A stretch of 64,000 nucleotides of DNA from a virus, in the IMG/VR virus record IMGVR_UViG_3300005663_000033, positions 1-64,000 of that record; one strand, given 5' to 3'. Positions within the stretch are counted from its first letter, which is position 1. Every line of letters begins with the position of its first letter. Made by a program: the position numbers and the translations under genes. The notes under the pieces are model-generated. The model saw only the letters and a list, made by a program, of their open reading frames with translations. It ran no database searches and had not been told where the DNA came from. This document shows positions 1 through 64,000 of this stretch, piece by piece.

Positions 1-850
1 CCTCATTTCCTTTCGAATCTTTTTCATTCATACCCCCTACACCCCCTTCCAATAATTTGTCCAATTTAGCATTCACAAATTTATTCGCCGCAACTTTAAT
101 CACCGATTCAGGATTCGCAGGTTCATCAACAAACCCCTGCGCACCAAAAATAATATCTTTCAAAACTCTGCCGATTTTGTATCCTTGATATTCACCACAG
201 CCACCATAAATTCTCAAATGCTTTGTAAGAAAAGCAGTAGATTCATTGCGCTCAATAAGTTTAGTTTCACCTGTTGTTGAATCAATTAAGCCATAACCAA
301 AGTCTGGAAACCAAGCTTCCATTGATACAAACATCTCACCAGCTTTGGCTTTGGTGATAATTTCATCGATTCGCTCAGATAGCTCGGGAAACGCTCGATA
401 CAAAACACCAGCCACCTCAATGTCAAATTCGGCTGGAGGAGATTCATCTTTAAGCACTGCAATTTCATCGCCAGATTTGTCCAATACCCTTGTCTGAACA
501 ATGTGACCTAAAATCTTGTCAGCTTGGTGATTATCATTCATCGGTTTATGTAATGGCGACGACTTTGCCTTCCAAACTTCATAGGGTGTAAAAATATCGT
601 CGTTCAAATTCCAACCCGTACTAACAAGAATAGCAACGACAAGTGCTAAATCCGGTTGTTCCCGACCGAGAAGCTCTTCCACAGTTTGAACAGTAGAAGT
701 GGTCTTCACAAGATCAGCAACAGACATGCCATCGAAATATTTTTCGATATCGCCAACCTGAACCTGTGCTGTAACAAATGCAGTCGAACTTCCAGCTTTA
801 TTCGTCTGAAATTCTATACCAGCTTCTTTCTCAGCTTTATAAATGCGCAC
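1..850 (-). CDS. Prohead maturation protease-like protein, 3' end outside window
   Basis: At least 283 codons are open from a GTG at 850 to the window edge. The GTG is chosen because GGGAGG sits 5 bases upstream and a stop closes the frame just above. Visible blocks are HKPMNDNH (residues 101-108), GHIV (115-118), a VLYRAFPEL segment near 150, SMEAWF (176-181), then TAFLTKHLR and PANPES. A His block followed by a Ser block, in a gene two places downstream of the portal, fits prohead proteases of tailed phages. The Gly-rich, charged tail near the edge may begin a scaffold part. Family assignment is by motif and gene order only. Confidence 0.6.
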   Translation of the reverse strand, partial: MRIYKAEKEAGIEFQTNKAGSSTAFVTAQVQVGDIEKYFDGMSVADLVKTTSTVQTVEELLGREQPDLALVVAILVSTGWNLNDDIFTPYEVWKAKSSPLHKPMNDNHQADKILGHIVQTRVLDKSGDEIAVLKDESPPAEFDIEVAGVLYRAFPELSERIDEIITKAKAGEMFVSMEAWFPDFGYGLIDSTTGETKLIERNESTAFLTKHLRIYGGCGEYQGYKIGRVLKDIIFGAQGFVDEPANPESVIKVAANKFVNAKLDKLLEGGVGGMNEKDSKGNE

Positions 851-936
851 CAAAGCCTCCCATCGTATGTTTTATACACAACCATAGATTAAAAGTATAC
901 TCAATCATATAAAATAAAAGACCGTTCACCAACATA

Positions 937-1275
937 CTACCTTGGATTACGCCCTTGCTTTATAAAATCAATTGTATCGGCCCGTGCCTTTTTATCGTCA
1001 TGAACAGCCTTGGATGCGAATCCATCTTCATTAAGCTCAGAATGGGCTTCTGTAGCAAGTTCTTCTGGAGAAGGAAGATAAAAATGCCGCCTTTCCTTCA
1101 TCCCATGACCATCGACATTTTCAATAGTATAGCCAAAATTTATCTCAAATTCGTCTACCGTATCAAACTTCAAATATTTACTTATATTGAATTCATCACT
1201 TGGAACCAAAACACCATTTATTGTTAAAATTGCTAGTCTAGTATCCGTATCCAACGAAACATTCACAATTGCCAT
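937..1275 (-). CDS. Small structural-operon protein, unknown function
   Basis: 112 residues. AGGGGGAA lies just upstream of the ATG. The first half looks like a small beta-rich domain with alternating hydrophobic residues; the C-terminal third is highly charged (DDKKARADTIDF). It lies between portal and the protease-like gene, where minor head or completion proteins are common. No recognised motif. Confidence 0.75.
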   Translation of the reverse strand: MAIVNVSLDTDTRLAILTINGVLVPSDEFNISKYLKFDTVDEFEINFGYTIENVDGHGMKERRHFYLPSPEELATEAHSELNEDGFASKAVHDDKKARADTIDFIKQGRNPR

Positions 1276-1368
1276 ATCATTTCCCCCTTAAGTTCAAACC
1301 CTTGTTTACAAACACACATATCACGGCGATCAAATTCAAAACATGGTTACTCCACCATATCTAATCCC

Positions 1369-3504
1369 CTAATTGTTCGGCAACATGTTGGCCCACGCTA
1401 AAGTAGTCAATATTCGACGCTCCTTGGTAGTGGGTGTCTTTTGTGTAGATGCTGTGAAATTTACCATAAGATCACAGAAATGATCCTCCATAAGACGAGC
1501 ACCTTTCCCTGCCGTATTCAGTCTTCCAGCTATGAGTTCCTTCGTCACTTTATCATCAGGACGCAAGACAGACAAGATACCACGCTTGGTTCTATCCAAT
1601 TCGGTTCTCTGAGATTTGGTTAGAGATCGCATATTCTTTACTTTATGTTGCTTTAAATAAGGATCATCAATCAATTGATCAATTTTATCCAAAAACCCAT
1701 CAGCTACTATATGTAAAACAGATTGAGTTCTAGGCGTCCGTTCGTTCCTTGGTCCCGTATCTTTAGTTGACGGTGGTCGTCCTGGTGGATTATTGCCCTC
1801 ATCTTTTGGTTGATCCCCGCTTGGGTTGTCACCGCCGCCGTTATCGTCACGACTGTCGTTCCCATTTCCATTTAGTCGCTGCTTGACCTTTTCTAGCTTA
1901 ATATCTAGTTCGTTTTGTTTTTCCATGATAGAGAATGGGCGGTTATATGGATTTGATTTTTCTAACAAACCAGGTTCATCATCTCTAGTTTTTTGCTCAG
2001 ATTTCAGTCTTTCAAGTTCTATCATATAATTTACTCCGAATACCTCCGTAGCTTTTTCGGATGAAATAATACCACGATCGAGCAATTGGATTATCAACTG
2101 CTTCTCTGCTGCTTCGTCTCGCAACGACATAATACCAAAGCTAATTGCAGGAATCTTTTTGAAGCCCATTGCATCAGCTACTAGACGTAATTCTCCCTCC
2201 ATCCAGCGAATAGCACGACTGCGCACATATTCTAAGCGTTCAACCAAAGTTTTTAGCTGAACAAAAGCTGATTGAGCATTACGTGTTCCAAGGTCTGATC
2301 CGCCGATAAGGGAATCTGGAATACCAAGACCACGAACAATGTCACTATTAACACCTATATATTTTTCTGCTCCGAGAATCTTATCCGTAGGGGGATATTC
2401 TATTTGTAGATCAATCATATCATCCCACACAAGGTCCATAACCCCGCCACCGGTATTGTCTTCAAGAATTCCGATTAGTCTATCTACCAAGGCTGGTGCA
2501 GGAAGAATGTGTTGATCAGATTTGCCTAATTTCCACAGACGAATCACATTGATAACACCATCAAGCGCAGCCATATCTGCTAATCGCATTTTTTCTTTGA
2601 ACATTACATCTTCAAGAACGCCATATAGAAACGGTGTGCCCCAATCTTCCCAATCATCTTTTTTGTAATAGTCTACATATATTTTGTCCATATCTAAACC
2701 TACTAACCTGCTACCGTTCTTAGCTGCCCTAACAACCTCTGGTGGAAGTTTTCTAATGTGTTCCTTCTCTGCTTTTGTTTTAGGATTTCTAATGGCATTG
2801 GATAAAGATTGTGGGAGACGCATTCCGAGTGCATCTGAACCAAAAAATCTGCCTACTTCTCCACCAATTTTCTCAACTGTCACTGGAGAAAGAAATATAT
2901 ATCTCCATGGAATCTCATTCCGATTGGTTTTCTTCTTTGTTGTCTTAATTTTTTCTGGTGGATCATCAACTTTTGTTTCGTCGACATGGTCTATACCGAC
3001 TACGCCGCCCTTTGTCATTTCTTTTGCGACAGGTTTAGTAATAAGTGCATTTTTGCGACGAACAATCACGTTTGCGTCTCGCATTAACAATTTCATAAAA
3101 TCATGGGCTCTACCTTGTAGATCAACCTTCACAGCCCATTTTCTATAAAATCGCTCTTGGGTTTTGGTGGTGTGTTGCAGTTCCAGCCCCTCTGCTGCAA
3201 AATCCGTCATCAAATCAATAATGTTGCGAACCATACCAATTTTTCTATAAATAGCCTGACAAGCCATAATAATCTCGGAGTGTTTTGTGGGAAGTTTGTC
3301 ACTCGGACGTTGGGCCTCATAATCATGGCGATTATGTCCAGCACGAAGACTAACATCGGTTGCTATAGTACGATGAGCAATTCCATGTGTAATATGACAT
3401 ATTTCTGGAAGAGTATGATTAGAAATATTTTTTGAACTATTGGTGTAAAAACAATTATTTGTCAGAGTTTTTGGTTTATTGGTACTGGGTTTCTTTTTTG
3501 CCAT
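1369..3504 (-). CDS. Phage portal protein
   Basis: 711 residues from the ATG at 3504, which follows a GGAGGG site; the longer open frame upstream lacks a comparable site. The portal forms the dodecameric ring at the capsid vertex through which DNA is packaged and ejected. Supporting signals are the early MVRNIIDLMTDFAAEGL helix, a conserved-looking core ending in LGIPDSLIGGSDLGTRNAQSAF, and the immediate TerL neighbour. The last 200 residues are low-complexity and charged (GNGNDSRDDNGGGDNPSG), followed by a helical tail that may be a fused head-associated domain. N- and C-terminal extensions make it longer than typical 450-550 residue portals. Confidence 0.88.
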   Translation of the reverse strand: MAKKKPSTNKPKTLTNNCFYTNSSKNISNHTLPEICHITHGIAHRTIATDVSLRAGHNRHDYEAQRPSDKLPTKHSEIIMACQAIYRKIGMVRNIIDLMTDFAAEGLELQHTTKTQERFYRKWAVKVDLQGRAHDFMKLLMRDANVIVRRKNALITKPVAKEMTKGGVVGIDHVDETKVDDPPEKIKTTKKKTNRNEIPWRYIFLSPVTVEKIGGEVGRFFGSDALGMRLPQSLSNAIRNPKTKAEKEHIRKLPPEVVRAAKNGSRLVGLDMDKIYVDYYKKDDWEDWGTPFLYGVLEDVMFKEKMRLADMAALDGVINVIRLWKLGKSDQHILPAPALVDRLIGILEDNTGGGVMDLVWDDMIDLQIEYPPTDKILGAEKYIGVNSDIVRGLGIPDSLIGGSDLGTRNAQSAFVQLKTLVERLEYVRSRAIRWMEGELRLVADAMGFKKIPAISFGIMSLRDEAAEKQLIIQLLDRGIISSEKATEVFGVNYMIELERLKSEQKTRDDEPGLLEKSNPYNRPFSIMEKQNELDIKLEKVKQRLNGNGNDSRDDNGGGDNPSGDQPKDEGNNPPGRPPSTKDTGPRNERTPRTQSVLHIVADGFLDKIDQLIDDPYLKQHKVKNMRSLTKSQRTELDRTKRGILSVLRPDDKVTKELIAGRLNTAGKGARLMEDHFCDLMVNFTASTQKTPTTKERRILTTLAWANMLPNN

Positions 3505-3571
3505 TTCGCCCTCCAAAAAATCAATACCATTGCAATACAATTACGGTCACACTAATTATACACCATCGACT

Positions 3572-6500
3572 TTAGATTCTTCTACCTCTTTTGATAGCTC
3601 TGAAAGTATATCCTTGGCGAGCAGCATTAGCATTTTTCATCCCACCAACACCCGATCCGCGATACATAACCTCATCTTTACCAGGTTTTTCTCTTTTATT
3701 TATATTCCCGGCTACATCCTCGTAATCAATATTTTCATCTGGAGCTATATCTGTATCATAGATATACTTGTGAGACAACAAAAGAGCCGTATAGCGATCT
3801 TTGCGAAGTCTACCCTTTCTACTACGACCCTCAACAGCACCCGGCCGAACTACCTGCGGAGTGTCAAATCTCTCTTTTCCTGTTGGGGTTTCACTCATCT
3901 GAATAGTGCAAAGTTCATTCTTTAATTCTTCAAGATTAAATACATTTTCTTCATAAGTATCAAAAATAACCCCCATAGTCTTTTCGGCTTCGATGGCAGA
4001 ATACATTTTTACACTATCAAAAGCTGGAAATAATAAAGTGCGAGTTTCCAAACTTTTGTGTAAGGCAATATTAGCTTGCTGATTTGATTCATTACTTTGT
4101 GCAATGAGATGTAAAATGTGGCGTCCATCAGTCTCTCCATCGGTGTGTTTCGGATCATCAATATCTATGACTTCATATATGGGAAAATCTCCTTCATCTA
4201 TGTTAAGTAATTTTTTGTTTCGGAGCAATTCAGCTACAGCGTATCCACCGCCTTGACTATCCATTTCTATCCGAACCGGACCAAACAATCGAACAATTTC
4301 ACGAATTCGTGAACAGCAGTAGGCGTAATAATCATCATCGGTTACTAATCCCCGCTTCTTACGTTTTATGAATTCCTTTTTGTTAACAGACCAACAGTAA
4401 ACTACTCGATAATGGTTGGACCAAACTTCAGTTACTGTTATGGCTAAGTTATCTCGCTCGGCAGCGGGATCAACACCCATTACATATTTAGGCCCCTTAA
4501 TTCCCCTCATTGATGGAGTAAATGTTACCGCACCGTCCGGTGTCTCAATTGGTTTATTTGGCCCAACAGTACATCCTTCTATTAAACTACGTGGATAAAA
4601 TCCATCAGAATCCTTTACAAAAATAGCACCATATTCCATAAGATAAATATTACGAGGTAAAGTTGCTTTAGCATGTGCTAATTGTCTTAAATCTAATAGA
4701 CCTTCTGGGAGATGGGTATGTGGAATTCGAATAATAGAATAATCTTTATAATTGAAGCTATCTGGAACAAGATTATCCCCTCCAAAAATCTGAGCAACTT
4801 TCTCCGGATCACCCTTACTGCGAATAATACCTTGCCACATATCATGTTTTTTAGAAAAATGGTTAAATGCATAATAAGCAGTACCAGAATATATAATCTG
4901 GTTGCCATGCATCTTACCATCATCGATAATTAATTTTTTCTTGATATCTGCCGGTAAGTCCATCTTTGCAAGCTGTTTATCAAAAGCAATCTTTTTCGCT
5001 TCTTCAACGGGAGTTTTGGAAGTAGCTGCAAAACCACGAACAACTACATCAAAAACATCTTCTGGAATTGATGCGAATTCATCTGCGATAACAACATTTG
5101 CCCTAAACCCACGAATTTTTGTATTGTGGCTGTGGAATCCATTGGCACAATACTCGTGACCATCTGGAACATGCACATCGAAAGTTACGCATTCATCATC
5201 TTCTATAGATACAATCTCATCATAATAAGTATCTGGATCAACAAGACGACGAATAGAGTTGATACGGGGATCATCGATATGTCCATATACTCTTAGGAAA
5301 TTCTCGACCAATGGTCTACTAGCTGATTTCTTAACTTTTAATCTTCCAACACAAACTGATACACAGTTACCAGTTCCATGTTTGGCTCTATGACTTTCGG
5401 AGATATCAATCATGTCATCCAAAACGTTGGGGATTGAGTCGCCTTGATCCATCCATCGCTTCTTCTTTTCAATTCCTGCAAGAAGTTTATCTTGTTTTCT
5501 TTTCAATCTAAACCCAATTTTAGTAGCAAATGTAGCTACGTCTCTTCCTGTTATAGATAATTCATAACACTCTTCCCATTTTTCATTACGTTTTCTGGAT
5601 TTTACATGAGCAACAATACCATAATGAAGTAGGATATATTGAAGTTGTCTAACAAGTTCTTTACTAGTGTTGTGGAAAGTTATTCCTATTTGAGTACCCC
5701 CGCGTTCTGTCGTAACCTGAACAGTACCATCTGTGTCGAACAGACCGGAGATAAATGCTGATGTTACATTACGTGGAGATTTAAGAATGGTGGATGGAAA
5801 TTGCTTGTCTTTGGTTTTAAGATGGTCTGTATCTATTCCAAATTTTTCAAATAAATTATCCCTTTGTGGCTTGCTGGATAATATCCAGTGCATTGGATCT
5901 GATGGTATTTGTCTTATTGGAACCAAGTTGCGAACAGCAAGAGCCAATTCTTCGTCTTGTGTAGCAAAGCCAATCCTCCCCGGAACCGTATAACTTCCAT
6001 CTCCAGCTAATAAGCCGAGAGCATATGCTTCGTCTTGTGATACTCCGGAATTCCCATCGTGCCACCTAAGAGAACGATCTATGAGGACCCTATCCCCAAG
6101 TTTCATCTCATCCATTCTTACCCATACAATCTTTTGATTTCTAACAATCTTTAGTTTGTGGTTATTAGTGGCGTTGAATTCGAATCCATGATGTGTTTTT
6201 ATTTTTTTAGTTTTTGATTTTCCATTACAATAGGACTCATCACTTAGTCTAAATTTGCCATTACCCCAAATTTCCTTATATCTTTTTACGGTAGTTTTAT
6301 TTGTTTGTCCAGAAACTTGGTCGTCGGATATTCTTCCAAACCCATTTTTGTATGTTACACAAGTTAAAGTGTCACTGCAACCGTCTCCCATTGGCAGCGC
6401 ATAGATAATACTGTCTCCAATAGTAAAATAGCAGAGGTCCACATTCTGTCTTGGGCCAGCTTTCTTCCCTTTACCAACAATACCCCTAAGCATTGGAGAA

Positions 6501-6940
6501 TCACTCCACATAGTATCTATGTAATTGAATACCAACCTGGCTTGACGTAAGCCAGCGCCAACGATCACAACTTTTGTACCAGGATCAAGCAAAGCCCGAA
6601 GAACTGAATATACAGCAAGCATGTAGGATTTACTACCACCACGACAAGCAATAAGCATCGGGAAAGGAGTATTCCACATCATCTGAAGTGTGGCAATTTG
6701 AATTGGAAATAAATCTATACCGAGAATAACCTTGGCCGTCCATCCAATATAATCAATATCTAACATTTTGCTTAAAACAACTTCATTCAATGGATTTTTT
6801 GATTGCTTTAAGTCAGTAAAGATATGTCGATCTATAGTAGGTACACGATCACGGAATGGAAACAGATGTCCATACTTTCCTTGCGCACCATATAATAATT
6901 CATCAAGAGCAATCTTAGTCTTACTGTCCATAGATAACAT
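3572..6940 (-). CDS. Terminase large subunit interrupted by an intein
   Basis: 1122 codons; about 703 residues of host protein remain after removing a 419-residue intein. TerL is the packaging ATPase and headful nuclease. Walker A is ACRGGSKS (98-105) and Walker B is VVIADE (616-621), which the intein separates. The C-terminal nuclease shows GVDPAAE and IEMDSQGGG, consistent with RNase H-fold acidic residues. The intein starts at Cys188 after LPMGDG and ends HN606 before Thr607. No strong Shine-Dalgarno is visible for the ATG at 6940, so an in-frame ATG three codons later is possible. It is followed directly by portal. Confidence 0.95.
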   Translation of the reverse strand: MLSMDSKTKIALDELLYGAQGKYGHLFPFRDRVPTIDRHIFTDLKQSKNPLNEVVLSKMLDIDYIGWTAKVILGIDLFPIQIATLQMMWNTPFPMLIACRGGSKSYMLAVYSVLRALLDPGTKVVIVGAGLRQARLVFNYIDTMWSDSPMLRGIVGKGKKAGPRQNVDLCYFTIGDSIIYALPMGDGCSDTLTCVTYKNGFGRISDDQVSGQTNKTTVKRYKEIWGNGKFRLSDESYCNGKSKTKKIKTHHGFEFNATNNHKLKIVRNQKIVWVRMDEMKLGDRVLIDRSLRWHDGNSGVSQDEAYALGLLAGDGSYTVPGRIGFATQDEELALAVRNLVPIRQIPSDPMHWILSSKPQRDNLFEKFGIDTDHLKTKDKQFPSTILKSPRNVTSAFISGLFDTDGTVQVTTERGGTQIGITFHNTSKELVRQLQYILLHYGIVAHVKSRKRNEKWEECYELSITGRDVATFATKIGFRLKRKQDKLLAGIEKKKRWMDQGDSIPNVLDDMIDISESHRAKHGTGNCVSVCVGRLKVKKSASRPLVENFLRVYGHIDDPRINSIRRLVDPDTYYDEIVSIEDDECVTFDVHVPDGHEYCANGFHSHNTKIRGFRANVVIADEFASIPEDVFDVVVRGFAATSKTPVEEAKKIAFDKQLAKMDLPADIKKKLIIDDGKMHGNQIIYSGTAYYAFNHFSKKHDMWQGIIRSKGDPEKVAQIFGGDNLVPDSFNYKDYSIIRIPHTHLPEGLLDLRQLAHAKATLPRNIYLMEYGAIFVKDSDGFYPRSLIEGCTVGPNKPIETPDGAVTFTPSMRGIKGPKYVMGVDPAAERDNLAITVTEVWSNHYRVVYCWSVNKKEFIKRKKRGLVTDDDYYAYCCSRIREIVRLFGPVRIEMDSQGGGYAVAELLRNKKLLNIDEGDFPIYEVIDIDDPKHTDGETDGRHILHLIAQSNESNQQANIALHKSLETRTLLFPAFDSVKMYSAIEAEKTMGVIFDTYEENVFNLEELKNELCTIQMSETPTGKERFDTPQVVRPGAVEGRSRKGRLRKDRYTALLLSHKYIYDTDIAPDENIDYEDVAGNINKREKPGKDEVMYRGSGVGGMKNANAARQGYTFRAIKRGRRI
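5123..6379 (-). mobile_element. Intein with LAGLIDADG endonuclease, in TerL
   Basis: Residues 188-606 of the TerL reading frame. It begins CSDTLTC (block A, Cys1), has a block B TNNH with His261, two LAGLIDADG-type motifs (LGLLAGDGS about 308-316; ISGLFDTDGT about 397-406) and ends FHSHN with Thr as +1 residue. All residues needed for protein splicing and for a homing endonuclease are present, so it should be active. It lies between the Walker A and Walker B parts of the ATPase. Confidence 0.93.
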
Positions 6941-6975
6941 CCATATCAGACCACGTCCTAAATCTTCTAGTCATT

Positions 6976-7521
6976 CTAGAAACCAAAACAATCCCCTTCG
7001 GATTTTCCTTTAGGTTCTTGATAAATCCATCGATCTTTTTCAACCCTAACTACTTCTTCACAAATCATCTGAGCTATTTTGCGACCACAAGCTCCTGCTG
7101 GAATAAGGTGTACGCCATATTTAATTGATAAATGCATTAACCATCGCACTAATGACTTACCGGGTACTCCTTTGGTAAATTGAGGTGGAGATAATTCCAT
7201 AATATCTGGTGTAAATGATGACTCAATGATAATATACGGATATTTCATAGTGGACATGCGCTCCATCTCAGCCTCAAATGCCGATCGTTTTTTACTTCCG
7301 TAATTACCCCAAAGCTCCGCAAAATCGGCCTTGCGCTCAATAGCTAAAATATCGGTGTAACCTACAAGGCTATAATCCCCAGTCTGAAGAGTATCTATGA
7401 TCATACCTTCACATCTGGGGGGACGGCGATCTGGCACGTGCGCACTAAAGGTCCACCCGTAACCTTCTTGTTCTCTCGTATCACGAATTACTGTGTATGT
7501 CGGCAAAATTAAACGGGGCAT
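6976..7521 (-). CDS. ERCC4-type (XPF/MUS81-like) nuclease
   Basis: 181 residues. The N-terminus carries VIRDTREQEG, then GDYSL and IERKADFAEL, the order of acidic and ERK motifs of the ERCC4 nuclease core, which cuts branched or flap DNA. A C-terminal (HhH)2 domain is not evident, so it resembles the short stand-alone phage versions. The start overlaps the end of the GMD gene by 13 bases, implying co-translation. A role in resolving replicated DNA before packaging is inferred from its place directly upstream of TerL. Confidence 0.8.
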   Translation of the reverse strand: MPRLILPTYTVIRDTREQEGYGWTFSAHVPDRRPPRCEGMIIDTLQTGDYSLVGYTDILAIERKADFAELWGNYGSKKRSAFEAEMERMSTMKYPYIIIESSFTPDIMELSPPQFTKGVPGKSLVRWLMHLSIKYGVHLIPAGACGRKIAQMICEEVVRVEKDRWIYQEPKGKSEGDCFGF

Positions 7522-10500
7522 TCAACCAACGCCTTGTAATCGCTCTGAATCATTCGATCAATTAGTTCACCGAAACAAATAGTTGACTCCCATCCTAAAA
7601 CTGTTTTTGCCTTACTAGGATCAGCATGAAGCAGATTAACATCTACCGGACGATAAAATGCAGGATCAATAATTACATAGTCACTATAATCTAGTCCAAT
7701 AGAATCAAATGCCAATTGTAGAAATTCTTTTACAGTATGAGTCTCGCCAGACCCCAATACATAGTCATCGGCTTTCGAGTGTTGCATCATCAACCACATA
7801 CCACGAACCATGTCTTCAGCATGTGACCAATCTCTTTTAGCTTCGATATTGCCCAAAGCCAATGGAAGAACATCAACATCTATACGAGGAAATCCACTGT
7901 TAACATCCATCCAATTCTGAAGCATTGCAACATATTTTGTGATCTTACGAGTAACAAAAGCCTCACCCCTACGTTCACTATTATGAACATGAGACATCCC
8001 AACACCACAATTAAACGTTCCAGATTCCGTTTCAATATCCAAAACATAATCTTCTCTTGGCAATTCAATTATTTTTGTTACTTCATTAGTCAATCTACGT
8101 AGATGTAGTCCCTTGCCAGTATCGTTCGGCGAATGAAAATTTACGTGATATGTCAATACATCTCTGTTAAAATATGTGTTAATATTAAAAGATTGTCCAG
8201 TTAATTGATTAATTATATAAATCAGACCAGAAGCTAAAATGGACGAATTAGTTTTAAAACTCTGATATAAATATGTGCATCTTGTAACTGGACTCTTCAG
8301 CCCGTCACATTGATAATATGCATCAATAAAATCTTTCCATACTTTGCTGAGATTCAAAATAATAGATGGAACTCTTTTCTTATTTCCAGAATATATCAAA
8401 TTTCTTAATTTAACTCTTTGTTCCTTATTTATTCCTCCAAGATATAGTTGTGTAGATTTCCCTCCAAAACCAGATTCACAACAATAAGTTCTGTGTGTAC
8501 CATTATATATAGTTTTCCACAAATATGCTACACGATCTCTAATGTTCTTATCATTATTCGTAAATTGAACTTGGCGATCAATTGACACATATCCATCACC
8601 GACAAGATATCCTAATAATTCAGCAAATTCTGGAGTGAGATTTTCTGATATGATTATTGTATCGGATGTCTCTCGTGGCATTGTTTCAACTAGCGACACC
8701 AAAGACCCTTTCTTCAAATGATCAACTCTAATATCTTGCCCATTTTCATCTAATGCTTTATGATGAGCCGTTGCATTAAAAGAACCACCGCGAGAATTAA
8801 TACAAATCATCCGATGATCACTGTTTTGCTCATCTGTTTTTGTGACTGTCGTCCACTTGATTTTTGTCCAACCATCCTGATCCCAGATATAAGTATCACG
8901 TGTCTCAAATGTCTGTGGCTTATTCGTTTCTGTATCAAAATTATGTAAATCACCTGCGGGAATAATATCTATCATACCATGTCGTTTGATGAATATCGGT
9001 GTATTAGTAGAAATGCATTCGTGGTTAAATAGAATACCCGCACAGGCGAAAATACCGTATGCTCGACGATATAAACCAACAAGTTGATGTGCGTATAGCT
9101 TGGCAACAGCGTATGGCGAATTGGGTACCATAGGTGTTGTTTCACATTGAGGAGCGATATCCGTTTCTCCAAAAAGTTCTGATGTTGAATTCCCCGAAAA
9201 GGCCAGTTTTCCCTTTCTGGAAATCAAAAAATTATGATTATCTTCCATAGACAAACACCAAACCTTACCCCTATATGGAACACGGCTTATGTTTTTTGTA
9301 TAAAGTTTATTTGTGGATTTTCCCGCAATGGTAAATGCATAACTTTTACTAGGAGTAACATCATGTCCACATATTTGTGTCACATTCGGCGTAGCATAAT
9401 TGTATGAACAATTTTTTCCTACATTTGCGCATAATCTAATAAAATCAACAGCTAGTTGATCTGATGTTGTTGTAAAATATTGTGTAACACCACCCCCTCT
9501 TCGATAACCGTCACTGTCTATTAATCCCTCAAATACTCGCTGTTGTAAACTTATCGGTATGGAAAAAACAAAATCTGGAATACTTTTGTATTTACATTTT
9601 GTTCCACACAAACGGAATACAGATGCTAAAGCCGAACAGGATAATTCTATTGTAATATCTTTGGCCCTAAAATCTAATCCAAGTTTATTGAGACATTTCA
9701 GTAATTTATTCCTTGCTTTATCTGGTTCTGGAACAGCAAAAAGAATATAGCTACTTTTACCACCAGACTCAATATCGCGATCCATATTTTCTGCAACAAA
9801 TTTACCATCAAAACTTTTGTTTCTAGTTGTCCCCATCTTTCCACTAAGAGTATTTCTAACGAATTTAACTTTTCTTTTACTAGAGGAAGCAAAATAACCA
9901 TCCCCAATATACAAACCAAGAAGATAATAGAAACATTCGGCATTTATTTCGTCAATTAAATTAACAGAACAATTATCTGCAAAATTATTGTTCGCTAGTT
10001 CTGATAACTTAACGGTTGATACATAACTCTCTGAAAAATGATTTGATGTCATAGGAATAGAATATTTACTAGTTCGACTATAGGGAAACAGTGACGCCAC
10101 ATTACTAGCTTGTTCCCTAACAATACATCCATCATCATTCCTCAACAGAACACTATGATTAGGTGTAACTAGCTGGTTGATCCTTCTACCCTTTAATGAA
10201 ACCATCTTCCCATCGTAGTCATATATCAGTTTTTTAACCACCCGTTTTATTTCAACGCACCCAGTCGATTCATTAAGTGTGTAAACACGATCACCAACAC
10301 AAATCTTGTCATATGATTTAATTCCATCAACAGTAACCACCTTTGTCTCCGTGTCATGGCAGGCTTGATAAAATTTGCTATGTGGTGAAGACTGACGAAT
10401 CGATTCTAGCATATTAAGTGGACCCACTGCATTAATTTGACACGTAGTGATAGGCTGATCAAACGAAACACCAACATGACTCATCGCAGCCAAATTATAA

Positions 10501-10733
10501 ATTTCATCGGGTTGAATTCCTGAAATCAATCGGTGCATACATGAAAAATCCGTAATATCCCCTTCAACTAACTTAAAGTTAGGATGATTCTGAAAATGAA
10601 CAATTCTTTCAGTAGTATTAACGGATGACCGACGAATCAATCCATAAACCCTATAGTCTTTCTCCAACAACAATTCTGATAGATAACTACCATCCTGCCC
10701 AGTCGTACCTGTTATTAGTGCAATCTTATCCAT
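7509..10733 (-). CDS. gmd: GDP-mannose 4,6-dehydratase containing two inteins
   Basis: 1074 codons. Removing inteins at 125-515 and 573-918 leaves about 337 residues, close to usual GMD length. Host motifs: GTTGQDGSYL Rossmann NADP site (8-17), YNLAAMSHVGVSFD, STSELFG (516-522), YAVAKLYAH with the catalytic Tyr-x-x-x-Lys (541-545), and SERRGEAFVT. GMD makes GDP-4-keto-6-deoxymannose, precursor of GDP-fucose or rhamnose. Both inteins interrupt highly conserved active-site blocks, so the enzyme should be inactive until spliced. The neighbouring glycosyltransferase suggests a shared sugar-transfer pathway. Confidence 0.95.
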   Translation of the reverse strand: MDKIALITGTTGQDGSYLSELLLEKDYRVYGLIRRSSVNTTERIVHFQNHPNFKLVEGDITDFSCMHRLISGIQPDEIYNLAAMSHVGVSFDQPITTCQINAVGPLNMLESIRQSSPHSKFYQACHDTETKVVTVDGIKSYDKICVGDRVYTLNESTGCVEIKRVVKKLIYDYDGKMVSLKGRRINQLVTPNHSVLLRNDDGCIVREQASNVASLFPYSRTSKYSIPMTSNHFSESYVSTVKLSELANNNFADNCSVNLIDEINAECFYYLLGLYIGDGYFASSSKRKVKFVRNTLSGKMGTTRNKSFDGKFVAENMDRDIESGGKSSYILFAVPEPDKARNKLLKCLNKLGLDFRAKDITIELSCSALASVFRLCGTKCKYKSIPDFVFSIPISLQQRVFEGLIDSDGYRRGGGVTQYFTTTSDQLAVDFIRLCANVGKNCSYNYATPNVTQICGHDVTPSKSYAFTIAGKSTNKLYTKNISRVPYRGKVWCLSMEDNHNFLISRKGKLAFSGNSTSELFGETDIAPQCETTPMVPNSPYAVAKLYAHQLVGLYRRAYGIFACAGILFNHECISTNTPIFIKRHGMIDIIPAGDLHNFDTETNKPQTFETRDTYIWDQDGWTKIKWTTVTKTDEQNSDHRMICINSRGGSFNATAHHKALDENGQDIRVDHLKKGSLVSLVETMPRETSDTIIISENLTPEFAELLGYLVGDGYVSIDRQVQFTNNDKNIRDRVAYLWKTIYNGTHRTYCCESGFGGKSTQLYLGGINKEQRVKLRNLIYSGNKKRVPSIILNLSKVWKDFIDAYYQCDGLKSPVTRCTYLYQSFKTNSSILASGLIYIINQLTGQSFNINTYFNRDVLTYHVNFHSPNDTGKGLHLRRLTNEVTKIIELPREDYVLDIETESGTFNCGVGMSHVHNSERRGEAFVTRKITKYVAMLQNWMDVNSGFPRIDVDVLPLALGNIEAKRDWSHAEDMVRGMWLMMQHSKADDYVLGSGETHTVKEFLQLAFDSIGLDYSDYVIIDPAFYRPVDVNLLHADPSKAKTVLGWESTICFGELIDRMIQSDYKALVECPV
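7980..9017 (-). mobile_element. Intein 2 of GMD (LAGLIDADG type)
   Basis: 346 residues, from Cys573 (CISTNTP) to Asn918 (SHVHN) before Ser919 of SERRGEAF. Block B shows TAHH; endonuclease motifs are LGYLVGDGY (about 707-715) and a more degenerate IDAYYQCDG (about 803-811). The penultimate His is present. It is not obviously a copy of intein 1, so the two insertions look independent. Confidence 0.92.
9189..10361 (-). mobile_element. Intein 1 of GMD (LAGLIDADG type)
   Basis: 391 residues, from Cys125 (CHDTETK) to Asn515 before Ser516 of STSELFG. Block B shows TPNH; endonuclease motifs are LGLYIGDGY (about 272-280) and EGLIDSDGY (about 402-410). The C-terminus reads FSGN, so the usual penultimate His is Gly. 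It is inserted exactly before the Ser-Thr-Ser of the catalytic block. Confidence 0.93.
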
Positions 10734-10983
10734 TTTTCTTTACACCTTCCTTTCTGTGAAAATCAACAATATTTTGGACATCTGTGGATAGTTCTTCAGT
10801 CTTAGCATTACTATCATAAACTGTAAGACCATCTACATCATTAATACAACAATTTTTGTATTTCTTGTTGCTACCACACAAACAAAGCCAATTTCTACCC
10901 CACCTCGTTCGCTTACGATTAATCGGCATTGTGACACCCCGAAGTCGTTTTTGCAAATTCAGTGCTTTTGTATTTTTTGTCAT
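10726..10983 (-). CDS. SEC-C motif protein
   Basis: 85 residues from the ATG at 10983, preceded by AAGAGGA. The central CLCGSNKKYKNCC matches the SEC-C zinc-binding motif (CxCGSxKKYKxCC) found at the SecA C-terminus and in many small proteins. The start overlaps the stop of the upstream HNH gene in an ATGA arrangement, and its 3' end overlaps the GMD start. Partner unknown. Confidence 0.85.
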   Translation of the reverse strand: MTKNTKALNLQKRLRGVTMPINRKRTRWGRNWLCLCGSNKKYKNCCINDVDGLTVYDSNAKTEELSTDVQNIVDFHRKEGVKKNG

Positions 10984-11654
10984 CTTGTTTTCCTCTTCTT
11001 GACAGAAGTTGTTAATGCTTTTTCTACTGACCAACCATATAAATGAAGTCTTGCCCACAAAGTACTTCTTTTAATATCACATTCACTAGCCCAATCAACT
11101 ATACATTGAGTTTTCCCTTTGTGAGTAATTAGATGATTATTGCGTCGATTTCTGCTATTTATTCTAGCAGTAACCCATCTGCAATTTTCTTTGTAATATC
11201 CTTTGTTATTATTTATACGATCGATTTGACGTTGACTTGGCGATTCACCCATATCTTTTAAGAAATTCAGAAAATTTCTCCAACGCTTACAAACTCTTAT
11301 TCCTCGACCACCATAATTATGATATGCTAGACAACTACGGTCACCACATCTTCGAATCATATTGCTCCATGAAACATAGGTTGTAGATTGCTTTCCCCTA
11401 CCCCCATGACCATGTTTTGTTGACCGTTGTTTTGTTTTTTCTATTCTTAAACATCCACAACTTCTAGTTGTATTATTCTTAAGGTTACTACTCGTAACAG
11501 TTACCTCTTTACCACAAATACATCTACACAACCAACAAATATGCCCACCTTTGCGAACACTTGAGTGTCGGATAACAACTAATCTTTCAAATTTTTTATT
11601 GGTCAAATCCGTCAATTTGCTCAAATTACACTTTTCCGACGACTTGTTCCCCAT
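10980..11654 (-). CDS. HNH-like homing endonuclease family protein
   Basis: 224 residues; the ATG at 11654 has AAAGGAG upstream. N-terminal zinc-ribbon-like part (WLCRCICGKEV, SCGC), then the block YGGRGIRVCKRW and IDRINNNKGYYKENCRW, typical of phage HNH-type mobile proteins. The C-terminal GKTQCIVDWASECDIKRSTL looks like a small DNA-binding HTH module. A paralogue is at 20182-21246 on the other strand. It sits between the glycosyltransferase and SEC-C genes with overlapping ends, so it is probably an invading free-standing gene. Confidence 0.8.
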   Translation of the reverse strand: MGNKSSEKCNLSKLTDLTNKKFERLVVIRHSSVRKGGHICWLCRCICGKEVTVTSSNLKNNTTRSCGCLRIEKTKQRSTKHGHGGRGKQSTTYVSWSNMIRRCGDRSCLAYHNYGGRGIRVCKRWRNFLNFLKDMGESPSQRQIDRINNNKGYYKENCRWVTARINSRNRRNNHLITHKGKTQCIVDWASECDIKRSTLWARLHLYGWSVEKALTTSVKKRKTR

Positions 11655-12735
11655 AAGGTACACTCCTTTCCTCAGCACTCAACATAGCATTCATTTTCCA
11701 GCAGTGTTGTATAGCTGCTCTTTGTCCATTAGTTTCCATCTCATCACCAAGTCCAAGTAGTCCCATAGCATTGAATAAATCCGCCAAACGATTAAAGTAC
11801 GTATGTCGATGAGCCACATACTCTACACTGGCTTTTATCTTGTCAAAACGCTGTGACTGATCTTCTATCAGACCAATAACTTTATTCATAAAATCAGTTG
11901 TGCTGGTAGCTATTACACAATGTGATCCAAGATATTTAGCAACCATAGGATTATCAGATACCTGAATACCACCACAAAGTGGAATCATAAATGATCTTTC
12001 ATTGATACACGCCTGAAGACCAATTTGTCTTTCCGTGTGGACATTCGGGCATACCTTGGCAGTTGCATAGACATGAGCTAATTTGGTGATGTCGCCAATC
12101 AATGGACCATTATAATTAAGACCAGCAAGTTGCCAAATCTTGTCACCAAATGCCTGATAGGAATAACCAAGTAAATCGAGCCGTTTGAACAATGGTTCAA
12201 TCAGTTTCTTCATGATACCCTGTCTGTGATTAAAGTTAGCAACCATTGCAACATCAGTTAGTGTTGAACATGTCTTGGGTAATGCTTTAACAATATTCCC
12301 AGCCGCTGGTATATGTACAATCTCGATATCATTGTTTTTCCACCCACACATGTATTCGGACCATACGTTTGGCTGCAAACGGGTGTGAACTATAACATTT
12401 TGAATTTTTTTGATCAAATCTGGCTCATCATCATGAGCAAATTCATAAGGCCCATCAATCGTTATATTAGCTGGGTTCAAGGGCAAAGCCTCAACAGCAA
12501 CTGTTACCTTATTGTCGTTAATAACCTGAATAGGTAATTGCCTCATACCATATCTGGAGTGAGTCATAATAAATTGAATTCCATGTTCCTCAATCCATTC
12601 GCGACAACATAATTTATACTTGGGGTCTCCAACATACACTTTCCAACCAAGATATCGCAAAGCATCAACATATCCCTGTTGTATCATCTGAGATGTCGCA
12701 CCGGGACGTGAAATATATAAAGCACTTTTATTCAT
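11626..12735 (-). CDS. Glycosyltransferase, CgeB / family-1 like
   Basis: 369 residues from the ATG at 12735, with AGAAGAGGA just upstream. The fold suggested is GT-B: an N-terminal half with ALYISRPGATSQM, and a C-terminal half with KVCPNVHTERQIGLQACINE and LCGGIQVSDNP, similar to the CgeB-type conserved C-terminus that binds the nucleotide sugar. Acceptor unknown. With the GMD gene close by it could move a GMD-derived deoxysugar onto virion protein, DNA or envelope; this is inference. Confidence 0.75.
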   Translation of the reverse strand: MNKSALYISRPGATSQMIQQGYVDALRYLGWKVYVGDPKYKLCCREWIEEHGIQFIMTHSRYGMRQLPIQVINDNKVTVAVEALPLNPANITIDGPYEFAHDDEPDLIKKIQNVIVHTRLQPNVWSEYMCGWKNNDIEIVHIPAAGNIVKALPKTCSTLTDVAMVANFNHRQGIMKKLIEPLFKRLDLLGYSYQAFGDKIWQLAGLNYNGPLIGDITKLAHVYATAKVCPNVHTERQIGLQACINERSFMIPLCGGIQVSDNPMVAKYLGSHCVIATSTTDFMNKVIGLIEDQSQRFDKIKASVEYVAHRHTYFNRLADLFNAMGLLGLGDEMETNGQRAAIQHCWKMNAMLSAEERSVPYGEQVVGKV

Positions 12736-13645
12736 ATTCCTCTTCTCCAAAATCAGTCTCAGCATCCATAATAACGGGTTCTATACTACCGTCGGGAAAT
12801 TTAATTGGTTTACGAAATTCATTCTTGATATCATTAGAAGCCAATTTTGTTAATTCTGCAAATCTTCCCTGTCTATCTCTTTCATTTTGCGAATGCTGTA
12901 ACTTGCTCACTAATTCAAAAAACGTTGCTTTGCCACCCTTAAGTTCTTCTATACGATCTTTACGAGTAGCACATAAACTACTATATATTTTCTGTCTTTC
13001 TTTTACGAGAGCATCATAGCGATCATTGATGGTTTTGAGATATCGATACTTATCATCCAATTGTCTTTGTTGTAAAATACGAAATTTAATTGTATCCTTA
13101 TTTTCATCATCAGCCTTCGGATTAGCAATGAACCATACTTGTAACTCATCAATTTGCCGTTGTAGTGATTTTTTCATAATAAGCTGTTGATCTATCAGAA
13201 TCCTGTGTTTCAAAAAATCATCGACTTGCATGAACTCACTAATAACAATATCTTCAAATTGACAACACAAAAGTCCAAAATCCTCCATGTATACAGAAAC
13301 TTCTTCTGATTCAAATTGTTTATTTATAGTTCTGTATAGATGAGTCTTTTTAAGTTGATTTCTAAACCAATTGGCTTTTTCGGAATCGGTAAGCCCATAT
13401 GGCAATGCTTCCAACATGGGGGTATCTATCATATCTGTATCCGTTGGTTTACCGGATTTCTTTTTCACCCCCATGGCCCTACGTCTACGACGAATCGTAT
13501 CTATCGTCCATTTATATCCACATTCTTTTATTAATCGTTGTTGAGTACTCTCGTCGGATAAATTTTGCTTAATACAATCGATAAGAATTTTCAACGCCTT
13601 GGAGTTAGAGGATAATCTCTTGTTTTTAGCCTCCGACATCATCAT
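12728..13645 (-). CDS. Putative terminase small subunit
   Basis: About 305 residues; four start codons in a row (GTG ATG ATG ATG) follow AAGGGG, so the exact start is uncertain. The N-terminal 70 residues look like a helix-turn-helix (LIKECGYKWTIDTIRRRRRAMG); the middle is long helix and coiled coil (LQRQIDELQVW, LKTINDRYDALVKER). DNA-binding head plus coiled coil in a packaging operon suggests TerS, but no signature is decisive; it could be another DNA-binding regulator. Confidence 0.45.
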   Translation of the reverse strand: MMMSEAKNKRLSSNSKALKILIDCIKQNLSDESTQQRLIKECGYKWTIDTIRRRRRAMGVKKKSGKPTDTDMIDTPMLEALPYGLTDSEKANWFRNQLKKTHLYRTINKQFESEEVSVYMEDFGLLCCQFEDIVISEFMQVDDFLKHRILIDQQLIMKKSLQRQIDELQVWFIANPKADDENKDTIKFRILQQRQLDDKYRYLKTINDRYDALVKERQKIYSSLCATRKDRIEELKGGKATFFELVSKLQHSQNERDRQGRFAELTKLASNDIKNEFRKPIKFPDGSIEPVIMDAETDFGEEEYE

Positions 13646-14177
13646 CACCCCTTGAAATCAAAATCTCGGCAACTTTTTGTCTTATCTCTTCAACCAATGT
13701 ACGACAAACCTTATTATTACAAATTAATTCTTCAAATGGCTCACTAAGATTTTCCGGCAATCGTTGTCGAATATAAAGTAAAGTTTCACTACACATAATA
13801 TATTCAGCCGGATCAACATTAGTTGATGCAGAACACAAAAACACGCCCTTCTCTCCAATATCTCCATCAAGTGGTAAAGCATTTACTAAATTCATTCTAG
13901 TACGAGCAAGACCAGAAGTGGGTATGTCTGAACCTGGACGAAAATATCTGTCTCTCTTTAGATTCTTGAGACGATTAGTAACATGTCGGACAAGATAATT
14001 TTCGATTGGTCCTATCTTTGGATCATATCTCTCTAAAGCTTCTAGGCACATGCACCAAACCTCTTGATAAACATCTGTTTTCTCATAATATGCAAATGAA
14101 CCATTGGCACTACGAGACTTGGCTAATCGCCCAATAATAGGACCGGCTTCGTCGAGAATTTCCTGACTAACTGTCAT
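13626..14177 (-). CDS. Sigma-70 region 2-like transcription factor
   Basis: 183 residues. YQEVWCMCLEALERYDPK followed by IENYLVRHVTNRLKNLKRDR resembles sigma-70 region 2 (core binding and -10 recognition). A region 4 is not obvious, although a helical C-terminus with LVEEIRQKVAEIL remains. It could be a phage late sigma similar in role to T4 gp55 and may direct the recurrent GRAACA/TATAAT promoters seen in this genome. Overlaps neighbours at both ends. Confidence 0.7.
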   Translation of the reverse strand: MTVSQEILDEAGPIIGRLAKSRSANGSFAYYEKTDVYQEVWCMCLEALERYDPKIGPIENYLVRHVTNRLKNLKRDRYFRPGSDIPTSGLARTRMNLVNALPLDGDIGEKGVFLCSASTNVDPAEYIMCSETLLYIRQRLPENLSEPFEELICNNKVCRTLVEEIRQKVAEILISRGDDDVGG

Positions 14178-14331
14178 CCTCTGTACCCTTTTCCATTTCT
14201 TTCTTAATTATTTGTTCACCAACATCCGGTTCCGGATCAGGAATAGCCAGATCATCAATAGCATTGGCATTCGCTTTCTCTGTTCCACGGGTCACCAAAC
14301 GACATTCGACCTTAGTTTTCTTGTCACTCAT
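14167..14331 (-). CDS. Small acidic protein, first gene of leftward operon
   Basis: 54 residues from the ATG at 14331 behind GAGGGTG. It is basic at the start and strongly acidic later (DPEPDVGEQIIKKEMEKGTEDD). The end overlaps the sigma-like gene. No recognisable family. Confidence 0.7.
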   Translation of the reverse strand: MSDKKTKVECRLVTRGTEKANANAIDDLAIPDPEPDVGEQIIKKEMEKGTEDDS

Positions 14332-14527
14332 TTCTATCACCCTCAAAATTATACACAATAACGTTTTTTATTTAACGTCCGATAAAAACATCCCTCCATA
14401 TATATAGGGAGGACATTTTCGCGAAAACGTTCCATTTTTTTTAATTTTTTCTGGAACATACCCCCTAGTTGTACGTATAATAGAGTGTGGAAAGGTTTGT
14501 GGCAAAACAAAACGCGGAGTCCTATAG
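14332..14527. promoter_or_regulatory. Divergent control region
   Basis: Separates the leftward virion operon from the rightward enzyme operon. It holds a perfect 7-bp inverted repeat (TCCCTCC/GGGAGGA, 14391-14413) around an ATATATATA centre, a 12-bp palindrome TTTTCGCGAAAA (14416-14427), and a plus-strand promoter at 14453-14481. A minus-strand TATAAT box is visible at 14348-14353. The palindromes could be operators; the binding protein is unknown. Confidence 0.6.
14453..14481 (+). promoter_or_regulatory. Phage promoter family copy 1 (GGAACA-N17-TATAAT)
   Basis: GGAACA at 14453-14458, 17-base spacer ending GTTGTACG, TATAAT at 14476-14481. It belongs to a six-member family in this window that shares the -35 box, the spacer end and a T-rich stretch upstream. 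It would drive the genes from 14528. Confidence 0.75.
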
Positions 14528-15241
14528 ATGATCAAGCTGATACACGGCAAATTTGAGTTAATTCCTGTTTCTACCATCGAGAAGGTGGATTTGATTATTT
14601 GCGACCCCCCAGATAACATCGGTCTCAAATATGATGGATTTAAAGATCGACAGTCAACAGAAGAATATGAAGCTAACATTCTGCTCTGGTTAAGTATAAC
14701 GGCTGGTTTGACTGATGGACCTATCTTTTTTACGTTCAATGAAAAATGGACTAAAATTGTAGAAAACGCCATCGAATCCGTTGGTATCCCACTAATTCAA
14801 AGATTGCAGTGGTACTATACATTTGGGCAAGACCAAACAGGAAGGGGTAAATACGGATTATGCTATCGTCCAGTATATTGGCTCAACTCGGATTTCGTTC
14901 GACCAGAGCAGATTAAAGTGCCCAGCGCCAGGCAAACAAAATACAACGACAAGAGAGCCGCGAAGGGTGGTAAGATGCCCCATAACGTATGGGAATTCCC
15001 CCGTGTTTGCGGCACGTTCAAAGAAAGAAGAAAATGGATACCAACTCAGTTACCCGAATCCCTCGTAGAGCGTATCATCCAAGGCCACTGCCGTCCACAT
15101 GGTCGTGTGCTCGATCCATTTATCGGAAGCGGCACAACTGCGATAGTGTGTCAGCGGCTAGGATTAAACTGTGTCGGAATCGAAGTAAGTGAACCGATTA
15201 TCCAAAAAACAGCGGAACATTTAGGAGTAGGTTATGAGTAA
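14528..15241 (+). CDS. DNA methyltransferase (N6-adenine or N4-cytosine)
   Basis: 237 residues. Motif IV is DPPD near residue 27 (usually DPPY/SPPY); motif I is DPFIGSGTTA near residue 196, followed by NCVGIEVSE. Catalytic motif before SAM motif is the beta-class order. AdoMet-dependent methylation of phage DNA would protect against host restriction. The Asp in place of Tyr/Trp in motif IV is unusual and could affect base stacking. First gene of the rightward operon; overlaps the next gene by 8 bases. Confidence 0.88.
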   Translation: MIKLIHGKFELIPVSTIEKVDLIICDPPDNIGLKYDGFKDRQSTEEYEANILLWLSITAGLTDGPIFFTFNEKWTKIVENAIESVGIPLIQRLQWYYTFGQDQTGRGKYGLCYRPVYWLNSDFVRPEQIKVPSARQTKYNDKRAAKGGKMPHNVWEFPRVCGTFKERRKWIPTQLPESLVERIIQGHCRPHGRVLDPFIGSGTTAIVCQRLGLNCVGIEVSEPIIQKTAEHLGVGYE

Positions 15242-16007
15242 CGACATCTGTTTGACGAAAGAATACGCCAGGGATGGATTTGTCCCTACCGACCTACAAT
15301 GGCAGATAGATAAAATAGCAGAGGATTTCACTCTCTATGACTTGTTTCGTTTGGTTTATCAGGCGGATATAATAGTTCCAGGCATATGCGCAACACTTGG
15401 AATGCCGGAATTCACCGCCTTTTGGGATCAAATAAATCTAGAAAGAGACCCGGATGATGAAAAAGACCTCGAATATTTGGAACTTTATTGGCGTTGTGAT
15501 TATGATACTCGCGTTGTGAAAAAAGGTGGTAAACCAACAGACCAGAAAAACCACGGAGATATTCTTGATAACGACAAAAATTATTGGGACGATCCTAAGA
15601 TTGGTGAAATGTCTAATTTAATGGGCTTCCATGGAATCGGTCCACTTTGTCCACTGGCACATACCTGCTCTCATGAGTGTGGAGATGATTGCAAAAAGGA
15701 AGATTCTGGATATGCAATCGAATTCACCTCGGTCAACAACCTCCAACACCTCCCTATTCGTGTCTCGCCCAAAGTTTCATTCCATCCCCCGTTTGTCGAA
15801 TCTGACCGAGATTTTCATCGTACCGGGTTTGAATTAACAATACAACCCACACTCTGGTGCTTCATTACTAGTATCTTCTGGGAACTTACATTCGTAGGAT
15901 ACACACCAGATGAAGTAGCGGATAAGTCGCAAGAATTTCATGATAGAGTGGATGAAGCTAAGGATCATATGAAAAAACTAATAGAGGATAATCCAAATGA
16001 CGATTGA
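15234..16007 (+). CDS. Conserved-type phage protein, unknown function
   Basis: 257 residues, rich in acidic residues and Trp, with a Cys/His cluster in the middle (LCPLAHTCSHECGDDCKK) that could bind metal. Overlaps the methyltransferase stop and the next gene start. No recognised domain. Confidence 0.85.
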   Translation: MSNDICLTKEYARDGFVPTDLQWQIDKIAEDFTLYDLFRLVYQADIIVPGICATLGMPEFTAFWDQINLERDPDDEKDLEYLELYWRCDYDTRVVKKGGKPTDQKNHGDILDNDKNYWDDPKIGEMSNLMGFHGIGPLCPLAHTCSHECGDDCKKEDSGYAIEFTSVNNLQHLPIRVSPKVSFHPPFVESDRDFHRTGFELTIQPTLWCFITSIFWELTFVGYTPDEVADKSQEFHDRVDEAKDHMKKLIEDNPNDD

Positions 16008-16275
16008 ACCTGACACGTTTCAACAGATTCGTCAGCTATCTCCAGAAGATATATTGGAATTGGTCGATACGGTTAGCCGTGCTGCTCTGCTTAATAACTC
16101 TTTGACTATTTCTCCACAAGATAAATTTAAAATTGCGTATACGATGATAACCCATGCGTACACAATGTTAGAACAATGTGGATATGAAATAGAAACAACA
16201 ATAACCAATTCAAAACATGGAGGAGTGGAATATAAAACGGGCATGGACAATGATAATGTGGGGGAAATTTTGTGA
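15997..16275 (+). CDS. Small phage protein, unknown function
   Basis: 92 residues, mostly helical (QIRQLSPEDILELVDTVSRAALL). Overlaps both neighbours, so translationally coupled. No motif recognised. Confidence 0.75.
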   Translation: MTIEPDTFQQIRQLSPEDILELVDTVSRAALLNNSLTISPQDKFKIAYTMITHAYTMLEQCGYEIETTITNSKHGGVEYKTGMDNDNVGEIL

Positions 16276-16613
16276 ATAAAGAAACGGTTATAAAATTGCT
16301 TAAAAAATGGGATGCTACAATTGATATTGGAGAACAGGTATCCAAGATGAAGGCCCAAAAGAATGTTGGTGGTCTTATGGGGCGAATACAAAGGACTGTT
16401 GGACGACCGGTAATCTTCGATACACAAACACTTGATGACCAAAAGATTATTCAAAACTCTTTATGTAAGGAACTACCACAATGGAGCGATGTTATTCGTA
16501 GTCAACCGGAGATAATGGATGGATTTAAATGGACTCGGGGTGATTTTATCGAATTATATTTCGGTCATTTTCGCATGGTTGTCGAAAAGATTCGAAAAAT
16601 CATCGATAAATAG
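16272..16613 (+). CDS. Small phage protein, unknown function
   Basis: 113 residues from a GTG at 16272 that overlaps the preceding stop. Basic and helical, with GRIQRTVGRPVIFDTQTLDD in the centre. No family recognised. Confidence 0.75.
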   Translation: MNKETVIKLLKKWDATIDIGEQVSKMKAQKNVGGLMGRIQRTVGRPVIFDTQTLDDQKIIQNSLCKELPQWSDVIRSQPEIMDGFKWTRGDFIELYFGHFRMVVEKIRKIIDK

Positions 16614-16842
16614 GCTACTGTGTGATACTTGTGGAAAATCTCAGTCTATGGATGGAATGCGACAAATATTTGGAGGTATACAAATATGTGACCAATGTAT
16701 CGACAAAATTTTGTCGTTGCATGTCGTATCAAATCCAATAAAAACATTGTGTCCATTCTGTTATGGTAAAGAGGGTAATGCGAAAAAATGTCAATACTGT
16801 GAAATAAAATACATTCAGGAAAGTGGTGACGGTGGCGAGTAA
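16579..16842 (+). CDS. Zinc-ribbon protein
   Basis: About 87 residues if the TTG at 16579 is used; the true start is unclear because the frame is open further into the preceding gene. Four CxxC pairs (CDTC, CDQC, CPFC, CQYC) indicate two zinc-binding ribbons. Possible nucleic-acid or protein adaptor. Confidence 0.6.
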   Translation: MSKRFEKSSINRLLCDTCGKSQSMDGMRQIFGGIQICDQCIDKILSLHVVSNPIKTLCPFCYGKEGNAKKCQYCEIKYIQESGDGGE

Positions 16843-16857
16843 AACAGGTGGAAAGTA

Positions 16858-17562
16858 ATGAGTAATTATTCACGAGAAGATATTGATAGATGGTTTGACT
16901 TCTCCTATCTGCCGTCTCAAAGAATGATCCATGTCGGATCACATGATGCCGAAATGATGGATGGAGAAGGAGAATCGGGCACAGATTGTCAAATGGCTGA
17001 ATTTTTTATTAAGGCCATTACTCACTTAAATCGCATTTCTAGCAAACCTATATTCGTTCATATGAATAATCTTGGGGGTGATTGGTTTCATGGTATGGCT
17101 GTGTACGACGCTATCAGAGCTTCTATAGCACATGTTTATGGTATTTGCTGGGGATATGCAATGTCGATGGGATCGATCATCATTCAAGCATGTGATTCAA
17201 GGATAGTTGCTCCCCATTGTACTTTTATGATTCATGATGGATTCGATAACTTGAGCGGTACATGTAAATCTGTTGAAGCATGGGCAAAATTTGCTACTAA
17301 ATCACGACAACAAATGTATGAAATCTATCTTGGCAGAATGAAAGCTGCAAAACCTCGCATTACAATAGGGAAGATTGAAGAATTATGTTCGCACGATACC
17401 ATCTTTACCGCAGAAGATGCTGTCCGTCAAGGACTAGCAGATTGGATTCTCGCGACTCTAGATGATCCATATAAATATTACGCCACAGAAACTCCGACCT
17501 CTAAATGGCAACCAACTATGAAACTAGGTAAACACGAAGTAGAAGAAGAGGAAACCGAGTAA
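16858..17562 (+). CDS. ClpP-like serine protease
   Basis: 234 residues. The ClpP/crotonase-like fold is indicated by HMNNLGGDWFHGMAVYDAI, the nucleophile region YAMSMGSIII, the His block FMIHDGF, and FTAEDAVRQGLAD near the C-terminus, where ClpP has its Asp-containing segment. In phages such proteins are often prohead proteases, but this one lies in an early-type enzyme operon away from the capsid genes, so it may act on host or regulatory proteins. An acidic tail (EVEEEETE) is present. Stop and next start overlap by one base. Confidence 0.85.
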   Translation: MSNYSREDIDRWFDFSYLPSQRMIHVGSHDAEMMDGEGESGTDCQMAEFFIKAITHLNRISSKPIFVHMNNLGGDWFHGMAVYDAIRASIAHVYGICWGYAMSMGSIIIQACDSRIVAPHCTFMIHDGFDNLSGTCKSVEAWAKFATKSRQQMYEIYLGRMKAAKPRITIGKIEELCSHDTIFTAEDAVRQGLADWILATLDDPYKYYATETPTSKWQPTMKLGKHEVEEEETE

Positions 17563-18134
17563 TGAACTTACGTGAATATCAGGAAAAGGCCCGAAGTACT
17601 GCAATCTACCTCGACATAGACGGTAGTAAGATGATATATCCTGCTCTGGGCATTGTGGGTGAATGTGGTGAAATAACTGAGAAAATCAAAAAGCTTATCC
17701 GCGACGATAATTGGGAAATGAAACCTGATCGGGCAAATGCTATTGCAAAGGAACTTGGTGATTGTTGTTGGTATCTTGCGAACATATGTTGTGACACCAA
17801 TCATGATTTAATTATGATGCACGAAATGCGAGGAGCTTTTATCTTCCATCAAATCCGTGGTCTCAATTGGTTTCAACTAGTACTACATATGAATCGCCAC
17901 GCAATTGCACTCGCAACCGCTCTCGAAAACTGGTACTACAAACATGATTGCCGACTAAATGAAACGGAAAGGTATGTAGAGATACCTAACGATTTATCCC
18001 ATATTATAACATGTATTGAAGAAATCGCCCATCGATGCAATTGGACATTAGAAGATATTTGTGTTGCAAATATAGAAAAGCTTTTAAAACGTAAACAGAT
18101 GGGAACACTGAAAGGTGAAGGAGATAATAGGTAA
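17562..18134 (+). CDS. MazG-like nucleotide pyrophosphohydrolase
   Basis: 190 residues. GIVGECGEITEKIKK and KELGDCCWYLANI match the ExxE...ExxD metal-binding pattern of the MazG/dUTPase all-alpha superfamily, which hydrolyses NTPs or dNTPs to monophosphates. The second half (from about residue 85) is not part of the minimal domain. It pairs with the downstream Nudix enzyme; nucleotide-pool or alarmone control during infection is the likely theme. Confidence 0.8.
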   Translation: MNLREYQEKARSTAIYLDIDGSKMIYPALGIVGECGEITEKIKKLIRDDNWEMKPDRANAIAKELGDCCWYLANICCDTNHDLIMMHEMRGAFIFHQIRGLNWFQLVLHMNRHAIALATALENWYYKHDCRLNETERYVEIPNDLSHIITCIEEIAHRCNWTLEDICVANIEKLLKRKQMGTLKGEGDNR

Positions 18135-18192
18135 CTGATTAATTGGTGTATAATCATATTGGTATTCCCTAACAAAAGAAAGGGTAATCACA

Positions 18193-18642
18193 ATGACCGA
18201 AGTGACGTGGATAGTTTTGCGGAAAAATGACCGATTTTTACTCGCTCAACGATCACTAACTGATCATGCGAGCGGAACTTGGGTTTTCCCAGGTGGAAAG
18301 ATTGATCCAGAAGACAAAACATCCATTGATGCAGCCAATAGGGAATTAAAAAAAGAAGTTGGACTCGAAGGAAAACGGTTACGTAAGCTATTCCATATAT
18401 GCCTGGACAATTATAGCATCCAGGTTTTTTTCTGCGACCAATGGCATGGAGAATTGAAACCGGCATGCGAAGACATAATCGGGGTAGGATGGTTTACTTG
18501 GGAAGAAATGTATACACTCGGTCAAAGCCTTGCTCCGTTTGTCAATGATAGTTTATTATATCTGTCGTATATGATACAACATTATGATCATCACCCAAAT
18601 GAGTGGAAAGAACAGTGGGAAAAATGTGATGACAATGGCTAA
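18193..18642 (+). CDS. Nudix hydrolase
   Basis: 149 residues. The Nudix box is seen as GGKIDPED...NRELKKEVGL; REL..E is intact while the first half is two residues longer than the strict pattern. Nudix enzymes hydrolyse nucleoside diphosphates linked to other groups. AAAGAAAGGG lies upstream and a TATAAT box at 18149-18154 could give it its own promoter. Confidence 0.85.
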   Translation: MTEVTWIVLRKNDRFLLAQRSLTDHASGTWVFPGGKIDPEDKTSIDAANRELKKEVGLEGKRLRKLFHICLDNYSIQVFFCDQWHGELKPACEDIIGVGWFTWEEMYTLGQSLAPFVNDSLLYLSYMIQHYDHHPNEWKEQWEKCDDNG

Positions 18643-18895
18643 AATATCCAAGCCGGAACTCATGCAGTTATTTGAGAACATGTTGTGGGCAAATTCTCCT
18701 AAAGATTGGATATTACAAAGCACATATTTCCACGAAACTTTGTTTGTTTCTATGATTATAAAAACATCGGATAATAATAAAAACCAAAAAATACGACGCA
18801 ATTTCAATTTAAAAACTATCAGTGATCGATCTGAAGACCTGTGGGGTCTTGCTTCTGATTGTATAGATGAAATGAAAAATGATATCAAAAAATAA
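18629..18895 (+). CDS. Small phage protein, unknown function
   Basis: 88 residues if ATG 18629 is used (a second ATG is two codons on). Helical, with LWANSPKDW in the middle. Overlaps the Nudix gene end. No motif recognised. Confidence 0.7.
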   Translation: MTMAKISKPELMQLFENMLWANSPKDWILQSTYFHETLFVSMIIKTSDNNKNQKIRRNFNLKTISDRSEDLWGLASDCIDEMKNDIKK

Positions 18896-18907
18896 CTGGA
18901 GTGTAAT

Positions 18908-19276
18908 ATGATCACTCGCCATAATGATCGCAAACAATTGATTGATTTTCTAATTAATAGATGGCAATCAATAACTGGTTTCGCCGCTCTAGAAAAGGTA
19001 CATAACGCATCGTGTCGTTTTGCAAAAGAAAATGGTATGCCTCCCCCTCAAGAACCCATTATTACGATACCACAAGCCTGTCATCAAATCGAGGTTATTA
19101 AACATCGCATTATCGAAATTTTACCAGAAGTAGGTTTCATAGATTACGACTATGAAGCTCCAGCACCTCTAAATCCCAATGATTTTGTGGAAGTGTTTAT
19201 CGCCGATCATTATCAGTGTATTTCTAAAGTAAAAGCAGTTATCAAGAAAATGCAGATCGATGAATCAAGAAAATGA
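18908..19276 (+). CDS. Small phage protein, unknown function
   Basis: 122 residues, mixed helical, with a Pro-rich turn (GMPPPQEP). ATG preceded by CTGGAG. Overlaps the next gene. No family recognised. Confidence 0.75.
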   Translation: MITRHNDRKQLIDFLINRWQSITGFAALEKVHNASCRFAKENGMPPPQEPIITIPQACHQIEVIKHRIIEILPEVGFIDYDYEAPAPLNPNDFVEVFIADHYQCISKVKAVIKKMQIDESRK

Positions 19277-20180
19277 ATTAAAAAGCAAATTGGAAAAACC
19301 AGACCTTCTCATTATGGCTGGGTCTCGCTTATATGGCACTGATACGCTCAACAGTGATTACGACTACCGTGGTTTTATAGTACCCCCATTTGAATACCTG
19401 GCAGGTCTTAACAATTTTGAACATCATATTCTCAGAGAACCAGATACTGTTATATACTCCATCAAACGATTCTTTGAACTATTAATACTTGGTGATCCAA
19501 CAGCCTACGAAATTTTGTTCGCCCCAGAAACAAATATCATAGAGCGCAGCGATATAGGCGGAATTGTTCTTCGTAATCGGTCATTATTCGCCTGTAAACG
19601 TTTCACTCGTCGCATTAGTGGATACGCACAATCTGAATGGCAAAAGGTAACCGGCACACAACTCGTCCCGATCAAACGTACACCCAACGAAGACGAAATA
19701 ATCGAGGATATTCGCCAGATATTCCATCCACAAAAAGAAGAGATGGATGAAATCATTCGCTTGTTATTCATAAAACGCCAGAGAGAAACCCGACCCGCAA
19801 GACGCAAACTAGGAGCGAAGCGTAAGGCCCAAATCGAACGCCATGGCTATTGTACGTCTAGCGCCTGCCACACCATACGTCTGCTTGGACAATTGATAGA
19901 ATTGATGCAGACTGGCAAGATGACATTCCCAAGTCAACAAGTAAAGAATCTGGCTATGATCAAACGTGGTGAACTACCACTTAAAAGAGTGTCTGAGATG
20001 TACAAAGACTTACAAGCACAATCTACTATTGCGGCAGAAACAACCAATCTCCCCAAAAATGCTCCCATCAAACAAATACAAACTCTGTACCATGAGATAG
20101 TGGCCCACTCGATCGATATTGATCAACGAGCCAAAAATTATAGCCAAAGCTATAAGGACCGTTGGGAAAGGTGGCAATGA
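19260..20180 (+). CDS. Pol-beta superfamily nucleotidyltransferase (RlaP-like)
   Basis: 306 residues. The N-terminal GSRLYGTDTLNSDYDYRG fits the GS...G...SDxDxxG metal and nucleotide site of the DNA polymerase beta superfamily. The length and helical C-terminus resemble the predicted nucleotidyltransferases called RlaP that are common in phages and linked by context to RNA repair. Substrate not determinable. Overlaps the preceding gene by 17 bases. Confidence 0.8.
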   Translation: MNQENELKSKLEKPDLLIMAGSRLYGTDTLNSDYDYRGFIVPPFEYLAGLNNFEHHILREPDTVIYSIKRFFELLILGDPTAYEILFAPETNIIERSDIGGIVLRNRSLFACKRFTRRISGYAQSEWQKVTGTQLVPIKRTPNEDEIIEDIRQIFHPQKEEMDEIIRLLFIKRQRETRPARRKLGAKRKAQIERHGYCTSSACHTIRLLGQLIELMQTGKMTFPSQQVKNLAMIKRGELPLKRVSEMYKDLQAQSTIAAETTNLPKNAPIKQIQTLYHEIVAHSIDIDQRAKNYSQSYKDRWERWQ

Positions 20181-20181
20181 T

Positions 20182-21246
20182 ATGCCCAAACTCATTAATC
20201 TAATAGGAAAAAGATTCGGAAGACTAACTGTAATTAAACGAGCCGAAAAGGATAAATGGGGAAGCTATAAGTGGTTGTGTTTATGTGATTGTGGCGAAAA
20301 AACTATGGTAATTGGTTCTAGTCTAAAGAAAAACAGAACTAAAAGTTGCGGATGTCTATTAAAAGAAAAAACCCAACAAAGATTTACTAAACATAATCAT
20401 ACCAAAAATGGAAAAAATTCTAGAACCTACAACTCGTGGGTTAACATGACTAGACGATGTGTCGATCCAAACAAAGAAGGATATGAATACTATGGTGCTC
20501 GTGGAATTAAAGTTTGTGAACGATGGTCGAAATTCCAAAATTTTTTGGACGATATGAGAGAATGTCCTCCAGAATATTCCATCGACAGAATTAATAATGA
20601 TAAAGGTTACTACAAAGAAAACTGCCGGTGGGCTACTAGAAAAGAACAAGCCAGAAACAAAAATAATAATCACATAGAAACATATAATGGAAAGAGTCAG
20701 TGCATAGCTGCCTGGGCAGAAGAAACCGGAATATGCGAAGAGACTATTATCGCACGTCTCAATCGCGGATTACCATTGAAAAATGTTTTAACAACACCAA
20801 TCAAAATCCTTAAATCACAGAGTGCATTTGTTGAATGTTCAAAATGTCACCAAATATTCGCCAAAGATATAAAACGTATTAAACAAACCAAAAAAATGGG
20901 AAAACAACATGCTTGTAGTCGTAAATGCGCCTCTGCTATAGTAAATGATCAACGACGATGTGAACCAAGTACCCCTACCGCTATTAGCGTAAGAAAAGAC
21001 AAAGAGAAATTCCCAGAGAAAAATCTTGCCCGCTCCCTCGTGCGTCGGGCTATAAAATCAGGTAAAATAATCCCATTGGAAGAATGTGAGTTCTGTGGAT
21101 CAGACCTAAGTGTTGATGGTCATCATCCAGATCATTCTAGACCATTTCTTTTACTGTATCTCTGTAAAAATTGTCATCACCAAGCAGACTCCGATCCCGA
21201 CAAATGGGAAAATCTGGCTACGGACTATTCGGGGTGTATAATATGA
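20182..21246 (+). CDS. HNH endonuclease with zinc-ribbon N-terminus
   Basis: 354 residues from ATG 20182 behind GGAAAGGTGG. It shares the full architecture of 10980-11654 (WLCLCDCGEK, SCGC, YYGARGIKVCERW, IDRINNDKGYYKENCRW, HTH-like GKSQCIAAWAEETG) and adds a C-terminal HNH module: CEFCG, VDGHHPDH, LCKNCHH. Probably a free-standing homing endonuclease inserted between the nucleotidyltransferase and the YiiX-like gene. Confidence 0.85.
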   Translation: MPKLINLIGKRFGRLTVIKRAEKDKWGSYKWLCLCDCGEKTMVIGSSLKKNRTKSCGCLLKEKTQQRFTKHNHTKNGKNSRTYNSWVNMTRRCVDPNKEGYEYYGARGIKVCERWSKFQNFLDDMRECPPEYSIDRINNDKGYYKENCRWATRKEQARNKNNNHIETYNGKSQCIAAWAEETGICEETIIARLNRGLPLKNVLTTPIKILKSQSAFVECSKCHQIFAKDIKRIKQTKKMGKQHACSRKCASAIVNDQRRCEPSTPTAISVRKDKEKFPEKNLARSLVRRAIKSGKIIPLEECEFCGSDLSVDGHHPDHSRPFLLLYLCKNCHHQADSDPDKWENLATDYSGCII

Positions 21247-21265
21247 TAGCCGAAAAGGAGGTAAA

Positions 21266-21859
21266 ATGAAAGAGACAATTGGATTTAAGCTAAAGAAATG
21301 GATTTTCCGTTTTATCGGAGACATCAAATGGGCCGGTATGCTACATCCATTTTGGTTCGTTATCAATGCCACCACATTCAGGTTGAAAGGTAAGCATTAT
21401 CGTGATGTCGAGCAAATAATCCAGCCAGGAGACATACTAATTAGACGGTTTGAGGGTTATGTTGATAAATTCTTACTGCCTGGCTGGTGGAACCATGCTG
21501 GAGTGTATGTGGGCGAAATTGACGGGCAAGACAACAAAGTTGTGCACGCTATCAGCGACGGAATCGTAGTAGATGATCTAATAGACTTCATGCGGACTGA
21601 TCATATGATTGTTCTACGAGCACCAGAAAAGTACTGCGACGAAGCGATCAAAAGAGCTAAAACGGTCATAGGCCGTGATTATGATTTTGCTTTTGAATTT
21701 GGTGACAGTTTGAGATTCAGTTGCACTGAACTTGTTAATTACTGTTTTGGGGGTATTGTCAGAGGCAAGAAAAGATTCGGACGTTTTACCATAGTGGCTG
21801 ATGATATTGTAAACACTCCCGTATTAAATGTTATTTGGGATTCAAGAAAGAATAAGTAA
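21266..21859 (+). CDS. YiiX-like (NlpC/P60 papain-fold) hydrolase
   Basis: 197 residues. GDILIRR, WWNHAGVYVG (His) and FSCTELVNYC (Cys) are the permuted NlpC/P60 signature of YiiX/YebB-type enzymes, which act as amidases or on lipid/peptide bonds. An N-terminal hydrophobic helix may tether it to the membrane. It could act on the envelope at entry or release. GGAGG precedes the ATG. Confidence 0.83.
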   Translation: MKETIGFKLKKWIFRFIGDIKWAGMLHPFWFVINATTFRLKGKHYRDVEQIIQPGDILIRRFEGYVDKFLLPGWWNHAGVYVGEIDGQDNKVVHAISDGIVVDDLIDFMRTDHMIVLRAPEKYCDEAIKRAKTVIGRDYDFAFEFGDSLRFSCTELVNYCFGGIVRGKKRFGRFTIVADDIVNTPVLNVIWDSRKNK

Positions 21860-21878
21860 ATCACAAAGGTGAGATGTG

Positions 21879-22034
21879 ATGAAAAAATTATGGATCAGTC
21901 TTGGCATTCTTGCCTTCATTTTTGTGTGTATAGGATTTGGTGACAAAAAACGTTTACATTATTTTTATGAAATCTATATCACCCCTATCATCGAGTCGGT
22001 TCAAATGAATCCAGATCACATTCGTGCGGATTAA
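21879..22034 (+). CDS. Short membrane-anchored protein
   Basis: 51 residues from an ATG behind AAAGGTGAG. Residues 4-20 form one hydrophobic segment (LWISLGILAFIFVCIGF), signal-anchor like. Its 3' end overlaps the convergent gene on the other strand by 47 bases. Last rightward gene before the convergence point. Confidence 0.65.
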   Translation: MKKLWISLGILAFIFVCIGFGDKKRLHYFYEIYITPIIESVQMNPDHIRAD

Positions 22035-22431
22035 ATTGACGGGTTTTACCTGTTTGATATGGTAAGCGATATTCACTAAGACTTAGGGGTTCAAGATCAA
22101 AGTCGGTATTATTCTCGTTCGGTACTACCTCAACAGCCTCTTTCCCACAAGCAAATGCAGAAAAGGCTTCCATATTCGCACCAAGCGAATCCTTCCATCC
22201 TGGGAGTAAAACTATCTTCCGACACTGATTTATAACTGCGTTAAGATCAACCGTCATACATTGGGCAAATGATAGTTTGAGATAACCGTCGTGTTCGGAT
22301 GGGCTCCACACAGTAAAACCTTTGGTCCTAAGAATATGCGCTACCATCGCAAACATAGCTTTATTGAGGTTTTTGTAACCACGCATCGGCCCGCCGACAT
22401 AAAAGTCGTATTTTTTCTTTATACCAAACAC
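21988..22431 (-). CDS. DUF4406-like nucleoside deoxyribosyltransferase-fold protein
   Basis: 147 residues. YVGGPMRGYKNLN, the SPSEHD region and CRKIVLLPGWKDSLGA are typical of DUF4406/NDT-fold proteins, which share the fold of nucleoside 2-deoxyribosyltransferases. Possible role in nucleotide salvage. Last gene of the leftward small-gene operon. Confidence 0.75.
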   Translation of the reverse strand: MFGIKKKYDFYVGGPMRGYKNLNKAMFAMVAHILRTKGFTVWSPSEHDGYLKLSFAQCMTVDLNAVINQCRKIVLLPGWKDSLGANMEAFSAFACGKEAVEVVPNENNTDFDLEPLSLSEYRLPYQTGKTRQFNPHECDLDSFEPTR

Positions 22432-22445
22432 TTAATGCCTCTCAA

Positions 22446-22673
22446 TCAAATAACATCTAACAGTGTTCCATCTTCATTTCTAAGAATATGTGTAGATAAA
22501 TCGTCAACACCATGTTGCAAACATAATCGAGCACATCTTTTTCTACAGGCATCCCAGATAAATTGATATTGATTTGATATTCGTAAAAAATTTACCGAAC
22601 CCACACCATCACGTAAAAGCTCATGACAATACTCATCAAACTCTAAATCAAGCGTTTGTAATTTTCGAGTCAC
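22446..22673 (-). CDS. Small protein, unknown function
   Basis: 75 residues from a GTG at 22673 with AAAGGA six bases upstream. Contains CRKRCARLCLQHG. No family recognised. The 150 bases upstream hold no gene but do hold a perfect hairpin GTCCGT/ACGGAC (22749-22765). Confidence 0.65.
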   Translation of the reverse strand: MTRKLQTLDLEFDEYCHELLRDGVGSVNFLRISNQYQFIWDACRKRCARLCLQHGVDDLSTHILRNEDGTLLDVI

Positions 22674-22823
22674 AATATTCCTTTCATTCTCTTACTGTAG
22701 AGGGCTATTTTACTGGCAAGACGCAAAATGAGATTTTAGGACGAATTGTCCGTAAATCACGGACAGGAGTGACATCGCCGCTTAATTTAGATGTCCCTCC
22801 GTTTGTTTCAATCCTCTATCCAT

Positions 22824-24029
22824 CTACGCCACCGGTTCGGGTGTTAAAACTTCTCCATCCTCAAGAATTACGGAACATTCCTTCCCCTTACTCACCCTTT
22901 CAATCCAAATTTGGGCATCAGCCTTATCAGCCATTTTTGCAATCACAGTCAAGCTCTTGGAATCTAAAAGCGAACCTTCTCTAATCAATAAAATACGAAG
23001 CTTAGGATTCATGGCCAAACCCATCGCCACAGATATCTTGATTCTTTGAGCAGAAGAACATTGAACAAAAGGAATATCTTCAAAAGTCACACCATCATCG
23101 TCGATAGCTAGCCCTTCAATCGGAAACTTTGCCTTGGCTAAAGATTTAGCCTTCTCACCAACGATCTCCGTCATTTGATCACTTAGAGACTTTGATTGAC
23201 TCCTTAGCTTCCCTAAATCATAATCAGCCGAAGTATAGACCTTGTTCTCTCGCACCTGAGTATTAACGATCTCTGCCTTTGACATTTCAGAACGAATTGT
23301 TTTGACATCAATTTCTTCCATATCGCTAAGGGCTTTTTGTCTATCCTTAATACTCTTTTTTAGAGCTGCAACACGCTTCGTCAACCCATCTAGTTCGTCA
23401 GATTCGTCGTCCAATTCACGAAGAGCAGTCTCCACCTTATTATTGTGCTCAACCGCCTTGGTATACTTTTCACTAAGTTCCTGAACAGACACTTCTTTGT
23501 CTGGCACATCCTTGTGACAAATCATGCTGTCAAGGTTAGCCTTCAATTCCTTACCACGACGATTTACTATCGCTCTCTCGTCGAACAGCTTCTTGTGTTG
23601 AGCATTGAGTTTATCAAAATCTAATCCAACTAGTTTCTTGAGAACTTCAGACTGCTTCTTGGTATCCATCTTGGAAAACTCTAGCGGATCAAAAGTCAAT
23701 GCACCAACCAACTTATCCAACATAGCCTGGGGAGATGCGAATGTCGCACCTTCCTTATTCTTTACAGTCAGGTTAGTTCCTTTTGCTGTAAAGGTGCGAG
23801 TTACTAAGATATCGCCAAGGTCCAAAACGACACGGGCCTTTTTCTGTCCTGCTCTAATAGGCTTTATTGGAATAGAACTAGCGCCATTGAGAGCGTATTC
23901 AATCGAATCCAAGACACAGGTCTTACCTGCTGCATTGTCTCCACCAATTACAACTAATGAGCCATCTGGCTTAATATTAACTACCTTCAGATGTTTGACA
24001 TTCTCAGCTTCTAGTGCTACTATTTTCAT
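22824..24029 (-). CDS. SMC/Rad50-like ATPase
   Basis: 401 residues from ATG 24029 behind GGGGAG. The N-terminus has VIGGDNAAGKTCVLDSIEYALNG (Walker A) after a short beta region; residues about 130-290 are charged coiled coil; the C-terminus has SSAQRIKISVAMGLAMN (signature-like) and LRILLIREGSLLD (Walker B position, with Arg-Glu-Gly in place of the usual Asp-Glu). Size suits a RecF/Rad50-like single-chain ABC ATPase acting in phage recombination or end processing. No SbcD-like nuclease partner is visible next to it. Confidence 0.82.
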   Translation of the reverse strand: MKIVALEAENVKHLKVVNIKPDGSLVVIGGDNAAGKTCVLDSIEYALNGASSIPIKPIRAGQKKARVVLDLGDILVTRTFTAKGTNLTVKNKEGATFASPQAMLDKLVGALTFDPLEFSKMDTKKQSEVLKKLVGLDFDKLNAQHKKLFDERAIVNRRGKELKANLDSMICHKDVPDKEVSVQELSEKYTKAVEHNNKVETALRELDDESDELDGLTKRVAALKKSIKDRQKALSDMEEIDVKTIRSEMSKAEIVNTQVRENKVYTSADYDLGKLRSQSKSLSDQMTEIVGEKAKSLAKAKFPIEGLAIDDDGVTFEDIPFVQCSSAQRIKISVAMGLAMNPKLRILLIREGSLLDSKSLTVIAKMADKADAQIWIERVSKGKECSVILEDGEVLTPEPVA

Positions 24030-24033
24030 ACAA

Positions 24034-24246
24034 TTACTCCCCAGGAACACGCGGACATATGGTTCTTAGTCCGGGCTTAGTCCATACAATTGGTTGTAAC
24101 AATCTATCAAACAACTGTTTGTGGCCAATGGCACCACATCTAGGACACCAGTATAGTTCCACATCGCCACCAGTAAGGGAATCTGGTGAAAATGTTTCGC
24201 CAACTGGCCCAGATTTTTTGTGCCTACACTTGAACATCGATATCAA
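24034..24246 (-). CDS. Zinc-finger small protein
   Basis: 70 residues with CRHKK near the start and CPRCG in the middle. Overlaps the upstream gene by 23 bases. Unknown function. Confidence 0.65.
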   Translation of the reverse strand: MISMFKCRHKKSGPVGETFSPDSLTGGDVELYWCPRCGAIGHKQLFDRLLQPIVWTKPGLRTICPRVPGE

Positions 24247-24436
24247 TCAGAGAAATTTCATCAATCAAAAACGCAACTGGACGACTTTTTTGTGGCCGAC
24301 CACGCCCAAATGTAACTCCAACAGAGGTGGGTACCCCGTCTTCCGAAGAATTCAACTTAGTAACCGTCGCAGTCTTCCCAACAACCTTCGGACACACATC
24401 ACACTTTGTAACTCGAACCTTATCACCAATCTTCAT
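24224..24436 (-). CDS. Small SH3/KOW-like protein
   Basis: 70 residues; MKIGDKVRVTKCDVCPKVVGKTATVTKL looks like a short beta-barrel of the KOW/SH3 type with one CxxC. Upstream AGAGAAGG precedes the ATG. Confidence 0.65.
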   Translation of the reverse strand: MKIGDKVRVTKCDVCPKVVGKTATVTKLNSSEDGVPTSVGVTFGRGRPQKSRPVAFLIDEISLIDIDVQV

Positions 24437-24437
24437 T

Positions 24438-24668
24438 TTACACCTTCTCTTTCTTTAGTTCAATAATATGAACACGAAAACACAAAAGCAACCAACCAAA
24501 CCCGAATCCATATCGGGCATTACCCTTACCCATAAATCGTGGTTTCCACCACACCGGCTTTCCATATCCACACCACGCAGCTAGTGCCCAGTTACCACGC
24601 CACAGAATGGCAACATAGCCTGTTTCACCCTGTCGTCTATGTCTAAATCTAAACCCAGACCTATTCAT
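24438..24668 (-). CDS. Small Trp-rich basic protein
   Basis: 76 residues, basic and rich in Trp, Gly and aromatic residues (WRGNWALAAWCGYGKPVWW), ending in a hydrophobic stretch. Could be membrane-associated. No family recognised. Confidence 0.55.
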   Translation of the reverse strand: MNRSGFRFRHRRQGETGYVAILWRGNWALAAWCGYGKPVWWKPRFMGKGNARYGFGFGWLLLCFRVHIIELKKEKV

Positions 24669-24671
24669 ATA

Positions 24672-24917
24672 TTACCAACCCTTCAAAGCCTTAATCGCCC
24701 TGGCTATAGAAATCACTCGATCAGCAGCTATACCACGCTGCGCCTTGCTTACACCATAACCGATAGTGTGACTTCCACTTACGGTATTCCTATTGATGGG
24801 AACAGTTGCTTTCATCTGATTTTCTAGCTCAACAAAAGCTTCGTTTAATTGACCCAATAGCTCAGAGTTGCCGATCTTCCCCTTTTCCTCGTATACTGGT
24901 CCTTTTCTCGCTGCCAC
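24672..24917 (-). CDS. Small helical protein, unknown function
   Basis: 81 residues from a GTG at 24917, with GAGAAGAGGA upstream. Amphipathic helix around LLGQLNEAFVELENQM. Overlaps the next gene by one base. Confidence 0.65.
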   Translation of the reverse strand: MAARKGPVYEEKGKIGNSELLGQLNEAFVELENQMKATVPINRNTVSGSHTIGYGVSKAQRGIAADRVISIARAIKALKGW

Positions 24918-25105
24918 TATATCCTCTTCTCCCTTTGGTGTCTTGCTAATTCAACAATCGCCTCACAATTCGGCAACTTAAAGCTATGATTACAAACGTC
25001 GCATTGTATTTCAGTTTCACATCCAGAAAGAACCATCGGCTTCATTTGTTCTGGAGTAAGATTATGTCTCTGGGAACAAATACGACAAGTCTCGAAGTTC
25101 ATCAT
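24917..25105 (-). CDS. Zinc-ribbon small protein
   Basis: 62 residues with two Cys pairs, CRIC and CDVC, in a zinc-ribbon arrangement. Start could be either of two adjacent ATGs. Confidence 0.7.
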   Translation of the reverse strand: MMNFETCRICSQRHNLTPEQMKPMVLSGCETEIQCDVCNHSFKLPNCEAIVELARHQREKRI

Positions 25106-25109
25106 TTAT

Positions 25110-25397
25110 CTATCCTATTCTATGATTGAATGTCTCAACGTCGGCGGTCACTTTGTGTCGTATATTGTGAACGTATGATACTTCGTCAGACTTCTTCTTC
25201 AGGCAGTCATCGCAAATTAAAATTTGAAGAAACGGGTCTTCCCCACGAAGCTTATCGGGAATAGGGTCGAATACCGTTGATCCAAAATTACCCGGAGCAC
25301 GAAACCAAACACCATCGTATACGGGACTCAAAATTGTAGGATCATTAAAATGGGATTCGGTCTCTAAGACCTTGCCGCAACAAAAACACTTACACAT
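25110..25397 (-). CDS. Zinc-binding small protein
   Basis: 95 residues from ATG 25397 behind GGGGGAG. Cys pairs at the very start (CKCFCC) and in the second half (CDDC) suggest one bipartite zinc site. Unknown role. Confidence 0.7.
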   Translation of the reverse strand: MCKCFCCGKVLETESHFNDPTILSPVYDGVWFRAPGNFGSTVFDPIPDKLRGEDPFLQILICDDCLKKKSDEVSYVHNIRHKVTADVETFNHRIG

Positions 25398-25641
25398 TAG
25401 TACAACTCCCCCTTGGCGCTTGAGCCGAATGCGTAAAGATTCCTTTTTCTTCAAGACCATATTGTTCAGCTAATTTCCGACAATCACTCGTAAAATTTCT
25501 CCCGCATTCAGCACACAGATCACCTATAAAAAATATTTTATTGCATACATTATAGTAATAATCCACAGATTGAAGTGGTGTCGAATTGTTCGTAGCCATT
25601 GTTTTATCGCCACATTTATCACATTCAGTTTTTGTGCTCAT
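25390..25641 (-). CDS. Zinc-ribbon small protein
   Basis: 83 residues from ATG 25641 behind GGAGGA. CDKC and CAEC pairs. Overlaps both neighbours. Confidence 0.7.
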   Translation of the reverse strand: MSTKTECDKCGDKTMATNNSTPLQSVDYYYNVCNKIFFIGDLCAECGRNFTSDCRKLAEQYGLEEKGIFTHSAQAPRGSCTNV

Positions 25642-25826
25642 TAGTTGTCCTCCAACCAAATCTCATGACGACCTGGTCCTATTTTCTTTCCCTTGATATC
25701 TGCCCGCTGACCGTTTCGAAACACCCACGATCCATGCCGATCAAGAATCTCTTGATACTGCTTGGTGCTCACTACCTGCCGATAACAACTTATCGTCCAA
25801 TGATTACGGTGCAAATCAGTCATCAT
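25641..25826 (-). CDS. Small protein, unknown function
   Basis: 61 residues from ATG ATG at 25826, overlapping the end of the upstream gene. Contains WVFRNGQRADIKG. No motif recognised. Confidence 0.6.
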   Translation of the reverse strand: MMTDLHRNHWTISCYRQVVSTKQYQEILDRHGSWVFRNGQRADIKGKKIGPGRHEIWLEDN

Positions 25827-26034
25827 TTTGATTCCAAAAATTTTTCGGATAAACTGATCCAAAATCTGGTTTATTCATCTTGATTTCAATCGGAGGAATT
25901 TTTCCTGTATAAAGAACAGCACCCACGGACAACAAAGTAAACAGCCATCCAAACAAACAGATTTTCAGACAAAATCTCAGAAAACATATCTTTCTTTGAT
26001 ATCTATCTATTAGTTCTTGTATCGTTTCCAACAT
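25816..26034 (-). CDS. Single-span membrane protein
   Basis: 72 residues with one transmembrane helix (about 16-42, FLRFCLKICLFGWLFTLLSV) after a short charged N-terminus. Unknown function. Confidence 0.65.
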   Translation of the reverse strand: MLETIQELIDRYQRKICFLRFCLKICLFGWLFTLLSVGAVLYTGKIPPIEIKMNKPDFGSVYPKNFWNQNDD

Positions 26035-26038
26035 CAAA

Positions 26039-26098
26039 CTACTCTATCTCAACAATATGCTTCTTATTTTGTTTCTCTTTATCATATTCGTACCCCAT
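26039..26098 (-). CDS. Very short charged peptide
   Basis: 19 codons from an ATG preceded by ACGGAG; MGYEYDKEKQNKKHIVEIE. Plausible only because of its ribosome-binding site and tight packing between two other small genes. Confidence 0.4.
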   Translation of the reverse strand: MGYEYDKEKQNKKHIVEIE

Positions 26099-26109
26099 AG
26101 CTGTCTCCG

Positions 26110-26220
26110 TTAAAAAAACAACAGCGTAAAGATACCAGCCAGCAAAATACAGATACAACCACCGCAAATCAATATGAGAAAATATCCAAAAACAAATTCT
26201 GAATATTCGTGATGTTTCAT
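26110..26220 (-). CDS. Short membrane peptide
   Basis: 36 codons, one hydrophobic helix (FGYFLILICGGCICILLAG). First open frame downstream of the promoter at 26259-26287. Confidence 0.5.
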   Translation of the reverse strand: MKHHEYSEFVFGYFLILICGGCICILLAGIFTLLFF

Positions 26221-26236
26221 ACTGCGAAGCTCCGAG

Positions 26237-26287
26237 AGCAGCCCTCGGCTGCTATCTTATTATACGTCTAACTCCCCACCTTGTTTC
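26237..26287 (-). promoter_or_regulatory. Phage promoter family copy 2 with leader stem-loop
   Basis: Minus-strand -35 GAAACA (26282-26287), 17-base spacer ending GTTAGACG, TATAAT (26259-26264). Two bases downstream begins an inverted repeat with an AGCAGC/GCTGCT core (26237-26253) and a T.C mismatch below it. Drives 26220 leftward. Confidence 0.78.
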
Positions 26288-26331
26288 ACACAAATTCGAA
26301 TTATTTTTTTGATGTTTATGGGACGTTCTGT

Positions 26332-26466
26332 TCATAACCACCACCACCTATAAAAACAACCCGATCTCTTGCATTTTCCACACGCAAAACACCAATAGTC
26401 ATAGATAGGATCATTAGAACAGTGAATCCAACTATGCAAACCAATAAAACAAAAGAATCGTTGCAT
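26332..26466 (-). CDS. Short Cys/Trp-rich protein of the CWLGFH family
   Basis: 44 residues. MQRFFCFIGLHSW opening and a CFACGKCKRSGC zinc-like cluster. It resembles the two small proteins at 29873-30111, so these are paralogues. No clear Shine-Dalgarno. Confidence 0.55.
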   Translation of the reverse strand: MQRFFCFIGLHSWIHCSNDPIYDYWCFACGKCKRSGCFYRWWWL

Positions 26467-26485
26467 TATTTCACTTCCACAAATT

Positions 26486-26614
26486 TCACTTTAAATCATC
26501 ATCCCCAGTATATTCGATAATTGTAGTCTTAGGTACTGGAATTCCAAAAGGAATACGTGGAAACCACCAAGAAAGTCTATTTTTATTGTGAGGGTTTGTT
26601 CTTTCTGCAAACAT
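26486..26614 (-). CDS. Short protein, unknown function
   Basis: 42 residues, RLSWWFPRIPFGIPVP in the middle and an acidic end. Weak translation signal. No motif. Confidence 0.45.
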   Translation of the reverse strand: MFAERTNPHNKNRLSWWFPRIPFGIPVPKTTIIEYTGDDDLK

Positions 26615-26620
26615 TATGCG

Positions 26621-26920
26621 TCATCCTATTCCTTTTTTTAAATCCACAATAACTTGTTCAATATAATCTCTTAGCCATTCTTTAGTCTCAACATGATTCA
26701 CTAAAATATTTAACGAATCTACCCCACCCCATGATTCAAGCATCCCAATTGCTGCATCTCGCACCTCCTGATCAGCATGTTTCAATCCATAACTGGCAAG
26801 TTTTATTCCATGTTGACCAACAATTTTATAGGGTTGACGACCTACGCAGCGAAGAATTCCAGCATGAATAGATGGATGACGACGTTCGATCAAAAAACAT
26901 AATAACTTGACAGATATCAT
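26621..26920 (-). CDS. HEAT-repeat-like small protein
   Basis: 99 residues; LKHADQEVRDAAIGMLESWGG resembles one HEAT-type helical hairpin, with others less clear. Start overlaps the upstream stop (ATGA). Confidence 0.65.
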   Translation of the reverse strand: MISVKLLCFLIERRHPSIHAGILRCVGRQPYKIVGQHGIKLASYGLKHADQEVRDAAIGMLESWGGVDSLNILVNHVETKEWLRDYIEQVIVDLKKGIG

Positions 26921-27048
26921 TGTATCGGTACACCAACAGCCTGTATTTCATCACTAATAATTTTCTCGGCTGGGTGGAAACATCCATCCTCAATTGATTC
27001 GTTTACAAAAGAAGCAAGAATGTCTTGGTGAAAAAAGGTTTTCTTCAT
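26917..27048 (-). CDS. Small protein, unknown function
   Basis: 43 residues, ending in an ATGA overlap with the next gene, which supports real translation. No motif recognised. Confidence 0.5.
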   Translation of the reverse strand: MKKTFFHQDILASFVNESIEDGCFHPAEKIISDEIQAVGVPIQ

Positions 27049-27053
27049 TTTTT

Positions 27054-27290
27054 TTATCCCATCATAATTACAAATATCCCTGCGAACACAACTGTGACTA
27101 TAATAAAAAAAGACAAGAATATTATATTACCTACCCGAGTAGCGGGAAAATCATCTCCCTTAACCTCATCTGGTTCGTCAATAAGATCACTGATCAATAT
27201 GTCTTCTTCACTAATATATTTCCCACACTTGGAGCACATTATTCTTTCTGTAGTAGATTGACAATCTGAACATACATATTTACGACCCAT
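27054..27290 (-). CDS. Zinc ribbon with C-terminal membrane anchor
   Basis: 78 residues from ATG 27290 behind GAAGGGGG. CSDC and CSKC near the N-terminus, acidic middle, then one transmembrane segment (IIFLSFFIIVTVVFAGIFVI). Cytoplasmic zinc ribbon tethered to membrane is likely. Confidence 0.7.
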   Translation of the reverse strand: MGRKYVCSDCQSTTERIMCSKCGKYISEEDILISDLIDEPDEVKGDDFPATRVGNIIFLSFFIIVTVVFAGIFVIMMG

Positions 27291-27291
27291 A

Positions 27292-27663
27292 CTAAACCCC
27301 CTTCTCCATTGCATCGACAATAGCCTCACGAACCGTAGGCTTAGTCCCAGGCAGGTTAGTTTCATGCAATCTCAAACCACGACCACAACTCGAATCTCGA
27401 CAAATCCATCCTTTCCCATACCCCCTCATATTCTTGTCTAGCCAATCCAATATTTCTTTATCCGACGGGCTTTCCTCATTATCCAACTTATGAACACAAA
27501 CATTAGATGATAATCTAAGTCCAGATATTACCCTTTCTATCTCATCCAACATTTCCTTTTTAGTATCGAATTGTCTTTCATTCTTGGATTTCTCTCCAGC
27601 AATCCATAATTCTATAACGTATTTACCATCCTTGGTTCTTAAAACCAATTCAGTCAATTTCAT
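27292..27663 (-). CDS. Small phage protein, unknown function
   Basis: 123 residues. N-terminal beta segment (LVLRTKDGKYVIELWI), helical middle and CRDSSCGRGLRLHE near the end. No family recognised. Confidence 0.75.
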   Translation of the reverse strand: MKLTELVLRTKDGKYVIELWIAGEKSKNERQFDTKKEMLDEIERVISGLRLSSNVCVHKLDNEESPSDKEILDWLDKNMRGYGKGWICRDSSCGRGLRLHETNLPGTKPTVREAIVDAMEKGV

Positions 27664-27841
27664 TATACTTCCCCTTTCTAATCACAATTTGTTTTTCGTG
27701 CCATTCGACAGCTTCTTTACAAGCAAGATTAACCATTCGTTTTTGCTCTTTTGGAGATACAGTCTCAATACCAAATAATAGTTTGGCTAAAAGTTCTTTA
27801 ATGGATGATGGGATTTTACTTTCATTATTGTCCTTTAACAA
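27650..27841 (-). CDS. Small protein, unknown function
   Basis: 63 residues, helical (SIKELLAKLLFGIE). Overlaps both neighbours by 14-17 bases. Confidence 0.65.
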   Translation of the reverse strand: MLKDNNESKIPSSIKELLAKLLFGIETVSPKEQKRMVNLACKEAVEWHEKQIVIRKGKYNEID

Positions 27842-28010
27842 AACTACGCCGTCTGACTTCTACTTTATGCCATTCCCAGATACCGCCAGGAGATTTAGTT
27901 GCCACACGCTCCTTACCATTTACGTCAAGCACCTTGGCATATTTACCCAGATCATGATTAAAACCAAGATCCTCTACAACTTTATATTTTTTACTTCCTA
28001 TTGTTATCAT
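27825..28010 (-). CDS. Small protein, unknown function
   Basis: 61 residues from ATG 28010 behind AGGGG. Beta-rich start (MITIGSKKYKVVEDL). No motif. Confidence 0.65.
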   Translation of the reverse strand: MITIGSKKYKVVEDLGFNHDLGKYAKVLDVNGKERVATKSPGGIWEWHKVEVRRRSFVKGQ

Positions 28011-28528
28011 TCTATTTCCCCTATCCAATCACAATTTGGACACCTATGCTCATGATCGAAGTGAACTCCCTTCCTGCGATGCACCCTACGTTGACAACGA
28101 GGACACAGAGGCTTTCCATAATGGCCTGGATGTGTGCTTACATTTAGGGGATGTGGTGGAGGAGGTGGAGGAGGGTTTTCATCACCCACCTTATTATTCT
28201 CAAATCCACTCACTAAACTACAAGTTGAACAACGATATGCATCATTAAAACCACACGTCCTTATAGTTGTAACATCGCCTCCACAACTCGGACACGACCT
28301 TTCTCTTCCTAGCTTAATTATCGCTTTGTCTAGAATTTTGGCGCGTTGTTCGCAAGCTTCATTCATCACGTCATAAGGTAGAGAATCTATATCACCACTA
28401 ACTTCCCAACGAACATTACAATTTTCCCTATATGCCCGCAAAATACGAAGTGGATATTCATCATCTGGCGTAGCATCTACATGTAAAATAGATTCCTGTG
28501 TGTATTTTTGTTTATCACCTTTACCCAT
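28007..28528 (-). CDS. Double zinc-ribbon protein with poly-Pro linker
   Basis: 173 residues from ATG 28528 behind GGGGGAAG. Two zinc ribbons (CPSCGG...CSTC and CPRCQ...CPNC) are joined by a run of seven prolines near residue 120. Possibly a nucleic-acid-binding adaptor. Overlaps the next gene by 4 bases. Confidence 0.75.
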   Translation of the reverse strand: MGKGDKQKYTQESILHVDATPDDEYPLRILRAYRENCNVRWEVSGDIDSLPYDVMNEACEQRAKILDKAIIKLGRERSCPSCGGDVTTIRTCGFNDAYRCSTCSLVSGFENNKVGDENPPPPPPPHPLNVSTHPGHYGKPLCPRCQRRVHRRKGVHFDHEHRCPNCDWIGEIE

Positions 28529-28529
28529 A

Positions 28530-28841
28530 TTACTTCCCCCTACAATTATTTCCATTAACAATATCGTCTACGTCATCACGAATTCTCTTCTTGTCCGCAT
28601 CGGTCAAAATCTTACATTTAAGTGGGCAAACAACCATTTTCTCGGTATCGGGAGGTGTATGTTCTACCCAGAAATAAAAACACTCTCCTTCTCTGAGTGC
28701 AACCTTGTGCAAAGTAAAAAGGTCAACAGGAAGGTCTGTCAGAAACTCTTCATAATCATACTCAGAGTCGAAGAGTGATACCCTCACGTTCTCCCCATTG
28801 ATTTCTCGAATGACACCATCAAATTCGTCAATTTTAATCAT
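28530..28841 (-). CDS. Small phage protein, unknown function
   Basis: 103 residues, beta-rich N-terminal half (IDEFDGVIREINGENVRVSL) followed by an acidic helix. Overlaps the upstream gene by 8 bases. Confidence 0.7.
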   Translation of the reverse strand: MIKIDEFDGVIREINGENVRVSLFDSEYDYEEFLTDLPVDLFTLHKVALREGECFYFWVEHTPPDTEKMVVCPLKCKILTDADKKRIRDDVDDIVNGNNCRGK

Positions 28842-29316
28842 GTTCACAACACCTACATTTCGCAACAGAAGTAAATAATTGAATCTCTCCAGTACCATTA
28901 CAATCGGGGCAAGACACCAAAGTGGCGGGGGTTGATCTCTTCATTATCTCAAAGCTCTTTCTGTATAACCAACATACTTCTTTATCACCTCCTGGACGAG
29001 TCCAAATACGATCTGATTGATCAAAATCTGTTTTATCTGATGGGCACTTTACGACGACACGTTCTTCTCCAAGTGATGTTGGAAGAGATGAATTGGTTAC
29101 GATAATCTTGTCTCCTATTTTGGCCAGGGTATCCGATGACTCTATAATTTTGAAATCATTGTTTTCTAGATAGATTACATATCCATCACCATGTACAAAT
29201 CTTACATATGATTGAGATTTACAATCACGTACTGTTTCAACCACAAATTTGAACCATATACCAAGATGGCCTGTGGGATGTGTTATGAGGATTGTATCTC
29301 CTGGTTTTGCTTTCAT
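28834..29316 (-). CDS. KPGD-family domain fused to DnaJ-type zinc cluster
   Basis: 160 residues. The opening MKAKPGDTILITHPTGHLG and a repeat of the same domain later (KIGDKIIVTNSS) match the small plus-strand proteins at 44921 and 45753. The end has CPDCNGTGEI...CRCC, a half DnaJ-type zinc finger. Function unknown; the domain resembles a small SH3-like barrel. Confidence 0.7.
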   Translation of the reverse strand: MKAKPGDTILITHPTGHLGIWFKFVVETVRDCKSQSYVRFVHGDGYVIYLENNDFKIIESSDTLAKIGDKIIVTNSSLPTSLGEERVVVKCPSDKTDFDQSDRIWTRPGGDKEVCWLYRKSFEIMKRSTPATLVSCPDCNGTGEIQLFTSVAKCRCCEHD

Positions 29317-29318
29317 TT

Positions 29319-29846
29319 TTAAAATCCAAAGAAATCTGCCATGGCGGCATCCCTCTTGGCATTCACCTGTTGTTCCCAATCACCACTCACTACTTTGTTC
29401 GTCTTGCCAATTTTCCTTTCAATAACATCATTAGGATTTTCCCAGTCTAATACATGAATCTTGGGATCGTCAGCCCAATGCCTTTCTGACACAACTATCG
29501 CATGCGTATCTTTACAGTCTTCCTTTTCGCCAAAATAAGTCTCTACATAATCCCAGTCTATGTGAAATCCTTTTCTCGATGGCCAACATACTATCGTTGG
29601 AAGTCTGGCAGGTAAGAGGCTGTCTACTCCATCATTTCGCAATCCTTTAAAATGAATAGTAAAAGTTCTGGGATCAGTTATCGGTGGATTATTTATTGCG
29701 GAAAGATTATCTTTAATTATGCCGCCGAAGACATAAGCCATGAAATTAAGACCATGGTAGGTTGAAAGAATTAATGCATAACGCTCACCAATAATTAATT
29801 CGTCAGCTTCTAGGATTTGGTATGGATGTCTTACTTTGCGAGTCAT
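29319..29846 (-). CDS. Phage protein, unknown function
   Basis: 175 residues, beta-rich first half, ending MADFFGF. No recognised domain. Immediately upstream lies a perfect 7-bp hairpin (AAGCCCG/CGGGCTT, 29888-29906) inside the next gene. Confidence 0.75.
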   Translation of the reverse strand: MTRKVRHPYQILEADELIIGERYALILSTYHGLNFMAYVFGGIIKDNLSAINNPPITDPRTFTIHFKGLRNDGVDSLLPARLPTIVCWPSRKGFHIDWDYVETYFGEKEDCKDTHAIVVSERHWADDPKIHVLDWENPNDVIERKIGKTNKVVSGDWEQQVNAKRDAAMADFFGF

Positions 29847-29872
29847 AGCTTTACTCTGTATGGCTACATTAT

Positions 29873-30007
29873 TTACTCTATATCGTAAGCCCGCCAGTCG
29901 GGCTTCCGCCTATTACACCAATGACAGTATTTCGGTTTCGGTGTCCAGTTCTTAGGAAACCAATCATGAAAACCTAACCAACACAAAATCCGTCTGAACC
30001 TTGTCAT
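29873..30007 (-). CDS. CWLGFH-family Cys/Trp small protein
   Basis: 44 residues; MTRFRRILCWLGFHDW then CHWC. TAATG overlap with the upstream paralogue at 30007-30111. The opening and Cys pair resemble short phage proteins of the DUF1660 kind. Confidence 0.65.
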   Translation of the reverse strand: MTRFRRILCWLGFHDWFPKNWTPKPKYCHWCNRRKPDWRAYDIE

Positions 30008-30111
30008 TACTCCTCCCACCAATTGTCAACCTTCCTACAATCCCTACACCGCCGCCACCCTATATAGCGGTCCCATCTATGAAACCCCAGCCAACATAAA
30101 AATCGTCTCAT
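30007..30111 (-). CDS. CWLGFH-family Cys/Trp small protein
   Basis: 34 residues; MRRFLCWLGFHRWDR then CRDC, ending WWEE. Tandem paralogue of the next gene; a third copy is at 26332-26466. Probable zinc-binding mini-protein. Confidence 0.65.
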   Translation of the reverse strand: MRRFLCWLGFHRWDRYIGWRRCRDCRKVDNWWEE

Positions 30112-30150
30112 ATTTTATTCTCCAAAAATTTTCATATCTCGTTATTTTTT

Positions 30151-30366
30151 CTACCTTAAATCCTTATAGTTGCATGATGATCTAATTATACGTCCATTGT
30201 TATCTACTTCTATTTTGAATTCTATGACATTCTCACCCAAGGCTTGTTTGAATTCTTCCATTTCATCGTCTGCTGATTTTTGTGCCTCTTCTCTTGTTCC
30301 AAAAAAATGAGGAATAGCACTACCATCACCACCATCTTCTAAATGCAGCCAACCCGTAATATTCAT
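30151..30366 (-). CDS. Small protein, unknown function
   Basis: 71 residues with FFGTREEAQKSADDEM in the middle, a beta-helix-beta pattern common in short phage proteins. No function known. Confidence 0.65.
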   Translation of the reverse strand: MNITGWLHLEDGGDGSAIPHFFGTREEAQKSADDEMEEFKQALGENVIEFKIEVDNNGRIIRSSCNYKDLR

Positions 30367-30390
30367 TTCTTTTCCTTCACCCCAAAGGCT

Positions 30391-30807
30391 TTATGGACAA
30401 TCTCCATTGAGATGTTCGCTTCGAGGTTCTTTCTTACAATGTGGACAGAGGCCTTTCGTCAATTCATCTAGACGATTGGCACATTCCCTCACCCTCTCGT
30501 ACGACTTTGCTCTACATACGCCAAGACACCTTCTACAAGTTACGTCCTTAATATGGGGACTTAAATCAGCCTTATCAACTTCGGAACAGCTAAGTCCACA
30601 CTGTGAATGTCCGAGTTGTTCTGCCCTTGTCACTAGAAGTAAATGTATCATCTTCGAGTTCTCCATTTCGTTTTCCGTTTCCCTATGTTTAAGGTTACGC
30701 TGTACTTCACCCTCACCTTCACACTGAAAACAATCACAATAAAACGGATCGCCTAGCCACCCGCTACCTTCGCACCTTGGGCAGTCTACCTTCTCGTTAG
30801 ACGGCAT
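30391..30807 (-). CDS. Multi-zinc small protein (DnaJ-type cluster)
   Basis: 138 residues. CPRCEGSGW and CFQCEGEGE form a DnaJ-type zinc finger; further pairs CRRCLGVC and CPHC follow. Overlaps 11 bases with the upstream gene. Confidence 0.72.
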   Translation of the reverse strand: MPSNEKVDCPRCEGSGWLGDPFYCDCFQCEGEGEVQRNLKHRETENEMENSKMIHLLLVTRAEQLGHSQCGLSCSEVDKADLSPHIKDVTCRRCLGVCRAKSYERVRECANRLDELTKGLCPHCKKEPRSEHLNGDCP

Positions 30808-30940
30808 AGTGGGGACACCTCTTTGTCGGCGTGTAGTGAAGCGGTTCCTTGCAGTAGGGGCACATCTTCACCAATCTTCCCTTCTTGTCAAGGGCCATCT
30901 TTGCTGTTGCTGTTGTCACAACTACCTTCTCGTTCGCCAT
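30797..30940 (-). CDS. Small zinc-binding protein
   Basis: 47 residues from ATG 30940; CPYC and a later RCPHY could form a minimal zinc site. Its 3' end overlaps the next gene. Confidence 0.55.
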   Translation of the reverse strand: MANEKVVVTTATAKMALDKKGRLVKMCPYCKEPLHYTPTKRCPHYAV

Positions 30941-30947
30941 TGTTCTA

Positions 30948-31229
30948 TTACTTTTCTCCGTCCATTTTGTGGTCATAATTTTCTAGTTCAAATTCATAAG
31001 CATAAAAATGTTTATGTTGTGATGATTTTATAAGGTATCTAGGATATCTGGATGAATCACCTATATATGGGGCTGAGTACCACTGCATAATCATTCCTGT
31101 AGAATTGTCAATTTTTAATCTAACGATATCTCCAATTTTAAATTTAGGATAAACCTTTTCACGTTTTTCGCACCCCGCCAAAATTCCAATACTTAAAGCG
31201 AAACTCAATAGCATAAAGTTCTTTATCAT
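30948..31229 (-). CDS. Lipoprotein
   Basis: 93 residues. Signal peptide with lipobox (SIGILAGC, Cys20), then a small beta-rich domain (FKIGDIVRLKIDNSTGMIM). Would be lipid-anchored in the cell envelope, where it could mediate superinfection exclusion; that role is inferred only from the class. Confidence 0.75.
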   Translation of the reverse strand: MIKNFMLLSFALSIGILAGCEKREKVYPKFKIGDIVRLKIDNSTGMIMQWYSAPYIGDSSRYPRYLIKSSQHKHFYAYEFELENYDHKMDGEK

Positions 31230-31336
31230 TTTTGTATCTTCCTAAGTATGTATCTCCCGCCTCGATAGAATCCAATGCTATATGCAACGACTGAAACGCA
31301 AGCAATTACGAAACCTAAAAGGATGAATTGTTCCAT
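31226..31336 (-). CDS. Small membrane protein, GFYRGG family
   Basis: 36 residues from ATG 31336; one membrane helix followed by YSIGFYRGGRYILRKIQK. Paralogous to the 36-residue protein at 31723-31833. Confidence 0.6.
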   Translation of the reverse strand: MEQFILLGFVIACVSVVAYSIGFYRGGRYILRKIQK

Positions 31337-31412
31337 TACTTTTTTCTTTTTGCAAGACACAAAAGTGTAATTACATAGTGCGTAGCTCTTGGGAACATCC
31401 TTGGATGTTACC

Positions 31413-31502
31413 TTAGAGTCCCATTCCAGGTCCCTTAAATCGATCACAGATAAAGAATACAATAGCGATAACAACTACAATACAAATTACCCATTCCAAC
31501 AT
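31413..31502 (-). CDS. Short membrane peptide
   Basis: 29 residues, almost entirely one hydrophobic helix (WVICIVVVIAIVFFIC). Supported by position and composition only. Confidence 0.45.
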   Translation of the reverse strand: MLEWVICIVVVIAIVFFICDRFKGPGMGL

Positions 31503-31513
31503 AATCCTATCTC

Positions 31514-31726
31514 CTAAGAACGTTTTTCATGATTTATATACCATATTCTGGCAAAAAGAATCACAATCAAAAGCAAAATTCCATAACTAGCCAAAGATAG
31601 GCTGAATGGCATAATCATAGTGGGGAAACATGCTAGAGGAGCCATCACAAGGAGAAATGTAGAAAATCTCTTTGCACCTTTAAGGTTGTCGTACCATCTA
31701 TTTAGTTTTATCCAACCTTTTGTCAT
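31514..31726 (-). CDS. Two-span membrane protein
   Basis: 70 residues from ATG 31726 behind GAAAGGT. Two hydrophobic segments (about 20-38 and 42-60). ATGA overlap with the upstream small gene. Confidence 0.65.
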   Translation of the reverse strand: MTKGWIKLNRWYDNLKGAKRFSTFLLVMAPLACFPTMIMPFSLSLASYGILLLIVILFARIWYINHEKRS

Positions 31727-31833
31727 TTTCGTACCTTTCTGAGCGCATATTTGCCACCGTGCCAGAACCCAATAACGTATGAAACAATTACCAAAAACCA
31801 AGTTATTACGATATATAGTTCCCATCCCATCAT
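31723..31833 (-). CDS. Small membrane protein, GFWHGG family
   Basis: 36 residues; one membrane helix then YVIGFWHGGKYALRKVRK. It matches 31226-31336 in length and in the C-terminal motif (GF.GG.Y.LRK). AAAGGG precedes ATG ATG; the stop overlaps the next start. Confidence 0.62.
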   Translation of the reverse strand: MMGWELYIVITWFLVIVSYVIGFWHGGKYALRKVRK

Positions 31834-31850
31834 TTTTCCCTTTGTGAAAA

Positions 31851-31985
31851 TTAAAGCTTATAGCCGTCTAATTCTATTCCATTTCGCTCAGCAAATTCTA
31901 GAGCGTTTTTGATGGCATCTTCGCGTGTTTTGAAACCAGTGTGACCATAGTCATAACAATGCGATCTAAACTCAACGAAATACAT
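31851..31985 (-). CDS. Small protein, unknown function
   Basis: 44 residues from the ATG at 31985; the frame is open upstream without an ATG, so a non-ATG start could add about 10 residues. FKTREDAIKNALEFAERNG gives a beta-helix pattern. First gene after the promoter at 32251-32279. Confidence 0.55.
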   Translation of the reverse strand: MYFVEFRSHCYDYGHTGFKTREDAIKNALEFAERNGIELDGYKL

Positions 31986-32225
31986 TTCTTGTTCTTTTAT
32001 GTTGTCGTCATTCAAATCATCTATACTGATTTTTGATGCAATGGTTGTTATCTTCCAGTGAAAAATGTTTTTGTGCTTTTGGACACCTCCTCAAAACCAT
32101 CTCTAGGCTTATACAGGGTAGACGATTGACGAGATTCTTTAATCGCCAAATTAGCCGAATTGCAAATGGTTACATTTGTATCTTTCTTACACATCTCATA
32201 GTCTCCAAAAAAGTGCGAAGCTCAC

Positions 32226-32279
32226 GGTGGCAGCGCTTTGCTGACACCTTATTATACGTTCAACTATCCCCTCTGTTTC
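32226..32279 (-). promoter_or_regulatory. Phage promoter family copy 3 with leader stem-loop
   Basis: Minus-strand -35 GAAACA (32274-32279), 17-base spacer, TATAAT (32251-32256), then an inverted repeat GGTG-t-CAGC/GCTG-c-CACC (32226-32248). Leader sequence matches copy 5 (60336-60389) closely. Confidence 0.78.
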
Positions 32280-32307
32280 AAGAAAATTCGATTTATTTCA
32301 ATTCACA

Positions 32308-32787
32308 TTATGGGACATGTTTTCTTAGTTTTGTTTTTCCATTTACAAGGCAAGATATCGCTGGCTGCGAAACGCCGAATTGTCTAGCTAAAGAAATTTG
32401 TGTGGTCCCGTTCCTGTGAAGCTTTATTATCATTGTTTGTTCTTTTAGCGTCAAATGGTGGTAACTAGCCCCAGGTCTCTTGTCTCCATACGATCCCCAA
32501 TCGAGGTATCTTTGCGACCGTAATCGACGTGGCTGTTGTCCCCTGGCCTTTCTTATACAAAGTGGTAGTTCCTCGCAGCACAGGCCCTTAAAAGCCGCAC
32601 AGACGAGTCTCTGAGTTAGTTTCTTCTTCGCGGAAGACCCCGTGTATGTATATTGAAAACCATCATGATGTATCACCGGATTAATTACGCGCCATCTACC
32701 AAAGAACTTACGCCAAATACGGCCTTTCCTGTCGGCAAAATATAATGGATGATCCGGTATTTGTTTTCTATCAATTCGTTTGGTCAT
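32308..32787 (-). CDS. NUMOD4/HTH mobile-endonuclease-like protein
   Basis: 159 residues. N-terminus YFADRKGRIWRKF resembles NUMOD4; the core QRLVCAAFKGL resembles HNH-associated regions of phage homing proteins; the C-terminus LTLKEQTMIIKLHRNGTTQISLARQFGVSQPAISCLVNGK is a clear helix-turn-helix. A complete HNH nuclease motif is not visible, so it may be a DNA-binding remnant or regulator. Confidence 0.65.
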   Translation of the reverse strand: MTKRIDRKQIPDHPLYFADRKGRIWRKFFGRWRVINPVIHHDGFQYTYTGSSAKKKLTQRLVCAAFKGLCCEELPLCIRKARGQQPRRLRSQRYLDWGSYGDKRPGASYHHLTLKEQTMIIKLHRNGTTQISLARQFGVSQPAISCLVNGKTKLRKHVP

Positions 32788-32822
32788 ATTTTATTCCAAG
32801 ATGCAAGACACAAAAGTAGGGA

Positions 32823-33047
32823 TTAGAAGTCTACCGGATTACTAGCATTCTTTGGTGACCATCTAAGAACGCATCCGTTTTGACCAGGGGCAGGGCAGCA
32901 ATGTACAATCCCAAAACAATCGACCACACGATGTGTGGTGCCTCTCAGAGACAAAAATAATTCTCTTGGACGATCAATGCGGTATACCCGTCCATTAAAA
33001 TCGTATTCTCGCCATGCTTCTGACTTCAGTGAATATCGAGTCATCAC
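32823..33047 (-). CDS. Small protein, unknown function
   Basis: 74 residues with FNGRVYRIDRPRELF and a Cys-containing turn (VHCCPAPGQNGC). First gene after the promoter at 33109-33137. Confidence 0.65.
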   Translation of the reverse strand: MMTRYSLKSEAWREYDFNGRVYRIDRPRELFLSLRGTTHRVVDCFGIVHCCPAPGQNGCVLRWSPKNASNPVDF

Positions 33048-33082
33048 TTCATCTCTCCTGTTAATGTATCGTGCAAGGCACT

Positions 33083-33137
33083 CGGGAGCAGACTTGTTCT
33101 GCTACCGTATTATACGTCTAACTCATGCCTGTGTTTC
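33083..33137 (-). promoter_or_regulatory. Phage promoter family copy 4 with leader stem-loop
   Basis: Minus-strand -35 GAAACA (33132-33137), 17-base spacer ending GTTAGACG, TATAAT (33109-33114), then inverted repeat CGG-t-AGCAGA/TCTGCT-c-CCG (33083-33107). Head of the leftward small-gene region. Confidence 0.78.
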
Positions 33138-33504
33138 ACCTCTCTTCGATTTTTTTCATCTTTTTTGTCGTCCTATAAAGCGATTGATACAGGCGTTCAG
33201 AAAGGGGCACCCCCTTGTTTAATAAGGCGGGGGACTAGGTGAGAAGGAGTGTATGCGTTTTCTTGTAGGGCATGGATTTTTGGAGCCTAGTATGCCTAAA
33301 CCCCCGGCGGTTATCGGACCTAGCCGAGTTATCGGACCATCCTATATTACCGGCCCACCCCTTAGCCCAGATTTATCGGACCATCTCAGCTAGACATGTT
33401 ATCGGACTATCTTGCATGACATGCAAGGGGAGGTTATCGGACCTATCCTCCTCGCACCCGAACCCTCTTGAGTTATCGGACCAAAAGTTTTTCTTCTCGA
33501 TTTC

Positions 33505-33533
33505 TTGCCTTCGCGCCGATTGTATCCTAGAAT
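33505..33533 (+). promoter_or_regulatory. Sigma70-type promoter at the motif array
   Basis: TTGCCT (33505-33510), 17-base spacer, TAGAAT (33528-33533). Six perfect TTATCGGAC motifs lie 25-200 bases upstream. Would drive the small genes from 33578. Confidence 0.5.
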
Positions 33534-33577
33534 ATATATGACATGACAACGCACACGACAAACAACGGAGAAAAAAG

Positions 33578-33691
33578 ATGAAACTACTTATCGGACTAAC
33601 GCTTACTGGAATCATCGGCTCTTGTGTTATCGGACTACTCATCAACGCCTACTCCTGGATTGAAGCATCGCTTCATTCAGTAGGCCTTTAA
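33578..33691 (+). CDS. Short membrane protein inside the motif array
   Basis: 37 residues from ATG 33578 (CGGAG upstream). One hydrophobic helix; two array motifs encode its LIG and VIG residues. Confidence 0.6.
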   Translation: MKLLIGLTLTGIIGSCVIGLLINAYSWIEASLHSVGL

Positions 33692-33702
33692 GGGAGAGAA
33701 TC

Positions 33703-33792
33703 ATGGCGACTATTATTATCGGATGTGCGGCAATGGTGGTTATCGGAGCGGTATGGTTGTGGTCTGTATTATCAGACCTTGAGGGGCTATAA
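33703..33792 (+). CDS. Short membrane peptide inside the motif array
   Basis: 29 residues, AAGGGAGAG upstream of the ATG. One hydrophobic helix; array motifs are read as IIG, VIG and LSD. Confidence 0.55.
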   Translation: MATIIIGCAAMVVIGAVWLWSVLSDLEGL

Positions 33793-33794
33793 CA

Positions 33795-34052
33795 ATGGAC
33801 AAGACACTGGTGAAATATCGGACACTAGGCAGCAAATTTAACAGTTACGCTGTAGTACCTACCCTGTTCTTATCGGGCCTACTCGATTGGCTGAAGTTAT
33901 CGGAATGTGCGACGATCATCTCTACGACCGATAACTATCAGCGGATTCTCCGACAATCTGAGTTATCAGACCTAGCCGCTCCTGAATCATGGCCGAGTTA
34001 TGGGCAGTGTAAAGGTTACATTCTCGCTGTAGACATGCTGGAGTGCCGATAA
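33795..34052 (+). CDS. Small protein inside the motif array
   Basis: 85 residues; array motifs appear as KYRT, FLSG, KLSE and ELSDL, two different frames within one gene. Stop overlaps the next start (TAATG). No family recognised. Confidence 0.6.
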   Translation: MDKTLVKYRTLGSKFNSYAVVPTLFLSGLLDWLKLSECATIISTTDNYQRILRQSELSDLAAPESWPSYGQCKGYILAVDMLECR

Positions 34053-34276
34053 TGTTTGGACAAGCTAAACTTGAAATACCCACAAGCGGTAATATCGGAC
34101 CTTCCTGTACCACCGGATTATCAGACCAACTAGCTATGACTATCGGACGTACAGCAGCACGCACGTTATCGGAACAAGATGGGTATGTTGTAGTGACACT
34201 TGAATCAGGATCGGTTCGTGTTATCGGCTATAATACGATCCACGACAAACTCGTTATCGGACGTTTAACCATTTAA
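34052..34276 (+). CDS. Small protein inside the motif array
   Basis: 74 residues from ATG 34052 in a TAATG overlap. Beta-rich (YVVVTLESGSVRVIGY). Array motifs encode NIGP, LSDQ, TIGR, LSEQ and VIG. Confidence 0.6.
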   Translation: MFGQAKLEIPTSGNIGPSCTTGLSDQLAMTIGRTAARTLSEQDGYVVVTLESGSVRVIGYNTIHDKLVIGRLTI

Positions 34277-34287
34277 GGAGCGATAAG

Positions 34288-34644
34288 ATGAGAAACAGAG
34301 TTATCGGACAAACAGGCACGGTGGTGTTATCGGACGATTCGATCTTCCGTAGTAGATCACACAAACGGACCTTGCGCTACCAGTACCTAAAAGTACAGCA
34401 CGGCTGGATTGCGTGGATTTGCGGACCTTTCCATTCTCGGACCTACGGGGTTTGTAGTTTTGGGACCAGAAGAAGGTCGGCTAAAGCAGCACTTGCAACT
34501 CGCCTCGCAAACGATTATCGGTACTTAGGCAATCTAATGTTCTCGGACGTTGATGGGTCCGATACTGTAGGCAAGACCGATGCGCAGTTATTGGACGAAA
34601 CGACGATCAATCATCCGATAATGAGCGAATTGCTAGGCGTGTAG
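34288..34644 (+). CDS. Basic protein inside the motif array
   Basis: 118 residues behind AAGGAG. Opens MRNRVIGQTG; the middle has WIAWICGPFHSRTYGVCSFGTRRR, a beta and Arg-rich stretch. The array continues through it in mutated form. Confidence 0.6.
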   Translation: MRNRVIGQTGTVVLSDDSIFRSRSHKRTLRYQYLKVQHGWIAWICGPFHSRTYGVCSFGTRRRSAKAALATRLANDYRYLGNLMFSDVDGSDTVGKTDAQLLDETTINHPIMSELLGV

Positions 34645-34646
34645 TT

Positions 34647-34718
34647 ATGGGGCGCGAAACCGTTTTCTGGATTAAAACCATACTGTACGCAGGTCTTATA
34701 ACTGTGGCAATGTGGTAA
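34647..34718 (+). CDS. Possible 23-residue membrane peptide
   Basis: ATG two bases after the preceding stop, one hydrophobic helix (VFWIKTILYAGLITVAMW). Weak support. Downstream to 35176 no gene is seen; that stretch holds further motif variants, the ATGGCG/CGCCAT hairpin near 34865-34882 and the palindromes at 35012 and 35121. Confidence 0.35.
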   Translation: MGRETVFWIKTILYAGLITVAMW

Positions 34719-35011
34719 AGATTATGGGACCGGCGACATGCGCAATCGTTGGTCCTATAACTTTGCGCCGACCTTTGTGTTATGGGACGTTGAGCCGTGA
34801 GCGATTATCGGGCCTAAGTATAAACTAGTTTACCCTGTGTGTATTGTCCCATAATACATCGGTTTATGGCGCAAAAACGCCATTTCTTATCGGAAATCAC
34901 TTATAAGACGACTTTTTTATCGGAAAGGGTAGATAACTTCGCGGTTTTTAGCTTTTTCATGGTTATTGGACCCCATATTAGGACTAGCATAACCTGTATT
35001 ACAGGACTTTC

Positions 35012-35137
35012 CGATAATATCGTGGATTTTGAACAAATAACAGGGTTTTTATAGGCAAACGACCGATATGTGATCTCAAAAAGCGGACTTTGTTACAATT
35101 GCAGATTATCGGTCTAAGTGCGATAATATCGTGGATT
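35012..35137. promoter_or_regulatory. Paired CGATAATATCG palindromes, putative operators
   Basis: A 17-bp direct repeat, CGATAATATCGTGGATT, occurs at 35012-35028 and 35121-35137. Each contains the perfect palindrome CGATA-A-TATCG, two inverted copies of the TATCG core of the array motif. The second copy ends 39 bases before the -35 box at 35177, a good place for a repressor or activator. Confidence 0.65.
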
Positions 35138-35176
35138 AGGGTCTCTAGGCGCGGAAAAGTTTTTTCGGATTATACC

Positions 35177-35205
35177 TTGACGGCGTATATAACTAAGCCT
35201 ATAGT
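35177..35205 (+). promoter_or_regulatory. Strong sigma70-type promoter
   Basis: TTGACG (35177-35182), 17-base spacer, TATAGT (35200-35205). Near-consensus and directly ahead of the structured RNA region; start of transcription expected near 35212. Confidence 0.75.
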
Positions 35206-35211
35206 ATTATG

Positions 35212-37089
35212 TAAGAAGAAAAAAGAGAAGCAAAAAACGGACCTTTAGGGGTTTACCTAATGAAGTCGTAAACGAAAAACGGACGAATGATTGTGGTTAG
35301 GTATCTCCGGCATTGACACAATAGGCCGTCGTGTCAAGTGCTCTACGTGGCGTATGTACCGCACGGGGAATTGTAGGGAGCGCTACCGATAGTTCCCGGG
35401 GGTATCTAACCGTTGTCATTCCGATGACCCGCAAGGGTCTGATAATAAGTGACCGGCGCAACGTCGGTCCGAATAAGGGTTTCAGTACGTTACTACTTGT
35501 CCGTCCCATAACGGGACGGAGTAGTCTCGGGCATGGGACGGGCGATAACCTTGCAAGGGGAATCGTTATGTCTAACAGTGCCACTGGAACGATTGTCGAG
35601 TTTGAGTCTGCGACTTTCAAGACCAACGCCGCGATTTATCGGGCGAACAAACGCATGGTCGACGCCGCTAGTCGATACGACAGTGTCGATGACGCAAAGG
35701 CCGGTCTTGATGCAGCGTGGAAAGTTCTTGAAGCTCAGGTTGAAAATGGGTCGGGTTACACTCCCGATTCCAAGCTGGGCTTTGGGTCCGACAATGCCAC
35801 CGTGATTGCCGAGAGTCTGCTCGGTCGTCGCAACAGTGTCGGCGCAACTCGTAAGTCGTTCAACGATCTGGGCAGGTAGAGTGTCTGACGCACCGCGCCT
35901 CTAGCGAAGATAGTCTTGTATAGGCTATGTTTATAGGCCGTTAGGGGCGCGTAACGATGGACATTCTGACTTAAAGTCAGGATTGAATCGCTTGGTAGGG
36001 TAGCACCCTATCGTTATAGGTCCACTATCTAGGATCAGCGGTTCCCATAACCAACCATAGCGGGAGGTCCGATACGCATCGGGTATTCCCGGAAGAGGTT
36101 GGGTAGTAGTCCGATAGTCGCCGTAGTAGGGTCTATAAGCGCGCAGGACGTGCGCTAATGGGTCTCAACCGGAGTCAACGGTTATCGGTCGAACTCCAGT
36201 CTTGAGAAGCGACAAAACGTAGAGTCCAGAATGTGGGCTCAGTCTACGCCCGTAGTACGTGGACGGGATAAGTGACGGATCGTCTACACGATTCCTTGTA
36301 TGTCTGGCAAAGGGTCTTGGTACAGCGCCGAGGCAGCTAGACAGAAAAGGGTAGGTCGTGTTAATCATTTTACGGTCCTTCATGGTAATACGTCTATCGT
36401 TTTGGGGTAGGCTTTCTTTTTGTCGTGGGATAGGCATTTCCAAGGGCAAGTCCTGTAAACTCCGTCACAACAATTTCTTTCGCAAGGGTCTCTCGGGGTA
36501 TTGCTGATAGTTCGAGGGGTCTGAGGTTAGAATGTGGCGCGGTTCACGATCTTGTCGGTTAAGTCTTAGATTGGCACGCAACGGGTATTGTGTGTCCAGT
36601 CTCTGTTACTATTTTGCTGAACGACACGACACGACGGACGGGTTGAATAAACTGGTTCATTGCACTGGCGCAACAGTCTCGGCTCGATTAGTCGTTAAAA
36701 TAAGGATACTAGAAACTGTCCTGGGAAAACGGATAGCCAGATTTCATCTGCCAGGGCATTATCCGCAAAAAGCAGTGGTAGGACCTACGGGTCGGGAAGT
36801 CGTGACGATGGGCTGCATAGTCGTCAGTCACGATGGACAAGTTAGGTGGGTTGGCTTGTCAACTTTTTTGATGGCATATCATTATGGGCTGTGGAGTTAG
36901 CAAAGGGAATAATATGCTGGAAGTTAATCCCTGTAGGGATGCATCTTGAGTTGTCTAGCGCAAGACAATGATTGAGCTTATGGCATATCCCGGCGGGTGA
37001 AAGACGAATCTCTCTTTGTAGGTATCGCTAAAACTACAGGGGTACGATTCGTGGAAAGTCCTCCGATCTAATAGACGGGGGAGGTATTT
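35212..37089 (+). ncRNA. Candidate large structured RNA (with embedded small gene)
   Basis: About 1.9 kb downstream of a strong promoter, G-rich, with little convincing coding sequence apart from 35568-35879. Perfect or near-perfect helices are very dense: TTGACAC/GTGTCAA (35313/35331), GACCC-GCAA-GGGTC with a GNRA loop (35426-35439), TCCGTCCC/GGGACGGA (35500/35513), CTGACT/AGTCAG (35966/35975), GGTAGGGT/ACCCTATC (35994/36005), AGCGCGC/GTGCGCT (36138/36150), CGGATA/TATCCG enclosing CAGAT/ATCTG (36730-36765), CGTGACGA/TCGTCA-gt-CACG (36801-36832), TTGTCT/AGACAA (36951-36968), ACGAATC/GATTCGT (37004/37046). Size, phage location and a neighbouring tRNA recall GOLLD and ROOL RNAs; identity not established. 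The 3' end is uncertain. Confidence 0.6.
35568..35879 (+). CDS. 103-residue protein embedded in the structured RNA region
   Basis: ATG 35568 behind AAGGGG. Helical and Ala-rich (AAIYRANKRMVDAASRYDSV, AGLDAAWKVLEAQVENG), small, soluble, neutral. Codon choice is more GC-rich than elsewhere in the window. In-frame open sequence extends upstream into the 35.3-35.5 kb hairpins, but no ribosome site supports a longer form. No family recognised; an RNA-binding or RNA-chaperone role is only suggested by position. Confidence 0.7.
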   Translation: MSNSATGTIVEFESATFKTNAAIYRANKRMVDAASRYDSVDDAKAGLDAAWKVLEAQVENGSGYTPDSKLGFGSDNATVIAESLLGRRNSVGATRKSFNDLGR

Positions 37090-37260
37090 ATGAAGCCACA
37101 CTTGGCGCTACAGCCTGTAATGATGTGTCATCATTCGTGGCGCGTTGTCGAGAGATGGCGCGTCGCATTTGTTTATGGGCGAAGGCAATCCTCGTTGTCG
37201 TGTCCCGGAGGCGGAGCGCGGAGGTTAGAGGTAAACCAGCCGTATAACGCCACGCCATAG
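37090..37260 (+). CDS. Possible 56-residue basic protein
   Basis: ATG 37090 behind the strongest Shine-Dalgarno in this stretch (GGGGGAGG at 37077-37084). Arg-rich (WRVVERWRVAFVYGRRQ). The ribosome site can pair with CCTCC at 37060-37064, so translation may be shut by a hairpin. It may also be part of the structured RNA and not translated. Confidence 0.35.
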   Translation: MKPHLALQPVMMCHHSWRVVERWRVAFVYGRRQSSLSCPGGGARRLEVNQPYNATP

Positions 37261-37281
37261 ATGGGATGGGTTCCACAAGGA

Positions 37282-37360
37282 AAGCCAGTAGCTCAATTGG
37301 TAGAGTAACTCCAGCCCATGGGCTCGGGGTAGGTTGTGGGTTCGAGTCCCACCTGGCTTT
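37282..37360 (+). tRNA. tRNA-like gene with 13-nt anticodon loop
   Basis: Acceptor AAGCCAG/CTGGCTT (7 bp), T8 A9, D stem GCTC/GAGT, T arm GTGGG-TTCGAGT-CCCAC and 5-nt variable loop are all canonical. The anticodon stem ACTCC/GGGGT (37308-37312/37326-37330) encloses 13 nt instead of 7, and that loop is itself a palindrome AGCCCATGGGCT, with no T33-anticodon arrangement. No normal anticodon can be assigned. Either a degenerate tRNA or a tRNA mimic. Confidence 0.7.
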
Positions 37361-37452
37361 TTAGGGAGGGCAATAGTGGGAGTTGGATTTTGCAGCCCAA
37401 CAGCGCCGGATTCGGTGGGGTTTCCGGTACACTTTTTCTTTAGGAGATTGCG

Positions 37453-37722
37453 ATGCTGTTGATAATCAATGACACCGATCCGGTCAGCGAAAAGCACCTA
37501 TCCTGGAATATAAAAAGAACGGTAGGCGAGCGTTCGAATGTTCTTAGTTTGTATGAAATAGTCGAAGTCACATACAAACACCCAGACGCCGATGAATTGA
37601 CAATTCAGGTTATAGAGTCAAAACTGATAGACTCGGCCTGCGTACTGTCAAGCAAGGCGGCTTTGTGGATTTTGTTAGAGGCTGCATTTACGGCTATCAG
37701 CACAGACCGGGTGATAGCTTAG
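37453..37722 (+). CDS. Small protein, unknown function
   Basis: 89 residues behind TTAGGAGATTGCG. Beta-rich middle (NVLSLYEIVEVTYKHPDADELTIQ is helical/beta mixed) and helical C-terminus. No motif recognised. Confidence 0.68.
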   Translation: MLLIINDTDPVSEKHLSWNIKRTVGERSNVLSLYEIVEVTYKHPDADELTIQVIESKLIDSACVLSSKAALWILLEAAFTAISTDRVIA

Positions 37723-37765
37723 ACAAGAGGAATTCCGATACACTTTTTCTTGTAGGGGAAATAAA

Positions 37766-37930
37766 ATGACAGTAAAAAAACTCATCGTGGAACTTCAAAA
37801 GCATCCGGACCACTACAAGGTAGGAATTTACTGCTACGCTTGCGGCGAGGAAGGCAAGACAGAGGTTATTGAAGCAGAATCTTCATTATTTGACGGGAAT
37901 GAAGGTATAGTCACGATCTCAACCTTCTAG
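37766..37930 (+). CDS. Small protein, unknown function
   Basis: 54 residues behind GTAGGGGAAATAAA. Contains YCYACGEEGK (half zinc site). No family recognised. Confidence 0.62.
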   Translation: MTVKKLIVELQKHPDHYKVGIYCYACGEEGKTEVIEAESSLFDGNEGIVTISTF

Positions 37931-37978
37931 CCCAGTCATCACCCCAAAACAACTCCTTTTTCGTAGGGGAAAACTGTG

Positions 37979-38095
37979 ATGGTTCAACCCGCTATCATGT
38001 TGGCCACAGTCCTTTTAGCTCTCATTGCGATCGTCGCAATGTTTGTAACCGTGGGCAGTATTTTATACTTGTTGTGGAAAGGACGCAAAGGATAG
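37979..38095 (+). CDS. Single-span membrane protein
   Basis: 38 residues behind GTAGGGGAAAACTGTG. One long hydrophobic helix (MLATVLLALIAIVAMFVTVG) with a basic tail (WKGRKG): N-out or N-in anchor peptide. Confidence 0.6.
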   Translation: MVQPAIMLATVLLALIAIVAMFVTVGSILYLLWKGRKG

Positions 38096-38566
38096 GTTAT
38101 CGCCCCACATCTACTAATCACCCTCTCCAAGAAACTATCCGGGATTTTTTATGAACTTTCCGGGGTTTTCTGATTAGTCCAGGTACTTCAGGGGTCATTA
38201 GAACGTTTGCATATTTATGCAAGTGTATTACTATGCCTTTGAACCAGGTGCCTGCCAAAAACGCAGCTAACCCTTCGCCCACGCTCTTTCTTACTATTAA
38301 GGTGTTTGCTCTATAGGGGGAGTAGTTGGTAAAACGGTACAAAAACACGCCTTACGTGGTCAAAAACACGGTTGCGAAGCACTGCGAGTCGGTCGTCGGG
38401 TCTAAGCCAGTTTGGCCTGTATCTGTTTCTATATACGATTTTGTAGGCTAAATGGGACATATAGCGAGTGGTGGGACGGAATGGTATACAGGGCGCTAGG
38501 TACGAAATTTGTATCTGATTTCTTGAATCTTGTAGGCTAACGTCCTGTTATCAAAAGGGGTACAAA
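38096..38566 (+). other. Gene-free stretch
   Basis: About 470 bases without a convincing gene. Seen here: CCGGGATTTTTT at 38141-38152, which could belong to a weak terminator, two TTGTAGGCTAA elements (about 38436 and 38530), and the start-site repeat GCTAACGTCCTGTTATCA (38536-38553) that recurs at 39344. Confidence 0.5.
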
Positions 38567-38866
38567 ATGTTTTCAGGGTGTGAATTGAATGAATGCGGCC
38601 ACACTCCGGATGGATTACGAGTGCGGGCTATTACGGATGCGATGGGCGCTCAGGTGGTAGTGACCAACGATCTGGAGCCGGACAAAGACAGTCTATTAAC
38701 CAAGCCGCTAGAGAACCATAAAACGGCAATAGTGCTGGGGGAATCAGTAGCTAGAAATGGCATCTCCGTATACGAGGGATGGAGAGGGCCAATCGGGACA
38801 GTATTCGAATTCGTCGAAGTGATGGCTCACGACTATTTGAGAAAACGAAACGGCCACACGAAATAA
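38567..38866 (+). CDS. Small protein, unknown function
   Basis: 99 residues from an ATG in the recurrent GGGGTACAAAATG context. Contains RAITDAMGAQVVVTNDLEPDKD and a helical C-terminus. No family recognised. Confidence 0.68.
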   Translation: MFSGCELNECGHTPDGLRVRAITDAMGAQVVVTNDLEPDKDSLLTKPLENHKTAIVLGESVARNGISVYEGWRGPIGTVFEFVEVMAHDYLRKRNGHTK

Positions 38867-38907
38867 AGTGACGATGATTATCGTCCTTTGTTTAAGGGGT
38901 ACGAAAA

Positions 38908-39105
38908 ATGGATTTACTTGGTGGTGATCCGAAACTTGAAGACGCGGTAGAAAAATTACTGGCGGAAGCAACCCGTCGCGGAGACGAATGGCGAGCGATA
39001 GCCGCAGGAATAGAAGCTCAACACGAACGGGAAAGAAAACAACTCGCCCGAACTCACGCTAGCCAGTTGACCAATCGCTATATAGAGTGGAAGAAGCAAA
39101 CCTGA
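38908..39105 (+). CDS. Small helical charged protein
   Basis: 65 residues behind AAGGGGTACGAAAA. Almost all helix with alternating charges (EKLLAEATRRGDEWRAIAAG), coiled-coil like. Confidence 0.66.
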   Translation: MDLLGGDPKLEDAVEKLLAEATRRGDEWRAIAAGIEAQHERERKQLARTHASQLTNRYIEWKKQT

Positions 39106-39117
39106 AGGGGATGCAAA

Positions 39118-39348
39118 ATGCTCATAGAAACTCTCGTTTTAGGCGTCCAAACGACCCCTGATAGGGTAATCAAAAAGTCGCTATGGATGGCCGAACAATG
39201 GGCAAGAAAGAGTGTGTGGTCGTGGAGTGTGTGTTTCCAGGATACAACTTACGACGGAACCCCGGTAAACTACCCAACTGGACATGCGAGAATAACCGTT
39301 CGGTATTTCTCAACATTAAAAGAGGGTCTCGTAAGACGTATTCGCTAA
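39118..39348 (+). CDS. Small protein, unknown function
   Basis: 76 residues behind GAAGGGGATGCAAA. Trp-rich middle (SLWMAEQWARKSVWSW). No motif. Confidence 0.6.
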   Translation: MLIETLVLGVQTTPDRVIKKSLWMAEQWARKSVWSWSVCFQDTTYDGTPVNYPTGHARITVRYFSTLKEGLVRRIR

Positions 39349-39375
39349 CGTCCTGTTATCAGAAGAGGTACAGAA

Positions 39376-39678
39376 ATGAGAAACTTTCGCGTATTCATGA
39401 AGGCGATGCTTATTAAGGGTCATTGGAAGTATTCTGGCAAGACAAATAAGTTAATAACCAATGGTCAGAGAATGTGGTTAGCATTCAGCATGTTGATAGC
39501 TTCGTTGGTCACACTGGCAACTTTCGGTAGGATCACGTGTTGGGCTGATATTTTCATGGGTCTGAAATATGCCTCTGATACCAAAAAGGGGAATTGCAAT
39601 TACTTTCGTAGGTGGCCAAATTGGTTCTTTTGGGTAGTAATCGCCTGGGCTATCGTAGTGATCGTCCTGAATAGATAA
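39376..39678 (+). CDS. Two-span membrane protein
   Basis: 100 residues behind AGAGGTACAGAA. Hydrophobic segments at about 33-52 and 83-98 with Lys/Arg-rich N-terminus; small inner-membrane protein of unknown role. Confidence 0.65.
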   Translation: MRNFRVFMKAMLIKGHWKYSGKTNKLITNGQRMWLAFSMLIASLVTLATFGRITCWADIFMGLKYASDTKKGNCNYFRRWPNWFFWVVIAWAIVVIVLNR

Positions 39679-39720
39679 AGGGAAACAGGGGTACAAAATG
39701 TTCTGTAGGGTGGGGATACC

Positions 39721-40011
39721 ATGGACACGACAGAGTTAAAGGTGATCGCTGCGGCACAAAAGGAATTCCTGGAGGCTGGTTATCAATGGCAAGAAAACAT
39801 CTATAACGACGGGTTGGACGACAACTGTTTTGTGAACATGACTAAATCAACCGATCCATGCGCTTTCGGTGTCGGATATCCAGAACCAGAAGACACGGTT
39901 GGTTGGGGTCGCTTTCCCAGGGTGGTCGCGTTACATTTTAGCGGTAATCTTCCGGCCATTATGGACGCCATAGACACTGTTCTGCCAGTAAAAAAGGGGG
40001 GTACAAAATGA
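39721..40011 (+). CDS. Small protein, unknown function
   Basis: 96 residues behind TAGGGTGGGGATACC. A 13-codon open frame (ATG 39698 in a GGGGTACAAAATG context) ends inside this gene's start and may be a leader peptide. Contains FGVGYPEPEDTVGWGRFP. Confidence 0.65.
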   Translation: MDTTELKVIAAAQKEFLEAGYQWQENIYNDGLDDNCFVNMTKSTDPCAFGVGYPEPEDTVGWGRFPRVVALHFSGNLPAIMDAIDTVLPVKKGGTK

Positions 40012-40355
40012 ACCAACTGGAAATATCTCTAAAACAAAATGGATTTCATGAAATTGAATTGCATGGTCCTACTGCGACTCACGAACACGCATCTTCCATG
40101 TTCCAAATACGAATAAGGGCTGCTTCTGGATTGACACTTTATTTCGTGAATGCGTTCTTCTATAGAAAAATGCAACCACATCTAAAAGATATGATCGAAT
40201 TTGAGGTTCGCTTATATCCATCGATGAACAGCAGATACTGGATCACCTTAGAATTCCATGGGTGTGATCAAGAATTAGATATAGATACGGCTATGGAATT
40301 CTTCCGTCATGCCTACAGCAGTCTGTGGTGTAAGCCAGACCCGCATAACCAATAG
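40008..40355 (+). CDS. Small protein, unknown function (intact parent of 41356 copy)
   Basis: 115 residues, GGGGTACAAAATG start overlapping the previous stop. Beta-rich; RYWITLEFHGCDQELDID and EFFRHAYSSLW also occur, broken, in the gene at 41356-41511. Confidence 0.68.
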   Translation: MNQLEISLKQNGFHEIELHGPTATHEHASSMFQIRIRAASGLTLYFVNAFFYRKMQPHLKDMIEFEVRLYPSMNSRYWITLEFHGCDQELDIDTAMEFFRHAYSSLWCKPDPHNQ

Positions 40356-40376
40356 TGGCGACGGGAGGGGTACGAA

Positions 40377-40850
40377 ATGACAATTTCAATCCCGGAAAGT
40401 GAAATGATAGAAGATACTGTTATTTGCACAGCGTGCGGTGGCGACTGTTGTAAAAAATGCTCCGGTGCATATCATCCAGATGACTTAAAGCCAGTCACAG
40501 TAGATTCTCTTGCCAGTAGATTTGCCGATGGTATCTATGCAATCGATTGGTGGGAAGGTGACGTTCGCCCCGGCAAAGACGAATGGCCAATCTCTCTGTT
40601 TATTCGTCCCGCCCACGTTGGGATTACGAAGTTACACGATCCTTCGTGGGGTGGCGTCTGTATTCATTGGAATGCTACGAATGGGTGTTGCTTTGAATTG
40701 CATCACAGACCAAAAACCTGCCGTGAGCTTGTTCCCAAGGATAATGGCAATTGCATCGGTCCGTTTAATAAAGAGGAAGCTGCGATGGCGTGGGTACCAT
40801 ATCAGCAAAAAATAGAAAAAGCGGCGGTAATTGCCAGACAGCAAAGGTAA
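40377..40850 (+). CDS. Cys-rich protein, possibly metal-binding
   Basis: 157 residues behind GAGGGGTACGAA. Ten Cys in two groups: CTACGGDCCKKCSG near the start and GVCIHW...GCCFELHHRPKTCREL later, reminiscent of YkgJ-type zinc/iron clusters. Exact family uncertain. Confidence 0.65.
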   Translation: MTISIPESEMIEDTVICTACGGDCCKKCSGAYHPDDLKPVTVDSLASRFADGIYAIDWWEGDVRPGKDEWPISLFIRPAHVGITKLHDPSWGGVCIHWNATNGCCFELHHRPKTCRELVPKDNGNCIGPFNKEEAAMAWVPYQQKIEKAAVIARQQR

Positions 40851-40876
40851 GGCATTGCGACAAGAAGGGGTACAAA

Positions 40877-41044
40877 ATGACTGTGAAGTTGATGTACGAA
40901 GCTGCTATAGAAGCGATAGAACATGTCGGTCAGACAAACTGGTCTGGCAGGGTAGAGGCTGCTAAAGTGTGGCTTAAAAGGATTTTGGACGGCAAGACAG
41001 ACAAGAGTCTGGATCAGATTCAAAAGGAAATCAACGAGAATTGA
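40877..41044 (+). CDS. Small helical protein
   Basis: 55 residues from ATG 40877 in the GGGGTACAAAATG context. Helical throughout (YEAAIEAIEHVGQ, RVEAAKVWLKRIL). Confidence 0.62.
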   Translation: MTVKLMYEAAIEAIEHVGQTNWSGRVEAAKVWLKRILDGKTDKSLDQIQKEINEN

Positions 41045-41052
41045 GGTATAAA

Positions 41053-41340
41053 ATGGCAAATGATCTTGGCTTCTTGGAGCCATTGGCGGTTGGTTGGAAC
41101 GATCGAGGACTCGGACACGGAGACTATGGTGTAGTCGATGCGTCTGGAAAACTGATTGCCGAGATCGCAACAGGGCGATACGATCACGCCCTTCTTTTCG
41201 CTACTGCGCCGAAGCTGTTGGAGGGATGTAAGAAAGCGTTGACTTGCAATCTCAATTCAGATGTCCGAGCCCTAATCCAAAACGCTGTTGATGAGATGAT
41301 TCTTCAACAATTCAAATTAAAGCCACCTGGCGAAAAATAG
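41053..41340 (+). CDS. Small protein, unknown function
   Basis: 95 residues from ATG 41053 behind GAGGTATAAA. Contains GDYGVVDASGKLIAEIATGRYDHALLFATAP, a beta pattern common in short phage proteins that end with a helical segment. Confidence 0.68.
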   Translation: MANDLGFLEPLAVGWNDRGLGHGDYGVVDASGKLIAEIATGRYDHALLFATAPKLLEGCKKALTCNLNSDVRALIQNAVDEMILQQFKLKPPGEK

Positions 41341-41355
41341 AGAGGCGCAGGGATA

Positions 41356-41511
41356 ATGAACCAATTGGAAGCACTGAGTAGCAAACGCTGGATTACCGTA
41401 GAATTACACGGGTATGACAAGAAATCAGATGTATATGGGGTGATGGGGCTTCATGAACGGCTAAGGAGTTTTTCCGTCATACCTATCATAACCTGTGACG
41501 AAAAGACATAA
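41356..41511 (+). pseudogene. Shortened, partly frame-shifted copy of the 40008 gene
   Basis: 51 codons. It opens MNQLE like 40008 and rejoins at KRWITVELHGYDKKSD, matching RYWITLEFHGCDQELD, but about 70 residues between are missing. Beyond that the DNA still matches (TTTTTCCGTCATACCTATCA versus CTTCCGTCATGCCTACAG) in a different frame. Could still be translated as a short peptide. Confidence 0.6.
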
Positions 41512-41525
41512 AAGGAGGATGAAAC

Positions 41526-41663
41526 ATGGTGGTAACAATGTTGTGCAATTACGGAAAACTGAAGATCAATCGTCGATACAAAGCCATAGACGAGGGACTA
41601 GATTGGGTAAAGATAGGGAATTTGTTTGTTTCCAAGGAATTCGTTATTGTGCCGATGAGTTGA
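41526..41663 (+). CDS. Small protein, unknown function
   Basis: 45 residues from ATG 41526, behind AAAAGGAGG seven bases upstream, the best ribosome site nearby; a longer open frame in another register lacks such a site. Basic, beta-rich. Confidence 0.58.
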   Translation: MVVTMLCNYGKLKINRRYKAIDEGLDWVKIGNLFVSKEFVIVPMS

Positions 41664-41666
41664 ATT

Positions 41667-41972
41667 TTGAAGTTGCTAGATAAAGAAGGTAGGCATGTTG
41701 TGAGAATAGAAAATTGGAGCGTCGTGTCTTTTTGTCACCATCCATACTCAGCGCCGGAGACTTGCCAGCTATCATTACATGGCTGCGTTTTTGGCCATCC
41801 CAGGTTTGAAGATGGGACACCTATAACAACGTCGCCAATAATAAGTGTGGACGGCGCAGGTCACATTTTAACCAGAAGCGGAAGCGATTACTTTCTGGGT
41901 AAAGTCGATCCACTCTACGAACGAGCATTCCCAGAAGCGCAAAATAGACTCCTAAATAGTCTCCGTCAATAG
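41667..41972 (+). CDS. Small protein, unknown function
   Basis: 101 residues if the TTG at 41667 is used; start uncertain. Contains WSVVSFCHHPYSAPETCQLSLHG. No family recognised. Confidence 0.55.
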   Translation: MKLLDKEGRHVVRIENWSVVSFCHHPYSAPETCQLSLHGCVFGHPRFEDGTPITTSPIISVDGAGHILTRSGSDYFLGKVDPLYERAFPEAQNRLLNSLRQ

Positions 41973-42051
41973 CTGCGAGAATTTGCTAAAAGTACCCGTC
42001 TATATAAGACCTCGTGGCGCGAATCAATTGTCTCTTCAAAAGGAGTACAAA

Positions 42052-42306
42052 ATGCTAACACCATCTATAGGAACCTTTGTAAAAATCATTGACGGTAGAA
42101 TCGGTGTGATCGTAGGCAACGAACACAGCGGTGGGGTATTCCGTGGGCACTGCAATGTGTGGTTTGGGATGTGGTCCGCAATTACAGGAGACAGACGAAC
42201 CTGTCAGAGTCTCTATTGTAGGGGTGACACGCCGCGCACAGAACATTTGCTGGTGACTGATGATTGGACAGTAGTCGAAACGCCCGTCGGTTGTATTATC
42301 CTGTAA
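42052..42306 (+). CDS. Small protein, unknown function
   Basis: 84 residues from ATG 42052 in an AAGGAGTACAAAATG context. Gly/Val-rich beta start (IGTFVKIIDGRIGVIVG), SH3-like pattern. Confidence 0.65.
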   Translation: MLTPSIGTFVKIIDGRIGVIVGNEHSGGVFRGHCNVWFGMWSAITGDRRTCQSLYCRGDTPRTEHLLVTDDWTVVETPVGCIIL

Positions 42307-42345
42307 ACATCTCGCTAAAGAATCTTAGCTCTAAGGGGCAAGACG

Positions 42346-42627
42346 ATGAAGGTGTGGTTGATAATAACTGCGGCAATATGGCTGGCGTATGGAATAGCCG
42401 TATTTGTCACAGCAAGAGGGCTTAAGGTGGGCTATGAGGTCTACAAGATACAGAACACATCTGATTGGTCTGGCCAAAAACCTACCGTAATCATAACTGA
42501 AAATGACCCAGGTTGGGAAGAAGCACATGCGCGATGGTTAGATATGAAAAACCCAACCGATAGTCCTGAGTGGAAAAAAGGTGTTATTGCTATCACAAAA
42601 AGAAAAGAAGGTCCGACAAGTGGTTAA
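42346..42627 (+). CDS. Membrane-anchored small protein
   Basis: 93 residues behind AAGGGGCAAGACG. N-terminal hydrophobic helix (VWLIITAAIWLAYGIAVFV) then a charged cytoplasmic or periplasmic part. Confidence 0.65.
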   Translation: MKVWLIITAAIWLAYGIAVFVTARGLKVGYEVYKIQNTSDWSGQKPTVIITENDPGWEEAHARWLDMKNPTDSPEWKKGVIAITKRKEGPTSG

Positions 42628-42660
42628 TGTTGCCCAAGACAACACCAGGAGGATTGAGTT

Positions 42661-43143
42661 ATGAACGTAAGAGACTTTGAGTGTAGGTCATATGAGCAGG
42701 CGGTGGAGTTGCTCGGGGACAAGGACCGACTGACGGTAGGTAACAATACCATGTTGTCACGCGATTCCGTCGACTTTAGCGTAAATGTCGTATTGCACGG
42801 GCAAGACATCGTTTGGTTCCATAGAGACGGACGGGTCGTACTTGATTCTTGTGGGTATCGGACGGAACCCACAAAGGAACGGATCAATAGGTGCCTGCCT
42901 ACTCCTTGGCAATTATGCCAATCTAAAGGGGTGTGGGCCTTGTGGAGATGGGACTTGGAACAGGAGGTGCCGTTTGTGGATGGTATGACAGTACCGGGGA
43001 CGGGGCCGAGCGTGAATCCCCACAATGAAGCACAGGATACGGGAACGAATCTCTGCTCTGAATGTCGCGTGGAGGAACACGACCAGTGTCCTATGACTCC
43101 AGGATGCTCTTGCTGTGCCAATACAGCATTAGAGGGGGAGTGA
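42661..43143 (+). CDS. GNNT-domain phage protein with Cys-rich tail
   Basis: 160 residues behind AGGAGG. TVGNNTMLSRDSVDFSVN, VWFHRDGRVVLDSCGYRT and ERINRCLPTPW form a domain also present in 62591-63331 and widespread in phage and actinobacterial small proteins of unknown function. The tail adds CSECRVEEHDQCPMTPGCSCC, a metal-type cluster. Confidence 0.75.
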   Translation: MNVRDFECRSYEQAVELLGDKDRLTVGNNTMLSRDSVDFSVNVVLHGQDIVWFHRDGRVVLDSCGYRTEPTKERINRCLPTPWQLCQSKGVWALWRWDLEQEVPFVDGMTVPGTGPSVNPHNEAQDTGTNLCSECRVEEHDQCPMTPGCSCCANTALEGE

Positions 43144-43152
43144 GGTGCTGTG

Positions 43153-43281
43153 ATGGCAAGGGTTTTCTGGGACTGGGTGTCTTATCAATCCGGGTTAAGA
43201 GGAGATACTTGGGAGGAGTTTTGGAGGTTAATAGCCAGAGTCCGACGAATGATGCCGAAAGACCACATTGATGATGCATAA
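43153..43281 (+). CDS. Small protein, unknown function
   Basis: 42 residues behind GAGGTGCTGTG. Trp-rich, helical (WDWVSYQSGLRGDTWEEFW). Confidence 0.55.
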   Translation: MARVFWDWVSYQSGLRGDTWEEFWRLIARVRRMMPKDHIDDA

Positions 43282-43329
43282 ACGCAACGTCCAATGCTGC
43301 CATAGTGGCAGGGAAGAGAGGGTTGAATT

Positions 43330-43494
43330 ATGGACATAGAGAAAGAAAACGTTTTAGTAACGATTGTGGCAGCGATCCTACTGGGTGGTGACCTCGCAGG
43401 AGGAACTACGAACGTGATGAGTCTAGATAACAAGAAGTGGGCTATCAAGGACGCCGAAGAACTTGTAACGCTAGTCAGAAACAGACAGAGCTAG
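43330..43494 (+). CDS. Small protein, unknown function
   Basis: 54 residues. Upstream GGCAGGGAAGAGAGGGTT recurs in near-identical form before the next gene (43510-43527). Helical with a short hydrophobic stretch. Confidence 0.6.
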   Translation: MDIEKENVLVTIVAAILLGGDLAGGTTNVMSLDNKKWAIKDAEELVTLVRNRQS

Positions 43495-43529
43495 GCTACC
43501 GTAGTAGCAGGGAAGTGAGGGTTTAGGTT

Positions 43530-43712
43530 GTGAAGATTGTAATGACTGACAAACAGGCGATCAAACTGGCAATCTTGAGTCGTCGAACGGACGAAGGGAT
43601 TGACCTAGAAACCTGGACTAACGACGGCCTTGGCCTCGGTGATGATTGGATCACCGGCGAATATTGCGGAATGACGATGGGAATCGGACCAGAGGGTGAT
43701 TCACACACTTAG
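43530..43712 (+). CDS. Small protein, unknown function
   Basis: 60 residues from a GTG at 43530 downstream of GTGAGGG. Gly-rich acidic C-terminus. No family recognised. Confidence 0.58.
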   Translation: MKIVMTDKQAIKLAILSRRTDEGIDLETWTNDGLGLGDDWITGEYCGMTMGIGPEGDSHT

Positions 43713-43739
43713 GCCCGACAAGAGAAATGAAGGGGCAGC

Positions 43740-43880
43740 GTGGCAAGAAGTCCCTGGCGCATCAATGCCCGATACCTCGATGTGGGTGGCATGATGTTAT
43801 TGTCGGGGATTTCTTACTTCGCTGTTTGTGTCTCCTGGGGAGAGGTCACTAAGATGGTTTGGAGACTGCTGTCTCAGTGA
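43740..43880 (+). CDS. Small membrane protein
   Basis: 46 residues from a GTG behind AAGGGG. One hydrophobic segment (GGMMLLSGISYFAVCVSW). Its last codons form part of a terminator hairpin. Confidence 0.55.
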   Translation: MARSPWRINARYLDVGGMMLLSGISYFAVCVSWGEVTKMVWRLLSQ

Positions 43881-43893
43881 CCCTCCCCTTTTT
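43837..43893 (+). terminator. Rho-independent terminator
   Basis: GGGGAG-a-GGTCACT (43837-43850) pairs with AGTGACCCTCCCC (43876-43888), 13 pairs with one bulge, followed by TTTTT. The loop contains a second small hairpin GAGAC/GTCTC. Confidence 0.8.
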
Positions 43894-43905
43894 GAGAGGA
43901 AAATC

Positions 43906-43998
43906 ATGTCAAACCTTTTTATCGGATTTTGTATCGGGTGGACCACTGTATCAGCGGGTGTCCTCTTTATACGTTGGATTTTAAGGAGATTGAAATGA
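43906..43998 (+). CDS. Short membrane peptide
   Basis: 30 residues behind GAGAGGAAA; hydrophobic with a basic tail (RWILRRLK). ATGA overlap with the next gene. Confidence 0.55.
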   Translation: MSNLFIGFCIGWTTVSAGVLFIRWILRRLK

Positions 43999-44204
43999 CT
44001 TTTCATGCAGGACGTGAATGTCAGTTGATTCCCATGTCTGAAGGTGGACAAGTGCGTTTTGATATCATGTCCGATGGAGAACATGTGGGTGGCATTAGAT
44101 TCTGCTTTGATTTAAAAGAGTGGGAAATACACTTGAACCAACATGTCAAAGTCACCTACTACTTCGTGTGCAAAATATGGGACTGTCTTCTTCCAAGTAA
44201 GTAG
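43995..44204 (+). CDS. Small protein, unknown function
   Basis: 69 residues behind AAGGAG. Beta-rich (VRFDIMSDGEHVGGIRFCFD). No family recognised. Confidence 0.65.
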   Translation: MTFHAGRECQLIPMSEGGQVRFDIMSDGEHVGGIRFCFDLKEWEIHLNQHVKVTYYFVCKIWDCLLPSK

Positions 44205-44220
44205 CGGGAGATAGAACAAC

Positions 44221-44397
44221 ATGAAAATCAAAGTTGAGTTTGACACGGGCAATGCTGCGTTCTGTGATTTTGATTATGAAGTACGTCGAGTATTTGAGCA
44301 GGCGGCGAAGAAGGTGCCCTCGATGCATATAAATGACACGTCACTTCCGTTGTTCGACAGCAATGGAAACAAGATAGGGCTAGTGTGGCTGGAGTAA
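44221..44397 (+). CDS. Small protein, unknown function
   Basis: 58 residues. MKIKVEFDTGNAAFCD start, common in short phage proteins of unknown function. Upstream GGGAGATAG. Confidence 0.62.
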   Translation: MKIKVEFDTGNAAFCDFDYEVRRVFEQAAKKVPSMHINDTSLPLFDSNGNKIGLVWLE

Positions 44398-44402
44398 TAA
44401 CA

Positions 44403-44645
44403 ATGCGCGAAGCAATGGGTGAATCTAGTCGTGAGTTGTTGGATAGGCTCCATAAGCGACTAGAGGCGGAAGAAAAAGAGCGGCACAAGAAGTTCAAAGA
44501 AGTAATGACAGGGCAACAGGACGAAGACCAGGATTTTGATTCTGATTACTGTTTAGATTGTTGTTCTTGTCCCTGTCATTTCGGAGGATATGACGGAGAA
44601 GGAACTTGCAAGCAACCATGTAATGAATGCGATTGTGAGGAGTAA
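44403..44645 (+). CDS. Small Cys-rich acidic protein
   Basis: 80 residues. Helical charged N-terminus, acidic linker, then CLDCCSCPCHFGGYDGEG and CNECDCEE, a probable metal-binding knot. Start could be the upstream GTG at 44385. Confidence 0.62.
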   Translation: MREAMGESSRELLDRLHKRLEAEEKERHKKFKEVMTGQQDEDQDFDSDYCLDCCSCPCHFGGYDGEGTCKQPCNECDCEE

Positions 44646-44707
44646 GGCTGCACGCCGTCCCCCTGTCTGTATCTAGTTTACCCACTGTGTATCTAAGGAG
44701 ATAAAAG

Positions 44708-44902
44708 ATGACAGGTTGGTGGTACAAGCGATTTCAGATTTCACTGAACTCGCCGGATGGAAACTCTGGTAGAACCCTAGTCTTCGTCTTGCGACCAAGA
44801 AAGAACCCGTACGGAGGGATTAAGCTGTGGTCGTGGCACAAAGGTGACTATCGGAAGTTAGAGCGATTTTTCAACAATCGTGGAGTCTATGCATCCTGGT
44901 AA
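44708..44902 (+). CDS. Small protein, unknown function
   Basis: 64 residues behind AAGGAG. Trp/Arg-rich beta protein. The 60 bases upstream contain CTAGTTTACCC...TGTGTAT, also seen at 34827, a possible shared control site. Confidence 0.62.
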   Translation: MTGWWYKRFQISLNSPDGNSGRTLVFVLRPRKNPYGGIKLWSWHKGDYRKLERFFNNRGVYASW

Positions 44903-44920
44903 AATGAGAAGGAGTTTAGA

Positions 44921-45160
44921 ATGGTAGAACGTAAACCAAAACCTGGGGATACAATAAAAATAATCCTCCCTGGAAACCACAATGGAGAAGTTCACACTGT
45001 AGTTGAGCACCCAAGAGGCGAAAACAATTCGAATTCAAATATGGTGTGGATTAAACGTCTACTCAATCCACCAACTTGGCTATACCCAGGAGATTGTGAA
45101 ATAGTAGAACTAGCAACTCGTCATAAATCTACAGTGAATAATAGTGTGGATGTGGATTAG
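44921..45160 (+). CDS. KPGD-family small protein
   Basis: 79 residues. RKPKPGDTIKIILPGNHNGE and a later LYPGDCEIVE match 45753-46031 and the minus-strand 28834-29316. Likely a small beta-barrel; function unknown. Confidence 0.7.
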   Translation: MVERKPKPGDTIKIILPGNHNGEVHTVVEHPRGENNSNSNMVWIKRLLNPPTWLYPGDCEIVELATRHKSTVNNSVDVD

Positions 45161-45219
45161 TTTCTTAGGAAACAAACGGACGACAATCTTGCTCACGCCT
45201 TTGGCGGATAGGAGGTAAA

Positions 45220-45435
45220 ATGGAATCATACATCCGAGTAGAGCACGATAAAAGATTTTTTGGTGGCGTTTACAAGGGCGTTGGATATTTCTCTTTTGTC
45301 AAATTGATACATGTGAACAGTCTGGGTAGTGTTGAAGCGGCATTCAAAGCTACAACGGGTATCGAGCCCATCCATATAGTCCGCTACTCGGAAGACGATC
45401 TGTATAACGACAAAGGGGAGTTGATAAAAAGTTGA
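45220..45435 (+). CDS. Small protein, unknown function
   Basis: 71 residues behind AGGAGGTAAA. Beta-helix pattern around SLGSVEAAFKATTGIEP. No family recognised. Confidence 0.65.
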   Translation: MESYIRVEHDKRFFGGVYKGVGYFSFVKLIHVNSLGSVEAAFKATTGIEPIHIVRYSEDDLYNDKGELIKS

Positions 45436-45553
45436 CTATGCTGTGTTGATGATGAGTGTCGCAAACGTATGTGACGGGGTGGCAATAGCCACAATAGCCG
45501 ATTAGGGTGGGCTTTCGGCTGGGAAATGGGGATGTTATATTTGGAGGTAAATC

Positions 45554-45751
45554 ATGTCAATATGGAGTGGGATAGTTTGTGAAACGGTAACGCGTACTTG
45601 TCGGTACTGGGTAGAAGCTGACAGCAAAAACGAGGCGGCATCCAAGTTAGAAAACGGCGAGACAACAGAAGAAGAAACATTGTCGTCTGGGGAAGTAATC
45701 GATCGTACTGTCGAAGGCGATCCGTTTCTTTCTTGCGACCGTGAGATGTAG
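45554..45751 (+). CDS. Small acidic protein
   Basis: 65 residues behind GGAGG. RYWVEADSKNEAASKLENG is a pattern typical of short phage proteins. No function known. Confidence 0.63.
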   Translation: MSIWSGIVCETVTRTCRYWVEADSKNEAASKLENGETTEEETLSSGEVIDRTVEGDPFLSCDREM

Positions 45752-45752
45752 A

Positions 45753-46031
45753 ATGAACAACAAAAAAGCAAAACCTGGTGACATGGTTATCCTAATATCT
45801 CCCAAGGGATTTGAAGGCCAAGAGTTTCTTGTCGTGACTTGCCCAGAAAAATACAAAAAAAACAGATTTACCGCCAACAAAGTCTGGATTGACATGGGTA
45901 GTCGCGTATGTCACCTAGGGGATACCGAATGGGAAATTGTAAAGCGAGGCACGGGGACTGTTTTGGAAGATGATGTAGATAAGCAATTAAAGAATCAGAT
46001 GAATAAAAACCTCAACGACGTCTTTGGTTAG
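45753..46031 (+). CDS. KPGD-family small protein
   Basis: 92 residues from ATG 45753, one base after the preceding stop. KAKPGDMVILISPKGFEGQE and HLGDTEWEIV match the family at 44921 and 28834. Charged helical tail. Confidence 0.7.
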   Translation: MNNKKAKPGDMVILISPKGFEGQEFLVVTCPEKYKKNRFTANKVWIDMGSRVCHLGDTEWEIVKRGTGTVLEDDVDKQLKNQMNKNLNDVFG

Positions 46032-46040
46032 GGGAGTAAA

Positions 46041-46457
46041 ATGGTACAAGTCCATGTTTCAAACAGGAATGAAATCGTTGATTTGATCGCAGACTTGGAT
46101 GGGACAATTGCTATCATATCTGTCACTGATCCAGATGAACCAACTGCCTTCCTGGGGTCTTATGAAAACCGTAATGATTTTGTCCTTCGACTTCAGTTTC
46201 ACGACCTGGATAAAATTTGGCCACAACTAAAAGAGGTAACATATTTCGACAACATCATGGCCGCTTCAATCATTCAGTTCGTCCACAAAAACAAACATGT
46301 CAATCACATAATTGTCCATTGCGAAGCTGGTGTATCAAGAAGTCCGGCTATTGCTGCGGTGATATGTGAGCATTTCGACATTCAACACACATTTTTTAAA
46401 AGATACCAGCCCAACAAAATGGTATTCTCAGTACTAAAAACGATGTTCGAACTTTAA
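46041..46457 (+). CDS. Dual-specificity/tyrosine phosphatase-like protein
   Basis: 138 residues behind GGGGAG. HCEAGVSRSPA (about 103-113) is the C-x5-R P-loop of cysteine phosphatases; the upstream part VTYFDNIMAASIIQFV is helical, as in PTP-fold enzymes. A general-acid Asp is not certain (HDLDKIWP is a candidate). It could remove phosphate from host proteins or nucleotides. Confidence 0.8.
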   Translation: MVQVHVSNRNEIVDLIADLDGTIAIISVTDPDEPTAFLGSYENRNDFVLRLQFHDLDKIWPQLKEVTYFDNIMAASIIQFVHKNKHVNHIIVHCEAGVSRSPAIAAVICEHFDIQHTFFKRYQPNKMVFSVLKTMFEL

Positions 46458-46473
46458 TCACAGGGGAATAAAC

Positions 46474-47016
46474 GTGCAAACAAAACCTTGCAAGTGTTGC
46501 GAAGACAAAAAATCTGGCGCGAGTGGTGGTGCAGTTGGGTATGGATTCAATCGTCTAGAGGGAGAAGCAAGGAAGTGGGCTACAGAAAACCAATTCGCCA
46601 GGTCTGAGCATTGTATTCCGGTAAAAGGTGGTACCCGTTTCTGCGGGCCTGATTGGCAAAAAATCAAATGCGGCGATGGTCGCATGGGGTTCTCAACACG
46701 GCGCAAAGGACAAAACGAAGTCCATATAGTGGTGGGGCTAGACGGAGAATTTAAGAAGAGGAGTGGGACGCTGGTCAGGCCGAGGTCTGCGAGGGCGTCT
46801 GCTAGTCGTTGGGCTCGTAGGGTTGACGGGAGTAAATGTGGTTTAGTATCATCTGAGGTGATTGTGGTGGCTCAACGTGATCCTATAGTGGTGGCTCAGG
46901 CAGAAAAAGCGTATAAGCAAATGGTACGGAAAGAAAAGTTCCGTGGAATCAACCACAATAAGGCACGAAGGGCTGCAAAACGAAATCGCAGGGCACAACT
47001 AAGAATGGTAGCATGA
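46474..47016 (+). CDS. Basic Cys-containing protein, unknown function
   Basis: 180 residues from a GTG behind GGGGAA. N-terminal CKCCEDKK, basic middle, and a C-terminus rich in Lys/Arg (KARRAAKRNRRAQLR), suggesting nucleic-acid binding. No family recognised. Confidence 0.68.
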   Translation: MQTKPCKCCEDKKSGASGGAVGYGFNRLEGEARKWATENQFARSEHCIPVKGGTRFCGPDWQKIKCGDGRMGFSTRRKGQNEVHIVVGLDGEFKKRSGTLVRPRSARASASRWARRVDGSKCGLVSSEVIVVAQRDPIVVAQAEKAYKQMVRKEKFRGINHNKARRAAKRNRRAQLRMVA

Positions 47017-47029
47017 AGGGGCGTGTGCT

Positions 47030-47284
47030 ATGATGACCAAGGAAAAGTTTGACGAAACGATGGGGACAATTGCCAATTCTATCAAAGAACTACCAGAAGA
47101 AGTTCAGCCTGGATTGATGGAGATTTTACGAGAGACGGCTGGTCGTCACGAACAAATCCTTGAAAGTTGTAGGAGATCACGGGAGGGGGTGAAGGCTCTT
47201 GTTGAGGCTCAGGCTGAGTTGAGTTTGAGGATGAAGTATATTTTGTTTGATCTAGAATGTCTCCATAGAGAACTTGAAAGGTAA
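47030..47284 (+). CDS. Helical coiled-coil protein, YLLFDLE family
   Basis: 84 residues. C-terminal KYILFDLECLHRE matches KYLLFDLEATRRE of 59446-59700; both are small coiled-coil proteins. Function unknown. Confidence 0.7.
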   Translation: MMTKEKFDETMGTIANSIKELPEEVQPGLMEILRETAGRHEQILESCRRSREGVKALVEAQAELSLRMKYILFDLECLHRELER

Positions 47285-47289
47285 AAACA

Positions 47290-47562
47290 ATGACGGAATC
47301 TAACAATAAAAAGCGAGGACACGGGCCGATCGTCCACAAGGTTTTTAACGACAGAGGTCTTCATCTTGAACGAGTCCATCTGGATTCTTTGGGTAGCAAT
47401 CTCAACCATGGTAGACCTGTCGTAATCGGCCAAGGTGAAAACGGAGAAGATATTTCCGTAAAGATTGGTCAAAAATGCCCAAGATGTAAAATGCGTGTGC
47501 GCGGTTTTAATCATGCAAATGGCGCACACCATAAGGGAACAGTCGTAAGGCATTCCCATTAG
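47290..47562 (+). CDS. Small protein with CPRC motif
   Basis: 90 residues; basic, His-rich end, one CPRC pair. No family recognised. Confidence 0.63.
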   Translation: MTESNNKKRGHGPIVHKVFNDRGLHLERVHLDSLGSNLNHGRPVVIGQGENGEDISVKIGQKCPRCKMRVRGFNHANGAHHKGTVVRHSH

Positions 47563-47634
47563 AATTTCACATCGCGTAATTTTTGATGTTGCAACTGCGT
47601 GGTTTCTTTTGGTAAACAGAGAAGGGAAAGTGTA

Positions 47635-47895
47635 ATGGATATGAAACTAAATCGAGAGTTTCTGTATGTTCACAGCAACAACGAGGAAAACAAGATCAGC
47701 GATTCTATGCGGTCAACCCTCTCGAAAGCCTGTGGCTGTGCGGTTACTGAGTACGCAGGAACTGTCACGATTGCTTGCCAAAGTCTCTGCGGATTGGGAC
47801 AACTACTGGCGGTAATAGCCATCGTCGATAACGAGGGACCTGACCTTCGGTTCTGTGGGTCGTTGCAGAAGGCGATTGTAAAGTTCATCGGCTAA
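47635..47895 (+). CDS. Small protein, unknown function
   Basis: 86 residues behind GAAGGGAAAG. Cys-containing helical middle (LSKACGCAVTEYAG). No family recognised. Confidence 0.65.
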   Translation: MDMKLNREFLYVHSNNEENKISDSMRSTLSKACGCAVTEYAGTVTIACQSLCGLGQLLAVIAIVDNEGPDLRFCGSLQKAIVKFIG

Positions 47896-47906
47896 TAGGT
47901 TGTGTT

Positions 47907-48089
47907 GTGTTCCTAATGGGCGCGGTCGCAGTGGTAGGCTATGACAGGCTTCGAGCGACGGGAAGGGTTGGTACTAGTCAACTCTACGCCCAGATCGCCT
48001 TAGAACGAGACCGGAAACCTACACACAACACTTTTTGTAACCAAGAAGCTTGGTTACTGTCATGTTGGCTAAGAGTTAATGGGTGGTAG
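47907..48089 (+). CDS. Possible small protein
   Basis: 60 codons if GTG 47907 is used; stop overlaps the next frame. No ribosome site seen, so low support. A hairpin-rich stretch (AACCAAGAAGCTTGGTT, 48040-48056) lies inside. Confidence 0.35.
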   Translation: MFLMGAVAVVGYDRLRATGRVGTSQLYAQIALERDRKPTHNTFCNQEAWLLSCWLRVNGW

Positions 48090-48295
48090 CCGTATCCAGG
48101 CCCTTCGGGGCTACTGAACTCGTGCGCACCCCATTTGGAAGTGTACTTAGTCAGCATGGCCAAATATCCCTTGGGTGGTGGTATGATCATAGAAATGAGA
48201 CAGAATGGCTAAAACGTCCATACCCCGATTTTAGTCAAGATTTCATTTCGTCCAAGGGATATCTGGCTGTGCTGATAAAGGGAGAAAAAAAATGA
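48083..48295 (+). CDS. Small protein, unknown function
   Basis: 70 residues from a GTG that overlaps the preceding stop; ATGA overlap with the duplicated gene that follows. Contains WWYDHRNETEWLKRPYPDF. Codon pattern is acceptable. Confidence 0.5.
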   Translation: MVAVSRPFGATELVRTPFGSVLSQHGQISLGWWYDHRNETEWLKRPYPDFSQDFISSKGYLAVLIKGEKK

Positions 48296-48626
48296 GCCTA
48301 GCTTCGTGGAAGAAAGAGTTTTATCGAACACCAGCCAATAGGGTGTCCAAGGGATGGGCGATGAGGCATTCTATCGACAAGTGGACGGGGTTGTTGTGTC
48401 GAAACAGAAGAAAACACAAGGTCAATCTAGACGAAGGAGTTTTGTATGATAACAATAACGACAGTCAACAATTAGGTATTGATCGTCATTCGTGTGCTCT
48501 GTGCCATCATCACCAAAAGAATGGTTGCACAACATGCCCCGTAAAAAGAACTGGTAAGACATGTCATACCACATATTGGGATATGGTCAACGACAAAAAA
48601 GTGGCTCCGATGATCCGTTTGTTGAA
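48292..48626 (+). repeat. Perfect 335-bp direct repeat, copy A
   Basis: Identical base for base to 61616-61950, 13,324 bases downstream. The left boundary is exactly the start codon; divergence begins abruptly near the 3' end of the gene. Confidence 0.95.
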
Positions 48627-48654
48627 GAAAGCGCAGGCGATCAAGAGAGGATAA
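48292..48654 (+). CDS. Cys/His-rich protein, copy A of a 335-bp duplication
   Basis: 120 residues, basic, with CALCHHHQKNGCTTCPVKRTG and CHTTYW forming a probable zinc cluster. Its first 335 bases are identical to 61616-61950. Start overlaps the upstream stop. Confidence 0.8.
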   Translation: MSLASWKKEFYRTPANRVSKGWAMRHSIDKWTGLLCRNRRKHKVNLDEGVLYDNNNDSQQLGIDRHSCALCHHHQKNGCTTCPVKRTGKTCHTTYWDMVNDKKVAPMIRLLKKAQAIKRG

Positions 48655-48657
48655 GTA

Positions 48658-49317
48658 ATGAGCACAAGAACGTTAGTCAGCATTGATTTGGACTGGCTCA
48701 ATAGTGCAAAACACCCGATACGCCAATTGAGAGAGTTGTTGCATCATATTCCGCGAGATACCCCGGCAATTATAACTATCGAACACCACGAGTTTCTCCC
48801 ACAATTGCACAAATGGGTAAAGTCGGGAAAAGTCAAAACACCATTCAATATCCTAAATATCGACGAACACCACGACTACTACCGGAACTGCCCTCCATTC
48901 CATCCAGAAGGAACAGATAATAATTGTGGCAACTGGGGGTATCGTATACCAACCAAGTGGTATGACAGATATACTTGGGTTAACACTGTTGATTCTGATC
49001 TTTGGCACGATTGGACTTACGCACAAGAGTGGTTGGATAACCATGGCATAAAACATTCTGTTAGGGGTAATCATCGTTTGTCTAGACTGAGTACAGAATT
49101 CGTTGCTGCTATCTTTTGTGTCTCGCCCGATTTTCTCGGTGAAGATATGCTAGACCTTGCACCCAAAGCGGTTGGTATCATTGCGTGCCATTTCAAAATA
49201 GCCAGAGCGCCAGAAATAATCAGTGATGATGTCGGTAACTATGATGGACTTCTTCGAAGAAGTGTTTCTGGGTGGAGAATGGCCGCTCGGCCCAAGAGTG
49301 CAAAACTCGCCTGCTAA
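48658..49317 (+). CDS. UPF0489-like protein (arginase/deacetylase-type fold)
   Basis: 219 residues. VSIDLDWLN, TIEHHEFLPQL and NILNIDEHHDYY resemble UPF0489 (C5orf22-like) proteins, related in sequence logic to arginase-fold metal enzymes with Asp/His metal ligands. Substrate unknown. Directly follows the duplicated gene. Confidence 0.7.
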   Translation: MSTRTLVSIDLDWLNSAKHPIRQLRELLHHIPRDTPAIITIEHHEFLPQLHKWVKSGKVKTPFNILNIDEHHDYYRNCPPFHPEGTDNNCGNWGYRIPTKWYDRYTWVNTVDSDLWHDWTYAQEWLDNHGIKHSVRGNHRLSRLSTEFVAAIFCVSPDFLGEDMLDLAPKAVGIIACHFKIARAPEIISDDVGNYDGLLRRSVSGWRMAARPKSAKLAC

Positions 49318-49329
49318 GGAGGATAAATT

Positions 49330-49503
49330 ATGGGATTTTACATGATCTGTGTCGATGGTGGTGAGTGTATTATTGTGCGAGCTGATACTGCCGAGGAGGC
49401 AGGGCGCAAAGCGCGAATCAGATTCCCAAATGCAAAGTCTTTTAGACTGAAGGGGGATCGTGTTAACAATCTCGGTCCATTAGTTCCATCTACCATTGAG
49501 TAA
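49330..49503 (+). CDS. Small protein, unknown function
   Basis: 57 residues behind AAGGAGG. Beta-helix pattern with ADTAEEAGRKARIRFP, common in short phage proteins. Confidence 0.66.
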   Translation: MGFYMICVDGGECIIVRADTAEEAGRKARIRFPNAKSFRLKGDRVNNLGPLVPSTIE

Positions 49504-49526
49504 AAGTTCTTTATTGCGGGGATAAA

Positions 49527-49748
49527 ATGGAGCGTCAAAAAAAATTCTGTCCGGAATTGCACCGGAAGTTGAACTCATTGGTTAATCGTTGTGGTGGCGA
49601 CGAGAATTTTGTAGCTCTAATGGATGAGTGGCCTAGAACAATCAAAGAATTGATCTATGGCTCTGAAGAACTAATGATCCGGTTCAGACTTTTAGAACTT
49701 ATCCCAGACCAACCCTATGATTATGAATCATCTGTGGGGATGGACTAG
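49527..49748 (+). CDS. Small protein, unknown function
   Basis: 73 residues, helical (ELHRKLNSLVNRCGGDENF). Upstream GCGGGGATAAA. No family recognised. Confidence 0.65.
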   Translation: MERQKKFCPELHRKLNSLVNRCGGDENFVALMDEWPRTIKELIYGSEELMIRFRLLELIPDQPYDYESSVGMD

Positions 49749-49766
49749 TAAAACAAGGGACGACAA

Positions 49767-49838
49767 ATGTCTGTGGGACCGGACACAATCTTAGAGGCAA
49801 CTCTCAAAGATATAAGAGAAGTAGCCGCATCCTTTTAA
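49767..49838 (+). CDS. Very short helical peptide
   Basis: 23 codons behind AAGGGA; MSVGPDTILEATLKDIREV. Plausible by ribosome site only. Confidence 0.4.
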   Translation: MSVGPDTILEATLKDIREVAASF

Positions 49839-49919
49839 TTGCATCTCTTTTTGTGTCATCGAATGGACACTAACCTGGAGCTTTAGGGTTAACGACCTAG
49901 GAACAGTTTAGCTCCTCAT

Positions 49920-49945
49920 ATCTCGTGGGTGAAGCGAGATTTTTC
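49920..49945 (+). terminator. Rho-independent terminator
   Basis: ATCTCG (49920-49925) pairs with CGAGAT (49935-49940), followed by TTTTTC. Lies between the preceding genes and tRNA-Glu. Confidence 0.7.
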
Positions 49946-49973
49946 TTTTCAGAAAAATCAGTTAGCCACAAAA

Positions 49974-50046
49974 GCCCCTGTCGTCTAGTGGACTAGGATA
50001 GCTGTTTTTCAGGCAGCGGACCGGAGTTCGAATCTCCGCAGGGGTA
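49974..50046 (+). tRNA. tRNA-Glu (UUC)
   Basis: Acceptor GCCCCTG/CAGGGGT (first pair G-U), D arm, anticodon stem GCTGT/GCAGC with loop TTTTCAG giving anticodon TTC, T arm CGGAG-TTCGAAT-CTCCG. CCA not encoded. Confidence 0.9.
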
Positions 50047-50098
50047 TTAAGAGGTCGAGACGACCTCATGGGATGGTACCAGGAAAGTGGGGTAATCA

Positions 50099-50425
50099 AT
50101 GATTCCTTCATCAGAGATAGAGAATGTAAGAACAATTGGGTCAACACTCTTCTTCGAGTATCATTGCGAAGAATCACATTTATCATCTGATGCTGATCTT
50201 TGGTACCGATCTCATCAAGAAGTCGAAGTAATAGAATTTTCCCCTAATGACGGATTTGACGTACCAACTCTGGAAGAGAGATGTGAGATTGGATGTCCGA
50301 TTATGTATCAAGTAAAATTCAACGACGGATTTGTTGGAGGCGTATTTGAGGACGAACTGTTGGATAGCGAAGACGAATACTTCCGCCCCGACCCACTGAA
50401 ACCACCAAAAGAGGGTGTCAAATAA
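50099..50425 (+). CDS. Small acidic protein, unknown function
   Basis: 108 residues, acidic (EDELLDSEDEYFRPDPL), beta-rich. Starts 53 bases after tRNA-Glu behind GGGGTAATCA. No family recognised. Confidence 0.65.
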   Translation: MIPSSEIENVRTIGSTLFFEYHCEESHLSSDADLWYRSHQEVEVIEFSPNDGFDVPTLEERCEIGCPIMYQVKFNDGFVGGVFEDELLDSEDEYFRPDPLKPPKEGVK

Positions 50426-50441
50426 AAAAGGAACTTACACA

Positions 50442-50732
50442 ATGACAACTAGGCTGACGGCGGAAGAGCGGATACATAACACAACCAGCTTCCGTGTTGA
50501 TGGCACGCACGTTGGTCGCTGCGTGATAGCGTGCGATGATGCATTAGTCGCCATCCGCGACGCCGAGCGGAATGTGTATGAGGAGTGCAAGCCCTGTTTA
50601 AGGCATGACGCCGAGTGTCTTGTTTACTTGCCGGAAGACGATATGGCTCGTCATTGCGACTGCGGCCTCGACGACATTCGCCGCCGCTGGGAGGCCGAGC
50701 AGGAGAAACCTGCGGAAGAGGAGACGCGATGA
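50442..50732 (+). CDS. GC-rich small protein, probable recent import
   Basis: 96 residues behind AAAGGA. Third codon positions are strongly G/C (for example GCGGCCTCGACGACATTCGC), unlike the AT-leaning neighbours. Cys pairs CKPC and CDCG. Lies between the two tRNA genes. ATGA overlap with the next gene. Confidence 0.65.
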   Translation: MTTRLTAEERIHNTTSFRVDGTHVGRCVIACDDALVAIRDAERNVYEECKPCLRHDAECLVYLPEDDMARHCDCGLDDIRRRWEAEQEKPAEEETR

Positions 50733-50977
50733 GTGAGGTAGAATGTCTTCGGTGCAAAAAGATGACCAACCCGGACCGTGATTGTGTTGCATATGGTCAC
50801 ACATGCAAAGGATGTGGCTTAGTGACGAAACAATGCCCAAAATGCAAGAATTGGGTACTTAGCAATGAATTCTACTGGCCACCATACGGCAGTCCCTATT
50901 GCGGCAAATACTGCCAGTCCTGCCGTGCTCCCATGGAGAAAGAGCGAAGCCGAGTAGGGACTAAAGCTAAGGATTGA
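50729..50977 (+). CDS. Multi-zinc-ribbon small protein
   Basis: 82 residues with CLRC, CKGC, CPKC and CQSC pairs, so two zinc ribbons. Overlaps the preceding stop. Confidence 0.7.
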   Translation: MSEVECLRCKKMTNPDRDCVAYGHTCKGCGLVTKQCPKCKNWVLSNEFYWPPYGSPYCGKYCQSCRAPMEKERSRVGTKAKD

Positions 50978-51009
50978 ATGCAACAGAACCATTCACTCAG
51001 GAATGAATA

Positions 51010-51082
51010 GGGTTGGTAGCTCAGTTGGTAGAGCAACGGCCTTTTAAGCCGTAGGCCGTGGGTTCGAGTCCCACCCGACCCA
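51010..51082 (+). tRNA. tRNA-Lys (UUU)
   Basis: Acceptor GGGTTGG/CCGACCC, D arm GCTC/GAGC, anticodon stem ACGGC/GCCGT with loop CTTTTAA giving anticodon TTT, T arm GTGGG-TTCGAGT-CCCAC, discriminator A. CCA not encoded. Confidence 0.95.
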
Positions 51083-51134
51083 ATAAATTCGTAATGATTC
51101 CCATTGATGCCTGCGCGAATAATGAAGGAGACTA

Positions 51135-51446
51135 GTGGTGGATTCATTACCCAAAAGAATAAGGGACCTAGTATTAGAATATGGTATGCATCCATATGAC
51201 ATAAATTGTGGATGGTGTGAAGATTTTGCAAATACCGTCGCGGATGAATTCGAAGGAGCCCGTGCGGAATGGGGGAATAAAGCTGAATCCCTATTCGAAC
51301 AAGGGCATAAACCCTATCTTCACTGCTATATTGTCTACGAAGGTGCGTATTACGACTCCGAAGAGCCCGAAGGCGTGGATAGCCCCGTGAAATTGCCATT
51401 ATACTATCGTCAAAAATGGCGGGCTACCAACTGCAATGTGATCTAG
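51135..51446 (+). CDS. Small protein, unknown function
   Basis: 103 residues from GTG GTG behind AAGGAG. NCGWCEDFANTVADEFEG followed later by HCYIVYEGAYYDSE gives a Cys-then-His order that recalls small papain-like folds, but this is weak. Confidence 0.65.
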   Translation: MVDSLPKRIRDLVLEYGMHPYDINCGWCEDFANTVADEFEGARAEWGNKAESLFEQGHKPYLHCYIVYEGAYYDSEEPEGVDSPVKLPLYYRQKWRATNCNVI

Positions 51447-51482
51447 TAACCCAAACCAATTTTACCTGTATGGAGAAAAAAC

Positions 51483-51728
51483 ATGGAAAAGCATACGAAT
51501 GAACCAGAAGTAACAGTGGGCGAAACTGTTTTTGTCTTGACAAAAGATGAAGTTACTGAGGCCGTATTTGTCTTCGCAGTCGGCAGAGAACCAACGGGTG
51601 GTGAGATGAAGCGACTTAATTTCTACGTATGCGAACGTCGTGGACAAAGTGAACAACCTTGGAGACTCGAACTCTGTTTCAAAGATCACCCTCCTACTAT
51701 CGTTCCCAATAAGGGGGTGCAACCGTGA
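51483..51728 (+). CDS. Small protein, unknown function
   Basis: 81 residues, beta-rich, acidic start. ATG preceded by GGAGAAAAAAC. Overlaps the next GTG start. Confidence 0.65.
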   Translation: MEKHTNEPEVTVGETVFVLTKDEVTEAVFVFAVGREPTGGEMKRLNFYVCERRGQSEQPWRLELCFKDHPPTIVPNKGVQP

Positions 51729-51964
51729 GAATAACAGAGGAAGAAGCTAGACATGCTGGCGAGTTAACACGTAAAATCGACCGCTGGACAGACGAAGACC
51801 TTGCTCTTATCATCAAAACGGATAAGCTGGTAATAGCTTATTTAGAAGGCAAAGGACAAGGGTGGCAATTGGCGTTATCGCCCTTGTGGAAAGAATTGAA
51901 CGTTTTTAAAAGTTTTGTCGTCGCCAGAAAACGAGATCGCGAGGAAAATGCGAGAAAATCATGA
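51725..51964 (+). CDS. Small helical charged protein
   Basis: 79 residues from a GTG behind AGGGGGTGCAACC. Helical; no family recognised. ATGA overlap with the next gene. Confidence 0.65.
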   Translation: MRITEEEARHAGELTRKIDRWTDEDLALIIKTDKLVIAYLEGKGQGWQLALSPLWKELNVFKSFVVARKRDREENARKS

Positions 51965-52197
51965 TAGTCTATCAAATAATAGCTAAAGGCCATTCGGCAA
52001 ACTTCGGAGGTAGACTCCAGGCAATCGTATCGAAAGAACTCTACACATCTCCTCCCGGAGACGAAGAAAAGGAAAGATTCCTAAAGAAGTGCATCAAATG
52101 CGAGGGAGCAGCAGACCTAAAGAGTCTTGATCCGGATAACGTAATAACAATTATCGTAGTGCCTTACGAACTAATAGATAACGGAGGATTACTGTGA
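51961..52197 (+). CDS. Small protein, unknown function
   Basis: 78 residues, beta start (IVYQIIAKGHSANFGG), CIKC pair in the middle. Overlaps both neighbours by 4 bases. Confidence 0.65.
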   Translation: MIVYQIIAKGHSANFGGRLQAIVSKELYTSPPGDEEKERFLKKCIKCEGAADLKSLDPDNVITIIVVPYELIDNGGLL

Positions 52198-52760
52198 ACG
52201 CAGCCGAGAGATCAAGACATCTGGCGCACAGGAGGCTCGAAGAGTATGTGTCCGGTGGACATCGTCCAGAACGGACACTTGTAATTATTGATATGCAGAC
52301 TGATTTTTACGATAAAGATGAGATAATTCCCAACATTTGTTCACTAATCCAGTACGCCAGACAGAAAATATGGGCGATTATCGTTGTTGAATATGAAGGG
52401 CGCGGTAACACAGACGACGCGATTATTCAAGCTCTCGATGAATATCCACACAAGGAAACTGTATATAAACAGGGAATGGATGGAGGCAAAAAGGTATTGG
52501 ATTGTATTAATAGTCACCCATCATGGCCGTTAGATCTTTTAGTTTGCGGTATTTATGGCCACGCATGTGTACCCGAAACCGTATCTGGGTTATTCAAATC
52601 GAGTGATTTAGTGGAAATTAGCGTGGTAACCGATGCGGTATTCAAATACTACTATCCACAGACTAAAATGGACGAACACGATCGACATCCAGAATGGATG
52701 ATAACCATGAAGAATGTTCTAATTGACGAGGAGAGTGAAGTTGCGTCCCACACAGAATAG
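52194..52760 (+). CDS. Isochorismatase-family cysteine hydrolase
   Basis: 188 residues from a GTG overlapping the preceding stop. Catalytic Asp in VIIDMQTDFYD, Lys in VYKQGMDGG and Cys in CGIYGHACVPETV give the D-K-C triad of nicotinamidase/isochorismatase enzymes. Nicotinamidase activity would feed NAD recycling, but the substrate cannot be fixed from motifs. Confidence 0.85.
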   Translation: MNAAERSRHLAHRRLEEYVSGGHRPERTLVIIDMQTDFYDKDEIIPNICSLIQYARQKIWAIIVVEYEGRGNTDDAIIQALDEYPHKETVYKQGMDGGKKVLDCINSHPSWPLDLLVCGIYGHACVPETVSGLFKSSDLVEISVVTDAVFKYYYPQTKMDEHDRHPEWMITMKNVLIDEESEVASHTE

Positions 52761-52777
52761 ATATTGGAGAAACTATA

Positions 52778-53134
52778 ATGGCCTTAATAAACCTATTAGG
52801 TATTCGCCCAACAGCGTGGTCTGTTTTATATGGGCTTCAAGCCTACAATGACTGGAAAGGATATGAATTTTCCGCCTGGTATAACGGGCGCGAATGCAGC
52901 ATTTGTATGCACAAAACCCTGGGTAAAAATAAAACTCTGTGTATAGTGTTTGGTGAACCAAGACGTACGGATGGTGTTTTTGTGGATTCGTGGATATGTG
53001 TGTTGAATAATTTTATGAATCCACCAACACTAAAAGACTACACAGAACAAGCCTACGAAGACAGACATTGGTTTACAACAATAGACGGGGCCATAACCTA
53101 TATTCTTGGTCTTGCGAAACAAAATAGTGAGTAA
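52778..53134 (+). CDS. Small protein, unknown function
   Basis: 118 residues, mixed alpha/beta, Cys-containing beta stretch (NGRECSICMHKTLG). ATG behind TTGGAG. No family recognised. Confidence 0.66.
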   Translation: MALINLLGIRPTAWSVLYGLQAYNDWKGYEFSAWYNGRECSICMHKTLGKNKTLCIVFGEPRRTDGVFVDSWICVLNNFMNPPTLKDYTEQAYEDRHWFTTIDGAITYILGLAKQNSE

Positions 53135-53196
53135 ATATCCAACCAAGGAGAATACTGATCCGAATAAAACGTGGAAAATCAAAAGGAGTTTGAACG

Positions 53197-53376
53197 ATGA
53201 ACGACACGGACAGAAGCCAGTGGGTTGATAATGACGAAGGTCTTTATAATTTATGGAAGTCCTCCGGGATGAATAAGAGGGCGTGGATCAAAGCTAATAG
53301 GGCAATGATTGACGAAGTGACTAACAATGTGACAAGTTCTCGGAAACCGGCTCACTACCTAGAATATGGTGAATAA
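53197..53376 (+). CDS. Small protein, unknown function
   Basis: 59 residues behind AAAAGGAG. Helical, Trp-containing (LWKSSGMNKRAWIKANR). No family recognised. Confidence 0.63.
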   Translation: MNDTDRSQWVDNDEGLYNLWKSSGMNKRAWIKANRAMIDEVTNNVTSSRKPAHYLEYGE

Positions 53377-53398
53377 GGTATAAAGAAGGAGATTGATA

Positions 53399-53608
53399 AT
53401 GTACCAAGGCCAACCAAGTCCTGAGCATAAGTTGTTCGCAGCGTACCACCATCACGAGTATGGCTCAACGCAGTGGGTATTTTGGTCAAATGTGTTCCCG
53501 ACAGAATCACAAGTGGTCACGGCGCTCGGCATCATGTTTGAACCAGAACTTGATGAATTTATCGATATTGAAGAAATAGATCAAATTCACACGGTAGAGC
53601 TTTCGTAA
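53399..53608 (+). CDS. Small protein, unknown function
   Basis: 69 residues from ATG 53399 behind AAGGAG. Acidic C-terminus (FIDIEEIDQIH). No family recognised. Confidence 0.62.
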   Translation: MYQGQPSPEHKLFAAYHHHEYGSTQWVFWSNVFPTESQVVTALGIMFEPELDEFIDIEEIDQIHTVELS

Positions 53609-53635
53609 CTTTTAATGAAAAAGAAAGGGGCTAAC

Positions 53636-53713
53636 GTGAATAGTGAAATCCAGTCTAAAGGAACAATCATTAGTGCAAAGATGCTGATTTCAGATGGGCA
53701 GATGAGGATATGA
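53636..53713 (+). CDS. Possible 25-residue peptide
   Basis: GTG start behind GAAAGGGG; a short open frame before the hairpins that precede the Ubl gene. Might be a leader. Confidence 0.4.
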   Translation: MNSEIQSKGTIISAKMLISDGQMRI

Positions 53714-53720
53714 AAGAGTA

Positions 53721-53764
53721 AGCGGTGTGTAGCCGCTATAAGAAGGGCAATTAAGCCCCATTTT
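53721..53764 (+). promoter_or_regulatory. Two hairpins ahead of the Ubl gene
   Basis: AGCGG/CCGCT (53721-53737) and GGGC/GCCC followed by CATTTT (53745-53764), the second being terminator-like and ending at the ribosome site AAGGAG of the Ubl gene. May act as attenuator or stabilising leader. Confidence 0.5.
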
Positions 53765-53777
53765 AAGGAGATCAAAG

Positions 53778-54008
53778 ATGATCAATGTTACGTTGGGAAC
53801 GAATAGTGGAGCTGGACTCCCATGCCGCATTCCTATCGTCGAGGGCACGACGCTTGAAAAGTTCCTCGAAGTGTCGTTTGATGGTGATGTTAATGATTTT
53901 ACCATCCGAGTCCGTTGTAATGGTACGAGCGTTGAAGCGCACAGCGACTACGTTCTCCAGGATGGAGATAGAATCTCATTAGCACCCATTAAAGTAGATG
54001 GGTCGTGA
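53778..54008 (+). CDS. Ubiquitin-like (ThiS/MoaD beta-grasp) modifier
   Basis: 76 residues behind AAGGAG. A small beta-grasp pattern: VTLGTNSGAGLPCRI, a Val-Glu-Gly-Thr-Thr turn with helix (EGTTLEKFLEV), FTIRVRCNGTSVE, and YVLQDGDRISLAPIK, typical of ThiS/MoaD-like and bacterial Ubl proteins. It ends VDGS, so no GG tail is encoded; activation would need Gly75 or trimming by the JAB protease. First gene of the E1/E2/JAB cassette, with its own terminator directly after. Confidence 0.72.
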   Translation: MINVTLGTNSGAGLPCRIPIVEGTTLEKFLEVSFDGDVNDFTIRVRCNGTSVEAHSDYVLQDGDRISLAPIKVDGS

Positions 54009-54027
54009 TGCTGTAGCCGTACGATCT

Positions 54028-54057
54028 GGGGTGGGGGTGTGTCCCCCACCCCTTTTT
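54028..54057 (+). terminator. Strong terminator directly after the Ubl gene
   Basis: GGGGTGGGGG (54028-54037) pairs with CCCCCACCCC (54043-54052), ten pairs, then TTTTT. It lies between the Ubl and E2-like genes, so most transcripts should end after Ubl. Confidence 0.88.
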
Positions 54058-54074
54058 ATTTCTGGGAATTCACT

Positions 54075-55037
54075 ATGAACGAAAAACTCATAAGGCGCGC
54101 CGCTAAAAAGTATAGAGATTGGATAGTCGAAAAGTCACAAGAAATAAACTCCGTATCAGAAGTAACGATTCGATCATATCTAGAAACCCTATATCAAAAG
54201 TCTGAAGAGATGCAGAAGTGGTCCGGTCGTATCCTAAAAGGCATAAGACAACGTGTCCAAAAAGACACATGGAAGCCAAACGCACTCCACATGGGTCTTC
54301 CAAATAAAAGCATATATAGGGGAATCGCCAATGGAATGGTTCCAGACCTGGGTAGGGACATCATATCCTATACAAAAAACGTAGTCTCCATGTTAAAGGA
54401 TATGACCGCAGGGAACGACACTATCTTTCTCTCACCAAAAGAAGCGATTGAAGAAATCAGAATCATCAGTCAGACGTGGGATAAGGTTGAATTCAGACGA
54501 AATATGCTTTCTGTACGAATCAACAAAGTAACACTCTCTGACGACAAAGAAGAGGTAGAACTCGGTGACTTCTGGATAAATTTACATCTTGACAACCTAC
54601 CAGAAGGACTAACAATTCAATCCATAAATAAGGTTATGTCTTCTAGGAAATTTTTCCATCCCCATGTAAAACATGATAAATTATGTACTGGAGATGGCAC
54701 AAATATGAACAACGGAAATCCAATGGGAGAAGCCCTTTCTGAAGGAAGGTTGGAGGATTATTTTAGGATAGTCGAAGCAATTCTGAGAACATACAACAAA
54801 GAGTCCCCCCATGAAGAACTAGTCGCATGGTATGATCCTGGCTCGGAAGATAATCACGAAAATGAGTTCCATTGTGTGGGGTGTGATGAGTGGTGTCATT
54901 GCGACGATGGTCTGTGGTGCGAAGGATGTAGTACTATTTATTGTAACGATTGCGCAGATGGTGTTATTTGCATTGATTGTGAAAATTGGCGTTGCGGAGA
55001 ATGTAATACAACGTGTATTGGATGTAGCGAATCCTAA
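54075..55037 (+). CDS. E2-like ubiquitin-conjugating protein with RING-like Cys-rich tail
   Basis: 320 residues from ATG 54075. Residues about 1-130 are helical and unassigned. Residues 140-255 look like an RWD/E2 fold: LSVRINKVTL, FWINLHLDNLP, HPHV (195-198), LCTG with candidate catalytic Cys204, and a helical end with LRTYNKESPHEELVAW. From residue 267 a dense series of CxxC pairs begins (CVGC, CHC, CEGC, CNDC, CIDC, CGEC, CIGC), suggesting RING- or treble-clef-type zinc binding fused to the E2. The frame stops at TAA 55035 inside the Cys-rich series, which goes on in the +1 frame. Confidence 0.72.
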   Translation: MNEKLIRRAAKKYRDWIVEKSQEINSVSEVTIRSYLETLYQKSEEMQKWSGRILKGIRQRVQKDTWKPNALHMGLPNKSIYRGIANGMVPDLGRDIISYTKNVVSMLKDMTAGNDTIFLSPKEAIEEIRIISQTWDKVEFRRNMLSVRINKVTLSDDKEEVELGDFWINLHLDNLPEGLTIQSINKVMSSRKFFHPHVKHDKLCTGDGTNMNNGNPMGEALSEGRLEDYFRIVEAILRTYNKESPHEELVAWYDPGSEDNHENEFHCVGCDEWCHCDDGLWCEGCSTIYCNDCADGVICIDCENWRCGECNTTCIGCSES

Positions 55038-55410
55038 TGTATGCCACGACACGTATTGCAAATCTTGCCTAGAGCACACTTGTGTGTCCTGCAATGAAAA
55101 ATGTTGTGACTCATGCGTACAGTCCTGCGCTGGTTGCGGTGATACCATGTGCGATGACTGCAATACTTCGTGTGAGTGTTGCGGTGACGGTTGCTGCGGA
55201 GATTGTATTGAAGATCAAACTTGTAGCAAATGCGAAGGTTATATCTGCAAGAGTTGTAAGATTACTTGCGGCGTATGCGATAAAATATTCTGCAAATCTT
55301 GTGGAGATAACGAATGCACAGATTGTGGAGTTCCCATGTGCGATTCTTGTGTTGCTGAACACGAGTGTTTGCTTACAGGAATCAAGCCCTCGACTCAAAG
55401 CTCGCAGTAA
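55036..55410 (+). CDS. Continuation of the Cys-rich series in +1 frame
   Basis: About 124 codons with 30+ Cys in CxxC pairs (CKSC, CVSC, CDSC, CAGC, CDDC, CECC, CGDC, CSKC, CKSC, CGVC, CKSC, CTDC, CDSC), ending GIKPSTQSSQ. No start codon with a ribosome site exists in this frame near the junction. The pattern continues from the E2-like gene, so it is probably read by +1 frameshift at TCC TAA T (55032-55038), or is the severed end of a mutated gene. Confidence 0.65.
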   Translation, partial: NVCHDTYCKSCLEHTCVSCNEKCCDSCVQSCAGCGDTMCDDCNTSCECCGDGCCGDCIEDQTCSKCEGYICKSCKITCGVCDKIFCKSCGDNECTDCGVPMCDSCVAEHECLLTGIKPSTQSSQ

Positions 55411-55424
55411 TAAGGAGAAGAAAA

Positions 55425-56351
55425 ATGGCGAAAACAGAAGAATTTCTAAAACCTAAAGTAACGTTTGGTGATACATTACGAATATCTCCCCTAGCATTCG
55501 CAAAGATGATATTCTGGAGAGACTGCGGAGACACTGAAGTAGCGGCATACGCAACTACCCACACAGACGACCCCTTGTTTATTACAGACTTTCGATTAAT
55601 CAAACAAGAATGCACAAACATAACGTTTGATATCGACAAAAACGATTTAGCTGAAGATGTAGAACACACACTAGATGATGGGCTATGCCCGTGGATGACA
55701 CACAATATATTGTGTCACACTCATCCCGGATGTTCACCCTTACCGAGCCACAACGACGAAGAAAACTTCAAGAAAGCATTCTCTCATCCGAATTGGGCAA
55801 TCATGCTAATCATAGCAGAAAATGGAGAAACTTACTGCCGCCTCAAAATTAATACGGCTCCAGGCGTAGAGAAGCTATTGAAAGTCAGTGTTGACTTTAG
55901 CCAGGAATTCGAGGCCTCAAACCACCAATCATGGGACACAGAATACAAATCCAAAGTAACCGAGAAGAAATTCCGCATGACAGGAAAAGAGGGGGTGGCG
56001 GCGAATAATGCCTTACCCTTTCAGGGAACAGAGGGCTTCCCGTGTTGGGACTACGAAAAAGAAGATTGGGTCGAGTTTGATAGACAAGGCGAAGGCGGGA
56101 ATGAAGAAGCTTATGACATAGCTAGTGATTGTTTTTGGGATAGAGACGGTAACGCTGTGTATTGGTGTGAAGATCACTATGGGTGGTATTTCTTCGATCC
56201 AGTAAATGATAAATGGTCTTTCGACGACGCGGACGACGATGAAAACAGTATCGTAGAGATCGAACGGCCAGACGAGAAATGGGCTGAGCAAGTAGTTGCG
56301 TGGGCTGAGAAATTTGCTGATGAGCAAAACATCTGCGTAGGAGAACAGTAG
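55425..56351 (+). CDS. JAB/JAMM metalloprotease (deubiquitinase-like)
   Basis: 308 residues from ATG 55425 behind AAGGAG. A complete JAMM motif is visible: Glu38 (GDTEVAAY), then His98-x-His100-x7-Ser108-x2-Asp111 (CHTHPGCSPLPSHND). JAMM enzymes cleave isopeptide bonds after ubiquitin-like proteins or process their C-terminus. The C-terminal half (from about residue 195) is an acidic, Trp-rich region of unknown role. Next to E2-like and E1-like genes. Confidence 0.88.
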   Translation: MAKTEEFLKPKVTFGDTLRISPLAFAKMIFWRDCGDTEVAAYATTHTDDPLFITDFRLIKQECTNITFDIDKNDLAEDVEHTLDDGLCPWMTHNILCHTHPGCSPLPSHNDEENFKKAFSHPNWAIMLIIAENGETYCRLKINTAPGVEKLLKVSVDFSQEFEASNHQSWDTEYKSKVTEKKFRMTGKEGVAANNALPFQGTEGFPCWDYEKEDWVEFDRQGEGGNEEAYDIASDCFWDRDGNAVYWCEDHYGWYFFDPVNDKWSFDDADDDENSIVEIERPDEKWAEQVVAWAEKFADEQNICVGEQ

Positions 56352-56660
56352 ATGGAGAAATTAAATGACTATATGGGGATAACCTATCCTAGCTTCTTAT
56401 ATTGGAGGATTTGGCGGCGTACCGTCTGGTATCTCTGGAAGAAGTTTCTGTGTCCAAAAAATGTTCACTTATTCGATGAGGTGTTGTCTAGCGAACACAC
56501 CCTTGTTTGTGATGTCTGTGGACTGTGTGTTCATATCTCGATAATAGAGACTGAAGAAAAAAGTTGGGACAGAGCAGGCAGTGGTTTGTATATTGAAACA
56601 TCGGCAGTTGAAAAGAGTTACGACAACGACACCCATTGTATTCAGATATCACAGGAGTAA
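56352..56660 (+). CDS. Small protein inside the Ubl cassette
   Basis: 102 residues, ATG directly after the JAB stop. Trp/Tyr-rich start (YWRIWRRTVWYLWKKFLCP), CDVCGLC pair, acidic end. No family recognised; could be a cassette-specific adaptor. Confidence 0.65.
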   Translation: MEKLNDYMGITYPSFLYWRIWRRTVWYLWKKFLCPKNVHLFDEVLSSEHTLVCDVCGLCVHISIIETEEKSWDRAGSGLYIETSAVEKSYDNDTHCIQISQE

Positions 56661-56665
56661 AAATC

Positions 56666-57325
56666 ATGCAGAGTCTAATAGAAAATCGTGACATTCGCCA
56701 ACGGGAACTGATACCTCCAGAAAAATTGGCAGAGATCAGGGTCACAATCGTTGGCGTTGGAAGCATAGGAAGGCAGGTAGCACTCCAATTAGCAGCTATT
56801 GGAGTATCAAGGCTCCATTTGGTAGACTTTGACACAGTCTGTCCAGAAAATCTGGCGGCGCAAGGTTTTTATGAAAGCGATCTCGGACGACCCAAGGTGG
56901 ACGCCGTCGCGGATATCTGTAGGGCAATCAATTCGGAGATTGTGACAACCACTGCAAACAGAAAATTCAGGGGATTTGAGTTTACCGGGGGTGTGTTTTT
57001 CTGTTGTGCTGACGGAATCGACACCAAAAGGAAGATGTTCGACTCTGTCAATAAGCGGGCAGACCTGTTCCTAGATGCTCGTATGAGTGCAGAGTATATA
57101 AGGGTGTTCTCTGTCTACGATGATGCGTCCAGGGAATATTATCCCACAACCTGTTTCCCAGCAGCCGAAGCATTCCAAGGAAGTTGCACGGCGAAAACAA
57201 CCATATATTGTGCTAACGTCGCAGCGGGTATGCTAGTGGCGCAATTCGCTAAGTGGTTGCGAGGATGTGAACTTGACAAAGATGTCGATCTCAATCTGTT
57301 AATGAATGAGATGGGGGCAAAATAA
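56666..57325 (+). CDS. E1-like ThiF/MoeB adenylyltransferase
   Basis: 219 residues behind AGGAG. IVGVGSIGRQVA (28-39) is the nucleotide-binding GxGxxG; LVDFDTVCPENLAAQGF, Lys77 in GRPKVDA and CADGIDTKRKM match ThiF-family ATP and Mg contacts. Candidate active-site cysteines are C163, C174 and C182 (TTCFPA, GSCTAKTTIYC). It would adenylate the Ubl C-terminus and pass it to the E2-like protein. ThiF-size, without the extra domains of eukaryotic E1. Confidence 0.88.
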   Translation: MQSLIENRDIRQRELIPPEKLAEIRVTIVGVGSIGRQVALQLAAIGVSRLHLVDFDTVCPENLAAQGFYESDLGRPKVDAVADICRAINSEIVTTTANRKFRGFEFTGGVFFCCADGIDTKRKMFDSVNKRADLFLDARMSAEYIRVFSVYDDASREYYPTTCFPAAEAFQGSCTAKTTIYCANVAAGMLVAQFAKWLRGCELDKDVDLNLLMNEMGAK

Positions 57326-57939
57326 TGGACACTATCCAATTCAAAGATGGATGCAAGCTGGAAATAATCCAGGATGATGATGCATGGTCTCCTAGAGAAT
57401 GGGACAATCTTGGTCGAATGGTATGTTTCCATAAGAATTACAACCTTGGAGACAAACACGAATATCGTTCTGGTGATTTCAATTCGTGGGAAGAATTGCA
57501 AACCAAAATAGAGGAGGACCACGATGTTGTTTGTATAATGCCATTGTACCTTATGGACCACTCGGGGATATCAATTAGTACGTCATCATTCGGTTGCCCG
57601 TGGGATAGCGGACAAATTGGTTTTATCCTATGCACTGCGGAAGACGCTAAACGAGATTTTGGTGACTACGGAACAACTGGCGATCATGTAAAACAAGAGG
57701 TAATGAAAAAAGTCCACAATTGTTTAGCTGGTGAAGTAGAAACATACGATCAATATCTCCGTGGAGATATATACGGATTTATCATGCGCGGGCCACCGTG
57801 CGAACAATGCGGCGAAAAAGGAGAGAATCTTGACTCATGCTGGGGATTTTATGGTTCTAACCCACTCGAAAATGGAATGATGGATCATCTGGATGAGAAA
57901 TACCAAGACGAACTAAAGGAAAAAAGTCATGGCGAATAA
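57325..57939 (+). CDS. Conserved-looking protein, unknown function
   Basis: 204 residues; TAATG overlap with the E1-like gene. Distinct blocks: MVCFHKNYNLGD, DHSGISISTSSFGCPWDSGQIGFI, YDQYLRGDIYGF and SCWGFYG, which look strongly constrained. CEQCG pair near the end. Function not recognised; coupling to E1 suggests a link to the cassette. Confidence 0.75.
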   Translation: MDTIQFKDGCKLEIIQDDDAWSPREWDNLGRMVCFHKNYNLGDKHEYRSGDFNSWEELQTKIEEDHDVVCIMPLYLMDHSGISISTSSFGCPWDSGQIGFILCTAEDAKRDFGDYGTTGDHVKQEVMKKVHNCLAGEVETYDQYLRGDIYGFIMRGPPCEQCGEKGENLDSCWGFYGSNPLENGMMDHLDEKYQDELKEKSHGE

Positions 57940-58363
57940 TTATATGGAATTCTCAGAAGCCATAGAAAACTTGACACCAAAAGAACTTGAATGGTGGACT
58001 AATGAGTGGGATCGTGTCATAGACGCCTACGATGACAATCCAGAAAATGCTGATGATGATTCTCTTTGTCAAGATTTTTCTGTACAAAAAGACGAGAAAC
58101 TCGTGTGGTTTCACGACGACGAAAGCGGAAATCCAGATAAAATTGGAAATGTCGTCCAGCGATTCTTAAAACAGTTCCGCCCAAACGAATGTTTTTGGTT
58201 AACATGGGCCTCTTGGTGTTCTAAACCTCGCATTGGCGAATTTGGCGGTGGCGCAATTTTTGTTACAGCGGATGAAATTAAATGGCACAACGCCCATACC
58301 TGGACAGAACAAATGCGAGAAGAATGGCGAAAGAATCAGGAGCCTAGTAATGGCTCATCCTGA
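57929..58363 (+). CDS. Acidic protein, unknown function
   Basis: 144 residues, Trp- and Asp-rich, with ECFWLTWASWCSKPRIGEFGGGAIFVTAD, a beta pattern. Overlaps both neighbours. No family recognised. Confidence 0.68.
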   Translation: MANNYMEFSEAIENLTPKELEWWTNEWDRVIDAYDDNPENADDDSLCQDFSVQKDEKLVWFHDDESGNPDKIGNVVQRFLKQFRPNECFWLTWASWCSKPRIGEFGGGAIFVTADEIKWHNAHTWTEQMREEWRKNQEPSNGSS

Positions 58364-59159
58364 CTATTGGTATGACAAATGGATGGCTAGTACTCAATCC
58401 AATGCTTGTGTCGTCAGGGTAACTAATCAATGCAATCAAAAGTGCAGACACTGCTGTTTTAGGTCTGGCCCCGAACACGTTGGTCAAATGTCTGTAAAAA
58501 TGTGCGAAAAAATCAACGCCTGGGTTCCGGTTAGGGTGGCCCTCAACATCATGGGTGGTGAATTCAGTGTCTTGGACAATTATCCGGAAATGCTTGCGGC
58601 ATTGTCTCGCGACAAAAACATAGTTCATCTAGTCACAAACGGATTTTGGACAAACGACAAAGAAGGTATTTACAAATTCTTTTCAGCCATAAGGGGTATA
58701 AAAAGAACGTCTGAATGTGTCAGTGTAACCGTATCCAATGATCACTGGCACAAAAAGTCGACAGATGATCTGATAAAAATATTGAAAAATAACGGATTGG
58801 ATGTGACAATAGAAACCGCTAGAAACTTAGGACCCAAGGGGGACAGAATTTCACCAATTGGTCGCGCATGGGACAATAAACTCGTTCCTTGTAATAGTAT
58901 CCATTGTTCTTGTGAAGTAATGTCCAGTATGATCATCACAGAAGATGGAATGGTGAATAGATGTCCATATGGGTATTTCCCGTGGAAACACTTCAGCGAA
59001 ACCACTTGGAATGAAGCCCAAGAATATATCTGGGGATGGCGTTCAGAGAAACTCTCAGAAGGAATGAACTGTCATTTATGCATGGAAGTAGATAATGCAA
59101 ATCGTTGTAGATTTGTTAGCAACAAAACATCTCTAGCGGGAGAACTAAGTAATGTCTAG
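58350..59159 (+). CDS. Radical SAM enzyme
   Basis: 269 residues from ATG 58350. Cys28-x3-Cys32-x2-Cys35 (CNQKCRHC) is the [4Fe-4S] radical SAM site; NIMGGEFS is the GGE motif; more Cys near the end (CNSIHCSC, CPYG, CHLC) may hold an auxiliary cluster as in SPASM-type maturases. SPASM enzymes modify peptides, so a protein substrate is possible. Overlaps its neighbours. Confidence 0.85.
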   Translation: MAHPDYWYDKWMASTQSNACVVRVTNQCNQKCRHCCFRSGPEHVGQMSVKMCEKINAWVPVRVALNIMGGEFSVLDNYPEMLAALSRDKNIVHLVTNGFWTNDKEGIYKFFSAIRGIKRTSECVSVTVSNDHWHKKSTDDLIKILKNNGLDVTIETARNLGPKGDRISPIGRAWDNKLVPCNSIHCSCEVMSSMIITEDGMVNRCPYGYFPWKHFSETTWNEAQEYIWGWRSEKLSEGMNCHLCMEVDNANRCRFVSNKTSLAGELSNV

Positions 59160-59400
59160 TGATCAAAAAATTATTTTTAAACAAGAAGGTATTGGATTTT
59201 GTGGCATCCTGTTTATCGTCCTGCTTTTGCTTAAGGTGGGCGTCGTGGAGACGGTAGTTATGGGATGGTCTTGGTGGTGGATTACAGCGCCTTTGTGGGG
59301 TCCACTGAGCTTGGCGGTCAGCTTTATTGTTATTTGCCTTTTGTTAGTTTGTTTTTTAACTCTGGTTGGTTTTCTTATAGACTTGATATGTAAACGATAG
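59152..59400 (+). CDS. Two-span membrane protein
   Basis: 82 residues, overlapping the radical SAM stop. Two hydrophobic segments (about 13-35 and 48-78) with a Trp-rich joint. Unknown function. Confidence 0.68.
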   Translation: MSSDQKIIFKQEGIGFCGILFIVLLLLKVGVVETVVMGWSWWWITAPLWGPLSLAVSFIVICLLLVCFLTLVGFLIDLICKR

Positions 59401-59445
59401 ACACCATTAAAAAAGTACGCGCAAAGCAGGTGTCGGGAGAAAAAA

Positions 59446-59700
59446 ATGACTGAAGATGAATTTTCTGAAATAATAGATAAACTCACAAAAAATATGAGAG
59501 ACGCTATTGGCAATAGTGACAATATCCTAAAAAGTATATCAGATGATCCAGAAAGGTTTTCAAAATTGATGGAAACTGTTGGCAACATAGGAAAATCTCT
59601 GGAACTTTTTAGTCTCGCCACAAAATACCTGTTATTTGATTTAGAAGCCACGCGTCGTGAGAGGGATAAATTGCGTATGTTGCTGGAGGATCAACAGTGA
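59446..59700 (+). CDS. Helical coiled-coil protein, YLLFDLE family
   Basis: 84 residues behind GGGAG. C-terminal KYLLFDLEATRRERDKL matches 47030-47284. Likely small coiled-coil. Confidence 0.7.
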   Translation: MTEDEFSEIIDKLTKNMRDAIGNSDNILKSISDDPERFSKLMETVGNIGKSLELFSLATKYLLFDLEATRRERDKLRMLLEDQQ

Positions 59701-59915
59701 CATCTTACTTAATAAAGTACCAGACTCGCAGGAAGCATAGATGTGCGAGCATTCCACAAGGGGAGTGGCAGGACAAAGAAATTAGGGTTGTTGCCGGTGA
59801 GGATGCTAGAGAGGCTCTTGATGAAATATTGGGCACTTTCAAAGGGTTTGATTTTCGTCTAAGGGGAATCGAAGTGTGTGGGCAAATAGATGTGATAGCG
59901 CAAAAGTTGCGCTAG
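59697..59915 (+). CDS. Small protein, unknown function
   Basis: 72 residues from a GTG overlapping the preceding stop. Basic, beta-helix pattern (GEDAREALDEILGTF). Last rightward gene before a convergent gene. Confidence 0.63.
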   Translation: MTSYLIKYQTRRKHRCASIPQGEWQDKEIRVVAGEDAREALDEILGTFKGFDFRLRGIEVCGQIDVIAQKLR

Positions 59916-59986
59916 AATAAATCAAATAGGCCAGGGATGTCAAAATAACACTTGGTAGTCCACCAGAGTATTCTGACCAACGCCTT

Positions 59987-60205
59987 TCATTCTTCTTCTG
60001 AAACTTCGCCATCTGTAAGCGAGTCGACAATTTTGTCAACAACGCTTGATTGGATAGTCACCTTAGCTGGTATGTCGCTATGCTGTCTTGTACGAAAACC
60101 ACCGTACATTTCCCAACTAGCCTCTCCTGCGGTTGTGATAGTACAACCCATGATCCCAATCATCATAAATGCGCCCAACGTTAACGTTACAAATTTCTTG
60201 GTCAT
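59987..60205 (-). CDS. Lipoprotein
   Basis: 72 residues behind AAAAGGAGG. Signal peptide with lipobox (MMIGIMGC), then a short polar domain. Only minus-strand gene in the right half; possible envelope or superinfection-exclusion factor by analogy. Confidence 0.75.
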   Translation of the reverse strand: MTKKFVTLTLGAFMMIGIMGCTITTAGEASWEMYGGFRTRQHSDIPAKVTIQSSVVDKIVDSLTDGEVSEEE

Positions 60206-60335
60206 AACAACCTCCTTTTCTCCTATTTATACACCAACAGGAAACAGTAATGTGGTACTAAAACGACGCCGCGTTATTGAAGAGGAACTTGAATTTTTGC
60301 TGTTCAACGACAAGTTAGAAAAACAAAAATTTTGT

Positions 60336-60389
60336 CGAACAAACAGCGGAGTTTGACGTATAATAAGGTGTCAGCGTGTCGCTGCCACC
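60336..60389 (+). promoter_or_regulatory. Phage promoter family copy 5 with leader stem-loop
   Basis: CGAACA (60336-60341), 17-base spacer ending GTTTGACG, TATAAT (60359-60364), then GGTG-t-CAGCG/CGCTG-c-CACC (60367-60389). Drives 60431 onward. Confidence 0.8.
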
Positions 60390-60430
60390 GTGGGCTACAC
60401 ACAGACAAACGACTTTTAAGGGAGAAGGCG

Positions 60431-60721
60431 ATGAGAGTTAGAGTTGGTGATTTAGCGATTGCTAAATTTGATCCAGGCGATGGTGATATCAAGGCTGGTC
60501 GGAAATGGGATGAAATGGTATGTCTCGTGACAGGAACAAATAGTCATGGACCCAGTAAGTATCGTTATTATGAGTTTATTTACTGGGACGGTTGTGGATC
60601 AAGTTTCAGTATTACTAAAAATGGTCTTCCTACTTCTCGTCTTGTTCGTGTTCGACCAAAAAAGAAATGGGATGGTGCATTGTCCAGTCTGAAGATAAAT
60701 GATGTTGAAACAGTCGCCTAA
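60431..60721 (+). CDS. Small basic protein, unknown function
   Basis: 96 residues behind AAGGGAGAAGG. Beta-rich (VRVGDLAIAKFDPGDGD). No family recognised. Confidence 0.7.
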   Translation: MRVRVGDLAIAKFDPGDGDIKAGRKWDEMVCLVTGTNSHGPSKYRYYEFIYWDGCGSSFSITKNGLPTSRLVRVRPKKKWDGALSSLKINDVETVA

Positions 60722-60785
60722 ATTTCCATGTAGTACAGATCAGTTATGTACGACTGATCAAAATATTAATTTACGAAAAGGAGTG

Positions 60786-61109
60786 ATGAAAATGCAACAG
60801 ACAGAACAGACAGAGCAGGTTGAACAGAGTGAGGGCGAAGTCCGGAACGACCCGGCATTTGAGGTAGTCGAAATTAATCTCGCGACTGGAGAAACAACGA
60901 TCATAATCAAAAAGGGGATCGTTGGCGCAATGGCCAACCAGTTGAAAAACACCAGCAATCGTAGAAAGGGCTCAAGTATTCTCCGTAAGCTCGGTTACGT
61001 GTTATCTGATTGTGGCGATATCCAGTATGGTGGAGAAGTCAATAAGACGGATATTGATCCTGATCTTGTAACTAACGAGGATGAAGTGTCAAACCCTGCT
61101 TTGGAGTAG
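60786..61109 (+). CDS. Small protein, unknown function
   Basis: 107 residues from ATG 60786 behind AAAAGGAG. Gln/Glu-rich start (QQTEQTEQVEQSEGE) then a compact domain. No family recognised. Confidence 0.7.
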   Translation: MKMQQTEQTEQVEQSEGEVRNDPAFEVVEINLATGETTIIIKKGIVGAMANQLKNTSNRRKGSSILRKLGYVLSDCGDIQYGGEVNKTDIDPDLVTNEDEVSNPALE

Positions 61110-61132
61110 GATCATAAATTGAGGAAACCAAC

Positions 61133-61162
61133 GGGGTCGGGTCGAAAGACCCGGCCCCTTTT
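61133..61162 (+). terminator. Rho-independent terminator
   Basis: GGGGTCGGGTC (61133-61143), GAAA loop, GACCCGGCCCC (61148-61158), then TTTT. Eleven pairs including one G-U. Confidence 0.88.
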
Positions 61163-61177
61163 CTGTGGGGAATGGAA

Positions 61178-61579
61178 ATGAGTGAGTATCTTTGGGAAGA
61201 TGTTGGTAAGGGTGTTTGGATGTGGCATATTCACCATACGAGGTTACTTGAGTTGAGTAGCGAGCCCTTGTTGGTTCGGGCTAAATATATCCGAGAAAAT
61301 AAACCTGAAGAGGAAATCAACCTACGGCTCCGAATGATGCGACCAGTTAAAAACCCGGATCGGATACCTGAAAAGGTTAAAGAAGCCGGGAAGGCACACG
61401 ACGAGGTCAGGAAGGCATACAAAGAAGCCGGGAAGGCATACGACGCGGCCGGGAAGGTATACGACGAGGCCTTGAAGGCACACAATAAGGCCTTGAGCCA
61501 ACACTCTAAGGAAATCGAAGAATTGCATCGTGAAGAGTGTGACTCAGGCTGTCCATGGAACGGCACTTCAATTTGTTAG
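61178..61579 (+). CDS. Protein with tandem heptad repeats
   Basis: 133 residues. Residues in the middle are five 7-residue units of the type A-G-K-A-Y-D-E, encoded by five 21-bp units at 61385-61489 (GCCGGGAAGGCATACGACGAG-like, with base changes). Predicted long coiled coil. C-terminal CDSGCPWNG. Function unknown. Confidence 0.72.
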   Translation: MSEYLWEDVGKGVWMWHIHHTRLLELSSEPLLVRAKYIRENKPEEEINLRLRMMRPVKNPDRIPEKVKEAGKAHDEVRKAYKEAGKAYDAAGKVYDEALKAHNKALSQHSKEIEELHREECDSGCPWNGTSIC

Positions 61580-61615
61580 GGAACCCATAATGAACTCTGT
61601 AAGGAGGGGATGGAA

Positions 61616-61950
61616 ATGAGCCTAGCTTCGTGGAAGAAAGAGTTTTATCGAACACCAGCCAATAGGGTGTCCAAGGGATGGGCGATGAGGCATTCTATCG
61701 ACAAGTGGACGGGGTTGTTGTGTCGAAACAGAAGAAAACACAAGGTCAATCTAGACGAAGGAGTTTTGTATGATAACAATAACGACAGTCAACAATTAGG
61801 TATTGATCGTCATTCGTGTGCTCTGTGCCATCATCACCAAAAGAATGGTTGCACAACATGCCCCGTAAAAAGAACTGGTAAGACATGTCATACCACATAT
61901 TGGGATATGGTCAACGACAAAAAAGTGGCTCCGATGATCCGTTTGTTGAA
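61616..61950 (+). repeat. Perfect 335-bp direct repeat, copy B
   Basis: Identical to 48292-48626. Flanks on both sides differ, so only the gene body was copied. Confidence 0.95.
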
Positions 61951-61978
61951 AAAGGCTTCGGATAAACCAAAGAGTTGA
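61616..61978 (+). CDS. Cys/His-rich protein, copy B of the duplication
   Basis: 120 residues, identical to 48292-48654 except for the last few residues (ASDKPKS instead of AQAIKRG region). ATG behind AAGGAGG. Confidence 0.8.
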   Translation: MSLASWKKEFYRTPANRVSKGWAMRHSIDKWTGLLCRNRRKHKVNLDEGVLYDNNNDSQQLGIDRHSCALCHHHQKNGCTTCPVKRTGKTCHTTYWDMVNDKKVAPMIRLLKKASDKPKS

Positions 61979-62021
61979 TTACGGAACCGTAGTGCTGGGT
62001 TGATAATATCATGGAGAAATT

Positions 62022-62594
62022 ATGAAAACGTTGACCACAGAAGAACAGCGTAAAATTAAGGACCGCTTTGAGAAACATGTTGATCGGCGATCTAGAAAAG
62101 ATATGATCGATTTTCTCACTAGTCACTTCAGATATCACACGATGAGTAGTTGGAATAGAAGTACTAGTTACGCACACTGCATCAAACTTCATCATCTCAG
62201 TATTCCAGATGATATTTGCGATACGATGTACGATATGGTATTCAACGACGAATGGGGAAATCACTTCAGTGAGATCATTGATCTATTCAGTATGTCGCAC
62301 GACGATAACTGGGTGGTAGGAACAAACGGTCGTTCTGGTGGTTATCTCGTCCTCTACAAAGGGACTGTCAAAAATGGACGCAGAGGTTGTCTCCTCGGGT
62401 CAATAGATCAAGAAGAGGACTTCCATGAATGGGATAGGGATGAACTCAGGGCACGAGTAAACTCAGTGTGTAGCTTTGATATGTTAGTTTCGAATGTAGC
62501 CATGGAATTCGTAGCATTCTGTCGAACATATAACATAATAGATGAGACTATCATGGTTCAAAAGACTGTCCAAGTTCTTAGGGAGAAACAATGA
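62022..62594 (+). CDS. Conserved-type phage protein, unknown function
   Basis: 190 residues. SYAHCIKLHHLSIPDDI and VVGTNGRSGGYLVLY are blocks that look typical of a phage protein family of unknown role. Helical N-terminus. Overlaps the next gene. Confidence 0.75.
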   Translation: MKTLTTEEQRKIKDRFEKHVDRRSRKDMIDFLTSHFRYHTMSSWNRSTSYAHCIKLHHLSIPDDICDTMYDMVFNDEWGNHFSEIIDLFSMSHDDNWVVGTNGRSGGYLVLYKGTVKNGRRGCLLGSIDQEEDFHEWDRDELRARVNSVCSFDMLVSNVAMEFVAFCRTYNIIDETIMVQKTVQVLREKQ

Positions 62595-63331
62595 TAACTC
62601 ACGATGAAGCAAAATCGAAATTCAAAAAGTGTAGGAACAAAGAACGCGGTTACAAGTTAGCAAACAACACCAGAATTCAGGAGCGTGGACATGCTTTTGC
62701 CGTCCGACTCCACAAGACTGATGTGGTGATGATTCGTCCTGACGGAACATATCGTCTCAATACTGGTGGGTGGCGCACTGTTACAACTAAAAACCGAATG
62801 AATATGGTACTGCCCGACTCCTGTTGTGTCTCGCAAATAAATGGCCTTTGGTTTGTAGGACCTGAGAATACACCCTATTCCGACAGAATGTTGATAGGAT
62901 CAGACGGGAAGGCTATCGGAGCTAAACATCTTGGAGATTTGCCGAAAATCAAACGAATAGTAGATCGTCGCATAAGCCAGTTTATAAAACTGCTAACAAA
63001 ATTCTGTCAAGGAAGAGATATGGGGACATGGGATAGCTACGGAAAGCGCACCGTTCCACATAACAGCAATAAGACTCATTTGAGAAAATTATGGATTACA
63101 GCAAGACAAACTGTGTCGATTGACATTGATGACGGATTCAGATTAGTCCATCTCGCTACTCTAGCTCGTGGTCATTGTAATCCAAAGTTTGTTTGGGACA
63201 ACATGATTCAAATAGCATGTTCCAATGATAGAGAGTCTCACTTTATTGTCGACAACCTCAGATCATTTATGAGGACACGAAAGCCGTTTATTGCGGAAAT
63301 GATCTCTAAAAAGGAACTCGAACTATGTTAG
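62591..63331 (+). CDS. GNNT-domain phage protein, long form
   Basis: 246 residues. LANNTRIQERGHAFAVRLHKTDVV, IRPDGTYRLNTGGWRT and KNRMNMVLPD match the domain in 42661-43143; the remaining 140 residues are basic and helical. Function unknown. Confidence 0.75.
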   Translation: MITHDEAKSKFKKCRNKERGYKLANNTRIQERGHAFAVRLHKTDVVMIRPDGTYRLNTGGWRTVTTKNRMNMVLPDSCCVSQINGLWFVGPENTPYSDRMLIGSDGKAIGAKHLGDLPKIKRIVDRRISQFIKLLTKFCQGRDMGTWDSYGKRTVPHNSNKTHLRKLWITARQTVSIDIDDGFRLVHLATLARGHCNPKFVWDNMIQIACSNDRESHFIVDNLRSFMRTRKPFIAEMISKKELELC

Positions 63332-63552
63332 AAGAACCTATGGATAGAAACTTCGCTATTTTCAATATCAAAGATGAAGATAGACAGAGAGCGGATGCTG
63401 GTTTTCTTAGACGATTTGGCCAGGAAGTCTTCGATAGAGAAATTTCTCCAATCCATAAAGCTGGAATTATGTCTGTTTTCCATAATCCACCAAATAAGTG
63501 GACCACATGGTATGTGGAAACAGTTGCGTTTTTAGTCAACGAGAGACGGTAG
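63325..63552 (+). CDS. Small protein, unknown function
   Basis: 75 residues overlapping the preceding stop. Mixed charge, no motif recognised. Confidence 0.65.
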   Translation: MLEEPMDRNFAIFNIKDEDRQRADAGFLRRFGQEVFDREISPIHKAGIMSVFHNPPNKWTTWYVETVAFLVNERR

Positions 63553-63561
63553 GGCACAAAT

Positions 63562-63762
63562 ATGGAACAGTGTGCTTTTCCACGGTGCAAAAATCTATCT
63601 GATTATGAGTATATCGGACGAGATATTTGCGAAATTCACTGGGGACTGCTTTGTGAGGCGGATAGCAAGACAGAAAAAGGATTATTGAAAAAGATCGGCC
63701 TAGTCAGAAATTCTAAAGGGTCTGTAGTTCCGATAAAAAGGAAAGGCGATGAAAAAGATTGA
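63562..63762 (+). CDS. Small Cys-containing protein
   Basis: 66 residues; CAFPRCKN start and CEIHW suggest a small zinc site. Overlaps the next gene. Confidence 0.65.
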   Translation: MEQCAFPRCKNLSDYEYIGRDICEIHWGLLCEADSKTEKGLLKKIGLVRNSKGSVVPIKRKGDEKD

Positions 63763-63907
63763 TTGGAAAAGTATTTGGGAAGATTTTGATACATGGATGA
63801 TTAATCATCATCCTGGACGAATGACCCCATCTCTGGTAAAACAACAGTGTAAAATACAAAGACTTATCAACGCCCAGGTCCGAGAAATCGTACAAAAGAA
63901 AATCTAG
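63749..63907 (+). CDS. Small helical protein
   Basis: 52 residues behind GGAAAGGCG. Helical, basic (QQCKIQRLINAQVREIVQKKI). No family recognised. Confidence 0.6.
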   Translation: MKKIDWKSIWEDFDTWMINHHPGRMTPSLVKQQCKIQRLINAQVREIVQKKI

Positions 63908-63915
63908 ATTTTTGT

Positions 63916-63944
63916 GGAACAAATTGCTTAGTTGGACGTATAAT
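63916..63944 (+). promoter_or_regulatory. Phage promoter family copy 6
   Basis: GGAACA (63916-63921), 17-base spacer ending GTTGGACG, TATAAT (63939-63944) followed by AAGGT. The leader hairpin of copies 2-5 is not obvious here. Confidence 0.75.
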
Positions 63945-63990
63945 AAGGTAGGAGATTCTAGCGACAGTGCGTAGGGGGTGAGAATACAAC

Positions 63991-64000
63991 ATGAACAAAC
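63991..64000 (+). CDS. Start of a gene cut by the window edge
   Basis: ATG 63991 follows AGGGGGTGAGAATACAAC downstream of promoter copy 6. Only MNK can be read, so product unknown. Confidence 0.4.

What the first reader, a model, noticed from the sequence alone, without database searches (positions are those of the whole stretch)
35212..37089. About 1.9 kb of densely structured, mostly non-coding RNA
After a near-consensus promoter the sequence changes character: G-rich, little coding support and perfect helices every 50-100 bases, including a GACCC-GCAA-GGGTC GNRA hairpin and nested stems at 36730-36765. Known large phage RNAs (GOLLD, ROOL) are of comparable style and lie near tRNAs, as here. 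It is interrupted by a 103-codon gene at 35568, unusual for those classes. May be a new or very divergent member.
Basis: partly seen in the sequence, partly recalled or inferred. Interest (0 to 1): 0.9.

Follow-up and report, generated by a model that had tools for sequence, protein, structure and literature searches.

The report
New large structured phage RNA family
A group of uncultivated bacterial viruses makes a long RNA, about 1.6 kilobases, that is mostly an elaborately folded molecule matching no catalogued RNA family but also carries a small conserved protein gene, so it is a new, testable addition to the few known giant folded RNAs.

Summary
Downstream of a conserved promoter (35177-35205) lies a large structured RNA found in seven related, uncultivated phages (window, L002, L003, L006, L007, L013, L015). 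It has three parts: a structured leader (35426-35541) with two covarying hairpins and an H-type pseudoknot; a translated 103-codon gene (35568-35879) present in all seven; and a ~0.95-kb structured 3' domain (about 35893-36830), followed in five of the seven by a 3' hairpin (36836-36860, U-tract in three).

In the 3' domain 295 predicted pairs are 88% canonical, against 35-43% when slid, and 115 pairs show two-sided changes (0 of 500 shuffles). Alifold z is -3 to -10 over most of both RNA parts and about 0 over the gene. A seventh homologue found later keeps the 3' fold (85% canonical against 38-45%).

No Rfam family matches, and membership in GOLLD or ROOL is not supported. The tRNA neighbourhood holds in some members only. 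35212-35424 is not shared by the homologues, and 36869-37089 is neither conserved nor unusually stable.

Best reading: a bifunctional phage transcript, coding plus ornate RNA, probably acting as an RNA or RNP scaffold, with a leader that controls the small protein. The fold is strongly supported; the function is inferred.

The parts
35177..35205 (+). sigma70-type promoter TTGACG-17-TATAGT; predicted transcript start about 35212
   Evidence: the same element is seen at the same place in the homologues
35212..35425 (+). 5' extension of this phage's transcript with one long hairpin (about 35294-35412); not shared by the homologues
   Evidence: z -3.3; gap in alignment
35426..35439 (+). leader hairpin 1 (GACCC-GCAA-GGGTC); stem kept by two-sided changes
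   Evidence: helix 1; sequences
35451..35469 (+). leader hairpin 2, 7 bp with a GCAA-containing loop, followed by the invariant GTCCGAATA
   Evidence: helix 2: 97.6% canonical, 4 of 7 pairs with change on both sides
35493..35541 (+). H-type pseudoknot upstream of the ribosome binding site: CUAC 35493-35496 with GUAG 35521-35524; CCGUCCCAU 35501-35509 with AUGGGACGG 35533-35541. CCGUCC can alternatively pair with GGACGG 35514-35519
   Evidence: 62 of 63 cells canonical over seven phages, with C-G to G-C, C-G to U-A and A-U to G-C swaps
35545..35570 (+). ribosome binding site (AAGGGG) and start codon; in most members a small hairpin brings the Shine-Dalgarno sequence and the start codon together
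   Evidence: single-sequence folds and reading of homologues; suggestive only
35568..35879 (+). 103-codon gene of unknown function, present in all seven phages (39-69% identity for the first six)
   Evidence: no Pfam, PHROG, NCBIfam, PADLOC or PDB relative
35893..36830 (+). 3' structured RNA domain; consensus structure of 295 pairs in 46 helices (the last two belong to the terminal hairpin), including long-range pairings 36415-36421 with 36767-36773 and 36422-36427 with 36625-36630
36836..36868 (+). 3'-terminal hairpin with invariant GGTGGGTT in the loop, followed by AACTTTTTT; probable intrinsic terminator (U-tract present in three of five members that have the hairpin)
   Evidence: stem covaries (8 bp, 5 covarying pairs)
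37281..37361 (+). neighbouring tRNA-Gly (CCC), not part of the conserved RNA

Best explanation
The region is one transcription unit of about 1.65 kb (1.5-1.6 kb in most relatives): promoter, structured leader, a gene of about 105 codons, a 0.95-kb ornate RNA domain, then in most members a terminator-like hairpin. It is a bifunctional phage RNA. The unstructured middle is an ordinary translated gene. The leader pseudoknot, which has an alternative hairpin close to the Shine-Dalgarno sequence, most likely tunes translation of that gene, perhaps by feedback from its own product. The large 3' domain folds independently of the leader and most likely works as RNA in its own right, as a scaffold or core of a ribonucleoprotein that may include the encoded protein, made early in infection from a host-type promoter. 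Shown by sequence comparison: the unit's layout, the fold, the coding nature of the gene and single copy per genome. Inferred: transcription as one RNA, early timing, translational control, action in trans, and partnership with the protein.
For: Seven distinct homologues with the same order of parts. 3' domain: 88% of cells canonical against 35-43% slid, 115 pairs with two-sided change against 52 +/- 5 shuffled. Structures derived from any three members are 76-83% canonical in held-out members against about 39% slid. L015, found afterwards, is 85% canonical against 38-45%, with 27 two-sided changes against 1-10. Alifold z is -7 to -10 in the leader, about 0 over the gene, and -3 to -8 over most of the 3' domain. 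Leader pseudoknot. Gene under purifying selection (dN 0.25-0.71, dS 0.68-3.05). 3' domain not coding. No leader-to-3'-domain helices above chance, so the two RNA domains appear to fold separately. One copy in each of the six genomes searched.
Against: No expression data: that leader, gene and 3' domain form one RNA, and the length of that RNA, are inferred from a promoter and a terminator-like hairpin that is not kept in every member (L015 and L002 differ after the position equivalent to 36764). All members come from one phage clade (portal 69-78% identical), so conservation alone cannot separate action in trans from a cis role. The protein has no recognisable fold (AlphaFold pLDDT 50) and no proven RNA binding.
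Confidence: 0.55

Rival explanations
1. The 3' domain is purely cis-acting: a giant 3' untranslated region that stabilises or localises its mRNA, or regulates readthrough into the downstream tRNA and small-gene operon.
For: It always follows the same gene in the same unit, and a terminator-like hairpin follows it in five of seven members; tRNA and small genes lie directly downstream.
Against: About 950 nt with roughly 290 conserved pairs is far larger than known bacterial cis regulators; no pairing with the leader or ribosome binding site was found.
Confidence: 0.22
2. It is a divergent GOLLD or ROOL member, or forms a homo-oligomeric RNA cage like them, with the gene taking the place of the variable linker that lies inside those cages.
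For: Large ornate phage RNA, sometimes next to tRNAs; two structured domains separated by an unstructured linker, the layout described for GOLLD (PMC12286853).
Against: No Rfam hit to either family even at E <= 10; no covarying extra pairings or kissing loops found among unpaired bases with five sequences; about twice as long as either; the linker here is a conserved gene rather than variable sequence.
Confidence: 0.15
3. The RNA serves phage DNA replication, for example as a transcript that primes or controls the adjacent repeat-rich region, in the manner suggested for large replication-associated RNAs.
For: A strongly strand-biased array of G-TTATCGGAC repeats ends at its promoter in the relatives (27 copies in the window, 78 in L007), and the cumulative GC skew minimum lies there; the RNA holds several complementary CCGATAA stretches.
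Against: The skew turn also marks a switch in gene orientation; the repeats may be regulator sites; no evidence that the RNA stays on the DNA.
Confidence: 0.06
4. There is no functional RNA: G-rich sequence with chance hairpins.
For: Single-sequence folding scores alone can mislead (the gene itself gives z -3.2).
Against: Covariation with several controls and an out-of-sample homologue.
Confidence: 0.01

Closest known systems
GOLLD RNA (phage and prophage, more than 800 nt; 14-mer cage)
   Same: Large ornate phage RNA, sometimes with tRNAs near or within; separate 5' and 3' domains joined by a linker
   Different: No sequence or covariance-model similarity; longer; linker is a conserved gene; oligomerisation untested
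ROOL RNA (phage and prophage, about 580-660 nt; octamer cage)
   Same: Large ornate phage RNA often near tRNAs, of unknown function
   Different: No covariance-model match; about twice the length; embedded gene; no conserved pseudoknots found in the 3' domain
Dual-function bacterial RNAs such as RNAIII or SgrS (from general knowledge; PMC8672173 for the class)
   Same: One transcript that carries a small gene and a functional structured RNA part
   Different: Several times larger RNA part, phage-borne, unrelated sequence
OLE and HEARO (omega RNA) classes
   Same: Large structured RNA associated with a protein, or (HEARO) with an open reading frame
   Different: No Rfam match; the protein here is neither a nuclease nor a known OLE-associated protein by any library searched
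Glutamine-II (downstream-peptide) riboswitch RF01704
   Same: Small pseudoknot just upstream of a short gene; 14.3-bit match at 35495-35545
   Different: Well below the gathering score of 33 bits (E 0.1 for 101 nt); the matching CAUGG is not conserved in the homologues

Membership tests
GOLLD | Match to the Rfam covariance model (conserved 3' region) | tested here: not met
   No hit at gathering or at E <= 10
GOLLD | Near or containing phage tRNAs | tested here: inconclusive
   tRNA adjacent in L007 and 420 nt away in the window; none near in L003, L006, L013
GOLLD | Homo-oligomeric cage with intermolecular kissing loops | not testable with these tools
   No covarying extra pairings seen with five sequences; needs cryo-EM or mass photometry
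ROOL | Match to the Rfam covariance model | tested here: not met
ROOL | Multiple conserved pseudoknots | tested here: inconclusive
   One H-type pseudoknot in the leader; none found in the 3' domain
OLE / HEARO | Match to the Rfam model, and (HEARO) an HNH-type nuclease gene | tested here: not met
   protein searches
Glutamine-II riboswitch | Score at or above the Rfam gathering threshold of 33 bits | tested here: not met
   14.3 bits
Dual-function (coding plus RNA) transcript | Translated gene under purifying selection within a conserved structured RNA | tested here: met
   (selection and structure; translation itself is inferred)
Dual-function (coding plus RNA) transcript | RNA part has a function independent of the protein | not testable with these tools
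   needs genetics

The most novel reading that the evidence does not exclude
A new class of giant ornate RNA that assembles into a homo-oligomeric or protein-bound particle while being the messenger for its own partner protein, with the gene as the linker between its two folded domains.
Probability: 0.15. Interest if true: 0.95.

Novelty: new variant of a known kind. Interest (0 to 1): 0.82.

Why it matters
Very few large structured RNAs of bacteria and phages are known, and the function of GOLLD and ROOL is still open. This family is unrelated to them by sequence and model, is larger, and brings a candidate protein partner inside the same transcript, which gives a direct handle on function. 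It comes from a phage clade with no portal-protein relative among 50,697 deposited phage records.

Tried and rejected
Deposited phages: no DNA or protein match; plasmids none; GTDB genomes none. L014 matched one pattern by chance and was dropped. Protein fold prediction was too poor for fold searches to mean anything. Pairing between leader and 3' domain: no more than chance. Extra pseudoknots or kissing loops in the 3' domain: none. Glutamine-II riboswitch: rejected. tRNA-intron reading of L002 11341-11533: no Rfam support. MAFFT misaligned the 3' strand of the leader pseudoknot in L007 and L015, so that helix was counted from the sequences directly. A full covariance model was not built, because the domain exceeds the calibration limit. 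R-scape was not available; shuffles, slid partners and held-out members were used instead.

Full report
What was checked. The window is part of a 113,443-base uncultivated virus record. It encodes a tailed phage (portal-, terminase- and head-protease-like proteins). The finding lies where the gene direction and the GC skew turn. Rfam at gathering score finds only three tRNAs in the whole window, and at E <= 10 nothing credible in 35150-37380.

Homologues. Scans of IMG/VR with the 103-aa protein and with conserved RNA motifs returned six further distinct phages: L002, L003, L006, L007 (L008 is a near-identical copy), L013 and L015. Four of them share portal proteins 69-77% identical to the window's, and L015 78%. 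L013 is a 40-kb contig without a portal match. In each of the six genomes searched the RNA occurs once. No relative was found among deposited phages, plasmids or GTDB genomes.

Anatomy. A promoter of the same form stands upstream in the homologues. The conserved RNA starts with hairpin 35426-35439 and hairpin 35451-35469, followed by the invariant GTCCGAATA. Then comes an H-type pseudoknot: CUAC/GUAG and CCGUCCCAU/AUGGGACGG. Over seven phages the second stem has 62 of 63 canonical cells, with C-G to G-C, C-G to U-A and A-U to G-C exchanges. CCGUCC can instead pair with an invariant GGACGG between the two strands, so a switch is possible. The gene 35568-35879 follows. It is conserved in all seven phages, diverges mostly at third codon positions (0.36/0.33/0.59), and has dN below dS in every pair. 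Its protein has no relative in Pfam, PHROGs, NCBIfam, PADLOC or the PDB. After the stop codon the structured 3' domain runs from about 35893 to 36830. A terminal hairpin at 36836-36860 has an invariant GGTGGGTT in its loop and a U-tract.

Is the structure more than chance? (1) RNAalifold energies against column-shuffled alignments give z -7 to -10 for windows within the leader, about 0 for windows within the gene, and -3 to -8 for most windows of the 3' domain, with weaker windows around 36300-36620 where the alignment is poor. The gene serves as an internal negative control. (2) Structures derived from any three members hold at 80-96% (leader) and 76-83% (3' domain, five sequences) in the others, against about 36-42% when partners are slid. 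(3) For the consensus, 88.0% of 1,454 cells are canonical and 115 of 295 pairs show change on both sides; none of 500 shuffles reaches either, and slid versions give 35-43% and 22-35 pairs. For the leader the figures are 94.6% and 9 of 25 pairs. Because the 3' structure was derived from the same sequences, the held-out tests carry more weight. (4) L015 was found after the structure was fixed: 232 of 273 pairs canonical (85%) against 38-45% slid, with 27 two-sided changes against 1-10. Its leader was misaligned automatically (72%), but read directly it keeps both hairpins and the pseudoknot. (5) The plus strand folds far better than shuffles (z -7.6), the minus strand less so (-2.1).

Is it coding instead? 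The 3' domain shows no codon phase in its divergence (0.40/0.37/0.38) and no single reading frame open across the homologues. Local matches between frame translations reflect DNA similarity.

What it is not. No evidence places it in GOLLD, ROOL, OLE, HEARO or the glutamine-II riboswitch. It resembles GOLLD in layout, with two folded domains and a linker, and in being a phage RNA sometimes next to tRNAs (PMC12286853). That is a likeness, not membership.

How it probably works. The shared unit points to a bifunctional transcript: a messenger for a small protein and a large RNA machine or scaffold. Leader and 3' domain show no mutual pairing above chance, which favours independent roles: translational control at the 5' end, structural function at the 3' end. 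Whether the RNA binds its own protein, forms oligomers, or serves replication or host take-over is open. Steps inferred rather than shown: a single transcript, early expression, control by the pseudoknot, and function in trans.

Limits. Seven sequences from one clade; no expression data; the 3' end varies between members; the poorly aligned stretch around 36300-36620 is less certain.

Noticed in passing
window 33311-35112; L007 4800-9735; L003 4300-7720; L009 5000-9760: A strand-biased array of the motif G-TTATCGGAC (27 plus-strand copies in the window, 78 in L007, found with TTAT[CAG]GG) ends at the RNA promoter, at the cumulative GC-skew minimum in the window; possible origin repeats or regulator sites.
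   Followed up: partly
window 38096-38199 and 38340-38548: Two further stretches without an obvious gene are conserved in relatives (78% with L009 and 73% with L003); possibly additional RNA or regulatory elements.
   Followed up: no
window 37135-37170; L013 around 2150-2200; L003 around 9829-9865: A GC-rich hairpin (CGTGGCGCG...CGCGTCGC) recurs downstream of the RNA in some relatives.
   Followed up: no
L002 11341-11533: Looks like a tRNA split by an insert of about 110 bases (acceptor GCAGGGG/CATCCCTGC, T-arm CCCGGTTCGAGTCCGGG); not recognised by ARAGORN or Rfam.
   Followed up: partly
window 3572-6940 and 7509-10733, minus strand: Terminase-like gene and a sugar-nucleotide dehydratase-like gene both appear to carry intein-like insertions, two in the latter; only the terminase was checked, the other is a reading of the sequence.
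   Followed up: partly
L003 9420-9818: An HNH-endonuclease-like gene sits directly downstream of the RNA in this relative, replacing the sequence found there in others.
   Followed up: no
L007 and L008: Two contigs from different samples (3300028610 and 3300009788) are 99.95% identical over 19.7 kb, so this phage is found in more than one sample.
   Followed up: no
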